Shown here in pieces: positions 1 through 60,444 of a stretch of 60,444 bases of DNA. Below the pieces are notes generated by a model. That model did no database searches. It was not told where the DNA came from and worked only from the letters and a program-made list of their open reading frames with translations. The translations under genes and the position numbers were made by a program. How positions within the stretch are numbered: position 1 is the stretch's first letter; each line of letters begins with the position of its first letter. Location: the NCBI GenBank assembly GCA_029213195.1, contig JARGNI010000034.1:1-60444 (forward strand). The letters are read 5' to 3'. Source of the stretch: Verrucomicrobiales bacterium. GTDB taxonomy: Bacteria > Verrucomicrobiota > Verrucomicrobiia > Verrucomicrobiales > DEV007.

Positions 1-76
1 TGGCAGGGCAGCCGAGACTCGAACTCGGAACCAACGGTTTTGGAGACCGCTACTCTACCAATTGAGCTACTACCCT
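1..76 (-). tRNA. tRNA-Trp (CCA anticodon)
   Basis: Read on the minus strand this folds into a complete cloverleaf: a 7-bp acceptor stem (AGGGTAG with CTGCCCT), a D arm with GCTC and GAGT, an anticodon loop with CCA, and a T arm with GTTCGAGTC. The 3' CCA is encoded at positions 3-1. It lies downstream of tuf on the same strand. From established knowledge, tuf, tRNA-Trp, secE is a common bacterial order, so secE-nusG would be expected just beyond the left edge. Confidence 0.97.
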
Positions 77-110
77 GTTTCTGAATTCCAGTTTTCCTTA
101 GCGGCGGAAA

Positions 111-138
111 GAGGGGAGCCGACAAGTCGGTTCCCCTC
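111..138 (-). terminator. Hairpin between tuf and tRNA-Trp
   Basis: A 13-bp inverted repeat with a 2-nt loop and a single G-T pair (arms 111-123 and 126-138) lies between the tuf stop and tRNA-Trp. In the tuf direction only a short T tract follows it, so it may be a weak terminator or an RNA processing or stabilising hairpin rather than a full stop. Confidence 0.45.
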
Positions 139-203
139 CCAAATTTTGCGCCACCCGACCCAAGTGAACTTCTCCACTTGAGACGGGAAACAAATCTTAC
201 TCT

Positions 204-1388
204 TTAGTCAAGGATGTCAGCGACACGTCCGGCACCAACGGTACGTCCACCTTCGCGAATCGCGAAACGGATCGTCTTCTCCATCGCAATTGGCGTAATG
301 AGCTCAACCGTAATGGAAACGTTGTCACCAGGCATCACCATCTCGACACCATCAGGAAGATCAACCGAACCCGTCACGTCCGTCGTACGGAAGTAGAACT
401 GGGGGCGGTAATTGTTGAAGAAAGGAGTGTGACGTCCGCCCTCATCCTTACTCAGGACGTAGACCTCGGCCGTGAACTTCTTGTGAGGAGTGATCGAACC
501 GGGCTTGGCGATCACCTGACCACGCTCGAGCTCGTCCTTCTTGAGACCACGAACAAGGAGACCGACGTTGTCACCAGCCTGACCTTCGTCAAGAAGCTTA
601 CGGAACATCTCGATGTCCGTAACAACAGTCTTCTGAGTTTCGCGGATTCCCACGATCTCAACCTCTTCCATCTTCTTGATGATTCCACGCTCGACACGTC
701 CAGTAGCAACCGTTCCGCGACCTTCAATCGAGAACACATCCTCGATCGGCATGAGGAAATCCTGATCGATAGGACGGTCAGGAAGAGGGATATACTCATC
801 AACAGCTTCCATCAGCTTCATGATATTCTCCTGGTGAGTTGCGTCTCCCTCGAGAGCCTTGAGAGCCGAACCGCGAACGATTGGGATGTCATCACCGGGG
901 AACTCATACTGGCTGAGGAGCTCGCGAACCTCCATCTCGACGAGATCGAGAAGCTCTTCGTCGTCCACCTGGTCAACCTTGTTGAGGAAAACCACGAGAG
1001 CAGGAACACCAACCTGGCGAGCAAGAAGGATGTGCTCACGAGTCTGAGGCATGGGGCCGTCAGCAGCGGAAACCACGAGGATTCCACCGTCCATCTGGGC
1101 AGCACCCGTGATCATGTTCTTCACGTAATCCGCGTGACCGGGGCAATCCACGTGAGCGTAGTGACGATTCTCCGTCTCATACTCAACGTGAGCCGTTGAA
1201 ATTGTAATACCGCGCTCGCGCTCCTCCGGAGCGCCGTCGATTTCATCGTAGGCACGCTTCTCGGCAAAACCTTTGTCAGCAAGCGTCGAGGTGATCGCAG
1301 CAGTGAGGGTAGTCTTGCCATGGTCAACGTGGCCAATCGTGCCCACGTTCACATGCGGCTTGTTCCGTTCGAATGATTCTTTAGCCAT
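204..1388 (-). CDS. tuf: Elongation factor Tu
   Basis: EF-Tu is the GTPase that delivers aminoacyl-tRNA to the ribosome in the cytoplasm. The 394-residue length is standard. Visible motifs are the P-loop GHVDHGKT at residues 19-26, the G2 region RGITI, DCPGH in G3 and NKVD in G4, followed by the two beta-barrel domains and the conserved end [10 protein letters not shown]. The ATG at 1388 gives the canonical MAKE start; the leader has no Shine-Dalgarno sequence. It sits between tRNA-Thr (124 nt upstream) and tRNA-Trp (127 nt downstream), all on the minus strand, so the three are probably co-transcribed. This order resembles that of chlamydiae and other PVC bacteria. Confidence 0.99.
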
Positions 1389-1512
1389 TGTCGTTTGGTT
1401 TTTTTGTAGTTGTTGTCGTTAAATTCGACTGCCCAGCGACAGGGATTGTGACTACCGCTGCGAGTTTGCTATGTGATTTACCTTTTTTTCGGGGCTTTCA
1501 GCCTTGTGGCAA

Positions 1513-1587
<75 letters not shown>

Positions 1588-1730
1588 CTTTCAGCACCTT
1601 GAGCTTCAAGGACCTTTCGATCCTGCAACTCAGGCAAACCACCTTTGTCAGAAAGCAAAACACCCCCGCGCCTAACCCGTTCGGGAGGAAGCTGAGAGGA
1701 TGCTGGGCATTCCGACAAAAATAGCCGCGA

Positions 1731-1758
1731 AAACTACTCGACGGGTTCGATCTGTCAA
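1731..1758 (-). promoter_or_regulatory. Candidate promoter of the tRNA-Thr/tuf/tRNA-Trp unit
   Basis: On the minus strand a perfect -35 TTGACA (1758-1753) is followed after 16 bp by TAGTTT (1736-1731), which matches TATAAT at four positions. An AT-rich tract lies immediately upstream. The distance to the tRNA-Thr 5' end is about 145 nt. This is a motif match only. Confidence 0.45.
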
Positions 1759-1845
1759 AAAAATATTGCCAATTCGCTAAAATTTTCTTAACGCGACCGT
1801 CAATTCCTCCCATTTCGGCCCTTATCCCCCCCAAAATCAAGGATT

Positions 1846-2661
1846 TCAGCGCTCTTTGCCTTCTCCGGACGAATCGAGATCGAGGGCAAATCTCCGGATC
1901 TCTAGGGTATTTCCGCTGGATTCGTCGATATCGAGGATCACCCCACGAAGACCTACCGGCCCTTTCGCGACCGGAAAACGTCTCGGGGTGGCCGTTTGAA
2001 ATCGCTCCACGACGGGTTCGATGGCACGACCCAGGATCGAGTTCAGCGGCCCGCACATCCCTGCATCGGAAAGAAATCCGGTACCGCCAGGAAAGACCTG
2101 TTCGTCGGCCGTTTGCACGTGGGTGTGGGTTCCGATCACTGCCGAAACTCTCCCGTCGAGGAATCTCCCCATTGCGATCGTCTCGCTGGTCGTCTCTGCA
2201 TGAAAATCGAGAAAAAGGACCGACACCTCCTCCTCGCGACGGAGCCGTTCCACCTCCGCTTCGACGGCAAGGAAAGGGTTCTCCAGCGGAGGCTGCATGA
2301 AACTTCTCCCCTGGGCGTTGAGCACGGCAACCTTCCCCTTGGCCGTATCGAGGACCATGGATCCGCCTCCCGGGGTCCCGGGAGGATAGTTGACCGGCCG
2401 CAGAACCCGAGGTTCGAGATCGAGAAACTCAACGATCTCCTGTTGGTCCCAGACATGGTCCCCGGTGGTGATGACCGCGACGCCGGCTCTCATCAGGTCG
2501 ATCGCGATCTTGGGAGTGATCCCGCGCCCTCCAGCCGCGTTTTCTCCATTTGCGATGATAAAATCTATCTCTTCCTCCGCCCGGATCGTTGAGAGTTGAG
2601 AAATGACGGCTTTCCGTCCCGGTTCCCCGACAATATCTCCTAGAAATAAAATTCTCAGCAT
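1846..2661 (-). CDS. ymdB: YmdB-family metallophosphoesterase
   Basis: Homologues are dinuclear-metal phosphodiesterases; YmdB of Bacillus hydrolyses cyclic nucleotides and affects biofilm and RNA metabolism. The 271-residue protein shows the whole metal-binding set in order: GDIVG at the N-terminus, NGENAAGG, GDHVWD, DFHAE and GTHTHVQTAD. I chose the ATG at 2661 (MLRILFLGDIVGE) because family members begin right at this strand; the frame stays open upstream but that part would overlap the divergent amidase gene. It is divergent from the amidase gene, with only 23 nt between the starts. The last residues (SSGEGKER) are variable tail. Confidence 0.9.
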   Translation of the reverse strand: MLRILFLGDIVGEPGRKAVISQLSTIRAEEEIDFIIANGENAAGGRGITPKIAIDLMRAGVAVITTGDHVWDQQEIVEFLDLEPRVLRPVNYPPGTPGGGSMVLDTAKGKVAVLNAQGRSFMQPPLENPFLAVEAEVERLRREEEVSVLFLDFHAETTSETIAMGRFLDGRVSAVIGTHTHVQTADEQVFPGGTGFLSDAGMCGPLNSILGRAIEPVVERFQTATPRRFPVAKGPVGLRGVILDIDESSGNTLEIRRFALDLDSSGEGKER

Positions 2662-2684
2662 GCTTTGATCACTTTGCCGAATCG

Positions 2685-4028
2685 ATGAGCCGAGGAAACC
2701 AAAACTTTGCCGGAACCTGCGAGAAATCGATTTTGCCATCGATCGCCGTCGGCACCTTCGCCCTTCTCTCTTTCGGTAGTGAAACACCCGCGCGTGCCGA
2801 AACGACCAATCTCCCATCGACGCCTGCTGCAGAGGAGATTTCTATCCCGAAGCCCTGGATCGCGAGACTCGGCCAGGCTCCGAACTGGTCGCTGCTGGAA
2901 CCCTACCAGGAAACGATCACTCGTGAAGAGTTCGTCTATCTCCTGCAACATTGCTATGCGCGATCCCCCAAGGAGTATGCCGAGACCATTCAGATCTTTT
3001 CCGATCGTGCCCTCATCCTGAAGCAGTCGAATCATCCCGAGAAAGGCTGGTTTGTCCTCAGGTTCCGGACCGATCCTGCGCTACCCAGGCCCGCTCCGAA
3101 ATTCTGGCGCTCCGCAGCCGAGTTACCCGACCTGCCTGAAAATACAACCCGTCCCCTCGAAGGACTCCGTGTCGCGATCGACCCCGGCCACATCGGGGGA
3201 GACTGGGTGACCTGGGATGACCGCCATTTCAAGATCGGGCGGGATACGATCGAAGTCAGGGAGGGAGAGATGACCTTGAAAGTCGCCAAGATTCTCGAAC
3301 GCGACCTGACTCTCCTCGGAGCCAACGTCTTCCTCACGCGAAGCAGTAACAATCCTGTGACGGAAGAAAGGGTTGAGACCCTGCAACAGGAGGCCAGGGA
3401 CTATCTCCGCCAGAGAAAAAGAATCCCATCCGACAAGCTACTTGCAAGCACCGCCAAGGCCATGTTTGCCATCTCCAGCGAAATCCGGGCACGAGCGGAT
3501 CTGCTGAACGAGAGCATCCAGCCCGACGTGGCGCTCTGCCTCCATTTCAACGCCTCCCCCTGGGTATCCCGCCGCCCTAGCTTTCGCAGCCCCAATCACC
3601 TTCATCTCCTCATCAACGGATGCTACAGCGAAGGCGAGATTCGCGAAGACGACACGCGGTTCGAGATGATCATGCGAATTCTTCAACGGGTGTATCAGAC
3701 CGAACTCGAGCTTTCGGATGAAATTTCGAGAACGATGAAATCAGAAACCCGGCTTCCCGCCTTTCACTACGATGGCACAAGTGGGATGTCTGTGAACGAA
3801 AACGAATTGGTCTGGGCCCGAAACCTCCTCGCCAACCGGGTCTTCTTCTGCCCCGTCATCTTTTTCGAGCCCTACTGCATGAATCATCGAGAGATTCACG
3901 CCCGGGTCCAGGAAGGAGCCTACGAAGGGCTCCGTGAAATCAACGGAATCTATCGCAAGAACATCTACCAGGAATATGCCGACGGGGTCACCGCCGGCCT
4001 CGTCCATTACTACCGGAAGAAGAGGTAG
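2685..4028 (+). CDS. N-acetylmuramoyl-L-alanine amidase (Amidase_3), exported
   Basis: This enzyme would cleave the bond between N-acetylmuramic acid and the stem peptide of peptidoglycan in the periplasm. Residues 15-39 form a signal-peptide-like segment ending near PARAE. A family-specific region follows, then the zinc amidase fold from about residue 160: DPGHIGG with H169, the metal-binding Glu in REGEMTLKVA, and CLHFNA carrying the second His. The catalytic Glu is probably in FFEPYCMN near the C-terminus. The family core is interrupted by a long helical insertion with many Arg and Gln residues. The gene is divergent from ymdB with 23 nt between starts, so the start may be slightly misplaced or the promoters overlap. 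No Shine-Dalgarno sequence is visible. Confidence 0.8.
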   Translation: MSRGNQNFAGTCEKSILPSIAVGTFALLSFGSETPARAETTNLPSTPAAEEISIPKPWIARLGQAPNWSLLEPYQETITREEFVYLLQHCYARSPKEYAETIQIFSDRALILKQSNHPEKGWFVLRFRTDPALPRPAPKFWRSAAELPDLPENTTRPLEGLRVAIDPGHIGGDWVTWDDRHFKIGRDTIEVREGEMTLKVAKILERDLTLLGANVFLTRSSNNPVTEERVETLQQEARDYLRQRKRIPSDKLLASTAKAMFAISSEIRARADLLNESIQPDVALCLHFNASPWVSRRPSFRSPNHLHLLINGCYSEGEIREDDTRFEMIMRILQRVYQTELELSDEISRTMKSETRLPAFHYDGTSGMSVNENELVWARNLLANRVFFCPVIFFEPYCMNHREIHARVQEGAYEGLREINGIYRKNIYQEYADGVTAGLVHYYRKKR

Positions 4029-4046
4029 GACGCCGGGAGCAAGCCT

Positions 4047-7000
4047 CTACTCGTAGAAGCTCGGCTCGACCCCGACCGATCCCGTGATGCGCTGGATGTA
4101 ATCCTCTGGATCCGCCTCGAACGACGCCAACGAAGCACGAGTTTCCTCGAGTCGGGTCGCCAGCATGAGACGCTCGGCCTCCTTGGAATAGTTTTCTTTC
4201 TCAAGGAACTCCCCGAGACACCGAACGTGATCTCGAATCGTCTTGAGTCGAAGTTTCACCTTGGCTTCGAGGCGTTCGCGATACCAGTCGCTCGCGAGAA
4301 CCTGCTCTCGATCGAAGAGATCCCGAACCTCGGGGTCATGGATTCCTTTTCCTTCATACTCCCCGTAGGCCATGATGTGGAGAATGGCTTTGAGCGGAGG
4401 AATCGCAAGATCGATTCCGCCATCCTTGAAGTAGCTCTCGGCGACTTTTTTCTGCGTCTCGGTGATGTTCTTGATGCCATCGACGAACTGCTCGTGACTC
4501 TGCAACTCGGGTCGCAGCATCTCCTCGGTGAAGACGCTGCGAGGCTCGGAGAACATCCGTCCGAAGAAGGTTTCCACAAACTTCCAGGTGACCCGATACC
4601 CCAGGCGGCTTGCGTAGATCGTTTCGCCTTTGTCTTCAAAATCCTGGAGTTCTTCGAGGAATCCTTCCTTGATGAGATACTCGGAACGACGCTCGTGCAG
4701 GAACATCCGGCTCCAGACCTCCGGAACGACGAGGCTGATGTCATGATCGACCCGGTAGTTCGGCCCGATGTACCCCGCTGCGGTGCTGTAGCCCTCGTAT
4801 CCACTCACGATATAGCCAAGCAGTGTCGCATTGAGATCAACGACAGGAAGCAGGGCGTTGAATGGCCCCTTCGTCAGGGCCCCTTCGGATCCGGCCCCCG
4901 TTGTCGAGGGAGACTTCCCAGTCAGACTCGCGACAAAGTCCATGAAGAGCTCCGGCAGTTCCTGGAAATGGATCGGCCCGAAAACGGCGAGAGGACGGAT
5001 CCCCGCATCGTAGTTCGCAGGATTGTTTCTCCGACCCGGAAGAACTGCATGCACGGGGTTCAGGACCGGTTGATCGGCCCCGAGGCGTCGATAAAGGCGA
5101 GAGCCCAGTTCGCCGAGGTATTCCCCGCGAGGATTCTCGAGATCCGGTCGATTCTGAAGATACCGGGGATTTTCACTCGGCTTCCCGTCAACGAGACGAG
5201 GATGGGCAGAACTGATAACGTACTCCGGGCTCGAATCGACTTCCACGAAATCTCTGAAGACCTTTTTCATCGGTTCGGTGAAATGGTCAAACCGAATCGC
5301 GTCTTTGACGATCTCCTTCCCCTGCTCGCGCGTCTTGGGCTCGTAGTTGGAAAAGAAATTTCCCCCTTTGGAAAAATCGAGTTCCGTCTGCTTGTCGTAT
5401 CCGCGATGGATCGCTTCATCCGGTCTCTGGAAAAGGCGATACTCGCAGTTCTCCGAGAACTTGTAGCTGGGGAAACGCACATCAGGATGCAGAAGATTCT
5501 CGTCGATTGCACCACGGGGAACGACGAGAGATGCCGTGATATCATCCTCGCGCTGCAACTTGGTCGCGGGAGCAAAGTCTTTCCTCAGACCAAACATCCG
5601 CCACGATCCGTCTTTACCATATCCGACTCGCAGATACCGGGTCATCACGGAATTGAGTCGATACTTCAGGAGAAACCCTGGTTCTCCATTGACCATGTCG
5701 ACGCGAAAGCGGCTGCGCCAGTTGTCCCCCCAGTCCGGCTTCCAGTATCGCTTCAGAGTCAGAATGAAATCCCGAACCGTCCTCGGAATGGTGGAGATGA
5801 ACTCGTTGTATTCATCGGTGAAAGCATTGCCGTGGGAAAAGAGACGCATCACCGACCCGAGTGAGCGATTGGGATCAAGAATTCCCCGGCTCGGCTTACC
5901 CGGCTCGTTGGGATTCTCGAATCGATCGCCATAATCCCGCTTCAGCAGTTGTTCGACGAGAAACATTTCCTGTTCGAAGCGAGGCATGATGACCGGCCCC
6001 TCTTCCATCGCATCCGCAAGCGACTTCGAGATCTCCGATTTCCCCCCTCCGGAAACCGTACACGGCTTGTGGCAAAAGGTTCCTTCGGCATTGGTCCCAA
6101 CAAGACGCCAACGGGTACCCGCGGATGGCTTCTTCATCTCCACCTTGTAGCCGGAGGGAAGGATGTAGGTGTGCTCGGGTTGGAGAGGAATGGACTTTTC
6201 CTCTCCGTCCTTTTTCCACGAAACCGTCTGCAGGTGGAGATCGAGAGAAGCATCCTCGGGAACATAGAGGATGTTGGAATAGGTCTTGTCGATCGCATAC
6301 CCGTCTTCCTGGACATCGATCTGGTCCCCCATTCTTTCGATCACTTCGTCGAAACTATGGTCGACCTGCCTGCGAAAATCACTGAGAGAAAAGCGCTCTC
6401 CAAGATCGAAACTCGGAAATACGAGCGCGCCCCCGGCGTGCTCCTCCTCTGCGAGGCCGTAGAGATTGGCAGCATAACTGATCTGGGTTTTGACCTCCTT
6501 CTTGCAATACCCAAAGTAGTTGTCCGCAATGAGGGTGACCACGACTCCCTTCTCATCGCGACTGGTAAGCTTGAAGGCAGATCCATTGTTGTAGCACTCG
6601 TCCTCCGATTCCCAACACATCCCGTGCTCCTTCTGCTGCTCGGTTGCCTCCGAGATGTGAGGCAGGCCCACGTCCTTCTTTTTCACCGTGGTGAGGTGAG
6701 GCGCGAGAATGACGCACCCCGTATGCCCCGTCCAGTGCTGGACATCGAGACGAGCATCGTTCTCCGGCAGAAAGGGATCTCCTGCGTTGCCAAAAATCGA
6801 TTCCACGAAATCGAGATTACTGACGAGGTTGCCCGGCACGAAAAAACGGGTCTCCATCGTTTTCTTCGTCGAGAAACCGGGGACTTCAGGGCAGACCATC
6901 GGTCGAAGCATAAGCGAGACAAAGGCATGCACCGGCTCTTCTTCCTGCGCGGTAAACGGAATCGTGAGGAGACTCTCGGGAGGATTCAAGGCCGCCTTCA

Positions 7001-7535
7001 ACATGTGAGCAAATGTCTCGCGTGGCACGGAGCGTTTGTCCGCAGCAATGGGGAGCCCTCCCTCGGCGACATGGAAAACTCCTTTTGTCGTTCGCCTGTC
7101 CTTTGCCGGATTGTGGCAGACTCCCTGCCAGGTCCGAAAACTGGACACGATATCCGACTCGAATCGATCACCATTCGAAGGAAGCGAAAGAAGTCTCGCA
7201 AGACCATGACGCTCGAGGACCAGCGCATTCGGAAGCATGGACTCCCCATCGCCAAAGACGTTTGTCCCCTCAAGATACCCTCGGAGCCAAGTCGTGATGT
7301 GTCGATCCACCGGAGCCCGATGACTCTCCATGATTCGGAGTCTTTCCTGGAAGTTGAGGATCAACGACCGAGCCATATCCAGGAAAGGGAAATCCTCCTC
7401 CTCTCCCACGATAGGATACCCACGGGCAGCCAGCTTCAGGTTGATATAGTCTCGTTCAGCATGGTCGTCGACAGGTCCGGGTGTCGCTGCCGCTCCATTG
7501 AATCCAATGGTATCCTCGTAGATGTGCTTCGTCAT
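4047..7535 (-). CDS. Probable PPi-type phosphoenolpyruvate carboxykinase
   Basis: This is a very large soluble protein (1162 residues) without a signal peptide or membrane segment. It resembles, from memory, the roughly 130-kDa pyrophosphate-dependent PEPCKs (EC 4.1.1.38) described in Entamoeba and Propionibacterium, which interconvert PEP plus CO2 plus phosphate with oxaloacetate plus PPi. Supporting features are the strongly conserved-looking blocks DRRTTKGVFHVAEGG, GNLVSNLDFVESIFGNAGDP and HWTGHTGCVILAPH, and a P-loop-like S495-G-G-G-K499-S500 in the region expected to bind the phosphate donor. The length matches that family and no ordinary ATP- or GTP-dependent PEPCK motif is seen. It appears monocistronic. 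The assignment rests on recalled family resemblance; the safe description is a conserved 1100-aa class protein. Confidence 0.6.
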   Translation of the reverse strand: MTKHIYEDTIGFNGAAATPGPVDDHAERDYINLKLAARGYPIVGEEEDFPFLDMARSLILNFQERLRIMESHRAPVDRHITTWLRGYLEGTNVFGDGESMLPNALVLERHGLARLLSLPSNGDRFESDIVSSFRTWQGVCHNPAKDRRTTKGVFHVAEGGLPIAADKRSVPRETFAHMLKAALNPPESLLTIPFTAQEEEPVHAFVSLMLRPMVCPEVPGFSTKKTMETRFFVPGNLVSNLDFVESIFGNAGDPFLPENDARLDVQHWTGHTGCVILAPHLTTVKKKDVGLPHISEATEQQKEHGMCWESEDECYNNGSAFKLTSRDEKGVVVTLIADNYFGYCKKEVKTQISYAANLYGLAEEEHAGGALVFPSFDLGERFSLSDFRRQVDHSFDEVIERMGDQIDVQEDGYAIDKTYSNILYVPEDASLDLHLQTVSWKKDGEEKSIPLQPEHTYILPSGYKVEMKKPSAGTRWRLVGTNAEGTFCHKPCTVSGGGKSEISKSLADAMEEGPVIMPRFEQEMFLVEQLLKRDYGDRFENPNEPGKPSRGILDPNRSLGSVMRLFSHGNAFTDEYNEFISTIPRTVRDFILTLKRYWKPDWGDNWRSRFRVDMVNGEPGFLLKYRLNSVMTRYLRVGYGKDGSWRMFGLRKDFAPATKLQREDDITASLVVPRGAIDENLLHPDVRFPSYKFSENCEYRLFQRPDEAIHRGYDKQTELDFSKGGNFFSNYEPKTREQGKEIVKDAIRFDHFTEPMKKVFRDFVEVDSSPEYVISSAHPRLVDGKPSENPRYLQNRPDLENPRGEYLGELGSRLYRRLGADQPVLNPVHAVLPGRRNNPANYDAGIRPLAVFGPIHFQELPELFMDFVASLTGKSPSTTGAGSEGALTKGPFNALLPVVDLNATLLGYIVSGYEGYSTAAGYIGPNYRVDHDISLVVPEVWSRMFLHERRSEYLIKEGFLEELQDFEDKGETIYASRLGYRVTWKFVETFFGRMFSEPRSVFTEEMLRPELQSHEQFVDGIKNITETQKKVAESYFKDGGIDLAIPPLKAILHIMAYGEYEGKGIHDPEVRDLFDREQVLASDWYRERLEAKVKLRLKTIRDHVRCLGEFLEKENYSKEAERLMLATRLEETRASLASFEADPEDYIQRITGSVGVEPSFYE

Positions 7536-7553
7536 AAGAAAGGTTGAGTCCTA

Positions 7554-7567
7554 GGGACGCATGTCCC
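7554..7567 (-). promoter_or_regulatory. Small hairpin in the leader of the 1162-aa gene
   Basis: A perfect inverted repeat GGGAC-GCAT-GTCCC lies 18 nt upstream of the start codon at 7535. It could form a 5-bp hairpin with a 4-nt loop in the 5' leader, or serve as a short operator. There is no recognisable riboswitch around it. Confidence 0.25.
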
Positions 7568-7644
7568 ATGCCTTTCTCTTTACGAGAATCTCATAATTCT
7601 CCAAGCGATTTTTGAAACAATCCCGGCGCGAAACGATACAAAGC

Positions 7645-8370
7645 CTAAGTTTCCCCCTCTTTCTCGAAGCAAACGGATTTCAGGATTTCTTCGATTTGCT
7701 CACGATCCCGAGGAGAACCCTTCCCGATCATCCGATAAAAGCGATCTTCGCCCTCGAGAAATCCTGCCCGGACGAATCCAGCAGGCGGGTCGACAAGATG
7801 TCGAAATTCGACCTGGTATCCGTCTTTTCCATCCGCAGTGAATGGTTCCAAGAGATCTCTTTGGAACAATTTCCCCAACTGGTCATCGATCTGCTCTGCG
7901 TAAAACTCGGCGTAAGCGATGAGGGGAAATCCCTCCGCAAAATGGTCCCTCGATTCGGCAATGACCGCAAAAGTCACGCTCCTGTCGGGCGAGGCGAATA
8001 GCAGGCTCCCCTCCCCGGTCTCCGACTTTTCCCACCCCTTCAGCACCTCGACCTTCATTCCTCCCGGAATGTCATGGACCTCCCACTCCTTCACCGTCAC
8101 AGGTCCTGAAGGAACAAAGGTCACACTGCGAGCGAGAAAGAGAAGCGCCACGATGGCCACGACGCTCAGCAATCCGAAGGCGACGGTGGAAATCCCCCAC
8201 CCTTTCGATTTCTTGATGACGGCCAGCGCGAAACTTCCCGTGAATGCGATCGGCAGCACAAGCATGACGAGGCTCCCCACAATGATCAGCAGGAGATCAA
8301 CGCTGTAGAATCCCGTTTGGCCATATTCGACCCGATCCCCCGATACAAAACTGACTTCACTGGACTCCAT
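7645..8370 (-). CDS. Hypothetical membrane protein
   Basis: I do not recognise this 241-residue protein. Two hydrophobic helices are visible at about residues 23-50 and 58-81, joined by a short basic turn (KKSKGW). The remaining C-terminal domain of about 155 residues is soluble and would lie on one face of the membrane. That domain begins VTVKEWEVHDIPGGM and contains alternating strand-like segments, reminiscent of small PsbP/LpqN-like lipocalin-type domains, but I cannot assign a family. The start at 8370 gives a plausible polar N-terminus. It is upstream of the PEPCK-like gene on the same strand, 109 nt away, and divergent from queD. Confidence 0.6.
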   Translation of the reverse strand: MESSEVSFVSGDRVEYGQTGFYSVDLLLIIVGSLVMLVLPIAFTGSFALAVIKKSKGWGISTVAFGLLSVVAIVALLFLARSVTFVPSGPVTVKEWEVHDIPGGMKVEVLKGWEKSETGEGSLLFASPDRSVTFAVIAESRDHFAEGFPLIAYAEFYAEQIDDQLGKLFQRDLLEPFTADGKDGYQVEFRHLVDPPAGFVRAGFLEGEDRFYRMIGKGSPRDREQIEEILKSVCFEKEGET

Positions 8371-8474
8371 GGCTCCCCTTCCATCATGATACGCGGGAAG
8401 AGCGCCGCCAAGTTTCGCTGCGAAGAAACTTGCGTTCCCCTGCCTTCGTATCGAGATTCGCCGCCACCCATCTC

Positions 8475-8930
8475 ATGTCCTATCGTATTTGCAGAATCTT
8501 CGAGATCGAGAACGGCCACATGCTGAGCAAGCACCCTGACAAGTGCAAGTATCCGCATGGCCATACTCGCAAAGTCGAATGCGTCCTCGAAGCTCCCGAT
8601 CTCGATGGTCGCGAAATGGTCTGCGACTTCAAGGTGCTCAAGCTCATTCTCGCCGACTACCTGGATCAGTTCGACCATGCCCTTTGCATGAACACAGACG
8701 ACCCCGCTTTTCCGGAATTCAAGGAGCGTTATGGGGATCGAGTGATCGGATACGAATCCGAGGATCCCACCACCGAGATCCTGGCCCGCGACATTTTCCA
8801 ACATCTCCGAAAATCCCTCGACGAATATCGGGGAGAGTCAGGGCAGGAATTCCCCCTGCGAGACAGTGTCCAGGTGACTTCGGTGAAAGTCTGGGAAACG
8901 TCCCACTCCTGGGCTGAGTTCACGGCCTGA
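8475..8930 (+). CDS. queD: 6-pyruvoyl-tetrahydropterin synthase family (QueD-like)
   Basis: QueD makes 6-carboxy-tetrahydropterin from dihydroneopterin triphosphate in the queuosine/7-deazaguanine pathway; related enzymes make other pterins. The 151-residue protein carries the three zinc histidines H15 (ENGHML), H28 and H30 (PHGHT), a cysteine at 24 that matches the catalytic position, CDF after the second strand block, and the Glu of WETSHSWAEF near the C-terminus. I chose the ATG at 8475 (MSYRICRIFEIE) because the family starts here; an upstream ATG in frame would add 15 unconserved residues. Other queuosine genes are not in the window, so a different pterin role is possible. Confidence 0.85.
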   Translation: MSYRICRIFEIENGHMLSKHPDKCKYPHGHTRKVECVLEAPDLDGREMVCDFKVLKLILADYLDQFDHALCMNTDDPAFPEFKERYGDRVIGYESEDPTTEILARDIFQHLRKSLDEYRGESGQEFPLRDSVQVTSVKVWETSHSWAEFTA

Positions 8931-8957
8931 GCCAGCGTTCCCGTAGCCAAGGAAGCG

Positions 8958-9569
8958 CTATTGAATCGCTTCCTGCGCCTTCAGGAATTCCCTCTTGAGA
9001 TCCTCGTAGTCTCCCGCCACGGGAAACTGAGGAAATTCGTCGATCACGTTCTGAGGAGGACAGAAAAGGATGCCTCGATCCGCCTCGGTCAGCATCGTCG
9101 TGTCATTGTAGGAATCGCCGGAAGCGATCACTTTGAAATTGAGTTCGTGGAATCGCTTCACCGCTTCCCGTTTCTGATCGGGCATCCGCAGGTGATAGTC
9201 CTCGATTCGGCCACCGTCTCCAATTCCGAGCTTGTGGCAGAAAAGAGTGGGATAGTCGAGTTGGCGCATCAAGGGGTCGGCAAACTCATAGAAAGTGTCC
9301 GAGAGGATCACCACCTGGAATCGAGCCTTGAGCCAATCGAGAAACTCCTTGGCGCCCTCGAGGGGCCCCAGGGTATCGATCACTTCCTGGACGTCGTGGA
9401 TCGTGAGGTCATTCTCCTCCAGGATCCGAAGGCGCTGTCCCATCAATTCATCGTAGTCGGGGATGTCGCGCGTCGTGGCGAGCAGAGCATCGATCCCCGT
9501 CTTTTGGGCGACATTGATCCAGATTTCCGGGATGAGGACTCCTTCGAGGTCTAGGCAGGCGATTTCCAA
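8958..9569 (-). CDS. thrH: Phosphoserine phosphatase/homoserine phosphotransferase ThrH
   Basis: ThrH is a HAD-superfamily enzyme that dephosphorylates phosphoserine and can transfer the phosphate to homoserine. The sequence has the unusual ThrH nucleophile motif DLEGVLIPE (nucleophile D7), the second motif LSDTFYEF, and GDSYNDTTML for motif IV. I placed the start at the TTG at 9569 because it yields MEIACLDLEG and 203 residues, like known ThrH; an ATG at 9623 would add 18 residues with no family match. Neither start has a Shine-Dalgarno sequence. It is divergent from kdsB. In this organism it probably serves serine or threonine synthesis. Confidence 0.85.
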   Translation of the reverse strand: MEIACLDLEGVLIPEIWINVAQKTGIDALLATTRDIPDYDELMGQRLRILEENDLTIHDVQEVIDTLGPLEGAKEFLDWLKARFQVVILSDTFYEFADPLMRQLDYPTLFCHKLGIGDGGRIEDYHLRMPDQKREAVKRFHELNFKVIASGDSYNDTTMLTEADRGILFCPPQNVIDEFPQFPVAGDYEDLKREFLKAQEAIQ

Positions 9570-9688
9570 AGCAAAACTTAGTTGAGGTTGAGGACGAATC
9601 CGCCACATCGAAGTGGAATTCAATTGGATTCTCGTCTCGGATTCGCTTGATTGGGAAATTCAGGGTCTTCGAAGGTCCTGCCCTTTTC

Positions 9689-10435
9689 ATGGAATCTTCT
9701 CCCTCACAAGTTCTCGGCGTGATCCCCGCCCGCTGGGGTTCGACCCGCTTTCCCGGCAAGCCGCTTCACCCGATCGCGGGGAAACCCCTGGTTCAACACG
9801 TTTGGGACCGCTGCCTGGAGTGTCAGAATCTTTCCCACCTCACCGTTGCCACCGACGACTCTCGCATCGCCGAAGCGGTCGAGGCTTTTGGCGGACATGT
9901 CACCCTGACCCGCCCCGACCACCCTAGCGGAACAGACCGGGCTGCCGAAGTCGCCGAAAAATTTCCGGAGATGAGTCATATCATCAATATCCAGGGGGAT
10001 GAACCCCTCATCGACACCGGATTGATCGATCGTTTGGCCTCGGATCTCATTGCGCAACCCGGACTGCCCATGATCACCGCAGCCAATCCCCTCGAACCTT
10101 CGGATCAGGTCCTCGAGGATCCCAACGTGGTCAAAGTCACCATCGATACGAACGGGAACGCACTCTATTTCTCCCGGAGCCTGATTCCCCACCCGAGAAA
10201 TGCACCCCCGAACCTTCGCTACTTCCGTCACAAGGGGATCTATGGCTTCCGGCGCGATTTTCTTTTTGATTTCGTCGGCTGGGAACCTTCTCTGCTGGAG
10301 TTGACCGAAGGTCTCGAACAACTCCGCGCCCTCGAGAATGGAGGACGGATCCGGGTAGTATTGACCGATGACGACTCGCCCGGCGTTGACACGCCAGAGC
10401 AGGCAGCGATACTCCACCAACAATTGAGCCAATGA
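9689..10435 (+). CDS. kdsB: 3-deoxy-manno-octulosonate cytidylyltransferase
   Basis: KdsB activates Kdo with CTP to CMP-Kdo for lipopolysaccharide inner-core assembly in the cytoplasm. The 248-residue protein has the nucleotidyltransferase signature [17 protein letters not shown] at its N-terminus, the TDDSRI and [11 protein letters not shown] blocks, and NIQGDEPL. The ATG at 9689 starts just before the signature. The stop overlaps the pyrG start by four bases (ATGA at 10432-10435), so translation of CTP synthase is probably coupled. The pairing of a CTP consumer and CTP producer is also known from chlamydiae and implies that the cell has a Kdo-containing outer membrane. Confidence 0.95.
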
Positions 10436-12033
10436 AGTATATCTTCGTCACAGGAGGAGTGGTCAGTTCACTCGGAAAAGGTCTTGCCGCAGCAGCGCTG
10501 GGGACTCTTCTCGAAAGAAGAGGCCTCAAGGTCCTGATGCAGAAATTCGACCCCTATTTGAATGTTGACCCTGGGACGATGAGCCCCTTCCAACACGGGG
10601 AGGTCTACGTGCTCGACGACGGAGCGGAAACCGACCTCGATCTCGGCCACTACGAGAGATTCACAAGTGGACGACTTTCCAAGCTCAACAACCTGACGAG
10701 CGGACAGGTCTACGAGAATGTCATCAAGAAGGAGCGCAAGGGTGACTACCTCGGCGCCACCGTCCAGGTGATCCCGCATGTCACCGACGAGATCAAGCAA
10801 CGAGTCTATGACGTGACCGAGTCCACCGATGCGGATGTCATCATCACCGAAATCGGCGGGACAACGGGTGACATCGAAGGTCTGCCTTTCCTGGAGGCCC
10901 TTCGTCAATTCAAGGACGAGGTCGGGCACGAGAATGTCGCCTTCATGCACGCCACCCTGATTCCTTACATCAAGGCGGCCGAGGAGCTCAAAACCAAGCC
11001 CACCCAGCAATCCGTCGCAAAACTCCGCGAGATCGGTATCGCCCCAGACGTCATCATCTGTCGCTCCGAGTATCCGATCGACCAGGACATCAAGAAGAAG
11101 ATCTCGATGTTCTGTAACATCAAGCCGGAAGCCGTTGTCCCATTTGTCGACATCAAGGGCACCATTTATGAAGCCCCCCTCAAGCTACTCGACCAGAATC
11201 TCGACAGCATCATCTGCGATCGTCTTGGACTCGAAACAGAAGCTCCGGAACTGATTGAATGGCGCAACATGGTCGACCGAATCGTGAATCCCACTCACTC
11301 GGTAAAAATTGGGGTCGTGGGAAAATACATTGAGCTTCAGGACGCCTACAAGTCGATCTACGAGTCCCTGACCCATGCCGGTGCCGCCAACGACACCCAT
11401 GTCGAAGTCGTTCGAATCGATTCCGGGAATATCGAGGAAGAGGGCCCCGAAAAGTATCTCAGCGAGGTCTCCGCGATCCTCATTCCCGGTGGATTCGGTG
11501 ATCGAGGAATCGAAGGGAAAATCATGGCAGCGCAGTATGCCCGCGAGACAGGGATGCCCTACTTTGGGATCTGCCTCGGGATGCAGATCGCAACGATCGA
11601 GTTTGCCCGCAATGCCTGTGGACTCGAGGGAGCCCACAGCACCGAATTCGACCCGGAGACTCCTCACCCCGTGATCTGTCTTCTCGAAGAGCAGAAGAAT
11701 GTCGAGACCAAGGGAGCCACGATGCGACTTGGCACCTGGGAGGCTCGTCTCGCCAAGGGCAGTCGCTCGGCCGAACTCTACGGAAAAACAAGCGTCAACG
11801 AGCGCCATCGTCACCGCTACGAATTCAATCAGAACTACCGCTCGGAATTCGAAGACAAGGGGCTTCAACTCGTCGGAACCTCCCCGAATGGCCAGCTCGG
11901 CGAGATCGTCGAGATCCCCGAGCACCCCTTCTTCATCGCTGTTCAGTTTCACCCGGAGTTCCAGAGCAAGCCGACCGAACCCCACCCGCTCTTCAAGGGC
12001 TTTGTCGCGGCAGCATTGGAGAGCCGGAAGTAG
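10432..12033 (+). CDS. pyrG: CTP synthase
   Basis: PyrG aminates UTP to CTP using glutamine and ATP. The 533-residue length is normal. The amidoligase domain begins with [15 protein letters not shown] and includes [13 protein letters not shown]; the C-terminal class I glutamine amidotransferase domain shows the nucleophile C381 in FGICLGMQ and the His-Glu pair in QFHPEFQS. It overlaps kdsB by four bases, which makes a coupled pair, and there is no terminator between them. The next gene is convergent, 11 nt away. Confidence 0.98.
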
Positions 12034-12044
12034 GCGCGCGTTCT

Positions 12045-12503
12045 CTACCACGCGTCGAAGAGCGCACCGATCGCCTCGCCAAGCAGGTCCAGCACATCGA
12101 TACTGGTCAACGCGGCATCGATGCCGTCGATGACAGGATTGTGTCTCCAATCCCTCGAGAGCCCCTTGCTGCTAGCTGCAGGCTGTGGTTTCGCAAGGTG
12201 AACGAGCTTTTCCAATTCGCCGGCATCCAGCCAGACGGAATCGGAGCCAGGACAGTAGTCGATCTCCACTCCCCGGTAGTGAAATACCCGCATCGGCTTT
12301 CCATCAAATGGAGAAGATCGGCTCCCATCTTGCGGGAGCAAGATCTCCTCCCGTTCACTCGGTCGAATCTCGCTCGAACAAAGTGCGGGGAACCCCACCT
12401 GTCCCAGCGGAACAAAAACACCGAGACACTGAGGGCAATAGTCCACCTTCAGCCCCTTGATGCTGCGAAAGGCAAGATCAGCGGATTCGACCGGGCATTT
12501 CAT
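12045..12503 (-). CDS. Zinc-ribbon (zf-TFIIB-like) protein
   Basis: This 152-residue protein contains two copies of the zf-TFIIB-type pattern (in Pfam terms a CPxC...DxCPxCxGvWLDaGEL module). The first has C3 (KCP) and DYCPQCLGVF; the second has VEIDYCPGSDSVWLDAGELEKL but has lost several Cys (CPGSDS). The C-terminal 40 residues are amphipathic helix. Such small proteins are common and of unknown role. It begins eight bases after the prlC stop on the same strand and is probably co-transcribed with it. Confidence 0.7.
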   Translation of the reverse strand: MKCPVESADLAFRSIKGLKVDYCPQCLGVFVPLGQVGFPALCSSEIRPSEREEILLPQDGSRSSPFDGKPMRVFHYRGVEIDYCPGSDSVWLDAGELEKLVHLAKPQPAASSKGLSRDWRHNPVIDGIDAALTSIDVLDLLGEAIGALFDAW

Positions 12504-12511
12504 CCTGCAAG

Positions 12512-14626
12512 TCAGGCCACCAGACCGCTGCGCTCCAGCAGGGCATTCAACTCCGGATCCCGCCCCATGAAATCACGAAAGAGCTCTCCGGCGTCCCGCG
12601 AGTTCCCCTGGCTGAGAATCCTGGCCCGGAACTCACGTCCCACCTTCGGGCTGAGAACCCCGTCTTCGGCAAACCGCGTGAAGGCATCCGCATCGAGGAC
12701 CTCGGCCCATTTGTAGGAATAGTATCCCGCGGCATAACCGGTCGCGCTGGCGAAGAGATGGGTAAACCGGCGAGCCATCGTCGGCGGTTGAGTCGCGAGA
12801 GGCATCAGGTAGTCCTCGAGAATGTCTCGAATGAGGGAGTCCAGATCGGTATCCTCCGAAATGTCGTGATGATGGATGTGGAGTTCGAGGTCCATCTTTC
12901 CGAAGGTGAGCTGACGCATCATCGTCATGGCGGACTGAAAATTGCGGGCTCCCAACATCTTCTCGAAAAGCTCCTCGGGAATGGTTTCTCCCGTTTCGAA
13001 ATGACGGGCGAAGTAATCGAGACTGACCCGTGACCAGCAGAAGTTCTCCATGATCTGGGAGGGAAGTTCGACGAAATCCCAGACCACATTGACTCCGTTC
13101 AGCGATTTGATTCTCACCTCACCGAGAAGGTGGTGGAGAAGATGCCCGAACTCGTGAAAGACCGTCTCGACTTCCCGATGGGTGAGCAGGGCCGGCTTGT
13201 CGGCCGAAGAAGGCGTCAAGTTTCCGCAGATCAATCCGAGATGAGGCTCCCGCGGGGTCGAATCCCCCGGAGGAGTACCTGTTTTGAAGTAGTTCATCCA
13301 CGCCCCGCCTCGCTTTTCTTCCCTCGGATGCCAGTCGGCATAAAAGGATCCGAGGTGGTCTCCGGACTCGGCGTCGCGGAGCTCATAGAACTTGACCTCG
13401 GGATGCCAGACTTCGGCACCGTCCTCGTCACAAGCTTCTCCAGGTTGCGCAAATACCGCCTTCTTCTCCTCGATTTTGAAACCGAAGACCTCTTCGGTCA
13501 GCCGAAACATTCCTTCAATCACCCGATCGATCGAGAAGTAGGGACGAACCTCCTCTTCATCGAAATCATAGCGAGCCTTGCGCAATTTCTCGCACCAGTA
13601 AGCCACATCCCAAGGCTCAAAGACGCCAGACCAATCCGGTTCGATACCCTTTCGATAGGCGGCGAGCTCCTCGATCTCTTTCTGGAAAAAGGGCTGCGTC
13701 CTTTCCGCGAGGTCCTCAACAAAGGAAAGGGCGTTTGCCCCATTCTTCGCCATTCGCTCTTCAAGAACCTGGTCCGCAAAATTCTCTTTCCCGAGGATAC
13801 TGGCCTTCTCCTGTCGCAGCTTCAGAATCTCTCGAATGTTCTCCGTATTATCGTGCTCCCCATCGTGACCCACCGTGATACTACCCTCCCAGACTTCCTT
13901 CCGAAGACTTTCGTCATCGGCATACTCCAGCACCGGGAAATAGACGGGAGCTTTCAATGTGATCCGATAAACGGGGTTCTCATCCGAGCCCAGATCCTTG
14001 GCCGTCGCCTCCGCAAGAAGCACCGCCTTCGCCGTCTCGGGCAAACCTCCCAGCCGGGAATCATCTTCCAGGATCAACTCCCAGGCATTGGTGGAGTCGA
14101 GCACATTCTCCGAGAACTTCTGCGTAACTTTCGCCAGCTGAGATTGGACATCTTCCAACCTGGATTTCTCTGCCTCGGGAAGATCCGCACCACTGCGAAC
14201 GAAATCCTGCACCGTTTCTTCGAGAAGCCTCGCCTCCACTCCGGTCAAGGCCTTGGCTTCTTCGGTTTCAGCATAGGCTTTGATCCGCTTCCAGATTCCT
14301 TCATTCAACGGGATCCGCGAATAAAACTGCGTCACCTCCGGGAGCATCGCATTGTAGGCCTCTCGCAAGGCATCACTGTTTCTCACCGAATCAAGATGTC
14401 CGACCAACCCCCAGGCTTCCGACAAATCACGCGTCGCCTCGTCGAGAGCAATCAGCGTATTCTCAAAGGTGAGCTCCCCACCCTCGAATTCACCGGCAAG
14501 TGCTTCGACTTTCGCCTGGGCGTTTTCGAGGGCTTTCTTGATGTCGGGCTCGATAGCTTCGGGAACGAGCTGCGCCCAACGGATCTGGAAGTCTTTCTGC
14601 AGAAAGGGAGAGGAAGTTTCGGACAT
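12512..14626 (-). CDS. prlC: Oligopeptidase A (M3 family metallopeptidase)
   Basis: An M3 zinc endopeptidase that degrades short peptides in the cytoplasm, for example cleaved signal peptides. The 704-residue length matches the E. coli enzyme. The zinc motif is H491-E-F-G-H495 with the third ligand E520 in the helix [13 protein letters not shown], followed by HHHDI, and the family region [13 protein letters not shown] lies near the C-terminus. No signal peptide is present. The zinc-ribbon gene follows after eight bases. The upstream neighbour on the same strand (the DUF6580 gene) is 65 nt away. Confidence 0.95.
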
Positions 14627-14691
14627 GCCGAAACGGTAAACGGGACGACGAATCCGTAAAGGGCCGCGAGTCGATTTTCTTCCCGAAGTTC

Positions 14692-15279
14692 CTACCGTTT
14701 TGCAGGTGCGACCTCAGGCGAGCGCGCGGCCGAGCTCAGTCTGCGATCAAGGAAAAAGAGCGCCCCCGCAATGGCGCACCAGATCGAATCGGCAATCAGG
14801 GCATTGCGAAGAAACATCCAGGCAGGAGGCTGAATACCGGGAACACCGGTCGTCTGAGACTGAAGCCATCCGGCCAGAGATTTCTCGTAGCCGGGCCACA
14901 TCGCAAAGCTGTAGGTATTCGCAAGAACGTAGAAGAGGACGCTGCAGGTCAGGGTGCCGCACCAAAGCGTGATCCAAGGGTGCTGGCGAGTCGAGAAGCG
15001 TGACGCGACAAAGGCAACACAAAGATAGAACCCGATCGAGAAGAGGGTGTAGCCACCGACACCTCCTGCACCGTGCCAGAAACCCAGGAAGAGATCACTG
15101 GCCACCAACAGTCCGACCGGTATCCACCAGAATCGAGCCCCGAGAAGAAATGCACCCCCAAACGCAATCGCCATGAGCGGGGCGGTATTCCCAAGAAAAT
15201 CGTAATGGGAAGCCGCAATCCGGTATCCCACGGTCACGATCAGCAGGAAGAACAAGAGGGATACTCCGAGAGATCTCAT
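14692..15279 (-). CDS. DUF6580-type integral membrane protein
   Basis: A 195-residue protein that is hydrophobic along its whole length, with about five membrane segments. The order of features ([12 protein letters not shown], a [17 protein letters not shown] segment, a [19 protein letters not shown] segment, and [22 protein letters not shown] at the end) matches, as I recall them, DUF6580 proteins annotated as putative transport proteins that look like ECF-transporter substrate subunits. The substrate is unknown and no ATPase subunit is next to it. It lies between prlC and trxA on the same strand. Confidence 0.7.
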
Positions 15280-15373
15280 GGCGGGTCGTGAAGAGCTTGG
15301 GAAGACGAAAGGCAGCGGAAGAGAATCCGCGAGAGAAACTCAGGAGGACAGCCTCCCGAGAGCCGAATCCGGA

Positions 15374-15703
15374 TCAGGCGAGAGACTGCAGCTTCTCGAT
15401 GATCGCATCCTTCATCATGATTCCGGTCTTGGTCTCCTTGACCTCTCCGTCCTTCATGAAAATCAGGGTAGGAACGGCTCGAATGCCAAACTTCATCGCA
15501 AGATCCCGCTGATCCATGACATCCACCTTCGTCACCTTGGCCGTGTCGCCGACTTCACCGGCGACTTCGTCGAGAACCGGGGAAAGCATCTTGCAGGGTC
15601 CGCAATGCTCGGACCAGAAATCAATGATCACCGGAACGGAAGCACCTTCCGCTTCGGTCGAGAAATTGTCGCTGGTAAGATTGACGATAGATTCGTGAGC
15701 CAT
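15374..15703 (-). CDS. trxA: Thioredoxin
   Basis: A 109-residue thioredoxin with the typical order of strands and helices: VPVIIDFWSEHCGPCKM, KVDVMDQRDLAMKFGIRAVPTLIFM with the cis-proline P, and G-x-MMKDAIIEKL at the end. The active site is H33-C34-G35-P36-C37, so the usual Trp before the first Cys is His here. The start at the ATG 15703 gives MAHESIVNL; longer frames upstream have no family support. It is 94 nt from the membrane protein gene on the same strand. The role is reduction of cytoplasmic disulfides. Confidence 0.95.
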   Translation of the reverse strand: MAHESIVNLTSDNFSTEAEGASVPVIIDFWSEHCGPCKMLSPVLDEVAGEVGDTAKVTKVDVMDQRDLAMKFGIRAVPTLIFMKDGEVKETKTGIMMKDAIIEKLQSLA

Positions 15704-15984
15704 GAATAAGTTTGGGATAAGTGGAACGATAGTTCGGGAAAAACTCCTCAGTACTGCGACCCTCTTTTTCTCAGGACGCGGACAGGATATAAAAGGTATT
15801 CCCCGAAACGAGGTCGGGAGCAAGCCGTAATTCGACGACGGTGACGAACTTCAAACGGATTCGCAAACGCTTGAGACCGTGTCTCCGAGACTGACCTTGC
15901 GACCGGCACGTCGATTCCCCCAACCCAGGCAATGCATCGCCTGAAAGGAAGGAATTCGGGACTTCCGGAAGAGAGCAGGGCAAA
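15704..15984. other. Intergenic region without recognised gene
   Basis: This 281-base gap between trxA and the Pro/Ala-rich gene, both on the minus strand, carries no open frame that resembles a protein and no tRNA. It should hold the trxA promoter. I see no strong terminator or riboswitch. Confidence 0.4.
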
Positions 15985-16905
15985 TCAGCCTCCCGCACCC
16001 ATCTTTGTGACAAGCTCGATAGCGAGCACAGCGAGGGCGAGTAGCAAAACAATGATGGCAAACGGCATGAGTCCGGATTCTTCGTATTCTTCCTCCCATT
16101 CTTCCTCCACCTCCTCGGCGGTCGACTGAATGTTCGGCTTCTGGGAAATATTGGTGGTCGGCGAACCGGGAGCACCCAACGGTTGGGTTTTCCCCATCTT
16201 GACTGTCGCTTGAGGGAGCGGCTTCGCCCCTCCCGGCTTCAGGGGAGTCGTCGCCTTCCCGACAGGGCCTGGGCCACCGGGCGCAGGGGCCTTGGCGAGA
16301 GGGATCGTCTTCGCGCCGACAGGCGTGGCTCCTGCAGCAGCAGCGGCGACGGGAGCGGTCGGTCCAAGAGGGTTGGGCTTGGCCACACCCGCGGTCGGAA
16401 CCGGCTTGGTCGGTCCCAGGGGATCCGGAGCCTTGCTCAAGGGAATGGTCTTTGCACCGACTGGCGCAGCCGGGGCCGCAGGGGCTGGAGCTGCCGGAGG
16501 CTTTGGCAAAAGCGCACCACCACCAGCGGGTGCAGGTGGAGTTGGCGGAGCAGGAGCGGCAGGCGCAGAGGGTGCCGGAGGTGCTGCCGGAGCAGTCGGC
16601 GCGCTCGGTGCCGCGACATTTCCTACAGGAGCCGTCTGGGGGGCATCCGTAGCGATCGGCTCAGTCGAATCAATCGGATCGGTCTCCGGTCCAGGGGAAG
16701 GAGGAATCGGACCCGTCGACGGAGATCCAGCAATCGGGGCGGTCGAAGGGCTGTCCGACGGGATCGGCGCAGTAGAACCCTTGGGAGCAACAGGTCCCGT
16801 ACCTTCGGGTGCACGGAGGCTGATCCTCACCGTTTCTTTTTTCAACGGTACCGTGGAGGTGCTTACAGAGGGCTTCTGAGGCTCAGTGTCTTTCGGATCA
16901 CTCAT
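15985..16905 (-). CDS. Pro/Ala-rich protein with a C-terminal membrane anchor
   Basis: I do not recognise this 306-residue protein. It has no signal peptide. A short N-terminal module contains KKETVRISLRAP; the next 200 residues are low-complexity Pro/Ala/Gly/Thr with repeated units (VGAKTIPLSKAP and VGAKTIPLAKAP, plus PLGPTKPV and PLGPTAPV). Before the anchor there is QATVKMGKTQPL and an acidic block EEVEEEWEEEYEE. One hydrophobic helix (MPFAIIVLLLALAVLAIELV) lies about 7 residues from the C-terminus, which is a tail-anchor topology with the long domain in the cytoplasm. I recall similar ETVRI/ATVK motifs in other verrucomicrobial proteins. It is divergent from the M20 hydrolase gene. A repeat-rich GC composition may inflate its apparent open frames. 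Confidence 0.65.
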   Translation of the reverse strand: MSDPKDTEPQKPSVSTSTVPLKKETVRISLRAPEGTGPVAPKGSTAPIPSDSPSTAPIAGSPSTGPIPPSPGPETDPIDSTEPIATDAPQTAPVGNVAAPSAPTAPAAPPAPSAPAAPAPPTPPAPAGGGALLPKPPAAPAPAAPAAPVGAKTIPLSKAPDPLGPTKPVPTAGVAKPNPLGPTAPVAAAAAGATPVGAKTIPLAKAPAPGGPGPVGKATTPLKPGGAKPLPQATVKMGKTQPLGAPGSPTTNISQKPNIQSTAEEVEEEWEEEYEESGLMPFAIIVLLLALAVLAIELVTKMGAGG

Positions 16906-16936
16906 ACAGAGACAATTTTAAAAAAGTTCGATATCC

Positions 16937-16967
16937 TATTTAGGCCAGCTTGGCAGCTCGCTGTCAA
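16937..16967 (-). promoter_or_regulatory. Weak candidate promoter of the Pro/Ala-rich gene
   Basis: On the minus strand a perfect TTGACA (16967-16962) is followed by TAAATA (16942-16937) after a 19-bp spacer, 31 nt before the start codon at 16905. The spacer is longer than ideal. Confidence 0.28.
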
Positions 16968-17049
16968 CTGCTTAATCAAATCGAATTCTCATTTCAGCAC
17001 TTTTTCTCACGGAAATCGAAGCGATGCTGGGTGATCTCTCGCTTGCCTC

Positions 17050-18198
17050 ATGAATTCGCCTCCCTCCTCGGTTACCGAACTCCTCCAGGAACTCATCCGC
17101 ATCCCCAGCGTCAATCCAGACGGATCAACCGATTCCGATGCGGCTGGCGAGAAGCAATGCGCCGAATGGGTCGGAGAGTTCCTGCGACATTCGGGAGCCG
17201 AAGTTCAAATCGAAGAAGTCCTCCCGGATCGACCCAATGTGATCGGACATTTTCCTCATCCGGCGAATCGAAATAGAATTCTTTTTGCCCCGCACACCGA
17301 CACCGTCAGCGTTTCCAGCATGACCATTGATCCCTTCGGTGGCGAGATCCGGGATGGAAAGGTTTACGGCCGGGGAGCTTCCGATACCAAGGGAACGATG
17401 GCGGCGATGCTCTGGGCTCTCTACGAATTGCGGGAGACTCTGCCCGCGCTTTCCCACCCCATCTCCTTCGTCGGACTCATGGGAGAAGAAGCCGGGCAGC
17501 CCGGCTCCAAAGACTTCGCCCGCCGCCATGCAGAGGAATACGAGTTCGCAGTGGTCGGCGAACCCACAGAGCTGGACACCGTGTTTGCCCACAAAGGCTG
17601 CGTCTGGCTGCGACTGACGACGAGCGGAGTTTCCTGCCACGGGTCCACACCTCATCTCGGGGACAACGCCATCCGCAAGATGCTTCCGCTTCTCGATTCT
17701 CTTCTGCCTCACCTCGAAGCGAAGCTGTCTCAGTTCAACGATGATACCCTCGGACAAGCGACCGTCAGTCTTGGAAGTCTCCAGGGCGGCACCAGCCCCA
17801 ACATCGTTCCCTCATCCTGCTCCGCCATTCTCGACTGCCGCGAGACCCCCGCTCTCGCGAACGCAGGAGGAGTCGCCACCCTCGTTCAGGAATGCCTGGA
17901 AGAAATGGAAGGAGGCGATTCGGTTGAAATCGAAATCCTTGGAGATTCGTTTCCGCTCCTGACCGATCCGGAGACCGACGGCATTCAAAGACTGCAGTCG
18001 ATCGGGTCCGGTCTCACCACGGCCCCGTGGTTTTGCGATGCGGGCCGGCTCGGAGAAAAAGGGCTCGCAGCGGTTGCCTGTGGCCCCGGAAAAATTGCCC
18101 AAGCCCACACGAAAGACGAGTTTCTCGCGATCGATGACCTCGAAGCAGGCGTCGAATTCTATAAAAAGTTCCTCCTGACCTATCTCGAGGAGAAATAA
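17050..18198 (+). CDS. M20 family deacylase (ArgE/DapE-like)
   Basis: A 382-residue co-catalytic zinc hydrolase of the ArgE/DapE/carboxypeptidase G2 group, which removes acyl groups from amino acids or short peptides. The metal-binding pattern is complete: FAPHTDTV (His and catalytic Asp), GRGASDTKG (bridging Asp), GLMGEEAGQPG (catalytic Glu and metal Glu), VGEPTELD, and the last His in AQAHTKDEF. The lid domain lies between residues about 180 and 290. The substrate cannot be fixed: acetylornithine or succinyl-diaminopimelate are the leading options. It is followed by an intrinsic terminator and there are no arginine or lysine pathway neighbours. Confidence 0.85.
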   Translation: MNSPPSSVTELLQELIRIPSVNPDGSTDSDAAGEKQCAEWVGEFLRHSGAEVQIEEVLPDRPNVIGHFPHPANRNRILFAPHTDTVSVSSMTIDPFGGEIRDGKVYGRGASDTKGTMAAMLWALYELRETLPALSHPISFVGLMGEEAGQPGSKDFARRHAEEYEFAVVGEPTELDTVFAHKGCVWLRLTTSGVSCHGSTPHLGDNAIRKMLPLLDSLLPHLEAKLSQFNDDTLGQATVSLGSLQGGTSPNIVPSSCSAILDCRETPALANAGGVATLVQECLEEMEGGDSVEIEILGDSFPLLTDPETDGIQRLQSIGSGLTTAPWFCDAGRLGEKGLAAVACGPGKIAQAHTKDEFLAIDDLEAGVEFYKKFLLTYLEEK

Positions 18199-18221
18199 TC
18201 GCCTTCTGCTGCGGGCACAAA

Positions 18222-18247
18222 AAAGGCTCCTCGCACGAGGAGCCTTT
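18222..18247. terminator. Bidirectional intrinsic terminator
   Basis: A perfect 12-bp inverted repeat with a 2-nt loop (arms AAAGGCTCCTCG and CGAGGAGCCTTT) lies between the convergent M20 hydrolase and TIGR04073-type genes. On the minus strand it is followed by a run of T residues, on the plus strand by TTTC, so it can stop both genes, best the minus-strand one. Confidence 0.85.
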
Positions 18248-18272
18248 CAGCAAAGGAAAAAGACTTTGAGCT

Positions 18273-18689
18273 CTACCAGCTCCGACCGCGGACATAACCT
18301 GTGGTCGAGAGAAATCCGATCTGGGGAGGGAATTCCTCATAACCGTGCCACGGCAGGTAATTGATGCTCGGATACGGTGGACGGTAGGAGTCTTTGTAAA
18401 GGGGACGCTGCCAGTTCACGAATTCGTAGAAGCCATACTTGAGACGGGCTCCCGTCCGCTGAATCCCGTGGAACATACCTCCGACGAAGATCCCGACAGA
18501 CTGCTCCGTGTGCCGCTCGCTGTAACGCAGCATCGTCGCAGGAATCTCGTTCGCCGCGTAGATGATGTTCGAAAGACCACGGGCCATTTTTCGATTTTTG
18601 GTGTAGCGCGCCTTGGGGGGCTCATGAATATCAGCGACTCCCACAGAGCCGACGCCAACAAGCAATAGAATGGCCAGAATTGTCCTCAT
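18273..18689 (-). CDS. Exosortase system-associated protein, TIGR04073-like
   Basis: A 138-residue exported protein. Residues 1-19 form a signal peptide (MRTILAILLLVGVGSVGVA). The mature part matches my recollection of the TIGR04073 family: KMARGLSNIIYAANEIPATM, then a Gly-rich stretch VGIFVGGMFHGIQRTGARLKYGFYEFV ending in a Pro/Tyr-rich tail. Members occur in genomes with an exosortase/PEP-CTERM sorting system, but the function is unknown. I chose the ATG at 18689 because it starts the signal peptide. It is divergent from greA, with 92 nt between starts. Confidence 0.8.
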   Translation of the reverse strand: MRTILAILLLVGVGSVGVADIHEPPKARYTKNRKMARGLSNIIYAANEIPATMLRYSERHTEQSVGIFVGGMFHGIQRTGARLKYGFYEFVNWQRPLYKDSYRPPYPSINYLPWHGYEEFPPQIGFLSTTGYVRGRSW

Positions 18690-18745
18690 AGATGCGCGAA
18701 GAGTAGGCAGAGGTGATAAAATTGGCAACCAAAATTTTTTTTCAC

Positions 18746-18773
18746 TTGGCTCGGGTCTTCTTCTTCCTATGTT
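18746..18773 (+). promoter_or_regulatory. Candidate leaderless promoter of greA
   Basis: TTGGCT (18746-18751), a 16-bp spacer and TATGTT (18768-18773) are followed after only eight bases by the greA ATG at 18782. A transcript starting about 7 nt after the -10 box would begin at or just before the start codon, so the mRNA would be leaderless. No Shine-Dalgarno sequence is present. Confidence 0.5.
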
Positions 18774-18781
18774 GCAAGACA

Positions 18782-20626
18782 ATGCATCCCGATCTAGAAA
18801 AGTTACTTTCCCGAGGAAAAATCGAAACGACCACCGCGGAGCAGCTCGAGGAGCTGACGCCGGGTACCTTCTGCGAACACAAAAGCTGGGGGGCCGGAAA
18901 GGTCGCGGACTGGGACCGATTGAATCTCAAGGTCGTCGTCGACTTCGAGGACAAGCCCGGGCACGAGTTGGGAATGAAGTTCGCGGGAATCTCGCTGACA
19001 CCCATCCCGGACGACTCGTTCCTCGCTCAGAGACTTTCTTCCCTCGAAGATCTTCAGGCTCTCGCCAAGGCAGATCCAATCGCCCTCGTCAAGCTGGCGC
19101 TGAGTAGTCACAACGATCGCCTCTACCTCGACAAGCTCGAAGAACTCATCAAGGGACGCATCGTTCCTGAAGGGAAATACAAGAGCTGGTGGGAGAGCAC
19201 GAAAAAGAAATTGCGTGAAAACAACCAGTTCATCGTTCCCGCCAAGCGCACCGAGCCGCTCGAGATGCGGGAAGAAGACTTCGATCCCTCCGAAGGCCTC
19301 GTGCAGGACTTTCGGGATGCGCGAGACCTCAAAGCCAAAGTGAAGGGAGTCGAAGCGATCATCAAGGATCTGGCGGCGTTCAAGGAGCACCAGGATCGGC
19401 TCGTCGATCTCGTCGATGAGGTCAGCGACATTGCCAAGAAGGGCGTGAAACTTCAATATGCGCCCGCGGTGGAACTCCTCGTCATCCGGGAAGAACTCCA
19501 GAGCAAGCTCAAGGGATACGAGGCCCCGGAAGAACAGATCACCGTTGCCGACATCCTCGCAGACGACGAATCAGCGATCCCAGGTCTTTTCGAAGACCTC
19601 TCGCTGACACGACTTCGCCAGGTCCTCAAGAGCTTCCCTAAAGCCTTCCCCGAAGACTGGGTGGAGAAATTGCTCTCGATGGTTCCCCAGAGCAACCTTC
19701 GCTCGATCGGAGAAATCGCGAACTTCCTCAACAACGAAGACCAGAAAGCCGCACTGATCGGTTACATGGAGAACGGACTGCAACAGCGCTCCCTTTCCTC
19801 CGATTCCCTCGCCTGGATTTGCCGGGAGCGGAAAGGCCTCGCCGAGTCGCTCTTCAGCCCGACCCTGAGCCTTGCAGTCATGAGTTCGCTCGAGTCCGAT
19901 CAGCTCAACGACGAAGGAGCGGTCCGTTCAGCGAACCGACTCCGCGATCTCGTCGCCGACGACAAGGACCTGATCCCGGATCTCATTGACAACGCCAACA
20001 TCAACACGGTTCGGAATTTCGGAGCCAGGCTCCTCAACTCCGCTTCCTTCGACGAGCTCACGAGAAAATCCCTCATGGCCCGGATCATCAAGCTGGTTCC
20101 GGAAATCCAGGATCTCCTGATGGGACGCGAACAGGAAGTCGAAGAGACCCTCATCGTATCCGAGAAGAGCCTTGCCGAGCGGAAGGCTGCCTACGACAAG
20201 CTCATCAAGGAAGAGATTCCCCAGAACCGCGAGGACATCAAGGTCGCTCGCTCTTACGGCGACTTGCGAGAGAACTTCGAGTACAAGTCCGCCAAGGAAT
20301 ACCAGCGCGTTCTCATGAAACGCCAGGGAGACTGGGAAAAAGATCTCAAGATCGCCCAGCCTACTGATTTCTCCGATCCGGACACCTCCAAGGTTTCCAT
20401 CGGTACCATCGTCCAGCTCGAGCCTTCCGACGGGAGTGGAGAAAGCCTCACCTACACCGTTCTCGGTGCCTGGGATTCGGATCCCGACCAAGGGGTCATC
20501 GCCTATCTCTCCGAGCGGGGGAACGAGATTCTCGACAAGAAGATCGGGGAGGAAGTGGAGTTCCCACTCGGTGATGGCGAGACCAAGCACTACAAGATCA
20601 CCAAGATCGATGCCTACCGGAGCTAG
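18782..20626 (+). CDS. greA: Long-form GreA/GreB-family transcription elongation factor
   Basis: Gre factors rescue backtracked RNA polymerase by stimulating transcript cleavage. This 614-residue protein is far longer than E. coli GreA (158). The C-terminal 160 residues carry the coiled-coil and FKBP-like parts, including the tip acidic motif GDLRENFEY (D494, E497) and the end GDGETKHYKITKIDAY. The first 450 residues are an extension with an N-terminal CarD/KOW-like small domain (FCEHKSWGAGKVADWDRLNLKVVVDFED) and helical repeats. Chlamydial GreA is also about 700 residues, so this layout is a PVC feature. The ATG at 18782 was chosen for the conserved MHPDLEKLL start. A leaderless promoter precedes it. 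Confidence 0.85.
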   Translation: MHPDLEKLLSRGKIETTTAEQLEELTPGTFCEHKSWGAGKVADWDRLNLKVVVDFEDKPGHELGMKFAGISLTPIPDDSFLAQRLSSLEDLQALAKADPIALVKLALSSHNDRLYLDKLEELIKGRIVPEGKYKSWWESTKKKLRENNQFIVPAKRTEPLEMREEDFDPSEGLVQDFRDARDLKAKVKGVEAIIKDLAAFKEHQDRLVDLVDEVSDIAKKGVKLQYAPAVELLVIREELQSKLKGYEAPEEQITVADILADDESAIPGLFEDLSLTRLRQVLKSFPKAFPEDWVEKLLSMVPQSNLRSIGEIANFLNNEDQKAALIGYMENGLQQRSLSSDSLAWICRERKGLAESLFSPTLSLAVMSSLESDQLNDEGAVRSANRLRDLVADDKDLIPDLIDNANINTVRNFGARLLNSASFDELTRKSLMARIIKLVPEIQDLLMGREQEVEETLIVSEKSLAERKAAYDKLIKEEIPQNREDIKVARSYGDLRENFEYKSAKEYQRVLMKRQGDWEKDLKIAQPTDFSDPDTSKVSIGTIVQLEPSDGSGESLTYTVLGAWDSDPDQGVIAYLSERGNEILDKKIGEEVEFPLGDGETKHYKITKIDAYRS

Positions 20627-20642
20627 CCGGCTCCGATTTTGA

Positions 20643-20920
20643 TTTCGATTTCGCCGCCTCATCGCAAGATGGGCGGCGATTTTCGTTTCGGCACTCATCT
20701 CCATTTTCGGATCAAGCGTCCGGGCCGACGATCTCCCGAACATTGTCTTCATCAATGCCGATGAACTGATCCATACCGAACTCAATGTCTACGGGCAAGT
20801 CAGGCGCACACGCCCAGGTTCGAGTGTTTGGTTGCCGAAGGAATGGAAGAGCAGGCCGCTCTCGGGCAGAAAACCGAACTGACGGCGCTGAAATACCAGA
20901 AGCGAGAAAAGAAAAAGTAG
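20643..20920 (+). pseudogene. Broken fragment of an exported sulfatase gene
   Basis: A degenerate coding trace follows greA. One frame reads a signal-peptide-like stretch (RWAAIFVSALISIFGSSVRA) and then DDLPNIVFINADELIHTEL, closely resembling the N-terminus of type I sulfatases (PNIVFILADDLGYGDLG). It has no start codon, because an in-frame TGA at 20640-20642 precedes it, and it ends at a TGA near 20883. A second frame, shifted, continues with HTPRFECLVAEGMEEQ, matching the sulfatase block (TPNIDRLAAEGM), and ends at the TAG 20918-20920. The nonsense and frameshift together, and the loss of the rest of the gene, show decay. The tail EEQAALGQKTELTALKYQ does not look like a sulfatase. Confidence 0.55.
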
Positions 20921-21013
20921 CCCAAGGCAAAGAAGAAGTCGTGAGGTGAGCGCCACCGCTCTCCGGACTCCTCCAATACGCTTCCTCGCGAGCTACGCTG
21001 GTTTGCCAAAAGT

Positions 21014-22450
21014 CTAGTGGGGAGAGAACCGCAACCTCATCTCGGCGCCGCCTTCGGAGCGATTCTCCAGCGAAGCATCGCCGCCATGAAGCGCCATGGT
21101 GGATCGCACGAAACTGAGACCGATCCCCGACCCCTTTCGCCCGGTGACTTCGTTCTTCAGCGAGTAAAAGCGATCGAAAACTCGACCGACAGCATAGTCG
21201 GGGAAACCGGGGCCCTCATCCCGAACCGCGATCTCGAGGACATCATCGCGGGAGGTCATTTCGATTTCGACCACTCCTCCCTCGGGGGAGAAATCGAAAG
21301 CGTTGTTGAGGATATTTCGAACCGCAATCCGCAGCATGAGCGGATCTCCCTCGATCGAGGCCGAAGAATCCAGCCCCCGAACCTGCATCTCGAGCTGCTT
21401 CATCTCGATCACCGACTGAAGTCCCGCGATTTCTTCCCGTAGCAACTCGGCGAGCTGAACCTGCTCCCTTTTCTCCAACTGATTCAGGCTCTCGACCGAC
21501 GCGAGTTGCACGAGGCGCCGCACGAGATCTTCGCTGCGTGTCGTCTCAAGCAGGATATTGGAGAGGAATCGCTCCCGTTTCTCTTCGGGCATTTTTTCAT
21601 CGATCAGCTCCGCAGCCCCACGGATAGCAGCGAGAGGACTTTTCAGTTCGTGGGTCAATGCCTGGACATAGTTCTCGACGTAGTGTTTGCCCTCGAGCTC
21701 GATCCTCATCTTTTCGAGAGCCAGGCTGAGACTTCGCAGCTCTCCCACTCCACTGGATGGAATGGTTCCCTTCGCCCCCTCAGCGACCCTCAAAGCGTCC
21801 CTCGTGATCCGGTGGATGGGAGACAGCACGAGGTAGGACCAGGCTGCCGCGAGAAAGAGGACGATCGCGGCGGTGATGACACTGGCCCGCAACAAGAGCT
21901 GCCGCGACTCCTCTGCAAATGGGGCCATCGCCGTTTCCGGTCGAGAGACGGAAAGGGTTCCGATCATGCTCCCATCCGGGGCGTAGATCGGAGCCGCGAT
22001 GTAAAAGACGGTCGTTCTCGAGTTGCCCTCATCGATCCGGGAAGCGCGAACTCCATACTTCCCCTGGCGCGCTAGAAAGACATCATTGTACTCAGAATAG
22101 TCCTCGCCTTCGATGGCCCCATCATCCGAGTCGAAGATGACGATCCCCTCCTCGTTCGTTACGTAGATGTGAGTTTGGATTTCGCTTTTCTCCAACTGGT
22201 AGATCCGGGCAGTGAATTCCCTCCGGTAGGCATTGGCAAACGACTCCCGAAAACGACCGACGTCGATTTTCCCCTCCTCGACATCGCGCTCGATCAAGGA
22301 AGCGAAGAGGTGCGCAAAATCCACCAGCGGCTCCTCAGAAGCTTGCGAATACTGCCGCTCGATGTCCTCCCCGATCGTCCGCATGAGGGCGAAGAAGCCT
22401 CCTCCAGCGATCGCGAGAAATCCGAGGACAATCAGGAGGGTAATCTTCAT
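21014..22450 (-). CDS. creC: Two-component sensor histidine kinase, CreC-like
   Basis: A 478-residue membrane kinase. Helices at about 3-22 and 188-209 flank a sensor domain of roughly 165 residues; a HAMP-like linker follows, then the dimerisation box ALTHELKSPLAAIRGAAELI with H267, and the ATPase domain with NILNNAFDFSP (N box), DEGPGFP (G1), FDRFYSL (F box) and GSGIGLSFV (G2). The sensor domain and box resemble CreC, which in E. coli responds to carbon and growth state. It starts five bases after creB, so the two are co-transcribed. No CreD gene follows. Confidence 0.88.
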   Translation of the reverse strand: MKITLLIVLGFLAIAGGGFFALMRTIGEDIERQYSQASEEPLVDFAHLFASLIERDVEEGKIDVGRFRESFANAYRREFTARIYQLEKSEIQTHIYVTNEEGIVIFDSDDGAIEGEDYSEYNDVFLARQGKYGVRASRIDEGNSRTTVFYIAAPIYAPDGSMIGTLSVSRPETAMAPFAEESRQLLLRASVITAAIVLFLAAAWSYLVLSPIHRITRDALRVAEGAKGTIPSSGVGELRSLSLALEKMRIELEGKHYVENYVQALTHELKSPLAAIRGAAELIDEKMPEEKRERFLSNILLETTRSEDLVRRLVQLASVESLNQLEKREQVQLAELLREEIAGLQSVIEMKQLEMQVRGLDSSASIEGDPLMLRIAVRNILNNAFDFSPEGGVVEIEMTSRDDVLEIAVRDEGPGFPDYAVGRVFDRFYSLKNEVTGRKGSGIGLSFVRSTMALHGGDASLENRSEGGAEMRLRFSPH

Positions 22451-22455
22451 GCGGG

Positions 22456-23163
22456 TCAGCCAAGATCCGGTCGATAACTGTATCCCACTCCCCGAATCGT
22501 CTGGATCGGGTCAAAGCTCGGATCAATGGAATGAAGCTTCTTTCGCAGAGTCTTGATATGGGCATCAACGGTTCGATCGAGAGCCGTCTCCGGCTCGTCC
22601 CAGACCCGTTCCATCAGTTGGTTCCGGGTGAAAACCCTCTCCGGGGTTTGCAAAAACACCTCGAGCATTCCGAATTCGTAGCGGGAGAGCTCCAGGTTTT
22701 TTTCATCGAGACAGGCTTCGTACCGTTCCCGAGAGAGGGTGATTCGCCCGCTCTCCAGTTGGTCCCCTTCTCCCAAATCTCTCGGACTTTCTTTGGCAGA
22801 CGTGCGGCGCAGAATCGCCTTCACGCGGGCGGTCAGTTCCCGGGGACTGAAAGGCTTGACGACATAATCATCCCCTCCCATTTCCAATCCCACCACCCGA
22901 TCGATCTCCGACTCGCGGGCCGTGAGAAAAAGAATGGGGACTTCGGACTGCTTTCGGATTTCCCGGCAAACTTCGAAGCCGGTACGATCGGGCAAACCGA
23001 CATCGAGGATTACAAAGTCGGGAGACTCCGCCTGCCAGAGCGCCAACCCGGTTTCCGCCGTGCCTGCGAGAATGGTCCGGAACCCCTCCGACTCCAGGGC
23101 ATATTCGATCGTCTCGGCGATGGCCGGCTCGTCCTCGATGACTAGGATGGAAGTTTCCGACAC
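22456..23163 (-). CDS. creB: OmpR-family response regulator, CreB-like
   Basis: A 235-residue regulator with a receiver domain (phospho-acceptor D54 in VILDVGLPD, K in VVKPFSPREL) and a winged-helix DNA-binding domain ending in LHSIDPSFDPIQTIRGVGYSYRP. The start is a GTG at 23163 giving MSETSILVIEDEP. It is five bases upstream of creC and 59 nt downstream of the lipoprotein gene, probably one operon. The binding site cannot be seen, but the direct repeat expected for CreB would lie upstream of target genes outside the window. Confidence 0.88.
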   Translation of the reverse strand: MSETSILVIEDEPAIAETIEYALESEGFRTILAGTAETGLALWQAESPDFVILDVGLPDRTGFEVCREIRKQSEVPILFLTARESEIDRVVGLEMGGDDYVVKPFSPRELTARVKAILRRTSAKESPRDLGEGDQLESGRITLSRERYEACLDEKNLELSRYEFGMLEVFLQTPERVFTRNQLMERVWDEPETALDRTVDAHIKTLRKKLHSIDPSFDPIQTIRGVGYSYRPDLG

Positions 23164-23222
23164 GGGTGCGTAGCTTTCTGAGTTTCCCGAGAAGGCCGGC
23201 CTCCACCGCCCTCGGAAGAGAC

Positions 23223-23786
23223 CTAGAATGTGGGAGGATGTTTGGGCGGAAGTCGCCGTCCTCCCGTCTTTTCACCCGGCCAGAAGAGAAAGCCCGGGTT
23301 CGTAGAGATCAACTCGTAGCGGGACAGGCGGAACTCAGGGATCCGAAAATTGGAGTTGGGATCATACACGGTGGCTCCGGTAAAACTTCCCCAGATCCGG
23401 TACTCGTAATTCTGATCATATCCATGAACCCGCTCGGCCCCTTCTTCGGAAATCCGGTCAGGTTGCTTCTGCAGGGACTCGTTCATGATGACGAGTCGCG
23501 CCTCGGACCATGGCTCGCGCGGCTTGCGAAGATATCCCCAGAATCGAGTTCCATCGGTCCACCAACGCCTTCCGATGTAATAGTTGCCCATGGGTTCATT
23601 CGCGATCTGGGCATTCCGCTCCTTCACGAGTGGATGACTGTAGGCTGCCGAGGGGAGTGTTCCCGCCCCGCTGCCTCCGGTCGATGTGGTCGTACAGGCA
23701 GAGAGCGCAAGTGCGACTCCCCCCAGAAGAAGGCTACAGGCCATCCGCAGTAGCGATTGACCGCTACGATTCTGATCGTGTTTCAT
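23223..23786 (-). CDS. Hypothetical lipoprotein
   Basis: A 187-residue lipoprotein: signal peptide up to LALSAC with the lipidation Cys at residue 31 (LSAC), followed by a Thr/Ser/Gly linker TTTSTGGSGAG. The mature part is rich in aromatic residues (YYIGRRWWTDGTRFWGYLRKP, YRIWGSFTGATVYDP, PGFLFWPGE), which suggests a beta-structured envelope domain. I do not recognise the family, though similar lipoproteins exist in verrucomicrobia. It precedes creB on the same strand; linkage to CreBC suggests an envelope signal but is inference. Confidence 0.65.
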   Translation of the reverse strand: MKHDQNRSGQSLLRMACSLLLGGVALALSACTTTSTGGSGAGTLPSAAYSHPLVKERNAQIANEPMGNYYIGRRWWTDGTRFWGYLRKPREPWSEARLVIMNESLQKQPDRISEEGAERVHGYDQNYEYRIWGSFTGATVYDPNSNFRIPEFRLSRYELISTNPGFLFWPGEKTGGRRLPPKHPPTF

Positions 23787-23884
23787 GTAAGCGTCTTAAC
23801 TAACGAGGGGCAGGCTAAGAACGGGAAGATACTTCCGCTCAATTCATTAGTAAACGGAGTATTTTTGAGAAAATTTCAGCAGAA

Positions 23885-24187
23885 CTACTTTCTTTTTTCC
23901 TTTTTCTCCTGTCGCAGATAGAGCGGCAACAACTCGGCTTCGATCCAGGCAAAAGCCCCCTCCTCCCCCGAATCGAGGTAGATCCGCCCGATTTTCGCTT
24001 CCACGGAAGTCGGATTTCCAAAACAGGCGAGAAACTGGTTCGACGTCATGCGGCGCAACTGTTCTCCGCAAACCGTCCCGTGGTGCTCGAGAATCCATTT
24101 CCGCGCAAAAAGGTCCAGGATCGTGTCTCCGATCCAGGCCTGCTCCTGCTCTTTTCTTCGAACGGGATCTTTCTTCTTCGATCTCAT
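23885..24187 (-). CDS. Small RNase III-domain protein (Mini-III-like)
   Basis: A 100-residue protein resembling the catalytic fold of RNase III. The stretch EQAWIGDTILDLFARKWILE (D21 in GDTIL) matches the ERLEFLGDAVL signature in position and spacing, and EAKIGRIYLDSGEEGAFAWIEAELL matches the second acidic cluster near the C-terminus. It lacks a double-stranded RNA-binding domain, like Mini-III, which matures 23S rRNA in Bacillus. The ATG at 24187 overlaps the hsp33 stop by four bases (ATGA), so it is translationally coupled to hsp33. The N-terminus is very basic. Mini-III identity is inferred, because several signature residues differ. Confidence 0.55.
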   Translation of the reverse strand: MRSKKKDPVRRKEQEQAWIGDTILDLFARKWILEHHGTVCGEQLRRMTSNQFLACFGNPTSVEAKIGRIYLDSGEEGAFAWIEAELLPLYLRQEKKEKRK

Positions 24188-24987
24188 CCCCCAGCCTTCT
24201 GAAATGCTTCGAGAGCTTCTCTCGTGATGATGTATCGAGCTCCACATCGCGGACAATTGGCCGGTAGCGTCTCGGATCCCGCAAAGAGCTCATCCTTGGC
24301 CTCCGAGCTCATCGAGGCGATCAGGGGAAAAATCCGATCCTGGCTGCATCCGCACTCGAAGCGATAAGATCGAGTCTCGAGCAAACTCAACTCCTCGTCC
24401 TCATCGAGAGTCTTGATGGCCTCGTCATCGAGGTTCTGAAGCCAATCGAGATCACAGTCCGGTTGGGATGTGATGAGCACATAGTCCTCATCGCCATGGG
24501 AAAAATAACGCCCGACACGCTGTTCGCTCTGCTCGTAGTAGTGCTCTCCGATCTCGAAGAAATTGAGTTTCTCGACCTCGATCATGCTTTGCCTTCCGCC
24601 CTCGCCATCGACCGTGGTCTGCGAGAAAAAGAGATTGTTTTCTCTTTCCCGAACATCTTCGGTGAAGACCCGGCCTGTAATCTTCGCATCGCGATTGCTC
24701 CCGGTAACGAAAATGTTCTTCAGGGGATCCTGCCAACTCAGGGTCCAGGCGATAGCCTCATTCCACGGTCTCGAGGCGAGATGCAACGCCAGTGCCGCCA
24801 GCGCATCTTTCACCGCGAGGTCATCCTCCTCGGAATTTCTCAGGCGATGCTCCATCAAGTGGATGTAGTAGTCGGTGTAGAGAGGAGAAAACGAGCCTCT
24901 CACAGCCAAAGCATTTCGTTCGCGAACGAAATAGCATCGGATCTCGATTGCTTCTGGGCCAGGGTCTTCGGGAAGAGAACTTTCCAT
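24184..24987 (-). CDS. hslO: Hsp33 redox-regulated chaperone
   Basis: Hsp33 is a cytoplasmic holdase activated by oxidation of a zinc-binding cysteine centre. The 267-residue protein carries the zinc cysteines as CGC in RFECGCSQDR and CPRCG close to the C-terminus, with about 31 residues between, matching the family spacing. The N-terminal fold ends before the linker LDEDEELSLLETRS. The ATG at 24987 was chosen because upstream residues do not match the family. Its stop overlaps the next gene (RNase III-like) by four bases. It is divergent from the cyclic-nucleotide-binding protein gene. Confidence 0.9.
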   Translation of the reverse strand: MESSLPEDPGPEAIEIRCYFVRERNALAVRGSFSPLYTDYYIHLMEHRLRNSEEDDLAVKDALAALALHLASRPWNEAIAWTLSWQDPLKNIFVTGSNRDAKITGRVFTEDVRERENNLFFSQTTVDGEGGRQSMIEVEKLNFFEIGEHYYEQSEQRVGRYFSHGDEDYVLITSQPDCDLDWLQNLDDEAIKTLDEDEELSLLETRSYRFECGCSQDRIFPLIASMSSEAKDELFAGSETLPANCPRCGARYIITREALEAFQKAGG

Positions 24988-25086
24988 GATGGAGTTTGCA
25001 AAACTACGGCGATACCGCAGATTCGCGACCCTCAAATTCGCTCTCTGGCCGAGGAAAAGAAAACCTGATCAAGGAGCAGCCGAAAC

Positions 25087-25116
25087 TTGCCGTCCCAATT
25101 CAGCCCAGTCTATACT
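25087..25116 (+). promoter_or_regulatory. Candidate leaderless promoter of the cyclic-nucleotide-binding gene
   Basis: TTGCCG (25087-25092), an 18-bp spacer and TATACT (25111-25116) lie eight bases before the ATG at 25125. The geometry predicts transcription starting at or next to the start codon. There is no Shine-Dalgarno sequence. Confidence 0.5.
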
Positions 25117-25124
25117 CTCCCTGC

Positions 25125-25529
25125 ATGGAACAAGAACAGCTCATTTCGCTCCTCCGCGGTGCGGAGGCCTTTGCTGCGGCTCCGGAAGAAGCCCTCGCAC
25201 AACTGGTCGCCTCCGGAGAAATCCGCTCGATCGCGAAGGATGAAGTCCTGCTTCACCAGGGTTCGACCGGGGAATCGATCTGGCTCATCCTGGAAGGCGA
25301 ACTCGACATCATCGTAGACGAGAAGGTGGTGAATCACCTCAATCGTTCCGGGGAAGTCCTCGGAGAAATCAGCGCGATTTCTCAAACTCCCGCGACGGCA
25401 ACAGTGACCTCACGAAGCCAGGGATCTGCTCTCTGTATTCCTCACCAGGCGCTGCATCAGGTCATCCGTGACGAACCTGAGTTTGCTGCCACGATGCTCC
25501 GTTCCATGGCCAAATACCTGGGGAGTTAG
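25125..25529 (+). CDS. Cyclic nucleotide-binding domain protein
   Basis: A single 134-residue cyclic-nucleotide-binding domain with no DNA-binding or enzymatic partner. The pattern is clear: a helix MEQEQLISLLRGAEAF, strands, KDEVLLHQGSTGESIWLILEGELDIIV, then GEVLGEISAISQTPATATVTSRSQ, which corresponds to the phosphate-binding cassette (G-E-x-x-x x R-A-A/T), followed by the C helix. Like other stand-alone CNB proteins it may sense cAMP or c-di-GMP or only keep the fold. The ATG at 25125 is supported by the promoter seen just before it; longer upstream frames are unconserved. Confidence 0.85.
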   Translation: MEQEQLISLLRGAEAFAAAPEEALAQLVASGEIRSIAKDEVLLHQGSTGESIWLILEGELDIIVDEKVVNHLNRSGEVLGEISAISQTPATATVTSRSQGSALCIPHQALHQVIRDEPEFAATMLRSMAKYLGS

Positions 25530-25555
25530 CGGACGAGAGTCGGCCGAACCGACCT

Positions 25556-26143
25556 TCAACCGACGTCCTGTTTCATCTCCTGGGAGAGTTGAAAGAGCCG
25601 CTGCACCTGCTTCAAGGGGATGTGGCAGATATCGACCCGTTTTTCTCCCCCGAGAAGAATGGAAAAAGTCCCGAGCCCTTTTCCCTCGTCGCGCATCAAG
25701 GTGTTCGTGACCGTTTTCCAGAGGTGGGCTTCCAGTTCATAACCCACCCGTTTCTCGCGAAGAATGAATACATGGGCGTTCGTGATGATGACACACTGCT
25801 TTGTTTTGCTGAGCAACCCCGCTTTGTCCTGCACCGCGATATAGTAGACGTCCTCGCTTTCTCCCACAACATCGCTGACTTCTCGAAATGCTGCGGCAAC
25901 CTTCGCGGTATCCTGTCCATCATCGACGAAGTGGCTGATTTGTTCCTGAACCTCGAACACCTCACCAATCGGCTTCCATTCCCCGAGACCTTCGAAGAAA
26001 ACCATGTCGTCTACCGAGATCTCCCCGTCATTGAGGAGCTGGAGAAGATCCTGCTCTCCCAGCGGCCCAAGGGGATCGCGCGTTCCTCGTTTCAAGATCG
26101 AGAAAGTCAGGTCGGGAGTATCGGTCGGGGGCGCTTCACTCAT
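25556..26143 (-). CDS. GYF-domain protein with a PH-like domain
   Basis: A 195-residue cytoplasmic protein. The N-terminal half matches GYF_2 domains: FSILKRGTRDPLGPLGEQDLLQLLNDG followed by VFFEGLGEWKPIGEVFEV, which binds Pro-rich sequences in other proteins. After a linker the C-terminal half (YYIAVQDKAGLLSKTKQCVIITNAHVFILREKR ... LWKTVTNTLMRDEGKGLGTFSIL) resembles bacterial PH domains. A partner could be the Pro/Ala-rich protein of the same window, but that is speculation. It has no transmembrane segment. The YbgC gene lies 66 nt upstream on the same strand with a terminator-like hairpin between. Confidence 0.7.
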   Translation of the reverse strand: MSEAPPTDTPDLTFSILKRGTRDPLGPLGEQDLLQLLNDGEISVDDMVFFEGLGEWKPIGEVFEVQEQISHFVDDGQDTAKVAAAFREVSDVVGESEDVYYIAVQDKAGLLSKTKQCVIITNAHVFILREKRVGYELEAHLWKTVTNTLMRDEGKGLGTFSILLGGEKRVDICHIPLKQVQRLFQLSQEMKQDVG

Positions 26144-26186
26144 GTCTTATCGATTGATGTATTTACATTGTGAATCATTCAGAAAA

Positions 26187-26202
26187 TTTCGGCAAGCCGA
26201 AA
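26187..26202 (-). terminator. Short terminator-like hairpin after the thioesterase gene
   Basis: A 7-bp inverted repeat (TTTCGGC with GCCGAAA, 2-nt loop) follows the YbgC stop by eight bases. On the minus strand it is followed by TTTTC, making a weak intrinsic terminator before the GYF gene. Confidence 0.5.
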
Positions 26203-26209
26203 AAACGCA

Positions 26210-26617
26210 CTACGCAGGCGTTTCTCTCCAGGCTTCCGGAGTGCGATGAGGGCGACCGGAGGGGAGTTGCAGCAGGACCACGGTCTGTCTTGCGCGCGCC
26301 AGCAAAGTCTTTTCCGCCTCGTTTTCGGACCGATGGATCTCGTATTCACAGACACACCTCACTTTTCCCACTTCGACGAGCCTCGCCGTCGTGGTCACTC
26401 GATCCCCCAACTTCCCCGGGGAAAGATAGTCGATTTCGGATCGGGTGAGTGCGGGGAAGACCGCTTTCTCCTCCATCTCTGCAAGAGCCAGCCCCAGTTC
26501 TTCAAACAACTGGCATCGAGCCCGCTCGACGTAACGCAAGTAGGCGATATTGGAAACCACGCCCCCACAGTCGGTATCGTAGAAAAGGACGGTTTCAGAC
26601 GAGGAGACTTCTTTCAT
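26210..26617 (-). CDS. ybgC: Acyl-CoA thioesterase, YbgC/4HBT family
   Basis: A 135-residue hotdog-fold thioesterase. The active-site pattern YDTDCGGVVSNIAYLRYVERARCQLFE corresponds to the Y-x-D-T-D-x-x-G-x-V-x-x-x-x-Y-x-x-x-x-E-x-x-R signature of the YbgC group, with Asp at the expected catalytic position; Asn replaces the common His. YbgC hydrolyses short acyl-CoA or works with the Tol-Pal system. I chose the ATG at 26617 (MKEVSSSETV); a longer upstream frame of 46 residues is not conserved. Divergent from the 644-aa secreted protein gene. Confidence 0.85.
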   Translation of the reverse strand: MKEVSSSETVLFYDTDCGGVVSNIAYLRYVERARCQLFEELGLALAEMEEKAVFPALTRSEIDYLSPGKLGDRVTTTARLVEVGKVRCVCEYEIHRSENEAEKTLLARARQTVVLLQLPSGRPHRTPEAWRETPA

Positions 26618-26647
26618 GGGGCTGGGATAGATTCGGGAGCGAGAACG

Positions 26648-26676
26648 TAGACAGGGCGATTCGATCGTGATAGCAT
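26648..26676 (+). promoter_or_regulatory. Candidate leaderless promoter of the 644-aa gene
   Basis: TAGACA (26648-26653), a 17-bp spacer and TAGCAT (26671-26676) are followed after seven bases by the GTG start at 26684. This is the third -10 box in the window within eight bases of a start codon. Confidence 0.45.
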
Positions 26677-26683
26677 CGCACCC

Positions 26684-28618
26684 GTGAAATCTCGAATCAA
26701 TCCTCGACCTCGGATCTATGGCGCTGGGCTTGCAGTAATTTTTCTGCTCGCGCAAGGGACTCCTGTCGCTTCGGCCTACGACGCACCGACATTCGATTCG
26801 AAGGTAATTTCAGCGGACGGCATTTTCTGGTCCGCCAGCGAAAAACAGAGTCTCCTCGAAGCGCTCGCATCATTGGCAGTCAATTTCCCTTCCAGTCGCC
26901 AGGTCGACAGCGATTTGCAGGAGAAATCTCTTGGCCTCGCTCTGCAGATCGACCCACTTCACTATTCCTCCCGCCTCGCTCACCAAGCCCTCGCTACGGG
27001 CAAGGCTCCCGAAAAGACAGATTACTTCGATAGCCTCAGTGCCATCTCGGAGGCCCTCTGGCGGACGGCCTCCACCCTGCTCGCTCCACCGGCAGAGCCA
27101 GAGGAAATCCGGCTCGCCCCCTACCTGATGGAGATTTCTCTGCTGATCCATCCGGATCCCCCGGCCGACCGGATGGAGAGCTTCGCTTTGCACACGCGGG
27201 GAGGAAGCCCGGGCTGGAAGCGATTCCTCGAACTCGACGCCGAGAACAATCCCAGCTCCCGTCGTGCCCAGATGCTCCGCATGGAAGCCAGCGAAATTCT
27301 CCGCAACACGCTGAACAAAGAACCAGAACCCGGAGAAGATCCCGACCGCCCTTCCGATCCGGTCCCCATGAGACCGAACGGGATCTTCACGGAAAATCGG
27401 GGTCCCGACAAGCCGTCTACGAATCCCCCTGGCCCCACGCGCCCGATGCGACCGGACCCCACTGGAACCGGAACTCCCTTCGAGCCCATCGCAGTCTCGA
27501 TCCCTACGATTCGCAACGTTTCAGCGATCGATTTCGCTCCGGTCCTCGGCGAACTCGAACTGACGATACGGCCACCGGTGAATGATATCGAGACGACTTT
27601 GTTTCCCTTTCTCCGGACAAGCCCCCCTTCGGATTATCCCTCCCTTCCCCTGCTGTCCGCTCTTCGGGGAGTCGATCTCGAAAACCTCGAAGTTTCCGCT
27701 GCCGAAGCAGCCCAGCGCGGTCTAACCTGGCCAGGTCCGGTCATTGGCTTGGTCGCCTTCGAGGCCACTACCTCCTTGCCCGGACCGCGCCGCCTCAGCA
27801 GCACCTCGGGTTGGCTCCCCACCCTCGCTGCCCTGGAGGTCGCCCTGGGTGATGCCGAACTCAATCCCAACTTTCTCCTCGCCGGATCGGTAGATGAACC
27901 GGGCGCAACGCCCCAGATCCCCGGAGAGATCGAGGACTTCATCCAGATACTGCCCGTCGAGGGAGTCGACTATCTTCTCACTCCCGAATCCGTCCTCGAG
28001 GATGTCGTTCTCCACCTCCAGATCAATGAAGATCTCAAGATTTTGTTCGACAGAACCTGGGTTTCCTATCCCGACGCATCCACCGCCATCGAAACACTGA
28101 CTACCGAGACCGATCCGGCCCTGATCGAAGCCGGAAAGACTTTCGATGAAATCGCGCAGGTCGCCGAGAGGATGCCGCTGGTCGAATTGGCAAGAAACGC
28201 CAAGGTCCAGGAACGCCTCGCGACAATTCTCAACACCTACCCGAGACACCTTTCCGCGCGGGCCATGCTGGAGTTCGGCAATCGACCTGTCCCCGAAGAA
28301 GTCCAGCAGAAAGCGACCGCAACCCGGATCGCGAAACTGGTCGAGCCCTTTCTTCAAATCGGAGAAGATCCCGCTATCCTGAACGACCTGCGAGGAATCA
28401 TCGATGAGAACAAACTGAGCCTCTCCCGTATGCGACTGAACCTCGCGCCGGAACTCCTCGACTTTCACAGTCAATCCGAAGACGTCCTCACGCAGGCCGA
28501 AGCCTATCTCGGCCTCACCAACCTGACCACCTCGATTGCCGCCCAGAAACTGCGAGAACTTCAGGAAGCCATCGTCACCTGGGAGTCCAGCTACCAGGAG
28601 ATCTTCTCGGAGCCCTGA
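26684..28618 (+). CDS. Large secreted protein, possibly with a degenerate Lon-like domain
   Basis: I do not recognise this 644-residue protein. A signal peptide is clear (residues about 10-31, IYGAGLAVIFLLAQGTPVASA). Residues 60-190 are helical and repeat-like; 215-265 are a Pro-rich linker (RPSDPVPMRPNG ... TRPMRPDPTGTG). A middle region around 345-470 (TWPGPVIGLVAFEA, then GWLPTLAALEVAL, PGEIEDFIQILPVEGVDYLLTPES) resembles the fold of the Lon (S16) protease domain, but the catalytic Ser-Lys pair appears to be lost (Val at the Ser position). The last 120 residues are helical. The start is a GTG at 26684. It is unlike its neighbours and stands alone. Confidence 0.6.
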   Translation: MKSRINPRPRIYGAGLAVIFLLAQGTPVASAYDAPTFDSKVISADGIFWSASEKQSLLEALASLAVNFPSSRQVDSDLQEKSLGLALQIDPLHYSSRLAHQALATGKAPEKTDYFDSLSAISEALWRTASTLLAPPAEPEEIRLAPYLMEISLLIHPDPPADRMESFALHTRGGSPGWKRFLELDAENNPSSRRAQMLRMEASEILRNTLNKEPEPGEDPDRPSDPVPMRPNGIFTENRGPDKPSTNPPGPTRPMRPDPTGTGTPFEPIAVSIPTIRNVSAIDFAPVLGELELTIRPPVNDIETTLFPFLRTSPPSDYPSLPLLSALRGVDLENLEVSAAEAAQRGLTWPGPVIGLVAFEATTSLPGPRRLSSTSGWLPTLAALEVALGDAELNPNFLLAGSVDEPGATPQIPGEIEDFIQILPVEGVDYLLTPESVLEDVVLHLQINEDLKILFDRTWVSYPDASTAIETLTTETDPALIEAGKTFDEIAQVAERMPLVELARNAKVQERLATILNTYPRHLSARAMLEFGNRPVPEEVQQKATATRIAKLVEPFLQIGEDPAILNDLRGIIDENKLSLSRMRLNLAPELLDFHSQSEDVLTQAEAYLGLTNLTTSIAAQKLRELQEAIVTWESSYQEIFSEP

Positions 28619-28800
28619 GTTTGCGTCCTGGCCGCGCGGGATTCCAGCCTCTCATTCGAGAAGGCTTCGCTCCCACTCGCTCCGGAAACCGCAAATCGCC
28701 GATAGCGCTGCTGCATCGGCGCGGGCCAGTCTCGAAAATTCTTCGGATACCGAGATTCCGGCTTCTCCAGGACCTCACCGTAGATTCGCTTGAGATTCAT
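28591..28800 (-). CDS. Small protein coupled to the 83-aa gene
   Basis: A 69-residue basic protein (RYPKNFRDWPAPMQQRYRRFAV is the most distinctive stretch) of unknown function. Its start codon overlaps the stop of the gene upstream by four bases (ATGA at 28797-28800), so it is likely to be translated by coupling. Its 3' end overlaps the end of the convergent 644-aa gene by 28 bases. The overlap and reading-frame integrity are the only support for calling it a gene. Confidence 0.5.
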   Translation of the reverse strand: MNLKRIYGEVLEKPESRYPKNFRDWPAPMQQRYRRFAVSGASGSEAFSNERLESRAARTQTQGSEKISW

Positions 28801-29048
28801 GAGGAGAACTTCGCGGCAAACAATTCATCTCGTCGAGCACGGGCGACCTCGACATCTTTCGTCTTCAGGGAAACGCGAACCCGCTCGGCCGTGTAGTCCT
28901 CCCGATGGATGGTGAAGTGGCACCACCACGTCCCGCGATTGTTCCAGAGGTGATGGTTCGGGTTCGCGATATTGCGGGTCGAGGCGAGGGTCCCCTCGAC
29001 GACGGGAGCGGTACCCCCGGATTCCTGTAATAGGTCTTGATAGGTCAT
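28797..29048 (-). CDS. Small protein resembling a tyrosine-recombinase arm-binding domain
   Basis: An 83-residue protein. Residues 28-75 (NPNHHLWNNRGTWWCHFTIHREDY then ERVRVSLKTKDVEVARARRDELFA) match the layout of arm-type DNA-binding domains at the N-terminus of phage integrases: a three-stranded sheet with conserved Trp, followed by R-x-S-L-x-T-x-D and a helix. There is no catalytic domain next to it. I recall free-standing proteins like this in other Opitutia. It overlaps the next gene by four bases. Being short, it may be a relic of an integrase or a small DNA-binding protein. Confidence 0.6.
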   Translation of the reverse strand: MTYQDLLQESGGTAPVVEGTLASTRNIANPNHHLWNNRGTWWCHFTIHREDYTAERVRVSLKTKDVEVARARRDELFAAKFSS

Positions 29049-29396
29049 GTCTAGATGCAGTTTCTGGTTCCGGTTTTGCCGGAAATTTCAGTTACCACAT
29101 CAGGACGGGCATCCCCGATCTCGGTTCTGCCGGGAGAAATTCTGTTCGGACTTTCGTCCGCACATCGATTCAGTCACGATTGTGAGTTTCACTCACGCGA
29201 TCGAATCAAGGCACCTTGGCTTCTCCAAACCAGGTTGCCGGATCCCACTTCCGCGGAACCACTCCTGATGTATGGAAGGAAGAAAACAAAGACCCCGTCG
29301 ATTCGCAAGAATTTCTTTTGTCATACAACTTGAAAATAGTGCGCACGATCGAAAAAAACTCTTGCAGTCCACTCGATTCACACCGAGAACATATTT
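29049..29396. other. 348-base intergenic region with three hairpins
   Basis: No protein frame with family support is seen. Three perfect inverted repeats are packed in 130 bases: TTCCGG/CCGGAA (29068-29084), CGGAC/GTCCG (29147-29160) and GTGAGT/ACTCAC (29182-29196, with outer CGAT and ATCG). Since the next gene is a BtuB-like receptor I looked for the cobalamin riboswitch core (B12 box and the conserved GGTG and GCCACTG segments) and did not find it. Confidence 0.5.
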
Positions 29397-31373
29397 ATGA
29401 ATCATGATTTGATGATATGTATCTCTCTCGTTGCTTCCACTGGCTGCGTCACCCTCGGTGTCGCGCAGGAAGCAAACGAATTGGATACCCAGTCCTCTCT
29501 CGAGGAGACGATTGTCGAATCAGGAATCGATCCTCCTGCAACACCGAGGCAAATCATTTCAAACCAGGCGTCCACCCAGGCCGGCAATACCCCGGTGACG
29601 ACGACGAAGAAACCCGACAGCGCGATTTCTCCGGTGCAGGAGATCACCTCCTTCGACACGATTTCCGCGGCAGAGATTCGAACTCGGCAGAGAAGAGGAA
29701 TCGAAGATGTCCTGCGGCAAAGCGCGGGGGTCACTCTCGTCCAGACCGGCCAATCCGGGAACCAGACATCGCTCTTCGTACGGGGGCAGGAGAGCGATCA
29801 CACCGTCGTGCTGCTGAATGGTCGGCGACTTCCTCCGGGTCTCGCCGGATTGTATCAACTCGAATTTCTCGACGTCTCGACCCTCGAGTCCGTCCAGCTC
29901 CATCGAGGTCCCCTCAGTTCCCTCTACGGTTCGGACGCACTCGCCGGTGCACTCGACCTCCGCTCGACCGATGCCCGCTTCGTTCAAGACAACACCTTCG
30001 AAGGGTTCGCCGAGACTGGGTCCTTTGAAACCACCCGATCCGGAGTTCGTCTCGGGCTCCGGGAAGGACAGGTCGGCATTGCCATCGATGCCGCCGGAAC
30101 GAGAACCGCAAACGATCGTCCCAACTCCGACTTCGAAAACCGCATCGTTCGTGGAAACCTCGCCTATGACCTCTCCGACGGAGTCCAGATCGACTTCCTC
30201 GGCTATCTCCAGGATGCCTCGGTCGTGATCGCCGGCCCCAATCCCGCCGCCTTCGGCCCTCCCTTCCCCGCCAACCAACTCAACCAGAACACTTCCTACC
30301 TCTTCTCCCCCCGACTCACGATCAGCCGCGAGAACTGGGATTTCTCGCTCTTCTACAGCCATTCCGGAAATGAATTGATTGCCAGTCGAACCGGAGGAAA
30401 CGACAACACGCTCAAGCAGGTCGGGGAAGAAGTGGAAACCCTGTTCCACCTTCGGGCTTCCGAAACTCTCGAGTGGACCCTGGGAGCAGGGCACTATCAC
30501 TACGACTTCGGAAGAGTGCCCGTCGGCCGTGCCCCGACCGGCTTCCACTATGGGTTCACCGGAATTTTCAGCCAAGTCGATTGGGAGTTTCTTCCCGACA
30601 CAACTCTCCTCGCCTCGTACCGCTACGACGAGCACGATTCCTTTTCCAGCAAGGGCACCTACTCTGCGCAGTTGAGCCACGATCTCTCCAGAACAGGAAC
30701 GACCGCTTTTGCTCGGATCGCCACCGGATACAAGGTCCCCTCCGGACAGGACTACGCCTTCCTCGATCCGAGCGTGGCTCCGGGCTCTCTCCTTCCGGAA
30801 GAAAGCGAGTCCATCGAATTCGGTCTGAAGCAGCAGATCGGAGAGAACAGCCAGATCAACATCAGCTATTTCGAAACCGACCTCGACAACCTCGTCGACG
30901 GACGCTTCAGCTTCGTGAGTTTCACCAGCTTTCCTACCGTGGTCGATACCGAGATCCGGGGAACTGAGATCGAGTTTCGCACCTCGCCTCTCGATGGACT
31001 GGAGCTGTATGCGAACTACACCTGGCTCGATACCGTCATCACCCGTGGTCTTCTCGGATTCGGAGCCAACCGTCCCGGAGATCGCCTTCCCCGTCGTCCA
31101 ACCCATTCTCTAAGTGGAGGAATCCTTCTCGAAGGAGACCGCTGGAACGCAGGACTCGAAGTGAACGGCGCCTACTCTCGTCTCGATTCCGGGAACGTCC
31201 CCCTCGAAGACTACACCGTCGCCCGAGTCTTCGGAAACTTCGCTCTCAACGATTCCGTCGAGATTTACGGACGGGTCGAAAACGTCTTCGACGAGCAATT
31301 TGAAACCGTGCGCAGCTTTGCTGCTCCCGGCACTGGCGCCTACATCGGATGTCGCGTCGTTTTGGGCCAATAA
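29397..31373 (+). CDS. TonB-dependent receptor, BtuB-like
   Basis: A 658-residue outer-membrane active transporter. A signal peptide covers residues 1-23; a TonB-box-like EETIVESG and a Thr/Pro-rich linker follow. The plug domain (about 75-190) has the family blocks ADVLRQSAGV-like IEDVLRQSAGVTLVQTGQ, SLFVRGQESDHTVVLLNGRRLP, and LHRGPLSSLYGSDALAGAL. The rest is a 22-stranded barrel of Asp/Asn-rich strands ending in the aromatic GAYIGCRVVLGQ. The best-matching relatives in layout are vitamin B12 receptors of the BtuB type. It lies 66 nt before cobalamin-dependent metH on the same strand, so cobalamin uptake is a reasonable inference, though the substrate is not proved. Confidence 0.8.
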   Translation: MNHDLMICISLVASTGCVTLGVAQEANELDTQSSLEETIVESGIDPPATPRQIISNQASTQAGNTPVTTTKKPDSAISPVQEITSFDTISAAEIRTRQRRGIEDVLRQSAGVTLVQTGQSGNQTSLFVRGQESDHTVVLLNGRRLPPGLAGLYQLEFLDVSTLESVQLHRGPLSSLYGSDALAGALDLRSTDARFVQDNTFEGFAETGSFETTRSGVRLGLREGQVGIAIDAAGTRTANDRPNSDFENRIVRGNLAYDLSDGVQIDFLGYLQDASVVIAGPNPAAFGPPFPANQLNQNTSYLFSPRLTISRENWDFSLFYSHSGNELIASRTGGNDNTLKQVGEEVETLFHLRASETLEWTLGAGHYHYDFGRVPVGRAPTGFHYGFTGIFSQVDWEFLPDTTLLASYRYDEHDSFSSKGTYSAQLSHDLSRTGTTAFARIATGYKVPSGQDYAFLDPSVAPGSLLPEESESIEFGLKQQIGENSQINISYFETDLDNLVDGRFSFVSFTSFPTVVDTEIRGTEIEFRTSPLDGLELYANYTWLDTVITRGLLGFGANRPGDRLPRRPTHSLSGGILLEGDRWNAGLEVNGAYSRLDSGNVPLEDYTVARVFGNFALNDSVEIYGRVENVFDEQFETVRSFAAPGTGAYIGCRVVLGQ

Positions 31374-31392
31374 ACACCAGAAAACCGGACCC

Positions 31393-31423
31393 AACAGGGT
31401 TGAGTCCCGCATCATACCCTGTT
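31393..31423 (+). promoter_or_regulatory. Inverted repeat upstream of metH, shared with the metB-like gene
   Basis: AACAGGGT (31393-31400) and ACCCTGTT (31416-31423) are complementary arms separated by 15 bases, ending 16 bases before the metH start. The left arm is preceded by C and followed by TGA, so the 5' part reads CAACAGGGTTGA. The same arms, the same TTGA and the same spacing occur upstream of the metB-like operon (51361-51393) in the sense orientation. It could be an RNA hairpin or a DNA operator. Unrelated to known SAM or cobalamin riboswitch cores as far as I can tell. Confidence 0.7.
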
Positions 31424-31439
31424 ACCTCTTCTCCCACCT

Positions 31440-34400
31440 ATGAACAGCTCCCTTACCAAAGAACTCCAGACCGAACTCGAGAAACGCATCCTCGTTCTCG
31501 ACGGAGCCATGGGAACCACGATCCGAGGCTACGAGCTCTCGGAATCCGATGCCCGGGGGGAACGATTCAGCAGCAACGATAAGGACCTGCTCAACAACGG
31601 CGACATCCTCTCCCTGACCCAGCCCGAAGTCATCGGCGATATCCACAAGCGCTTTCTCGAAGCCGGGTCCGATATCATCGAGACCAACACCTTCTCTGGC
31701 ACCACCCTCGCCCAAAGTGAGTTTTTCGTGGAAGATCCGCGCGAGTCCGGCAAAGGACGAAAGGATCCCGAATTCTTTCAGCGGGAAGTCGTCGACAATT
31801 CCTTCCTCAAGGATTTGGCGTGGGAGCTCAACGTCGAATCCGCCAAGCTCGCCCGGAAATGGTGTGACAACATCGGGAGCGATACCGGGCGCAAGCGTTA
31901 TGTAGCCGGGGCGATCGGACCGATGACCGTCTCCCTGACCAATTCCCCTGATGCCGAAGACCCCGGATTCCGCGTCGTCGTTTTCGACCAGGTCCGCGAT
32001 GCCTACAAGCACCAGATCCGGGCGCTCATCGAAGGCGGCACCGACATCATGATGGTGGAAACCATTTTCGATTCGCTCAACGCCAAGGCCGCCCTCGTCG
32101 CCCTTCGTGAAGTCTACGACGAAGACGGCATCGAGCTGCCTATCATCGTATCGGCTGCCGTCGGTCGAGGCGGAGAAACCATGATCTCGGCCCAGAAGGT
32201 GGAGGCGATGTGGAACGCCGTCGCCCATGTCAATCCGCTCGCGGTCGGACTCAACTGTTCCCTCGGACCCGACCTCATCGAGCCTCATCTTGCGGAGCTC
32301 TCCAAGGTCGCGGAAACCCATGTCTCGGTCTACCCGAATGCCGGACTTCCCAATCCCCTCGCACCAACGGGATTCGATCTCGAGCCCGCGGACATGGAGA
32401 AGTTTCTCGAGGACTTCGCGAAGCAGGGTCTCGTCAATCTCATCGGTGGTTGCTGTGGGAACACTCCCGAACACGTCGCAGCCATCGCCAAGGTCGCCGA
32501 GCGACAGCCTCCCCGCCCCGTCCCCACGGCCGAGCCCGTCATGCGTCTGAGCGGATCGGAAACCTACAATCATGACAAGACCAAGAACTTTCTCATGGTC
32601 GGAGAACGCACCAATGTTGCCGGCTCTCCTCGTTTCAAGAAACTGATCAAGGAAGACAAGCTCGAGGACGCCGTCGCCATCGCCCGTCAGCAGGTCGAAG
32701 GCGGAGCACCCGTCATCGACGTCTGCATGGACGAGGGCATGATCGAAGGGGTTCCCGTGATGACGCGCTTCCTCAACCTCCTCGCCTCCGAGCCCGACGT
32801 CGCCGCCGTGCCCATCATGGTCGATTCCTCGAAGTGGGAGATCATCGAAGCCGGACTGCAGTGCCTCCAGGGCAAGGGCATCGTGAACTCCATTTCCCTG
32901 AAGGAAGGAGAGGAAGCCTTCAAGGAACAGGCACGCAAGATCATGAAATACGGGGCTGCCGTCGTCGTCATGGCCTTTGACGAGAAAGGCCAGGCGGACA
33001 GCTACGAGAGCAAGATTCGCATCTGCGAACGTGCCTACCGCATCCTCGTCGATGAAGTCGGCTTCAACCCCGAAGACATCATCTTCGATCCCAACATCCT
33101 CACGGTCGCGACGGGTATGGAGGAACACAACAACTACGCCGTCGACTTCATCGAAGCGACTCGCTGGATCAAGGAGAACCTCCCCGGCGCCAAGGTCAGT
33201 GGAGGAGTTTCCAATATCTCGTTCAGCTTCCGGGGGAACAATGTCGTTCGCGAGGCGATGCACGCGGCATTTCTCTATCATGCCGGAAAAGCCGGGATGG
33301 ATATGGGGATCGTCAATCCCGGTATGCTCGAGGTCTACGACGAGGTCGAGCCCAAGCTTCTCAAACTCGTCGAGGACGTCCTTCTGAACCGCCATCCCGA
33401 CGCGACCGAAGCTCTCATCGACCACGCCGAGGAACTGAAGGCCGCAGGAGCGACCGGCGGCAGCAAGAAGTCCGGACCGGATCTCAGCTGGCGGGAAGCC
33501 CCTTTCGCCGATCGGATTTCTCATTCTCTGGTCAAAGGAATCACCGACTTTATCGAAGAAGACACGGAGGAAGCCAGCCAGGCTCTTGGGAAGCCACTCA
33601 ACGTCATCGAAGGCCCGCTCATGGATGGGATGAAAGTCGTCGGCGACCTCTTCGGTGCCGGAAAAATGTTTCTCCCCCAGGTCGTGAAGAGCGCCCGGGT
33701 CATGAAGAAGGCCGTCGCCTACCTCGAGCCCTACATGCTTGCCGAAAAAGAAGAGGGTGCGGAAGATACCGCTCCCGTTTTCGTGATCGCGACGGTGAAG
33801 GGAGACGTCCACGACATCGGAAAGAACATCGTAGGCGTCGTGTTAGGGTGCAACGGCTACAAGGTCATCGACCTCGGGGTCATGGTCGACTGCGAAAAAA
33901 TCATGGCCGCCGCGATCGAGCACAAGGCCGATATTGTCGGCATGTCAGGACTGATCACCCCCTCGCTCGACGAGATGATCTACAACGCCAAGGAGTTCGA
34001 GAAAAAGGGATACAAGCTCCCTCTTCTTCTCGGCGGGGCCACTACCTCACGGGCTCACACCGCGATCAAGATCAGCGAGCACTATTCGCAACCGGTCGTC
34101 CATGTCGGCGACGCCTCGCTTGTCGTCAGCGTCTGCAACAAGCTGCTTTCCGACAACATGCGGGAAGAGTTTCTCGCCGAGCACAAGACCGCCGAAATCC
34201 GCGAGCGTGAGATCTATGCCGGAAAGGGTTCGTCAGCAGTTTACATCCCATTCGAGGACGCCAAGGAACAGAAGTACACGATCGATTGGGAAACCAGCGA
34301 TCTCGCCATTCCCGAAGCAATCGGCCAGCAGGACTGGGATCGCGTACCGCTCCAGGAAATCGTCGAGGTCTTCGACTGGTCCCCCTTCTTCCACGCCTGG

Positions 34401-35231
34401 GAACTTCGGGGTGTCTTTCCCAAGATCCTCGAGCACAAGAATCACGGCGAAGAAGCAAAGAAACTCTACGACGACGCCCGGCGCATTCTCGAAGATCTCG
34501 TCGGCAACGAGCGTCTCCACTGCCGCGCGACTTGGGGAATTTTCCCGGCTCACTCAACCGGAGAAGACGTCGAGCTTTTCTCCGACGAGGCGAAGCAGAA
34601 TCACCTCACGACCTTCCACTTTCTTCGTCAGCAAAAGGAGAAGCTCAAGGAGGGCACGCCCTACCAGAGTCTCGCCGACTTCATTGCTCCTCGCCACGAA
34701 GATGGGGCCGACTGCGGTCGCTCCGATCACCTCGGTGCGTTCGCCGTCACCGCAGGAAACGAGATCGAAGAGTACGCGAAGACTTTCAAGGATGCCGGAG
34801 ATGACTACACCGCGATCCTCATTCAAGCGCTTGCCGACCGCTTTGCGGAAGGCCTCGCCGAGCTGCTCCACAAGAAGGTCCGAGACTCCATGGGTTTCGG
34901 AAAGGACGAGGGCCTCCAAGTCGAAGATTTCATCAAGGAACGCTACCGGGGCATCCGGCCAGCGGCGGGATACCCGGCCTGCCCCGATCACACCGAAAAA
35001 GCGATCTTGTGGGATCTCCTCGATGTAGAGAAGCGGACGGGCATGCAGCTCACTACGAGCTACGCCATGTTCCCGCCGAGTTCCGTGAGCGGACTCTATT
35101 TCTTCAACGAAGAGGCTCGCTACTTCAATGTCGGCAAGATCGAGCGGGATCAACTCGAAGACTACGCCGCGAGGAAGAAAATGAGCATCGAGGAAGCCGA
35201 GAAGTGGCTCGCCCCGAATCTCGCGGATTGA
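31440..35231 (+). CDS. metH: Cobalamin-dependent methionine synthase
   Basis: MetH transfers the methyl group from methyl-tetrahydrofolate to homocysteine through a corrinoid. The 1263-residue length is full. Domains in order: homocysteine binding with the zinc Cys of NCSLGPDL and [10 protein letters not shown], pterin binding from about residue 370 ([13 protein letters not shown] ... [14 protein letters not shown]), a helical cap, the cobalamin module with D789-V-H791-D-I-G in [24 protein letters not shown], and a C-terminal SAM-binding reactivation domain ([29 protein letters not shown]). Transcription may continue from the upstream TonB receptor gene, but the inverted repeat just before the ATG suggests its own control. 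No Shine-Dalgarno sequence. Confidence 0.98.
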
Positions 35232-35252
35232 GGATTTCGGACCTTCCTGACA

Positions 35253-36455
35253 CTACGCCGAGATCTCCTCGTCGGAGAGATAGCAACCCGGATCGGGTGC
35301 CCAGGGATTCCCGGTCACGACCTCGGCGCGGGCGCGCAGGCCTCCTCCGCAGCGAGTGACGTGGCGGCATTCCGCGCAGCGTCCTTGGAGATGATCGAGA
35401 CGCTCTTTCAACCCGGCCATGATTTCGTTGCTGGTGTCCTGCCAGATCTCGGAAAAGGGACGATCCCTCACGTTCCCGAAGCTACGGAACATGGAGAATT
35501 GATCCGCGTGAACATCGCCGTCGAAATCGATATTTGAGATCCCGACTCCCGAGGAATAGCGGGCCCCTCCGTTCCACTCGAGCATTTCCTTCACTTGGCC
35601 CGCTCGCGGATGTCCCTCTCGCTCCATTTTCTGCTGCAGGAAGATGCCGTCGCAATGGTTGTCCACCGTGAGAATTTCCACGTTCTTGCCGCGCTCATTC
35701 AAATCGCGAGTTCGCTCGAGGATCGTCTCGATCGCCTGTCGACTCTGCTCGGGGTCCATTCGATAAAGGTCCTTCCCGCGGCCCGAGGGACAAAGATGAT
35801 AAAAACAGGCGCGGTGAATCCCCTCGCGTTCGATGAGATCAAAGATGTGATCGAGATTCTCACAGGTCTCCCGCGTCAGGGTCAGCCGGAGCCCGACCTT
35901 CTGCTCAACATCGACACAGTTTCGAAAGCCTTTCATCGTTCTCTCGTAGGCCCCTTCCATTCCCCGGAAGCGGTCATGCACCTCGGGAAAGGCACTGTCG
36001 AGACTGATCCCCACATAGGCGAACTGGAGATCCTTGAGCTTGCGGGCGACCTCCGGAGTGATCAGGGTCCCGTTGGTCGAAAGCACCACATGCAGCCCGA
36101 GGCTGCGTGCGTAGGCCGCCAGTTCGAAAATGTCTTTGCGTGACAAAGGCTCTCCTCCCGAAAAGAGAACGGCAGGCACCCGAAAAGCCGCCAAGTCGTC
36201 GAGCACGGCTTTGCATTCCTCGGTAGAAAGTTCTCCTTCATACTTTCGATTTTCCGAATCGGTGTAGCAGTGCTGGCACTTCAGGTTGCAGGTTCGGGTC
36301 AGGTTCCAGACAACAATGGGCCGACGTTCCTTGGCGGAGCGAGCGCGTCGCATCCTCTGATACTCCGGCGGGTCGATCTGAGTGATCTCGCGCCCGTAGC
36401 GATGGGGCGTGCTGGGAGTTTCGAGACCGGTGTAGAGTACGCTGATGTCAATCAT
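35253..36455 (-). CDS. ahbC: Radical SAM enzyme, AhbC-like (12,18-didecarboxysiroheme deacetylase)
   Basis: A 400-residue radical SAM protein. The N-terminus MIDISVLYTGLETPSTPHRYGRE, the iron-sulfur motif CNLKCQHC in VVWNLTRTCNLKCQHCY, FSGGEPLSR, and LSTNGTLITPEVARKL, then VDNHCDGIFL, DVHADQFSMFRSFGNVRDR and the C-terminal cysteines (CAECRHVTRCGGGLRARAEVVTGNPWAPDPGCYL) match, from memory, AhbC, which removes acetate side chains of didecarboxysiroheme in the alternative haem pathway. NirJ (haem d1) is the nearest alternative. It is in an operon with hemB, which supports a tetrapyrrole role. The start at 36455 gives the family N-terminus. Confidence 0.78.
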   Translation of the reverse strand: MIDISVLYTGLETPSTPHRYGREITQIDPPEYQRMRRARSAKERRPIVVWNLTRTCNLKCQHCYTDSENRKYEGELSTEECKAVLDDLAAFRVPAVLFSGGEPLSRKDIFELAAYARSLGLHVVLSTNGTLITPEVARKLKDLQFAYVGISLDSAFPEVHDRFRGMEGAYERTMKGFRNCVDVEQKVGLRLTLTRETCENLDHIFDLIEREGIHRACFYHLCPSGRGKDLYRMDPEQSRQAIETILERTRDLNERGKNVEILTVDNHCDGIFLQQKMEREGHPRAGQVKEMLEWNGGARYSSGVGISNIDFDGDVHADQFSMFRSFGNVRDRPFSEIWQDTSNEIMAGLKERLDHLQGRCAECRHVTRCGGGLRARAEVVTGNPWAPDPGCYLSDEEISA

Positions 36456-36551
36456 GTGAGTTCGTTGCTGAAAACGAATCACTCTCGCTGCCGGATTTCG
36501 GGAGCGCTTCGCATTTCTTGCTCCGGAATGCGCAGCCAATGAGCCTGCAGA

Positions 36552-37181
36552 TCAACGCCCTGCCGGAGCTTCGACCACTTCCACGACATGCCCGACCTTG
36601 AGCCTTTCGACCAACCTGCCGAGATCCTTTTGACCGACGTTGATACACCCTCCCGTCACCCGCTTTCCAATCCGCGATTCGTCCTGCGTGCCGTGAATCG
36701 CGTAGCTGTACCAGCGGAAGACTCCCTTGTACTCGCCGAAATGAAAAGGCTGCTCCGCCTTGGATTCGATCGGCTCCAGACCAATGAAAGCGGGGCCATA
36801 CTCCCCTCCCCGACCATCGTCGTCGAAGTCGATCGAGCTCATATTCCGGAAAAGATTCTCAGCAAGCCAGTCCCGTGAGCGGCCCGACTTTTTCACGAGG
36901 GCCTCATCCATCTCGAAAGAAGTCTTTGTCAGGATGGCATTGACTCGAAATTTCCCGAGAAGACTCGAACCGCCGACAAAGGATTCTCCCTCCGCTCGAA
37001 ACCCATCTCGACCAAAGCCAACCGAAAAGGAAAACCCTGACGAGCCCACCAGAATGCCCCTGCTCTTTCCTGGATCAACCTTGTTCAGAGTGACTTGGAG
37101 CACCACTCCCTCCTCCGCGGCAACGAGAGCTGAACCTACCGGAACGGCAGCCAGGCCTGTGAGGAGTGCTCTCCTTTTCAT
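36552..37181 (-). CDS. YkuD-like L,D-transpeptidase domain protein, exported
   Basis: A 209-residue protein with an arginine-led signal peptide (MKRRALLTGLAAVPVGSALVAA). The C-terminal half carries the YkuD signature in altered form: YAIHGTQDESRIGKRVTGGCINV, with the catalytic Cys in GCIN preceded by Gly instead of the usual Ser-His, and the His of IHG. This class crosslinks peptidoglycan peptides or attaches proteins to it. The middle region is not recognised. The gene lies between hemB (10 nt upstream) and ahbC (96 nt downstream) in the same operon, an unusual context. Confidence 0.75.
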   Translation of the reverse strand: MKRRALLTGLAAVPVGSALVAAEEGVVLQVTLNKVDPGKSRGILVGSSGFSFSVGFGRDGFRAEGESFVGGSSLLGKFRVNAILTKTSFEMDEALVKKSGRSRDWLAENLFRNMSSIDFDDDGRGGEYGPAFIGLEPIESKAEQPFHFGEYKGVFRWYSYAIHGTQDESRIGKRVTGGCINVGQKDLGRLVERLKVGHVVEVVEAPAGR

Positions 37182-37191
37182 CGCCGCGCCC

Positions 37192-38178
37192 CTATCCGAG
37201 ACGCTTCGCGACGTCCTTGGCAAAGTAGGTCAGGATCATGTCGGCTCCGGCGCGCTTGATGGCGGTCAGGGATTCCAGCACGACCTTCTCTTCGTCGATC
37301 CAACCATCCTTCGCCGCGGACTTGATCATGAGATACTCACCGCTGACCTGGTAGGCCGCGAGGGGAAGGTCGATTCGATCCCGGAGTCGCGTCAGGATAT
37401 CGAGATACGGACCGGCCGGTTTCACCATGATCATATCGGCCCCTTCCGCGACATCGAGTTCAGCCTCGCGCAAGGCCTCCCTCGCATTTGCCGGATCCAT
37501 CTGGTAGGTCTTCTTGTCTCCTGCCTTCGGTGCGGAATCGAGTGCGCCTCGGAAAGGTCCGTAGTAGGCGGAGGCATACTTGGCGGTGTAGCTGAGAATG
37601 GAAACCGCCTCATGGCTGGCTTCATCGAGGGAGGATCGAATCGCACCAACTCGTCCATCCATCATGTCGCTGGGAGAAACAATGTCCGCTCCTGCCTCGG
37701 CATGGCAAACCGCCTGTCGGCAGAGAATCTCGACAGTCTTATCATTCAGGATGCGCAGCTCACCGTCCTCGCCTTTCTCCACGATGCCATCATGACCGTC
37801 GGAATTGTAGGGATCGAGGGCCACATCGGTAATGACGGCGACCTCGGGGTGAGCCTGCTTGATCGCGATGATGGCACGGGGGACCAATCCATCCGGCGAG
37901 AAACATTCTTCCCCGCGAGGCGATTTAAGCGCTTCTTCGATCTTGGGGAAAAGCACGACCGAGCGAACCCCGACCTCCTTTGCCCGACCGACTTCTTCGA
38001 CCAGTCCATCGAGGCTCCAACGATGACATCCCGGCATGGATTCGATCGCGTCATTCTGTTCTTCCTCGTGCAGAAACAAAGGATAGATCAGATCTTCCGG
38101 GCGGAGTTGGGTTTCACGAACCAGTCCGCGGATGGAGGAAGATTGGCGATTGCGGCGGGGGCGTATCGGTAAATTCAT
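37192..38178 (-). CDS. hemB: Porphobilinogen synthase
   Basis: HemB condenses two 5-aminolevulinate molecules to porphobilinogen, the second step of tetrapyrrole synthesis. The 328-residue protein shows the Schiff-base lysines in SYTAKYASAYYGPF and MIMVKPAGPYLDIL, and the metal region ITDVALDPYNSDGHDG, where Asp/Ser/Asn replace the Cys of zinc enzymes, so it is of the magnesium type. The start at 38178 overlaps the cysS stop (ATGA at 38175-38178), giving a coupled pair. It precedes the L,D-transpeptidase and ahbC genes. I found no ferrochelatase nearby, in line with a siroheme route. Confidence 0.97.
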   Translation of the reverse strand: MNLPIRPRRNRQSSSIRGLVRETQLRPEDLIYPLFLHEEEQNDAIESMPGCHRWSLDGLVEEVGRAKEVGVRSVVLFPKIEEALKSPRGEECFSPDGLVPRAIIAIKQAHPEVAVITDVALDPYNSDGHDGIVEKGEDGELRILNDKTVEILCRQAVCHAEAGADIVSPSDMMDGRVGAIRSSLDEASHEAVSILSYTAKYASAYYGPFRGALDSAPKAGDKKTYQMDPANAREALREAELDVAEGADMIMVKPAGPYLDILTRLRDRIDLPLAAYQVSGEYLMIKSAAKDGWIDEEKVVLESLTAIKRAGADMILTYFAKDVAKRLG

Positions 38179-39614
38179 GCGCTGGGGATGAGTTCGAATC
38201 CTTCCTTGGTGTCCTTGATCGTCCAGCCGGCGGCCGTGACTTCGTCGCGGAGCCGATCGGCTTCGGCCCAATTCTTGTCTTGCTTGGCAGACCATCGCTG
38301 TTGCGCGAGTTCCTGGATCTCGGCAGGCGCCTCCGCTTTCTCGGCCTCGAGATCGGGCAGCTCCAGACCCAAGGCGGCGAGAGCCACCTGCAATCCGTGG
38401 AACTCGGTCTTCGCCGCCGCTTCATCGAGCGAGTCGAGATCGAGAGCCTTCATCGCCGAGAAGACTTTGCCGAGAGATTCGGGTGTGTTCAGATCATCGG
38501 CGAGGGCATCGAAGGCGCCCTGAAAACTTCCGCGGTCATCGATCTTCTTGAGCTCTTCAAAAGCGGGAATCTCCGCGATCCCCGCTTTCTCCTGCAATGC
38601 CGCAGAGAGACGGGCAATCCGTTGCAAAGCCTGGCGGGCTCCGGCAAGAGCAGGAAAAGACTCGTTCCCTTCCTCGTCTTTGGCGACAAAGTTCAACGGC
38701 TGCCGGTAGTGCGCGGAGATGAGAACGTAGCGCAGTTCTGCCGGAGAAAACCCAGCCTCTCCCAGTTGGTCCACTGTGTAGAAATTCCCCGCGCTCTTGG
38801 CCATCTTGCCTCCATCGACGAGCAGGTGGGTCAGGTGAAACCAATGATGCGCCATCGTGTGTCCCGTGCAGGCTTCACTCTGCGCGATCTCGTTTTCGTG
38901 GTGAGGAAATACCAGGTCAACTCCGCCAGAGTGCAGATCGAAGGTCTCCCCGAGGTACTCCCGGCACATTGCTGAACATTCGAGATGCCAGCCGGGGCGC
39001 CCTTCTCCCCACGGGCTGTCCCAGTAGTTGTCGCCATCCTCCTCTCGTCTCGCTTTCCAGAGAGCGAAATCAGCGACCGAATCCTTTTCGTATTCGTCAT
39101 CCGCGACCGCACCGGAAGCACCTTCTCGCAGCTCCCGCTGGTCGAGTCGCGAAAGACGACCATAATCGGAGAAACTCGTGACCCGATAGTAGACGGAACC
39201 ATCTTCGCTCTGGTAGGCGTGGCCTTTCTCGATGAGTTCCTCGATCATGCGGATCTGGTGAGGAATATGCCCCACCGCACTCGGCTCGATGTGAGGAGGC
39301 AACATGTTGAGCTTCTGGCAGTCTTCATGGAATCGATCTCGCCAAAATTTTGTAAATTCCTCCAAACTTTTGCCCGCTGCTTGCGAATCCCGAATCGTCT
39401 TGTCGTCCAGATCAGTGAGATTTCTGACATGCAAAGCCGGCAGACCGGAAAGCTCAAGGGTCCTGCGGAACACATCCTGCAGGACAAAAGTCCGGAAGTT
39501 CCCAATATGGGCTGGGCCATATACGGTGGGGCCACAGCAATAAAACCGGAAGGTTTTCCCATCAGCAGGAAGGAGGTCTTTTACCTCCCGGGACATGGTA
39601 TCGAAGAGTCTCAT
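38175..39614 (-). CDS. cysS: Cysteinyl-tRNA synthetase
   Basis: Class I synthetase of 479 residues that charges tRNA-Cys. It shows the zinc-binding [10 protein letters not shown], the HIGH-type motif AHIGNFRTF, the conserved WHLECSAM and [21 protein letters not shown] blocks, the KMSKS-type motif KMAKSAGN, and the C-terminal anticodon-binding helix bundle. I chose the ATG at 39614 ([11 protein letters not shown]) since the family starts here. It overlaps hemB by four bases, which couples aminoacylation and haem synthesis genes, an arrangement without an obvious functional link. Confidence 0.98.
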
Positions 39615-39688
39615 GAATAATCGCGAGAGGAAAAGACGCCCTCTCTCCTCCGATTGCAAGATTTTCGCGATTTCTCTGGAAATTTCTC

Positions 39689-39718
39689 GTGAAAGTTTTA
39701 AAACTCAATTTCTATAAT
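39689..39718 (+). promoter_or_regulatory. Candidate promoter of the FHA-chaperone operon
   Basis: GTGAAA (39689-39694), an 18-bp spacer and a perfect TATAAT (39713-39718) lie about 95 nt before the start at 39814. The spacer is occupied by a perfect 12-bp palindrome, AGTTTTAAAACT (39694-39705), which could be a repressor operator placed between the two promoter elements. Confidence 0.5.
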
Positions 39719-39813
39719 ATTCGCAAAATTGATACCCAGTTTGTTTTGCTTTCCTCTTTATACCGAATCCGCCTCTTGGTATGCTCGCCGTCTCTCCTTC
39801 TACCGAAATAGAC

Positions 39814-42800
39814 ATGACACTGAAGCTCGTGGTCACCACGAACGTCGATGGCGACGTTTTCGAACTCATTCTCACGAAATCCAAGTATCGGGTAGGTCGA
39901 CGACACGACAATGATCTCCGCATCAAGGAGACCTATGTCTCTGCCTATCATTCGGAATTGAACCGCACGGAAGAGGGCCATTACGAACTGAGTGACTGCG
40001 GCTCGAGCAACGGCACCTATCTCAATGGAGTAAAGCTCCAGAAGCCGGAAAAGATCAAGGCAGGCGACTTCATCAAATTTGGAATCCTCAAGGTAGCCGT
40101 CAAGGAGCACGAAGACAAAGGACCGACCATCGTTTCGCTCAAGGACCGCCCGGTCTTCGCCAAGAAGAGAGGCGAGAATACTTCTTCCATCCCCCCGAGC
40201 GGGAACACCGGTCGCATTGGTTCCATCGACTCGGGAGCAACCGGTCCCTCACCCGTCCAGACGGGAGCCACTGACACCACTTCCAGTGAGATCGAAGAAC
40301 TGGAAGCCCTTCTAGCCAGTGAAACGTCACGGAACGAATCCCTCGAAGCGAAACTGGCCAAGCAGGAAGAGCAGATTCAAAAGCTACAGGATGAGGTTCA
40401 AGGCCAGGAAGACACGGCATCCGAAACCCTGAAGGGCGCTTCCTCGCAAAAAGCTGAACTGGAAGAAGCACGCAAAGAGCAGGATCAGGAGATCGAGAAA
40501 CTTCGTGCCGAACTGGAAACGACTGCCAAAGAGCTGCAGGAAAAGCTGAAGCAAGAAAAAACCCGGGCATCCGAGATCGAATCGGAACTCGAACCGGAGA
40601 AGGGTTCCGCAAAGGACCTGCTCAAGAAGATCGCGGTTCTCGAAGCCGCTCAGACCCAGGAACAAAAATCCGCAGGAGCTGCCCAGACCCAGTTGGAAGA
40701 GGCGCTGACCACAAGAACGGCGGAGCTGACCGAGGTCTCCGACCGGGTTGCCGAACTGGAGAAAGCCCTCCTCGAGAAGGAGGAGAATCTCGCCAATGCC
40801 ACCTCCGAAATCGAGGCGCAGGAAGCGAAGCTGGCGGAGAAAGAGAAAACACTCGAGCAGACCATCGAGGAATTGACCGAGGCGAATTCCGAAGAAGCCA
40901 AGGCGCGCGAAGCACTGGAAGAAACCAACCGATCCCAACTCGAGGAGCGGGAAGAACTCGTTCAACAACTGGACGACCTCCAATCCGAACTGGAGGAGGA
41001 AAAGAAGAAGGCCTCGAGTGTCGTTGAGGAACTTACCAAGGTCACCGCGGTGGCCGGAACCGTGGCTCTCCTCAAGAGTCAATTGGGTGAATCCTCGAAC
41101 CGGGCCCAGGAACTCGAAGCCGAAAAAGAGGAGGTCACCGCCCGCCTCGTGGCGAAAGAGAACGAGACCGCCGACCTCGGCTCGCGCCTCAAGGATTTCG
41201 AAGAGAAGTCACAAGCCCTGGAAGAGAAAAACCAATCTCTCGAGAAGGAAGTGGCCGAGAAAGAGTCGCAGGTACTCCAGCAATCCCAGGGAGGCACCGA
41301 GCTGCAGAAGTCCCTCGCCGCAGCCGAGAAAGAAAAGTCGAAGCTCAACACCCAACTTGAGAAGAAGTCCGCAGAAGCAGAGCAGACTAAGGGGGAGCTG
41401 ACCGAGCTGAAACGAGAAATCAAATACCTCCAGAGTTCCGTAGAGACTTTCGAAGCCGAGCAATCCAAAGCCTCCACCCAACTACAGGAGCTCGAAGATC
41501 AAGCCAGAGCGTTGTCGGAAGAAAAGGAATCCCTGATCTCGCAACGGGAAGAGCAGAACAAGGAGAAGAAAGCAAAGCAGACGTCCGAAGAGAAGGAAGC
41601 CCGCCTCCTCAAGGAAAAGCTCTCACTCAGCAGCAGTTTCGAACGATTGAAAGATCAATTGCACGGTCTTGAAACCGAGAAAGCAGAGTGGACCGAGAGG
41701 GAGAAGACCCTCCAGCATGACAAGGGCGTCATCGCGAGGAAGCTCGAAAAGGCCGAGGCGAGCAACAGCGAACTGGCCGCCAAGATCAAGGAGGAGCAAA
41801 CCAACGCGATTGCTCACCAGGCCCTCGTCAGCAAACTCGAAACGCAGCTGAGCGAAAACGAGTCGGAGTCCGTGCGTCGCGAGCAACAGCGTATCGCTGC
41901 CGTGCAGACCGAGCTCCGCAACGAAAAGAAGGCTCACGAGAGCGACCTCCAGAAACTTGAGCAGCTGGAACAGAAGCTAGTGCTCCTTCAGCAGAAGAAG
42001 ACCGAAGCCGATGAACAGATTCATTCCCTTCGAGATGAAAAGCTTCGTCTGGAGAGCGAGCAAACCTCGTCTTCGAAGATTCTCCAGGAGACCGAGAAGA
42101 AACGAGCCACCCTGACGTCCTCCCTCGAAGACAAGACGCAGCTGGTAGCGACTCACGAGAACACCATCGCCGAGAAAGTGGCCGCGATTGCCGCCCTCAC
42201 CGCTCGATATTCTCGCTCGGAGGAGAAACTGGTGACCGAGCACCAGCAGGAAAGAGAAAAACTTCACAACGAGATTCACGAAGAACGCACCGCAAAGGAA
42301 GAGTTGGCCGTCGAGTTGGAGACAGCCCAGAAGCGGCAACAACAATCCGAGCAACGACGAGAGAAGCTCGCCGGAACCATTGCTTCCTCCGAGAAACGGA
42401 TTGCCGCACTCCAGAAACTGGAGTCGGAAATCGAGAATGTCGTCGAACGGAAACGGAAGCAGGGCATCATCAGTCGCAGCGAAATTTTCAGTGCCACCTC
42501 TGCCGAGCTGTCCTCACCGAACGGCGAGTTCTCAAGAGAGGATTTCTATCGCAAGCTGATCAACAAGCTCGATCTCATCGACGATCTTTCGAAGCGCTAT
42601 GACAACCGCTGGCGTTACCCTCGAGTGGCCGAGCAACTCACGCTCTTGAAGAGTAGCTTCCTCGACTTTCTCCATGATCATTCCGTCAAGGAATTCAATC
42701 TCGAACCCGGCACGGTTCTCTCCGTGGAAGAGCGCAAACGCATCAAGCTTGTCCCTCAAAAAGAGTCCGTGTCGAAAAAGTCGAAACCTCTTCCTTCCCG

Positions 42801-42909
42801 AACCAACGGACAACGGTCGAAGGTCGTTACCACGATTCGGCCTGGCTACGTCTACAAGGACGGCGGACGCGACGTGATCATTCGCAAAGCCGAGGTCATT
42901 GTCGCCTGA
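39814..42909 (+). CDS. FHA-domain/coiled-coil protein with a GrpE-like C-terminus
   Basis: A 1031-residue protein. Residues 1-95 are a complete FHA domain (YRVGRRHDNDLRI, SAYHSEL with the phosphothreonine-contact Ser and His, and SSNGTYLNG), so it should read phosphothreonine. A Pro/Ser/Gly linker (residues 110-155) leads to an extremely long coiled coil of Glu/Lys/Gln/Ala heptads (about 160-890). The last 140 residues (REDFYRKLINKLDLIDDLSKRY, and the end TTIRPGYVYKDGGRDVIIRKAEVIVA) match the layout of the GrpE dimer and beta domain (GYxxxDRVLRxAxVxVA). The next gene encodes an Hsp70, which supports a nucleotide-exchange role. No Shine-Dalgarno sequence. I chose the ATG at 39814. Confidence 0.65.
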   Translation: MTLKLVVTTNVDGDVFELILTKSKYRVGRRHDNDLRIKETYVSAYHSELNRTEEGHYELSDCGSSNGTYLNGVKLQKPEKIKAGDFIKFGILKVAVKEHEDKGPTIVSLKDRPVFAKKRGENTSSIPPSGNTGRIGSIDSGATGPSPVQTGATDTTSSEIEELEALLASETSRNESLEAKLAKQEEQIQKLQDEVQGQEDTASETLKGASSQKAELEEARKEQDQEIEKLRAELETTAKELQEKLKQEKTRASEIESELEPEKGSAKDLLKKIAVLEAAQTQEQKSAGAAQTQLEEALTTRTAELTEVSDRVAELEKALLEKEENLANATSEIEAQEAKLAEKEKTLEQTIEELTEANSEEAKAREALEETNRSQLEEREELVQQLDDLQSELEEEKKKASSVVEELTKVTAVAGTVALLKSQLGESSNRAQELEAEKEEVTARLVAKENETADLGSRLKDFEEKSQALEEKNQSLEKEVAEKESQVLQQSQGGTELQKSLAAAEKEKSKLNTQLEKKSAEAEQTKGELTELKREIKYLQSSVETFEAEQSKASTQLQELEDQARALSEEKESLISQREEQNKEKKAKQTSEEKEARLLKEKLSLSSSFERLKDQLHGLETEKAEWTEREKTLQHDKGVIARKLEKAEASNSELAAKIKEEQTNAIAHQALVSKLETQLSENESESVRREQQRIAAVQTELRNEKKAHESDLQKLEQLEQKLVLLQQKKTEADEQIHSLRDEKLRLESEQTSSSKILQETEKKRATLTSSLEDKTQLVATHENTIAEKVAAIAALTARYSRSEEKLVTEHQQEREKLHNEIHEERTAKEELAVELETAQKRQQQSEQRREKLAGTIASSEKRIAALQKLESEIENVVERKRKQGIISRSEIFSATSAELSSPNGEFSREDFYRKLINKLDLIDDLSKRYDNRWRYPRVAEQLTLLKSSFLDFLHDHSVKEFNLEPGTVLSVEERKRIKLVPQKESVSKKSKPLPSRTNGQRSKVVTTIRPGYVYKDGGRDVIIRKAEVIVA

Positions 42910-43017
42910 CGAAAAAGATCTTAACGAAAACCGAGAAAACGGAGAAACCCATTTCTGGAAACGCACGCGAAACACGAGCCACTCAGGAAACAAACACGAC
43001 AAACCGAAAGAGAAATC

Positions 43018-44517
43018 ATGTCAGACAAAACCGCGAAATACGTGGGGATCGATCTGGGCACCAGCACCTCAGCGCTGGCCCACGTCCGCAGTGACGGAAA
43101 CCCCGAGATCGTTTCCAACTCCGACGGAGAACGGCTCACCCCTTCCGTCGTCTTTTTCGATCAATTTGAAGGAGTCAAACTGGTCGGCTCGTCGGCCAAG
43201 GATGGCGGCGACCCGGACCGGACAGTCCGACACATCAAGAAGCACATGGACAACCCCAGTCATGTCGTCGAGATCGATGGGGAAAAATGGACTCCTACGG
43301 AAATCTCGGCACTCGTCCTGTCGAAACTCCGTAAGGATTGCTCTCAACTCATCGGGAGAATCGAGGACGTCGTCCTGACGGTCCCGGCCAACTTCAATGA
43401 GTTGGCCCGGAAGGCCACTGTCACCGCCGGAAAACTCGCCGGCCTCAATGTGAAGCGCATCGTCAATGAGCCCACGGCCGCGGCCCTCTACTACGCCCAC
43501 ACCCAGTCGGTGGAAGGTCGAGTCCTTGTCTTTGATCTCGGGGGAGGAACCCTGGACATCACCATCCTCGATATCCGAGGCGACAGCGTCGACATCCTTC
43601 TCAGCGAAGGAGCCCGACACCTCGGGGGATCTGATTTCGACGCGGCTCTCATCGAGTTGATCGGAGAAGAATATCGGAAACAGAACAAGCGCGATCTTGT
43701 TCTCAACGAGTCCCAGCGACGCCGCCTACTCGCGGAAACCGAGGACACCAAGAAGCGACTTTCCAAGCTCAACACGATTTCGGAAAAGATCGGAACCGAT
43801 GATGTTGGCCTCGCCGAAGTGAAGCTCTCCAGGGAAGCCTTCGAGACCGCGATCGACGGCCTCCTCGTCCGCACGGTCATGCTCACGGAACAGGCGCTGC
43901 GAAACCTCAGCATCCAGCCTTCCGACATTGATCACGTCGTTCTTGTCGGGGGAAGCACCCGGATTCCCAAGGTGCAGAAGCTACTGGAAGAGCATTTTGG
44001 AAAACCTCCACTCTCTTGTGGCAACGTCGACGAATGCGTAGCGCTCGGAGCCGCGCTCTTTGCACAGCGACCTCGTCGGGTATCCGAAGTCTGCAATCAC
44101 AGCTATGGCACCCTTGCGATTATCGAGGATTCCTCTACCGGGGAATCGAAAGTGCAGAACTCCATCGTCATCCCCAAGAACACGCCCATTCCCTGTTCGA
44201 TGTCCCAGACCTACATCACGTCCGAGGACAATGAGGAACTCATCGAAGTGGAGATCTCCCAGGGGGAAGACCACGATCCGCGCTATGTCGATATCGTCGG
44301 CAAGATCAGTCTCAAAGTTCCTCCTGGCCGCCCTGCCGGTTGCGCCGTCACCGTGACCTACAGCTACGACGAGAATCAGCGTGTCCGCGTCCAGGTGACC
44401 GATGAGGAAACCGGTATCCAGGAGGATGTCGACATCGAATACAACGGACAGGGAGTTCTCGACGAAGATGAGATCCAGAGAAAGTCCGCCTACCTCAAGC
44501 AGGTCAAGATTGCCTGA
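43018..44517 (+). CDS. Divergent Hsp70 lacking the C-terminal lid
   Basis: A 499-residue Hsp70-family chaperone, about 130 residues shorter than DnaK. The ATPase domain is intact: IDLGTSTSALAHV (phosphate 1), TVPANFNELARKAT, NEPTAAALYY, VFDLGGGTLDITIL (phosphate 2), LVGGSTRIPKVQKLL (adenosine). The substrate domain has only the beta part (PNTPIP-like IPKNTPIPCSMSQTYITSEDNEELIEVEI) and the linker; the helical lid is missing and the protein ends SAYLKQVKIA. The gene follows the FHA-GrpE-like gene by 108 nt, which suggests that the pair work as chaperone and exchange factor. No DnaJ gene is present. Confidence 0.88.
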   Translation: MSDKTAKYVGIDLGTSTSALAHVRSDGNPEIVSNSDGERLTPSVVFFDQFEGVKLVGSSAKDGGDPDRTVRHIKKHMDNPSHVVEIDGEKWTPTEISALVLSKLRKDCSQLIGRIEDVVLTVPANFNELARKATVTAGKLAGLNVKRIVNEPTAAALYYAHTQSVEGRVLVFDLGGGTLDITILDIRGDSVDILLSEGARHLGGSDFDAALIELIGEEYRKQNKRDLVLNESQRRRLLAETEDTKKRLSKLNTISEKIGTDDVGLAEVKLSREAFETAIDGLLVRTVMLTEQALRNLSIQPSDIDHVVLVGGSTRIPKVQKLLEEHFGKPPLSCGNVDECVALGAALFAQRPRRVSEVCNHSYGTLAIIEDSSTGESKVQNSIVIPKNTPIPCSMSQTYITSEDNEELIEVEISQGEDHDPRYVDIVGKISLKVPPGRPAGCAVTVTYSYDENQRVRVQVTDEETGIQEDVDIEYNGQGVLDEDEIQRKSAYLKQVKIA

Positions 44518-44540
44518 ACCAACACCCGATAGATCGAGAA

Positions 44541-44834
44541 ATGATAAAGAAACTTTTTGGTTGGATGGGCCGAGGATCGGCAAAAGACTCCTCACTCAAG
44601 GTCGGTGGAATCTTCGGAAAAATGACACCCGAAGCGATGTGCGAAATCGACCCGAAGTCGATGAATCGTTCGGAAATCAAGGATCGGCTTGCGATGCTCT
44701 ATCAAAGACACAACCAGGCCGCGAGCAGCCTCAATCCCGAGCTCCAGGACGAGGCCGAACACATGCTGAAAGCCATCGTCTTCTGCCGCCAGAAATATGT
44801 CGACCAGGCACCTTCTGTATCGGCGACGAAATAG
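44541..44834 (+). CDS. 97-aa protein in the FHA-Hsp70 operon
   Basis: A small, mostly helical protein of unknown family. The N-terminus (MIKKLFGWMGRGSAKDSS) is basic and could be an amphipathic membrane-contacting helix; the C-terminal part (IKDRLAMLYQRHNQAASSLNPELQDEAEHMLKAIVFCRQKYVDQ) forms two predicted helices. I find no J-domain (no HPD). It starts 23 nt after the Hsp70 stop, so it is likely the third gene of the operon. Its role, for example as co-chaperone or adaptor, is not known. Confidence 0.65.
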   Translation: MIKKLFGWMGRGSAKDSSLKVGGIFGKMTPEAMCEIDPKSMNRSEIKDRLAMLYQRHNQAASSLNPELQDEAEHMLKAIVFCRQKYVDQAPSVSATK

Positions 44835-44903
44835 GCACCGGAATCGAGGTCCGATTCCCTCTCGACAGGATTTTCGGGATCGCTAGCATATGGCCATAAC
44901 CCT

Positions 44904-45326
44904 ATGAAAGCACTCATTCAGAAAGTAGTTGATCCCGGCTCTCACGATCGGCTTTCCTCGATCGGTCTCCTCCTCCTTCGCGTTTTCCTCGGAGGGTTCA
45001 TGCTCTTCGCTCATGGGTGGCCCAAGCTCGCCGGATTTGCCGACAAGAGCGGTGGTTTTCCGGACCCCCTGGGCATTGGGAGTCCTGCCAGCCTCACCCT
45101 GGCCGTTTTTGCTGAAGTGCTCTGTGCTCTTGCCCTGATGCTGGGGTTATTGACTCGCGCCGTTGCGATTCCCCTTCTTATCACCATGGTGGTGGCAGCA
45201 TTTCTCGTCCATGCCGACGATCCCTTTCAAAAGAAAGAGTTCGCCCTGCTCTACGCCATTCCCTTTCTCAGCCTGATCTTCACCGGCGCAGGATCGTTCT
45301 CGGTCGACGCCAAGCTGAAGAAATAG
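44904..45326 (+). CDS. DoxX family membrane protein
   Basis: A 140-residue protein with four membrane helices: [58 protein letters not shown] and [16 protein letters not shown]. The pattern R-V-x-x-G-x-x-x-x-x-H-G-W-x-K with the cytoplasmic loop is typical of the DoxX/YphA family, whose functions include redox or quinone-linked roles in some species. It is 69 nt after the 97-aa gene on the same strand, and could be part of the same unit, but a promoter may lie between. It is convergent with acpH. Confidence 0.85.
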
Positions 45327-45342
45327 CGAAGACGACAGGACG

Positions 45343-45975
45343 TCAGGGGAGCCTCCCTCTTCTTTGCTCATCTATCGAGGAGCTTTTCAGCGCCCTCCGG
45401 ATGCGGTCGACATACTGGATCAGGTCAGGATAAAACTGGAGAAAGTGCTCCTCCAACTGAGGGAGATGTTCCCGCAGGATGCGGGAAGTTTCAAAGATCG
45501 GCTCCAGGAAGGGAGCTCGCGAACGCACCCTGACGAGAGTTCGATCAATCCCCTCCAAGGTCGCATATTCCCGCAACCACTGCTGTTCTCTCATCTTTTG
45601 AAATGCGTGCCGGGCTTCCTCGGGCGCGAGACGCTGGATGGAAAGCAGTTCGCCCTCGACCCTCTCAAGAAAGGTCTCGAGGTCCTCGTTGGGAGAGAAC
45701 CGGGCCCAGTGGCGATGCAGGAAATAGTCGTAGTAGATATCCACGACGATCCCCGCAAATCGACGATATTCCTCAGGGAGGAGATCCCGACTGCGGTTCC
45801 ACATCTCATGTTGATCCGTATAGGCATCGACGTATCGATGCTCCATGATCCCCCGCCAGACCGCCTCGGAGAATCGATCATCCCAGGGATACCCTTTCAC
45901 GAAATCCCCAAGGAGATTCCCGAGACAGGACTCCGCTGTTGGCTCGGCGAGCTGGAGATGAGCAAGGAAATTCAT
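45343..45975 (-). CDS. acpH: Acyl carrier protein phosphodiesterase
   Basis: AcpH (DUF479) removes the phosphopantetheine prosthetic group from ACP. The 210-residue protein has the characteristic N-terminus MNFLAHLQLA, the GNLLGDFVKG block, and the HRYVDAYTD motif with metal-binding His and Asp residues, followed by DIYYDYFLHRHW. I chose the ATG at 45975 because longer frames are unrelated to the family. It is convergent with the DoxX gene (16 nt between stops) and divergent from the CE15 gene. Confidence 0.88.
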   Translation of the reverse strand: MNFLAHLQLAEPTAESCLGNLLGDFVKGYPWDDRFSEAVWRGIMEHRYVDAYTDQHEMWNRSRDLLPEEYRRFAGIVVDIYYDYFLHRHWARFSPNEDLETFLERVEGELLSIQRLAPEEARHAFQKMREQQWLREYATLEGIDRTLVRVRSRAPFLEPIFETSRILREHLPQLEEHFLQFYPDLIQYVDRIRRALKSSSIDEQRRGRLP

Positions 45976-46084
45976 GCTCTGGCAATGGCGTTCGGATTCG
46001 ATCCCTGCGCAAGTGCTCAGTTTCCCGAGGAGAGCCACGATTCTGCCATTGCCCCCAGGCTCCCTTTTCCGATACCGTCTTTCC

Positions 46085-47344
46085 ATGACGCGCTTCTTCC
46101 TGTCACTCCTTGCCATGACAACGCTGCCCCTCTCCGCCTACGAACCCATCTACGACGAGTCGGAGATCCCACCCTATGAACTCCCTCCCCTCCTCCAGTT
46201 TGAGAATGGAGACCCGGTGGAAAATGCCGAAGACTGGAAGAAGCGCCGAGCCGAACTGGTCGCGTTGTTCACAGACCAGGTCTACGGGAAGGCGCTGCTC
46301 CCGAAACCCAAGAAGCTGCGATTCGAAATCCGCACCCCCGAGTCACCATTTCTCGAAAATGGCGCTACGATGACCGAAGTTCGGATTTTGTTTTCCGAAA
46401 CCGAACCGAAGCCGTTTCTCGACCTGCTCCTCCTCAAGCCCAAGAGCGAAACGCCGACGCCTGCCATCCTGGCACTGAATTTTTCAGGGAACCACTCCAT
46501 CCATTCCAGCACCCAGATTTCCCTGACCGACTCCTGGATGAGAAGCCGAAAGGAAGAAAGAGAGAGCGGAGCGGTGGTCGACGATCGAGCCACGGACAAG
46601 GCACGCGGAGTGAAGGCCTCGCGCTGGCCCGTCGAGAAAATTCTCGAGAGCGGTGTCGCCCTCGCCACCTTCTACTATGGAGATGTCGATCCCGATTTCG
46701 ATGACGGATTCGAAAATGGAATTCATCCGCTCGCCGAAAAGCCCGGACCCGGAGACTGGGGATCCATCGCCGCCTGGGCATGGGGAGCAAGCCGGGCCCG
46801 GGACTACCTCGAGAAAGAGAGTGACCTCGATCAGGACCGCATCGCCATCATGGGCCACTCCCGTCTCGGAAAGACGGCTCTCTGGGCGGGAGCGCTCGAC
46901 GAGCGTTTCTCTCTCGTCATTTCCAACAACTCGGGTTGTGGAGGAGCCGCCCTCAGCCGACGCCGCTTCGGAGAGCGCGTGTCCCGCATCAACACCAGCT
47001 TTCCTCACTGGTTTTGCGACAACTTCCTGCAATACAACGAGAAAGAATCCGAACTCCCCGTCGATCAACACCAACTGATCGCCCTGATCGCCCCGCGAAT
47101 GGTCTACGTCGCCAGCGCCGAGGAAGACCGATGGGCGGACCCGAAAGGAGAATTTCTCGCCGCGCGAGAGGCCTCCCCTGCCTGGGAACTACTCGAGAAA
47201 AACGGCATCGAGGCGGAAGAGATGCCTGAAATCGGAAAACCCGCGGGTGACCGAGTGCGCTATCACATACGCGCAGGAAAACACGACGTGACCGACTACG
47301 ACTGGGAGCAATACCTGCGCGCGGTCAAGGAGAGCGGAAAATAG
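46085..47344 (+). CDS. Glucuronoyl esterase (CE15), exported
   Basis: CE15 enzymes cleave ester bonds between lignin and 4-O-methyl-glucuronic acid of xylan. The 419-residue protein starts with a signal peptide (MTRFFLSLLAMTTLPLSA). The nucleophile is in IMGHSRLGKTALWAGA (Ser of GHSRxGK), followed by the family blocks ISNNSGCGGAALSRR, INTSFPHWFCDNF, LPVDQHQLIALIAPRMVYVASAEEDRWADPKGEF, and the catalytic His in AGKHDVTDYDW near the C-terminus. Bacterial CE15 enzymes are common in Opitutus and relatives. It is divergent from acpH. Together with the sulfatase relic it suggests a polysaccharide degrader. Confidence 0.93.
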   Translation: MTRFFLSLLAMTTLPLSAYEPIYDESEIPPYELPPLLQFENGDPVENAEDWKKRRAELVALFTDQVYGKALLPKPKKLRFEIRTPESPFLENGATMTEVRILFSETEPKPFLDLLLLKPKSETPTPAILALNFSGNHSIHSSTQISLTDSWMRSRKEERESGAVVDDRATDKARGVKASRWPVEKILESGVALATFYYGDVDPDFDDGFENGIHPLAEKPGPGDWGSIAAWAWGASRARDYLEKESDLDQDRIAIMGHSRLGKTALWAGALDERFSLVISNNSGCGGAALSRRRFGERVSRINTSFPHWFCDNFLQYNEKESELPVDQHQLIALIAPRMVYVASAEEDRWADPKGEFLAAREASPAWELLEKNGIEAEEMPEIGKPAGDRVRYHIRAGKHDVTDYDWEQYLRAVKESGK

Positions 47345-47377
47345 CCCCCCTTGGTTGCAAGGCGGAGCCCTCAGGAT

Positions 47378-47914
47378 CTAGCGCCCGAAAAACGGGTTGT
47401 TGGCAGGTTGCACCGAACCATCCGGAAGCAGGATGTGGGCGCCATCTCCATGCATGTTGCCGCGCTCGATGGCCCATGGCTGACTCCAACGAAAAGGAGT
47501 TGCCGGCTTGTCGTCGAACTGGGTCACCACGTAGGAGCCGTAATATTTCTGCTTTTCTTCATTCCGGCGTCGCTCGATGGCTCGGTCTGCCGGGCAAACC
47601 CAGGCATCCTCGCTCAACCCGTAGGGCTTGGTGACCTCAACCCAGAACCCGTAGAATTCCTCTTCCGAGAAATCACCCTCTTTCCCAGCATCCATCTGCG
47701 GCCAATGCCCGACGTCGCTGTGATAGGCTTGCAAGCCCGAGTGGATCGCTCGCATGTGAGAGATGCATTGCACTCTCTTCGCCCGCTTTCGAAAGGTTTC
47801 GAGGATGGGAATCGTAAGTCCGACCAGCGCAATGACGATGCCAATCGCAACCAACAACTCCAGAATGGAATAACCTCCCAATCGTCGGGTCCCTGAGAAA
47901 GGGCCAGCCTTCAT
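47378..47914 (-). CDS. Type II secretion/type IV pseudopilin with H-X9-DG motif
   Basis: A 178-residue prepilin-like protein. The prepilin site is G14-Y15-S-I-L-E19-LLVAIGIVIALVG, with the conserved Glu at position +5 of the mature form. The globular part has CISHMRAIHSGLQAYHSDVGHWPQ, and the C-terminal stretch HGDGAHILLPDGSV is an H-X9-DG motif (His, nine residues, Asp-Gly), the signature of a PVC-specific pseudopilin group. It follows the 203-aa secreted protein gene on the same strand and could be part of an extracellular assembly. No pilus assembly gene is next to it. Confidence 0.85.
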   Translation of the reverse strand: MKAGPFSGTRRLGGYSILELLVAIGIVIALVGLTIPILETFRKRAKRVQCISHMRAIHSGLQAYHSDVGHWPQMDAGKEGDFSEEEFYGFWVEVTKPYGLSEDAWVCPADRAIERRRNEEKQKYYGSYVVTQFDDKPATPFRWSQPWAIERGNMHGDGAHILLPDGSVQPANNPFFGR

Positions 47915-47932
47915 ACGATCAGGAGGGGAGGC

Positions 47933-47952
47933 GGAGATCCCTCGGGATCTCC
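47933..47952 (-). repeat. 9-bp inverted repeat between secreted-protein and pseudopilin genes
   Basis: GGAGATCCC and GGGATCTCC form a perfect 9-bp stem with a 2-nt loop in the 55-base gap between two minus-strand genes. No T run follows, so it is not a clear terminator. It may be an mRNA processing or stability structure. Confidence 0.45.
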
Positions 47953-47969
47953 CTGGATCCGAGGCTGCG

Positions 47970-48581
47970 CTACAATCCTAGCAGGATGGAGTCGGAAACT
48001 TTCGATCCGAAAACCGTGATAGGCACTTCGCCAGCAACGGTTCCTGTGATGCCGGCAACGCCGAAAGCGGTGAAGGCCCGCTGGGAAGGCATGAACCCAC
48101 CGTAGGTAAATCCACCACTACCCGAGAGGGAACCCGTGTAAGCGAATTCAAGGGTGGTTGTTCCATCGCTTGTGCTCCCAACAGCAAAAACTGACCCCGA
48201 TGCGGTATTGACCGAGCCAAAGGTTCTTCCCGTGGCGTAAAAGTCACCCTGGAAGTAAAAAGTTGCCGTGGTCTGACTGCCATAGGCCCCGATGACCGCA
48301 TTACCGGAGGAGATCGAAGGAGTCGTAACAATAATTCCTGGAGGGAAAACCACGTTCGCCGGAGCGGTAGTCGCAGGAGTCCCGATACCAGGATAAACAT
48401 TTCCAATCGCGAATCTCGTGATGCCGACCAGGTTTGCACCGGTGGCGACACCTTCCCAGATTCCGTCCGAACCGCCTTGGCCTCCGTAAGAGTTGTTACT
48501 GAAAGGTCCCCCAATCCATGCCTGGGCAGAGAAGGAGGGCATGAGGCAAACGGCGCAGAAGATGGCGAACAGTTTTTTCAT
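47970..48581 (-). CDS. Secreted Gly/Ser/Thr-rich protein
   Basis: A 203-residue protein with a signal peptide (MKKLFAIFCAVCLMPSFSAQA). The mature part starts WIGGPFSNNSYGGQGGSDGIWEG, an opening I recall in exported verrucomicrobial proteins, and continues with Gly, Thr and Ser-rich beta-like sequence (SSGNAVIGAYGSQTTATFYFQGDFYATG). It has no PEP-CTERM tail. It precedes the pseudopilin gene on the same strand and is 108 nt from the PLP enzyme gene upstream. The function is not known. Confidence 0.65.
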   Translation of the reverse strand: MKKLFAIFCAVCLMPSFSAQAWIGGPFSNNSYGGQGGSDGIWEGVATGANLVGITRFAIGNVYPGIGTPATTAPANVVFPPGIIVTTPSISSGNAVIGAYGSQTTATFYFQGDFYATGRTFGSVNTASGSVFAVGSTSDGTTTLEFAYTGSLSGSGGFTYGGFMPSQRAFTAFGVAGITGTVAGEVPITVFGSKVSDSILLGL

Positions 48582-48689
48582 AAAAAGACTTCGATAGTTT
48601 TTAAAAGGAGAGCCGTTTTTCGGCTGGCCTGCAAGCAGGAAATTGAAAAATCGTTCCCAGATTGCTGCTAGTTTGTAGAAGCCACAAAA

Positions 48690-50189
48690 TCAAAGACTCG
48701 CAAAAGCGGTCTCCATGCGTTCTTCAAGGTCCTCAGGGTCCTCGAGACCGATCCAAAGCCGGAGAAGATTTCGGGGCGCCCCTCGCTCCGCGGCCCATTC
48801 CAATTCTCCGTAGTGCGCCAGCAGCGTATACGGGCAAGCGAGGGTGAAATCCGTTCCCAGACTGGGCCCCTTCGAGACTCGGAGCGCATCATAAAAGGAT
48901 CTGGCGGCAGGCTCGCCACCCGCCAGTTCGAATGAGAAGAGAGATCCATAGGAACCGTCGTCGCGTTTCACCTGGTCGTAAAATTCCCGGCAGTTCCCCG
49001 ATGGATGCCACAGGGATTGAACGGCGGGATGATCCCGGAACAGGGGCAGGATCGCCTCGGTGATCTCATCCGAAGCCCGCACACGCTCTTCGAAATGCCG
49101 CGAATTGTGCTCCAGCACATCGGCATCGCGCAGGAAGAGACGAGAACCTGATTCCGCAATGGGCAGTTCCTCGCGCAAAAAGTCCTCGTGGATTCCTCCC
49201 GGCTTCAGGATGACCGCCCCCGCAGCGACATCGCCGACGCCGGAAAAGGTTTTCGTAAGGCTAGTCGTCACGACATCAGCAAAACGGAAAGGATCGACGT
49301 TCACGGAGGAGGCAACGGTATCATCGACCACGAGCGGAATTTCCTTGTCCTGAACCAATTTCGAAATCCCGGCCAGGTCAGCCGTGCGCAGGAGCGGATT
49401 GCTCGGGATTTCGGTAAACACCGCAGCAGCATTCTCTCCCTGCCCCAGCCAGTCGCGAATCTCTTCCACGCCACCGGAACTGGTAATCGAAAAATCGACG
49501 ACACCTGCCCCGAACTGCTCCTGGACCTTGAACGAGTCCAGGTAAGGGAACTCGACCTGGATTGTCGGAGCTTCGATCCTGCCGGAAAGAATGCGATGAA
49601 CGGCGGCGACCGCGCCCATCCCGGAGGAGAAAAGAAAGACATCTTCCGCGGAGATTCCTTCATAGAAACTCGCGATTCGTTCCTTCAAAGTCGCCAAGGC
49701 AACGGCACCAGCCTTCTCGGCCGCTTCGGAAAGAGGAGCATCGGTCAATGCGCTCTCGGCGTGTCGGCTGCTGACGATCTCTCCGCTGTGCTGCCAGTAT
49801 TTCCAGGCAGACTCGTAGGCGGATTCCTCGAGAAGAAGCACGGTAAGTCCTTCCCACCCGTAGGACTCCAGGCGACAGGAGGCCCCACAACGACGCTTCA
49901 CATACTCCGCGGCGCGCCAGGCGGCGGCCAGGGAAGGGAAAACAATGGCCGTCTCTTCTTTCTTCGCAAACTCCTCCTGGGCTGCGAGGAAAAGCTCGGT
50001 GACAAAAGGATGAGGCACAAACCTGGGATAGCCACTCTCAAAGGTCTCGATGATCTCTTCCCGACCCTCCTCGTAGCCAATGACGTGATCCCACCGGGGA
50101 AGACAAACCGAGACAGCGTGATCACTGTCGGGGAGTGCCAGACCAAGGTCCTCCTCTTCGCAAAAGGGCTGGGTAAACGGGTCGCGCAT
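48690..50189 (-). CDS. Fungal-type cystathionine gamma-synthase-like PLP enzyme
   Basis: A 499-residue Cys/Met metabolism PLP enzyme with an N-terminal extension of about 130 residues. The N-terminal part (PDSDHAVSVCLPRWDHVIGYEEG ... GYPRFVPHPFVTEL) is the arrangement I recall from fungal STR2/MetB-type enzymes. The catalytic domain contains the PLP lysine in TTSLTKTFSGVGDVAAG and LVVDDTVAS. It would join homocysteine or cysteine with an activated homoserine. Its start at 50189 lies four bases after the stop of a second PLP enzyme, so the two are one operon. Substrate choice is inferred. Confidence 0.78.
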   Translation of the reverse strand: MRDPFTQPFCEEEDLGLALPDSDHAVSVCLPRWDHVIGYEEGREEIIETFESGYPRFVPHPFVTELFLAAQEEFAKKEETAIVFPSLAAAWRAAEYVKRRCGASCRLESYGWEGLTVLLLEESAYESAWKYWQHSGEIVSSRHAESALTDAPLSEAAEKAGAVALATLKERIASFYEGISAEDVFLFSSGMGAVAAVHRILSGRIEAPTIQVEFPYLDSFKVQEQFGAGVVDFSITSSGGVEEIRDWLGQGENAAAVFTEIPSNPLLRTADLAGISKLVQDKEIPLVVDDTVASSVNVDPFRFADVVTTSLTKTFSGVGDVAAGAVILKPGGIHEDFLREELPIAESGSRLFLRDADVLEHNSRHFEERVRASDEITEAILPLFRDHPAVQSLWHPSGNCREFYDQVKRDDGSYGSLFSFELAGGEPAARSFYDALRVSKGPSLGTDFTLACPYTLLAHYGELEWAAERGAPRNLLRLWIGLEDPEDLEERMETAFASL

Positions 50190-50193
50190 CGAT

Positions 50194-51348
50194 TCAAGAC
50201 TGCAAAGCCTGCCGGACATCTTCGATGAGATCCTCGACCGATTCGATCCCGACGGAAAACCGAACCAGCGAATCGGTGATCCCCACGGCTTCCCGTGTTT
50301 CCTTCGGCACACTGGCATGCGTCATCGAGGCAGGGTGGCAACAGAGCGACTCCACGCCGCCGAGGCTTTCGGCCTTGGGGAAGTAGCGGAGCGACTCCAC
50401 GATACGCAGGGTATCGTCGAGAGACCGACCAAAGTCGACCGTGACAATTCCCGACCCCCCGCTCATCTGGCGCTTCGCGATTTCAAACTGTGGGTGAGAT
50501 GGCAAGAACGGATACCGAACTGTCACCGCATCGGTTTCCTCTTCCAGAAAAGTTGCGAATCGCAGGGCATTCTCGCTGTGACGCTCCATCCGCAGGGACT
50601 CGGTCTTGGCGCCTCGCAGGGTGAGCCAGCAATCCATTGGCGAAGGCTGCAGGCCGAGCGCTTTCTGCGCAAAGATCATTTTCTCCTGCCACTCTTCCGA
50701 GGAAGTCGCGACCGCTCCGACAAGCGCATCAGAGTGACCGTTGGTGTACTTGGTCAGGGAGATCAGGGAAAGGTCCGCGCCGAGTTCCAAAGGACGCTGG
50801 AGGTAGCTGCTCGCGAAAGTGTTGTCGACAAGAAGAGGAGCCCCCGCCGCGTGGGCTGCCTCGGCAACGCGAGCGATGTCGAGAATCTTCAGGTTCGGGT
50901 TCGTCGGCGATTCGATCCAGACGAGAGCAGGCTGATGATCGGAAAGAGAGGCCAGGGATGCCTCCTCGGTAAAGTCGAGATATCGAATCTCAACGCCAAA
51001 CTTGGCAAAAACCTGGGCAAAGAGTCGAAAGGTGCAGCCGTAGATATTCTCCTCGGCTACGACGACGTCGCCGCTCTTCAAGGTCGAAACCACGGCCGTG
51101 ATGGCCGAAACGCCACTGCCAAAGCAGGTCGCAAACTCCCCGCCCTCGAGGCTGGCGACGGTGCGATCGAGGAGTCGGAAATTCGGATTCCCGGATCGGG
51201 TGTAGTCGAAACCATTGGGATTTCCGTATTCAAAGGTGGAGGTCAACCAGACCGGTGGAGTCACCGCGCCGGTTTCTCCCACGAAATCCCGACCCGAATG
51301 TATCGCCCGAGTTTCGAATCCTTCTCCCCCTGTTTCGCTTTTGCTCAT
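50194..51348 (-). CDS. metB: Cystathionine gamma-synthase/lyase (MetB/MetC-type)
   Basis: A 384-residue PLP enzyme of the Cys/Met metabolism family. Motifs are YTRSGNPNFRLLDRTVASLEGGE (phosphate contacts), LVDNTFASSYLQRPLELGADLSLISLTKYTNGHSDALVGA with the Schiff-base lysine, and the C-terminal GGVESLCCHPASMTHA and RFSVGIESVEDLIEDV. The start is the ATG at 51348 with a rare clear Shine-Dalgarno (GGAGA) six bases before it; an upstream TTG would add five residues only. The shared inverted repeat ends 12 bases before the start. It heads an operon with the fungal-type paralogue. It could act as gamma-synthase, O-acetylhomoserine sulfhydrylase or lyase. Confidence 0.88.
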   Translation of the reverse strand: MSKSETGGEGFETRAIHSGRDFVGETGAVTPPVWLTSTFEYGNPNGFDYTRSGNPNFRLLDRTVASLEGGEFATCFGSGVSAITAVVSTLKSGDVVVAEENIYGCTFRLFAQVFAKFGVEIRYLDFTEEASLASLSDHQPALVWIESPTNPNLKILDIARVAEAAHAAGAPLLVDNTFASSYLQRPLELGADLSLISLTKYTNGHSDALVGAVATSSEEWQEKMIFAQKALGLQPSPMDCWLTLRGAKTESLRMERHSENALRFATFLEEETDAVTVRYPFLPSHPQFEIAKRQMSGGSGIVTVDFGRSLDDTLRIVESLRYFPKAESLGGVESLCCHPASMTHASVPKETREAVGITDSLVRFSVGIESVEDLIEDVRQALQS

Positions 51349-51360
51349 TCTTCTCCGAAT

Positions 51361-51393
51361 CAACAGGGTTCAGTCAGACAGTCAACCCTGTTG
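51361..51393 (-). promoter_or_regulatory. Inverted repeat upstream of metB, shared with metH
   Basis: On the minus strand CAACAGGGTT and AACCCTGTTG form a perfect 10-bp stem with a 13-base loop, ending 12 bases before the metB start and four bases before its Shine-Dalgarno. The sense sequence begins CAACAGGGTTGA, has 12 variable bases and ends ACCCTGTT, exactly the layout found before metH. This shared element is most likely a methionine-related regulatory site (RNA hairpin or repressor operator). Confidence 0.7.
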
Positions 51394-51464
51394 CGTGTCA
51401 TCGTGGCGGAACGATGCCGATTCGTTTCTTGCCTGATCCCCCCACTTTTTGCCAACTTCTCCCC

Positions 51465-51959
51465 GTGAACTTCGGAAATCTACCGACCCCTCCGATCCTC
51501 TTCCGCCAATTCGAACGCGGGGAGATCAGTCGTGAAGAACTGCACGCCACCATGGCGCTGCACGCCCGCGGACTCATCACCGAGATGGAAGAGGAGTATG
51601 AAAATCCAAAAACCTCCTATCTTGAACGTCTCCGCAATTTCGCCGCGGCTCGTCGCTTGATCCGGAGACACGGAGGTCCGCTGATCCGGGAGGTCTTTTC
51701 CACGCTCGGGCGCATCGAGGATTTCCCTCCCGCCCAACTCCTTTGGAATGCCGGTCACAGCGATGTGCCGCTGCATTGTTTTTTCCGAAGCCGGTTCGAG
51801 CCGGTTTTTCGAGTCAAGTCGATGGACGTGCAGCCGATGGAAATCACCCTCGCCATCGAGTATGGCCCGCATGAGAAAAACCAGACGATCCGGGAAAAGA
51901 TCCTGCTGAAACGAGACGGTCGCCTCCAGCTGCATCTTTCCGAACGGAATCCGGGCTAG
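51465..51959 (+). CDS. Conserved small protein of unknown function
   Basis: A 164-residue cytoplasmic protein that I recognise only as a conserved Opitutia family. The start GTG at 51465 gives MNFGNLPTPPILFRQFERGEISREELHATMALHARGLITEMEEE, the conserved beginning; an ATG at 51414 would add 17 residues. The first half is helical with acidic residues, the second half (EPVFRVKSMDVQPMEITLAIEYG) is strand-rich. It is divergent from metB and shares the region with the inverted repeat. It is convergent with the DUF3037 gene. Confidence 0.6.
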   Translation: MNFGNLPTPPILFRQFERGEISREELHATMALHARGLITEMEEEYENPKTSYLERLRNFAAARRLIRRHGGPLIREVFSTLGRIEDFPPAQLLWNAGHSDVPLHCFFRSRFEPVFRVKSMDVQPMEITLAIEYGPHEKNQTIREKILLKRDGRLQLHLSERNPG

Positions 51960-51962
51960 TCC

Positions 51963-52886
51963 TCAGCTTGTCAGCTTGAGCTCGCGTTGCTCTTCGATAC
52001 GGGCAAATTCGAGAATTTTCGAATCGTCTCCCACTTCGAGGACCTCGGCCCCAACCTTGAGGAGTCCATCGCAGATCTCGTTCGCCGCGTCACGCCCCTC
52101 GGGATCGGTCGCTTTCTTGACCACAAACAGGAACCGATCCGGCAGGCAATCGACCCGCTCGAGACGACGGATCTTGGCAAGCCATTCATCGCCGTGAGTG
52201 TAGATTTTCGTCGGCGTGGATTGCGCCAGGTTCAGTGGCTTGATCGCCTTCTCGGGAACGTCAGAGCCTTTCGGAGTGAACGCCAGCGGGATGCCGACAT
52301 GGTAGGCATCCGTCCCAACCCAGGGCGCCTCCTTGTAGAGGCGATCGAGACGATCGGCATGAAGAAGACGCTTGATGTCCCGAGTCAGCTTCTTCTCCTC
52401 GTAGTCGACCGGCGTCAGGTTCCAGTGCTCGACATAGCGTCGATAGAGTTCCTCGACACAGGTGGCGACATCATGGGTCAGTCGGGTCCCACGGGAGGCG
52501 AAAAAGAAAGGCGACCCCTGCGGAGCGGTGAGCTGACGGAAAAGATCGATATCCCCCTCGGGAACGAAGAGATCGGACTGGGCGGGATGATTTTTCCCGG
52601 CCTGGCGGGAATCGTCTGCCCAGAGATTGGTTTCAATCGACAGGGCCGAAAGTTCGCTCTCGAGGCGCCTGATCCCATTCTTGAAGATGGAGAGATCCAG
52701 TTCCGGGAAACATGCCGTGATCCGCTTGGTCCGTTGTGGCGAGATCAGCTTGTAGGCGAGATAGCGACTCTTCGCTTCGACTACGAGCAGGCCCACATTC
52801 ACAAATTCGCCCAGCTCGTGATAAGGCCGAAATCCGATCGCGGCAAAGTTCACGACGAGGTTTTTCTCTGGCTCTTCCTCACTCAT
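51963..52886 (-). CDS. DUF3037 protein, partner of the HipA-like kinase
   Basis: A 307-residue cytoplasmic protein with the DUF3037 layout: FAAIGFRPYHELGEFVNVGLLVVEAKSRYLAYKLI at the N-terminus (Gly-Phe-x-x-Val-x-x-Gly-Leu motif), followed by helical regions and an extended C-terminus with alternating basic and acidic residues. DUF3037 genes are typically found beside HipA-like kinase genes, as here (nine bases downstream of the kinase stop). The joint function is not known; a toxin-antitoxin, stress or defence role has been proposed for the kinase side only by relation to HipA. Confidence 0.75.
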   Translation of the reverse strand: MSEEEPEKNLVVNFAAIGFRPYHELGEFVNVGLLVVEAKSRYLAYKLISPQRTKRITACFPELDLSIFKNGIRRLESELSALSIETNLWADDSRQAGKNHPAQSDLFVPEGDIDLFRQLTAPQGSPFFFASRGTRLTHDVATCVEELYRRYVEHWNLTPVDYEEKKLTRDIKRLLHADRLDRLYKEAPWVGTDAYHVGIPLAFTPKGSDVPEKAIKPLNLAQSTPTKIYTHGDEWLAKIRRLERVDCLPDRFLFVVKKATDPEGRDAANEICDGLLKVGAEVLEVGDDSKILEFARIEEQRELKLTS

Positions 52887-52895
52887 ACCACTGGT

Positions 52896-53627
52896 CTACT
52901 GGGGCAGAATCCCATCTGCAGGAAATTCGGGTTTCATGAGGGAGGCCTCGATATCCGGTCGGGTCACGGAAACGCGATCGATCCCGGACTCATCGCGGAG
53001 CCATTCCTCGGGAATTTCTTTCCAGATTTTTTCCAGATTGTAGATCGCGGATTCGAACTTGGTGCGAAACTTCTCGTAAAATTTTCGCTCGATGAAGGGA
53101 CGCACATCCCGAAAGGCATGCTCTCGCTTGAACTCGACCTCATCGAAATCCGGATCGAGGCATCGATCGTGATCGATCAGGAAGACCTTCTGCAAGGTCG
53201 GGTCCCAGAGAAGATTGGGATCCCCCCCGAGGATACCGAGCGAGCGATCCGAATTTCTCGCCCACCAGTCGAAGCAGAGACACCGCATTTTCGTCTCGTC
53301 GTCGACCTGGGTGAGATGAGAGGTTCGCAGTTCATCCGCGAAAGGGAGGCGCTGGGAGCCAAAAGAGATTCCGGGAACGAATTCCTCGGAACGCTCGACG
53401 AGAGCGTAGCGGGTCAGCACCTCGGGAACCTCCACCAACTCGAAAGGGGCCGTTGAGAGTCCGCACTCTTCGGCAAGTCGACTGAAGACATACTCGATGA
53501 CGAGCTGGTCCGCGGAGATGTTCTCCCGCTTGAGAAAATAGAAATTCCCGTCGTCTCCCTCGCAGAAAAAGGGGCGGCTGATCCCCTTCTCGGCACGTTC
53601 ACAGATACTGACGATGGTCACGGACAT
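52896..53627 (-). CDS. HipA-like kinase domain protein
   Basis: A 243-residue kinase-like protein. The N-terminal lobe has GISRPFFCEGDDGNFYFLKRENIS, with a lysine in the expected position for ATP, and the C-terminal part has the catalytic pattern CLCFDWWARNSDRSLGILGG, where Asp and Asn of D-x-x-x-x-N are in place, then KVFLIDHDRCL, the metal-binding Asp. This matches HipA-like domains that lack the N-terminal regulator part of HipA. HipA phosphorylates a tRNA synthetase in E. coli. The start at 53627 (MSVTIVSICERA) was chosen over an upstream ATG. Coupled with DUF3037 nine bases downstream. Confidence 0.75.
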   Translation of the reverse strand: MSVTIVSICERAEKGISRPFFCEGDDGNFYFLKRENISADQLVIEYVFSRLAEECGLSTAPFELVEVPEVLTRYALVERSEEFVPGISFGSQRLPFADELRTSHLTQVDDETKMRCLCFDWWARNSDRSLGILGGDPNLLWDPTLQKVFLIDHDRCLDPDFDEVEFKREHAFRDVRPFIERKFYEKFRTKFESAIYNLEKIWKEIPEEWLRDESGIDRVSVTRPDIEASLMKPEFPADGILPQ

Positions 53628-53775
53628 TGCGCTTGGTCGATGGCAGCTGGGCAGGCATCTTGATCGTTTCTGTATCAGCGCCAAGAGACGGTGTCAAAAG
53701 GATTACCTTCCCACAGACTCATCCCGATGTTGCATCGGGACATATTTCCGGGATCGTTCAGCGTATCCTACTGCA

Positions 53776-54996
53776 ATGTCGTCCTTCGATCCTGAACTCT
53801 ATCGCGCTGATTTCCCGATTCTCTCCCGAGAAATCGACGGCAAACCGTTGACCTATCTCGACAACGGAGCGACTTCGCAAAAGCCCCAATGCGTCATCGA
53901 TGCGACCTCGCGCTTCTATGCGAACGAGAATGCCAATATCCATCGAGGCGTTCATTACCTGAGCCGGACCGCCACGGAGCATTACGAAGCCGCGCGAACA
54001 TCCATCAAGTCTGCCCTGCGCACTCCCGAAACCCACGAACTGATTTTTGTTCGCGGAGCCACCGAGGGCATCAACTTGATCACGAACGGCCTGGCAGAGG
54101 AGCTCTCAGCCGGAGACGAGATCGTCCTGACGATCATGGAGCATCATGCCAACATCGTGCCTTGGCAGATTCTCGCCCAGAAGCTGGACCTGAAGCTGCA
54201 CTTCATTGGTCTCACCGAAGAGGGTGCTCTCGACCTCGACGCATGGAAGGCCGCCTTCAATGAGCGGACTCGCGTCGCCAGCTTCACGCACATTTCCAAT
54301 GTCCTCGGGACGATCAATCCGGTCGCCGAAATGGTCGCTTTTGCCCGTTCGAAAGGGGCCACAACCGTGGTCGATGGAGCCCAGGCCCTCCCTCACGGCC
54401 CCGTCGACCTGTCGTCATTCGAACCGGATTTCTACGTTTTCTCCGGCCACAAGGTCTTCGGCCCGGATGGCATCGGAGTCCTGGTGGGCAATCGGGATCG
54501 CCTCAATGGATTCGTCCCCTACCAGAGCGGAGGAGACATGATCGATCGCGTCGCCGTGAGCGGAACCACTTTCCGAGAAGTTCCCGAGCGATTCGAGGCC
54601 GGGACCCCGAATATCTCGGGCGCGATTGCTCTTGCGGAAGCGTTTGCCTACATGGAGAAGATTGACTGGAAGGCTGCCGCAATCCACGAACGGAGTCTTG
54701 CCGAGCATGCCGTCGAAGAATTGAAGAAACTCGGGGATATCCAGGTCTTTGGCACCACGCCGGACAAGACGGCGATCGTTTCCTTTCTCTATGATGTCGC
54801 GCATCCCCACGATGTCAGCACCATTCTCGACACCGAGGGAGTAGCCGTCCGCGACGGCCATCACTGCGCGCAACCCCTCATGGACTATCTCAAAGTGCCC
54901 GCAACGGTCCGCGCCTCCTTCGCCTTCTACAACACGCACGCCGATGTCGAAGCCTTCGCGAAGGGAATGCAGAAGGTGCAGCGATTTTTCGGGTAA
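53776..54996 (+). CDS. sufS: Cysteine desulfurase SufS
   Basis: SufS extracts sulfur from cysteine for iron-sulfur cluster assembly. The 406-residue PLP enzyme has FPILSREIDGKPLTYLDNGATSQKP, the Schiff-base lysine K226 in FSGHKVFGP, and the nucleophile C364 in VRDGHHCAQPL, typical of the group II (SufS) type. The start at 53776 gives MSSFDPELYRADFPIL. No SufBCD or SufE gene is adjacent, so it may be an isolated copy or supply sulfur to a different acceptor. It is divergent from the HipA-like kinase gene. Confidence 0.95.
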   Translation: MSSFDPELYRADFPILSREIDGKPLTYLDNGATSQKPQCVIDATSRFYANENANIHRGVHYLSRTATEHYEAARTSIKSALRTPETHELIFVRGATEGINLITNGLAEELSAGDEIVLTIMEHHANIVPWQILAQKLDLKLHFIGLTEEGALDLDAWKAAFNERTRVASFTHISNVLGTINPVAEMVAFARSKGATTVVDGAQALPHGPVDLSSFEPDFYVFSGHKVFGPDGIGVLVGNRDRLNGFVPYQSGGDMIDRVAVSGTTFREVPERFEAGTPNISGAIALAEAFAYMEKIDWKAAAIHERSLAEHAVEELKKLGDIQVFGTTPDKTAIVSFLYDVAHPHDVSTILDTEGVAVRDGHHCAQPLMDYLKVPATVRASFAFYNTHADVEAFAKGMQKVQRFFG

Positions 54997-54997
54997 G

Positions 54998-55076
54998 CGA
55001 AGCAATGGTCGAATCACTTGCTTTCGTTCTGCCATATGGCTAGGTAGCCCGCTGACCCGAAAAATTCGTCGGTCAG
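54998..55076 (+). other. Hairpins between sufS and ilvE
   Basis: Two structures lie in the 101-base gap: an imperfect CGAAGCAA/TTGCTTTCG stem just after the sufS stop, and CTGACC/GGTCAG (55052-55076) about 20 nt before the ilvE start. One may end sufS transcription. The second is not followed by a T run within five bases, so I do not call it a terminator. Confidence 0.35.
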
Positions 55077-55097
55077 ACTTGTGTCCATTTTTTCCCT

Positions 55098-55982
55098 ATG
55101 AGTGACAAGCCCCTCCAGATCCTAATCGATGGTGAGTTTTTCTCCGAGACCGACGCCAAGATTTCCGTTTTCGATCACGGATTGCTCTATGGCGACGGAG
55201 TCTTCGAGGGGATTCGATTCTACAACGACCGCGTATTCCGCCTCGACGAACACACCGCTCGCATCTTCGATTCCGCCAAGGCAATCCACCTGGAAATCCC
55301 GGCAACACCCGAGGAGATCAACGAAATGGTCACTCGCACGATTCGCGAGAATGACCTTCATGATGGCTATGTCCGGCTCATCATCACCCGCGGTGTCGGA
55401 GGACTCGGACTCAGCCCCTATCGCTGCGAGAAGGCCTCCATCATCGTGATCGCCTCGACGATCTCTCTCTATCCCGAGGAAAAATACGAGAAAGGACTCA
55501 TCCTCGCAACCTGTGCAACCCGTCGTCCGACGCATGACTCCCTTTCTCCCGCCGTGAAGTCCCTGAACTATCTCAGCAACGTGATGGCCAAGGTGGAAGC
55601 CATCCAGGCAGGAGCCGAGGAAGGTGTAATGCTGAATACGGAAGGGTATGTCGCCGAATGCACCGGGGACAATATCTTCGTGGTGAAAGATGGGATCATC
55701 TACACCCCGACCGTTTCGTCCGGTTCCCTCTACGGCATCACTCGCAAGGTCGTCATCGAACTGGCTCGCGAGGCACGCTACGATCTCCGGGAAGTCATGA
55801 TGAGTCGCTACGATCTCTACACCGCCGATGAGCTTTTTCTCACCGGGACCGCCGCTGAAGTCGTGCCGGTGGCAGAATACGATCAGCGGGTCATTGGGAA
55901 CGGAGAGCCAGGCCCCGTGACTCGGGAGCTGATCACCGCCTTCCGGAATCTCGTAGAAACCTCCGGGACCCCGATTTACTAA
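55098..55982 (+). CDS. ilvE: Branched-chain amino acid aminotransferase
   Basis: A fold type IV PLP transaminase of 294 residues, last step of isoleucine, leucine and valine synthesis. Conserved parts: DHGLLYGDGVFEGIRFY, RLIITRGVGGLGL, the Schiff-base lysine in PAVKSLNYLSNVMAKVEA, EGYVAECTGDNIFVV, and GTAAEVVPVAEYDQRVIG. The C-terminal aromatic end is normal. D-amino acid transaminase is the nearest alternative, but the YxxR-type loop and length favour IlvE. It has its own gap upstream and no Shine-Dalgarno. Confidence 0.9.
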   Translation: MSDKPLQILIDGEFFSETDAKISVFDHGLLYGDGVFEGIRFYNDRVFRLDEHTARIFDSAKAIHLEIPATPEEINEMVTRTIRENDLHDGYVRLIITRGVGGLGLSPYRCEKASIIVIASTISLYPEEKYEKGLILATCATRRPTHDSLSPAVKSLNYLSNVMAKVEAIQAGAEEGVMLNTEGYVAECTGDNIFVVKDGIIYTPTVSSGSLYGITRKVVIELAREARYDLREVMMSRYDLYTADELFLTGTAAEVVPVAEYDQRVIGNGEPGPVTRELITAFRNLVETSGTPIY

Positions 55983-56068
55983 TCGGTGAACCTGTCGTAA
56001 GCTACTCTGAGCAGATCACGTCGAATTGATGCCTCACTTTATTTTTCGACGGCTCACTTAGAATTTCC

Positions 56069-56614
56069 ATGAATTGCGACGTTTGCCAGAGCGAGACAGC
56101 CAGCATCTTCTTCAGCCAGGTGGTCGATGGAAAGCTGCAGAAGGTCAATCTGTGCAAGGCGTGCGCCGACGACAAGGGAGTTACGGATCCAACCGGGTTC
56201 GCCCTCGCGGATATGCTGGAAGGGATGGGCGAAGAAACGCAGACGGAGACGGCAGTGGAAACCGACGAACTGACCTGTCCGAGCTGTGGCTTCTCCCAGA
56301 CGGATTTCAAGAAAACGGGACGGTTCGGCTGTGCCGACTGCTATCATGTCTTCGACGAGGGACTCGACAGTCTTCTCGAAGCCATGCACAAGCACACCGA
56401 ACACGTCGGGAAAGTGCCCTCCACCTTTCCGGACCTCCCCGAAGCAGAACTCCCCGTCGGCCCCGATGAGCCGGTGATGGAAGCAAGTCCGGCGGATAAA
56501 TTGAGCGATTTAAAGGATGCTCTGTCTAAATCCGTAGAAGATGAGGATTACGAGGAGGCTGCGCGTCTCCGCGATGAAATCTCACAACTGGAGTCTCAAT
56601 TGGGAGATTCCTAA
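56069..56614 (+). CDS. mcsA: McsA, activator of protein arginine kinase
   Basis: McsA is the zinc protein that activates McsB. The 181-residue protein has paired CxxC motifs (MNCDVC, LCKAC; LTCPSCG, GCADC) forming two zinc fingers, and a C-terminal UVR motif (DYEEAARLRDEISQLE). The ATG at 56069 is the only reasonable start. It precedes mcsB by 57 nt, making the first gene of mcsA-mcsB-clpC. Unlike Bacillus there is no ctsR gene upstream. Confidence 0.95.
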   Translation: MNCDVCQSETASIFFSQVVDGKLQKVNLCKACADDKGVTDPTGFALADMLEGMGEETQTETAVETDELTCPSCGFSQTDFKKTGRFGCADCYHVFDEGLDSLLEAMHKHTEHVGKVPSTFPDLPEAELPVGPDEPVMEASPADKLSDLKDALSKSVEDEDYEEAARLRDEISQLESQLGDS

Positions 56615-56671
56615 ACGAAACCTTTCGAGAATGGCATTGCTGATGCTCTTCTCTTTCCTAGAATCAAGACC

Positions 56672-57778
56672 GTGTCGATGCGTTTTTCTACCCTCCTGAA
56701 AAAGCCCGCCGAGTGGATGAGAACACCCGGGCCGGAGAGTGATATTGTGATCACAAGCCGGGTTCGACTGGCTCGAAATCTCGTGGGCCACCCCTTCCCC
56801 GGATGGGCTCGCAAAGAGGATCGTGCTGTCGTCATGGGCGAGATCCGCCCCGCCCTCGAAGATCTGAGTGAAATGCGCGATTCCTTTTCGGAGGAAATGA
56901 CCAAGCTCTCTGCGATCGAAAAGCAGGTGCTGGTGGAGCGTCACCTCATCAGTCGAGAGCACGCCGCCAAGGGATCGGGTTGCGGCACGGTGATGAATCG
57001 CAAGCAGACCATCAGCGTGATGGTCAATGAGGAAGATCACCTGAGAATGCAAGCGATCCGACCTGGGTTGCAGCTGATTTCGGCCTTCCGGTCGCTCGAT
57101 CAGATCGACACCACCCTCGAAGACAACCTTCCTTATGCTTTCGATCACCAGTATGGCTACCTGACCGCGTGCCCCACCAACCTGGGCACTGGAATGCGGG
57201 CTTCCGCCATGCTGCACCTCCCTGGTCTCGTTTTGAGTGAGCAGATCAATCAAACAATCCAGGGAGCGAACAAGATTGGACTCGCTGTCCGTGGTCTTTA
57301 CGGAGAAGGCACCGAGGCTCTGGCCAATCTCTTCCAGATTTCGAATCAGAATACTCTCGGCACCGCCGAAGAAGAGATCATCGAGCATCTCAGCAAAGTG
57401 ATCTCGCAACTGATCGAGAATGAGAAAAACGCGAGGATGAAAATCCTCGAAGACAAACCGACGATGATGCAGGATCAGATCGGGCGGGCCTACGCCGTGC
57501 TCCAGTATGCTCACATCATCACTTCCAAAGAGGCACTGAATTATCTCTCGATGATTCGCCTCGGATGTGACCTCGGTTTCATCCCGGAAGAAGAGCGAGA
57601 AACGATCAATGTGTTGCTCACAGAGATCCAACCCGCTCATCTGCAAATTTCCGCCAAACGTAAATTAACCCCAGAGGAACGCGATATTTTGCGTGCCGAG
57701 ATCATTCGCAACAGCTTAAATGGGCTGACGCCACCCGATTTTACCACTATACTTTCAGAAAGGGACGACGATGAATAA
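56672..57778 (+). CDS. mcsB: Protein arginine kinase McsB
   Basis: McsB phosphorylates arginine residues, marking proteins for ClpCP degradation. The 368-residue protein has the guanidino-kinase fold: ITSRVRLARNLVGHPF, GTGMRASAMLHLPGL, and the conserved Glu of EDHLRMQ, plus the C-terminal pArg-sensing domain. The start is GTG at 56672, with an ATG six bases later as alternative (MSMRFSTLLKKP). It overlaps clpC by eight bases, which couples them. This pair, well studied in Firmicutes, is also present in some PVC bacteria. Confidence 0.95.
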   Translation: MSMRFSTLLKKPAEWMRTPGPESDIVITSRVRLARNLVGHPFPGWARKEDRAVVMGEIRPALEDLSEMRDSFSEEMTKLSAIEKQVLVERHLISREHAAKGSGCGTVMNRKQTISVMVNEEDHLRMQAIRPGLQLISAFRSLDQIDTTLEDNLPYAFDHQYGYLTACPTNLGTGMRASAMLHLPGLVLSEQINQTIQGANKIGLAVRGLYGEGTEALANLFQISNQNTLGTAEEEIIEHLSKVISQLIENEKNARMKILEDKPTMMQDQIGRAYAVLQYAHIITSKEALNYLSMIRLGCDLGFIPEEERETINVLLTEIQPAHLQISAKRKLTPEERDILRAEIIRNSLNGLTPPDFTTILSERDDDE

Positions 57779-60290
57779 CTTTACCCCCCGCGCTCAACAA
57801 GTTCTCGCACTGGCCCGAAAGGAGGCAGATCGCTTCAACCACAACTATGTGGGCACAGAGCATCTCCTCCTCGGACTCATCAAACTCGGACAAGGAGTTG
57901 CGGTCAATGTGCTTCAAAAAATGAATCTCGACCTGGAGACGGTTCGTCTCGAGGTCGAAAAACAGGTCGGTAATGGACCCGAGACCAAGATGGTCGGGAA
58001 CATCCCCTACACTCCTCGAGTCAAGAAGGTGCTCGCCCTGGCGGGGAAAGAGGCCAAGGCCTTGAACCACAGCTATGTAGGCACCGAGCACATTCTCCTC
58101 GGTCTTCTTCGCGAAGGCGATGGAGTGGCCGCTCGTGTTCTCAAGAACCTCGATGTCGATATCGAGCGGACTCGCAACGAGATCCTGCGCGAACTCGACC
58201 CCAACTTCGCAGGTAACAACCTGGAAGGCGAAGAGGAAGCCGAATTCGAAGAAATGGGCGGTGGTGGCCGGAAAGAAGGCAAGACACCTGCCCTCAAGGC
58301 TTTCGGTCGCGATCTGACTGAGCTGGCTCAAAACGCGGAGCTTGATCCGGTCATCGGGCGAAGCAGCGAAATCGAGCGGGTGATCCAGATCCTCTGCCGA
58401 CGCACCAAGAACAACCCGGTTCTCATCGGAGAAGCTGGTGTTGGAAAGACCGCGATCGCCGAAGGTTTGGCCCAGGAGATCTCTTCCGGGAATGTTCCTG
58501 AGCTGCTTCGCGAGAAGAAGGTCGTAACTCTCGACCTCGCTCTCATGGTCGCCGGCACCAAGTATCGCGGTCAATTCGAAGAGCGGATCAAGGCGGTCAT
58601 GGACGAGATCAAGCGTTCCAAGAATGTCATTCTCTTCATCGACGAGTTGCACACCATCGTGGGTGCCGGTTCTGCGGAAGGAGCGATGGACGCCTCCAAT
58701 ATCATCAAGCCGGCACTCAGCCGTGGCGAACTCCAGTGTATCGGAGCCACGACGATGAACGAGTATCGCAAGTTCATCGAAAAAGATGCCGCGCTCGAGC
58801 GACGTTTCCAGCAGGTCAAAGTCGAGGAGCCGAGCATCGAAGACGCCATCCTCATTCTCCAGGGACTTCGCTCCAAGTATGAAGCCCACCACAAAGCCGA
58901 CTTCACGCACGATGCGATCGAAGCCTGTGTCCGGCTCTCGGCTCGATACCTCACCGGACGCTTCCTTCCTGACAAGGCCATCGATATTCTCGACGAGGCT
59001 GGCGCGCGTGCCCGCATCACTTCGATGACCCGCCCTCCCGAAATCAAGGAGCTCGAGGTCGAAATCGAAGAGATCGTCGCTGAGAAAGAAGCGGCGATCA
59101 AGGATCAGGACTTCGAGAACGCCGCCGCACTGCGCGACAAGGAGAAGAACAAGCGCCAGGAAATGGAGGACATCCTCGAGGAATGGCGCGAGAAGAATGA
59201 AGAAAAGATCGTCACCATCGACGAGGAAGACATCATGAGTGTTGTCGCCAAGTGGACCGGTGTTCCCCTCCAGCGAATGGAGGAGAAGGAAGCCGAGAAA
59301 CTCCTCAAGATGGAGGAAGAACTCAAGTCCCGCGTCATCGGACAGGACGAAGCCGTCACCGCCATTTCGAAAGCCCTCCGCCGGAGCCGTGCCGATCTCA
59401 AAGATCCCCGCCGTCCGATCGGATCCTTCGTATTTCTCGGACCGACCGGTGTGGGTAAAACTTACCTCGCTCGCAATCTTGCCGAATTCATGTTCGGCGA
59501 TCCCGAGGCTCTCATCCAGATCGACATGTCGGAGTACATGGAGAAATTCACGAGCAGCCGACTGATCGGTTCGCCTCCTGGATACGTCGGATACGAAGAA
59601 GGTGGCCAGCTTTCCGAAGCCGTCCGTCGTCGCCCTTACTCCGTCGTTCTCTTCGACGAGATCGAGAAAGCACACCCCGATGTCATGAACCTCCTTCTCC
59701 AAGTCCTGGAAGAGGGAATGATCACCGACAGCCTCGGGCGCAAGATCGATTTCCGGAACACCATCATCATCCTGACTTCGAATGTCGGTGCCGATGTCAT
59801 CAAGCGCCAGGTTACCGTCGGCTTCGGATCGATGGGGGGTGGCGATGAGAACTACGACAACATGCGGGACAAGATCCTCGAAAAGGCCAAGGATGCCTTC
59901 AAGCCTGAGTTTCTCAACCGCCTCGACGAGAAGATCGTCTTCCACGTGCTCGACCGTGAAGATCTGATCAAGATCGTAGAGCTCGAGATCAATACCGTTC
60001 TCAAGCGTCTCGAGGAGAAACAGATCACGCTCAAGCTCGACAAGAAGGCCAAGGAATTCCTCATCGAAGAAGGCTACGATCCGAACTACGGGGCACGCCC
60101 CATGCGCCGGACGGTCGAACGTCATATCGAAGATCCTCTCGCCGAGCACCTTCTCCGGGGAGATGTCACGGGAGGACAACTCGTCAAAGTTACCCACAAG
60201 AAGAATGAGAAGTTTCTCACCTTCAAAGCGGAAGACATCGACGACGGCGACAAGGATCCCGTAGAGCCGGTCAGCTCAGCTGAAGGCTGA
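57771..60290 (+). CDS. clpC: ClpC ATPase (Hsp100)
   Basis: ClpC unfolds substrates for ClpP. The 839-residue protein has the N-terminal Clp repeats ([16 protein letters not shown] and [18 protein letters not shown]), two AAA+ modules with Walker A GEAGVGKT (220-227) and GPTGVGKT (557-564), a middle domain with a UVR-like helix pair ([15 protein letters not shown]), which is the ClpC signature (ClpB has a longer middle), and the C-terminal D2 small domain. The UVR-like motif and linkage to mcsA-mcsB support ClpC instead of ClpA. A strong terminator follows. Confidence 0.98.
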
Positions 60291-60313
60291 ATCGCGAAAA
60301 CAGCAACTTATCG

Positions 60314-60347
60314 AAAAACCGAAGCCGGCAACGGCTTCGGTTTTTTT
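60314..60347 (+). terminator. Intrinsic terminator of the mcsA-mcsB-clpC operon
   Basis: A perfect 12-bp stem (arms AAACCGAAGCCG and CGGCTTCGGTTT, 60316-60327 and 60332-60343) closed by a GCAA tetraloop and followed by seven T residues, 25 nt after the clpC stop. This is a textbook Rho-independent terminator. Confidence 0.92.
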
Positions 60348-60357
60348 GTGTGAATTT

Positions 60358-60444
60358 TCACCCGATGACCCGATGACCCGATGACCCGATGACCCGTGAC
60401 CCGTGACCCGTGACCCGTGACCCGTGACCCGTGACCCGTGACCC
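60358..60444. repeat. Tandem repeat of 8-bp then 7-bp units at the window edge
   Basis: After CCC at 60361 there are four copies of GATGACCC, followed by seven copies of GTGACCC reaching the end of the window. The 7-bp unit is the 8-bp unit minus two bases with one replaced (GTGA versus GATGA). The array continues past 60444, so its length is unknown. Such short arrays usually change copy number by slippage. Confidence 0.9.

Follow-up and report, generated by a model that had tools for sequence, protein, structure and literature searches.

Two-box palindromic sites dispersed through Verrucomicrobiales genomes as putative recognition sites on double-stranded DNA

RESULTS

An inverted repeat lies beside metH and a metB-like gene

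The window analyzed here is a stretch of 60,444 nt from a member of the Verrucomicrobiales, whose genome and genus are referred to below as the source genome and the source genus. The pattern CAACAGGGTTGA-N12-ACCCTGTT occurs in the window as exact copies at positions 31392 to 31423 (forward strand) and 51362 to 51393 (reverse strand), against an expectation of 0.00 matches in 100 dinucleotide shuffles. An earlier, sequence-only reading of this DNA had described an identical repeat, with a spacer of constant length, in front of both metH and a metB-like gene, and this description was confirmed. The copies are parts of longer sites, designated A and B (Table 1), whose box limits were taken from a symmetrized profile of 50 sites in the source genome. 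Between the stop codon of a BtuB-like gene and the metH copy lie 19 nt, and another 16 nt separate this copy from the metH ATG. The left box of site A, GACCCAACAGGGTTGAGTC, agrees with the consensus throughout, whereas beyond the core the match of the right box is poor. The start of the metB-like gene lies 13 nt beyond the reverse-strand copy.

TABLE 1 Genes and two-box sites at the two loci of the window
Feature	Coordinates	Strand	Remarks
BtuB-like gene, TonB-dependent vitamin B12 receptor-like	29397..31373	+	TIGR01779, 165.9 bits, below the curated cutoff of 599.7
Two-box palindromic site A	31388..31428	.	41 bp; 31-bp core at 31393-31423; in the 66-nt gap between the BtuB-like gene and metH
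metH, cobalamin-dependent methionine synthase	31440..35231	+	TIGR02082 and NF007024, both above the cutoff
metB-like PLP enzyme, cystathionine gamma-synthase family	50194..51348	-	NF005871, 397.7 bits, below the cutoff of 513
Two-box palindromic site B	51357..51397	.	41 bp; 31-bp core at 51362-51392; immediately 5' of the metB-like gene (- strand)

The placement of a gene for a BtuB-like B12 receptor directly 5' of the cobalamin-dependent metH is a sensible pairing, and it occurs without an Rfam riboswitch in the window. At the Rfam gathering threshold, two tRNAs were the only members of known RNA families detected in the window. Second in the metB-like operon is a gene (48690 to 50219) for a divergent PLP enzyme, which among NCBIfam models matched BesB best, at 205 bits compared to a cutoff of 800. 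Elsewhere, the region from 39781 to 44517 encodes, as judged from reading the sequence, a 1042-aa protein with FHA and coiled-coil parts, followed by an Hsp70-like protein.

The repeat is abundant genome-wide in three genera

The 31-bp core of the sites, AACAGGGT-N15-ACCCTGTT, was present in 39 exact copies in the whole source genome (control, 0), and the number rose to 84, 106, and 172 copies when up to one, two, or three mismatches were allowed (controls, 0, 2, and 25, respectively). When any gap of 4 to 30 was permitted between the arms, 40 exact pairs were found (control, 0), one of which was an overlapping longer pair. At so high a genome-wide density, the occurrence of two copies within 60 kb is unremarkable. 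The analyses of the source genome that follow use 50 sites (39 exact and 11 with one mismatch), which are those among the matches listed out of the 84 at up to one mismatch.

At up to two mismatches, the core was abundant in 32 of 95 related genomes, and these were confined to three genera. In the source genus, 28 of the 33 genomes (the source genome included) carried 20 to 209 copies, with control values of at most 5, at a density in these site-rich genomes of approximately one site per 28 to 175 kb. With regard to nucleoid or segregation sites of the parS, Noc, or matS type, for which a bias toward chromosomal domains would be expected, the 37 exact sites of G011 were distributed across 12 contigs without clusters visible by eye (no statistic was applied). 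The other five genomes of the genus held 0 to 6 copies. Two of these five, G025 (6 copies) and G029 (1 copy), are nearly without sites at 95% completeness, and the two-box system is therefore dispensable; of the remaining three, two are about half complete and one is 77% complete. By eye, two of the few copies in G025 (loci L024 and L126) adjoin apparent metal-efflux genes, perhaps on acquired DNA.

At the same threshold, the four genomes searched in the two other genera were all rich in copies (459 and 922 in genus g10 and 227 and 151 in genus g12). The 21 genomes from the rest of the family had at most 5 copies each, where control values also reached 5, and the 37 genomes from other families of the order had at most 2 copies each. 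In a sample of 387 genomes from the phylum, which shows no further member of the source family, the other 386 genomes held at most 2 copies at up to one mismatch. Among the matches listed, the named public records were from Verrucomicrobia, with titles mostly giving Verrucomicrobiales or Verrucomicrobiia. Among the papers listed in literature searches, none concerned such a repeat as judged by title, and none named work on chromosome organization or gene-end control of this kind in the phylum. A collection of viral sequences contained no exact match to a 20-letter pattern, and a viral origin was rejected on this basis.

Each site is a pair of boxes with a 22-bp step

The symmetrized profile continued past the arms, with GAYYC before AACAGGGT and TG-R-GTC after. 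Read in this manner, each half of the site is a 19-bp pseudopalindromic box, which in the source genus reads GAYYCAAC-AGG-GTTGRGTC. The whole site pairs two of these boxes, oppositely oriented and separated by 3 bp, which gives a total length of 41 bp and box centers 22 bp apart. The outer arms are CGA and TTCG in g10 (14 sites) and CGAT and ATCG in g12 (15 sites), with AACAGGGT kept.

The spacing of the two boxes is nearly fixed. In three genomes in which gaps of 4 to 30 were allowed, N15 accounted for 39 of 40, 37 of 38, and 478 of 488 pairs. Where exact half-sites paired within the fetched loci, their start distances were 23 when inverted (n = 191), 22 when direct (n = 9), and 21 when everted (n = 5); the number of inverted pairs follows from the way in which the loci were fetched, whereas the direct and everted pairs were unselected. 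The 8-mer is not centered on the box, and each of the three distances therefore corresponds to 22 bp from center to center. Further half-site pairs, at distances of 44 (six pairs), 45 (eight pairs), and 67 (two pairs), fit multiples of this step, and seven pairs at 15, 17, 36, 38, 40, 58, and 81 fall off it. When one mismatch was allowed, 17 of the 27 arrays of at least three boxes, counted by hand, contained only steps of 21 to 23.

A five-box array (L118, positions 2659 to 2760) and a related three-box array (L134, positions 3152 to 3210), from two species, lie by eye between peroxiredoxin and aconitase genes; a regulator was sought by eye among the genes flanking these two dense arrays and was not found. 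Locus L243 (positions 220 to 280) of G029, a genome without a normal site, carries AATAGGGTACAATT-like repeats at steps of 15 and 21 bp.

Sites in the source genus are concentrated behind stop codons

In the source genome, 24 of the 50 sites were in gaps between codirectional genes, 8 in convergent gaps, 6 in divergent gaps, and 12 inside genes, compared to 87% of random positions falling inside genes. Over all sets, convergent gaps held 40 sites and divergent gaps 22; in the set of 14 sites from G053, the corresponding numbers were 2 and 6. Where the gap was codirectional, the upstream stop codon was the nearer gene boundary in 73 of 96 cases. Within the source genus, 110 of 155 intergenic sites lay at most 60 nt behind a stop codon, and 20 lay at most 60 nt from a start codon and away from a stop. 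Among the 142 sites with both flanks known, 75% were stop-proximal, compared to 32% of intergenic positions; for the 28 sites in codirectional gaps of at least 200 nt, the share was 61%, versus 17% of positions. Genes were called with a home-made finder that makes some strand errors. The position of site A behind the BtuB-like stop codon fits this gene-end pattern. In G053 and G043, from genera g10 and g12, 14 of 29 sites were inside genes according to a cruder open reading frame method, and the 3'-end bias is therefore stated here for the source genus.

Three of four checked copies inside genes arose by substitution

About a quarter of the sites at up to one mismatch (46 of 195) overlapped predicted genes, and 40 of these 46 were mid-gene; many of the in-gene loci among the 195 sites had been fetched by their inner letters. 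The in-gene copies were distributed over the three reading frames as 33, 11, and 2, and the main frame encodes QQGxVxDxTLL. Four copies were compared with homologous proteins. Relative to solved homologues, the LipB and PanC copies each had 0 to 1 added residues and the HemC copy had 2. The sulfatase copy, which may be either a substitution or an insertion, showed no gap in the stretch itself against one homologue but was followed closely by 10 additional residues; against another homologue, 6 residues were added. Since an inserted element would add 10 to 14 residues, the copies in LipB, PanC, and HemC, three of the four checked, represent substitution in place. The predominance of mid-gene positions among the in-gene copies led us to reject a roadblock terminator as the only function of the site.

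Variation in the arms points to reading of double-stranded DNA

The sequence-only reading had proposed an RNA hairpin as one of two alternatives, the other being a palindromic operator, and had suggested a search for compensatory changes. Compensatory changes were unconvincing in either of the two hairpins that the site could form. For the dyad of the whole site, complementarity was not in excess in the source genome (P = 0.79) or in G010, G011, and G032, and in G053 it was below expectation (0.562 versus 0.616). G007 showed a weak excess of pairing (P = 0.03, 21 sites), as did mixed-genome sets (P = 0.0075 for 39 sites and P = 0.0013 for 111 sites); pooling of genomes that differ in composition may account for the excess in the mixed sets but cannot account for that in G007. 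Loci L078 to L196, for whose retrieval the inner letters of the pattern were fixed, were kept out of these P values, were included in the 3'-end, gap-class, and in-gene counts given above, and were shown apart in the test of the dyad inside each box. In that test, |z| was below 3, the sign was inconsistent, and no position had a steady excess. We therefore rejected both an RNA hairpin across the two arms and a second hairpin within each box. Because the arms vary mostly without compensation, we conclude that recognition depends on the base sequence as such, the simplest agent being a protein, and that the site probably acts as double-stranded DNA and not as an RNA hairpin.

Several observations nevertheless agree with an RNA element at gene ends, either a terminator or a hairpin that stabilizes mRNA. 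These are the 3'-end position, the weak pairing excess in G007 and the mixed sets, a slight surplus of G-U over A-C pairs (88 versus 65), and the occurrence of a T-run on the transcript side in 10 of 110 gene-end sites, compared to 0 on the other side. At L003 (positions 1501 to 1550), a perfect hairpin is followed by T7, and the site seems to be fused there to an intrinsic terminator. A terminator role is thus possible for a minority of gene-end sites; the other 100 of the 110 have no T-run.

The named neighbors of the sites show no methionine theme

Alignments between loci that spanned the site placed site on site in 48 of 50 cases (both directions counted), often with diverged intergenic flanks; the loci in these 50 alignments had been fetched for carrying sites. 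An unbiased test was made by gene. The metB site was kept, at up to three mismatches, in 18 of 24 congeners, a count that leaves out L251, which lacks the gene start, and by eye it lies about 9 to 13 nt before the metB start in these 18 species. It was absent just upstream in G015, G016, G019, G023, G025, and G029. In G025, the arms of the metB site are altered and the two are, by eye, not alike, so the site looks decayed and a switch of motif in this genome was rejected. The metH site was found in 2 of 26 congeneric upstream regions; in G006, sites lie approximately 200 nt further up, and several other genomes have half-sites.

We also analyzed the neighbors of the 48 further sites in the source genome. 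An NCBIfam model was matched at an E value of ≤1e-25 by 41 of the 84 neighboring genes, many of them below the cutoff of the model. The named neighbors include efflux pumps, TypA, TilS, PhoU, ribosomal protein S9, DnaE, RecJ, SSB, LeuS, PBP1C, MenD, several sulfatases, triose-phosphate isomerase, and others. The sole methionine-cycle gene among the 41 was ahcY, and the site there (L009, positions 1501 to 1531) is 21 nt behind its stop codon. In our own reading of the sequences, no function shared by neighbors was apparent across 40 genomes; a weak functional theme may still exist among the neighbors, since 43 of the 84 carry no NCBIfam name.

The repeat had been interpreted in the sequence-only reading as a methionine- or SAM-responsive element that should accompany methionine genes in relatives. 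The genome-wide distribution of the site, the lack of an Rfam match in the window, the rarity of the metH copy among congeners, and the unrelated neighbors led us to reject a methionine or SAM riboswitch or regulon, and we do so with higher confidence than we have in the function proposed below. Given its conservation upstream of metB in most congeners, site B may have a local effect on that gene.

DISCUSSION

We think it probable, on balance, that the two-box sites are chromosome-wide recognition sites on double-stranded DNA for a putative, probably tetrameric protein whose role would lie in chromosome architecture or at gene boundaries. The anatomy of the site is established with higher confidence than its function, and we hold the architectural or boundary function with modest confidence. 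The 22-bp step between box centers corresponds to about two turns of the helix, so a pair of dimers or one tetramer of a sequence-specific DNA-binding protein could occupy adjacent positions on the same helical face, and a dimer of dimers would be the simplest geometry for boxes so placed. Binding by a protein is itself an inference. In the source genus, the sites are kept mainly in the short stretch behind stop codons and at tolerant places within genes. The copies in the middle of genes speak against a strong roadblock, and the concentration at 3' ends speaks against a simple promoter operator; hence, an architectural or boundary role is favored. The least certain step is that the protein would serve chromosome architecture, or would mark or insulate gene ends (through topology or control of read-through), rather than control a regulon. 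Site A would then be the gene-end site of the BtuB-like gene, and site B would be a long-standing, conserved copy with a possible further effect on metB.

A more elaborate form of this proposal is rather speculative. A tetrameric protein on 41-bp gene-end sites might act as an insulator or topological anchor, its specificity having shifted from genus to genus while hundreds of sites changed along with it, including those within genes, where the site would force the peptide QQGxVxDxTLL. Two candidate binding proteins were rejected. None of the 95 genomes yielded a member of the ArgR family (PF01316; control positive in 9 of 14), and the Rep_3 family (PF01051) was found in 3 of 95 (G059, G063, and G079), none of which has sites above background, and both are therefore absent from the genomes with sites.

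The site could instead serve as the operator for a conventional transcription factor whose regulon, of unusual size, includes metB and perhaps metH. Its palindromic form, its retention shortly before the metB start in most congeners, the minority of intergenic sites close to a start and away from a stop, and the location of 6 of the 14 G053 sites in divergent gaps are all consistent with an operator, but over all sets divergent gaps hold fewer sites than convergent gaps, codirectional copies are mostly closer to the upstream stop, about a quarter of the sites are in genes and predominantly mid-gene, and the named neighbors share no functional theme. We consider this explanation unlikely. The earlier term "palindromic operator" holds in the loose sense of a palindromic binding site on double-stranded DNA and fails in the sense of a methionine operator.

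Slightly less likely still is a signal for self-recognition in DNA uptake, similar to the DUS and USS, that would have accumulated by biased transformation. At 41 bp, the site is long for a DNA uptake signal, which counts against this reading, as does the low density of sites in the source genus. Single boxes are also not enriched: lone exact 8-mers numbered 25, versus 39.6 (standard deviation, 32.5) for words of the same composition, and lone CAACAGGGTT occurred 0 times in 1.21 Mb, versus 2.0 for shuffled words. On the other hand, the sites are dispersed over intergenic gaps and tolerant coding places, the three coding copies noted above arose by substitution, and the constant core with genus-specific variants resembles the DUS "dialects" named in the title of PMC3630211.

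We regard as doubtful the idea that the site is a REP-like palindrome that spreads as a small mobile element. The sequence-only reading had set such a spread against its own proposal, and the genome-wide copies that we found largely correspond to it; a classical REP element, in contrast, is not what the search for transposases indicates. The copy number, the patchy distribution among genera, and the position behind genes in unidirectional or convergent gaps match the REPs in the accessible part of PMC3733652, and the sulfatase copy could be an insertion. However, the Y1/RAYT transposase (Y1_Tnp) was not found in five genomes with 20 to 99 copies (G002, 59; G008, 99; G010, 20; G013, 48; G020, 20), of which three are 91 to 92% complete, G002 is 75% complete, and G008 is 69% complete, and a single RAYT was present in each of the two genomes with 459 and 922 copies. 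The sites have no GTAG or CGTC tag, the profiles showing other flanks in all three genera, stem compensation is unconvincing, the LipB, PanC, and HemC copies are not insertions, and the 1.21 Mb contained no solitary CAACAGGGTT as a candidate terminus of a parental element. Membership in the REP/RAYT family was rejected since RAYT transposases do not track copy number. Finally, an RNA element at gene ends is very improbable as a general explanation, given the existence of mid-gene copies, the scarcity of T-runs, and the lack of compensation in the source genome and in G010, G011, and G032, with a deficit in G053.

A 41-bp site of nearly fixed form, of which tens to hundreds of copies are maintained, some of them within the coding sequences of unrelated proteins, needs strong continuous selection, and none of the families tested accounts for the selective force. 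If the proposed binding protein were found, bacterial chromosome organization or gene-end control would become testable in this phylum. The case also provides a caution that palindromes common to two genes of a pathway need not mean a pathway regulon.

The two-box site was compared with several known systems. The ARG boxes bound by ArgR are pairs of pseudopalindromic boxes of approximately 18 bp, a few base pairs apart and with centers about two turns apart. This geometry is like that of the two-box site, but the sequence differs and the Arg_repressor family is missing from all of the relatives searched. The iterons of Rep_3 initiators have a 22-bp period, with direct or inverted boxes. The period is alike; the two-box sites are instead spread over the chromosome, in genomes from which Rep_3 is absent. 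Neisserial DNA uptake sequences occupy both intergenic and coding places, like the two-box site. As far as the accessible parts of PMC3630211 and PMC2397512 describe them, they are also abundant, genome-wide, and divided into lineage dialects, whereas the two-box site has paired boxes at one spacing, unenriched single boxes, and a far lower density in the source genus.

REP elements of the GTAG and CGTC families, of which GTAG REPs have been reported for Opitutus terrae, resemble the two-box site in being short palindromes present in tens to hundreds of copies and limited to lineages, and they likewise lie behind genes in unidirectional or convergent gaps, as the two-box site does in the source genus (PMC3733652, accessible part). 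The two-box site differs in lacking a tag, a RAYT link, or convincing stem compensation and in having a 22-bp geometry and in-gene copies that arose by substitution in three of the four cases checked. HIP1 of the cyanobacteria is likewise a highly iterated palindrome of unclear function; according to the accessible part of PMC4390886, it is an 8-mer linked to orphan methyltransferases, whereas the two-box site extends over 41 bp.
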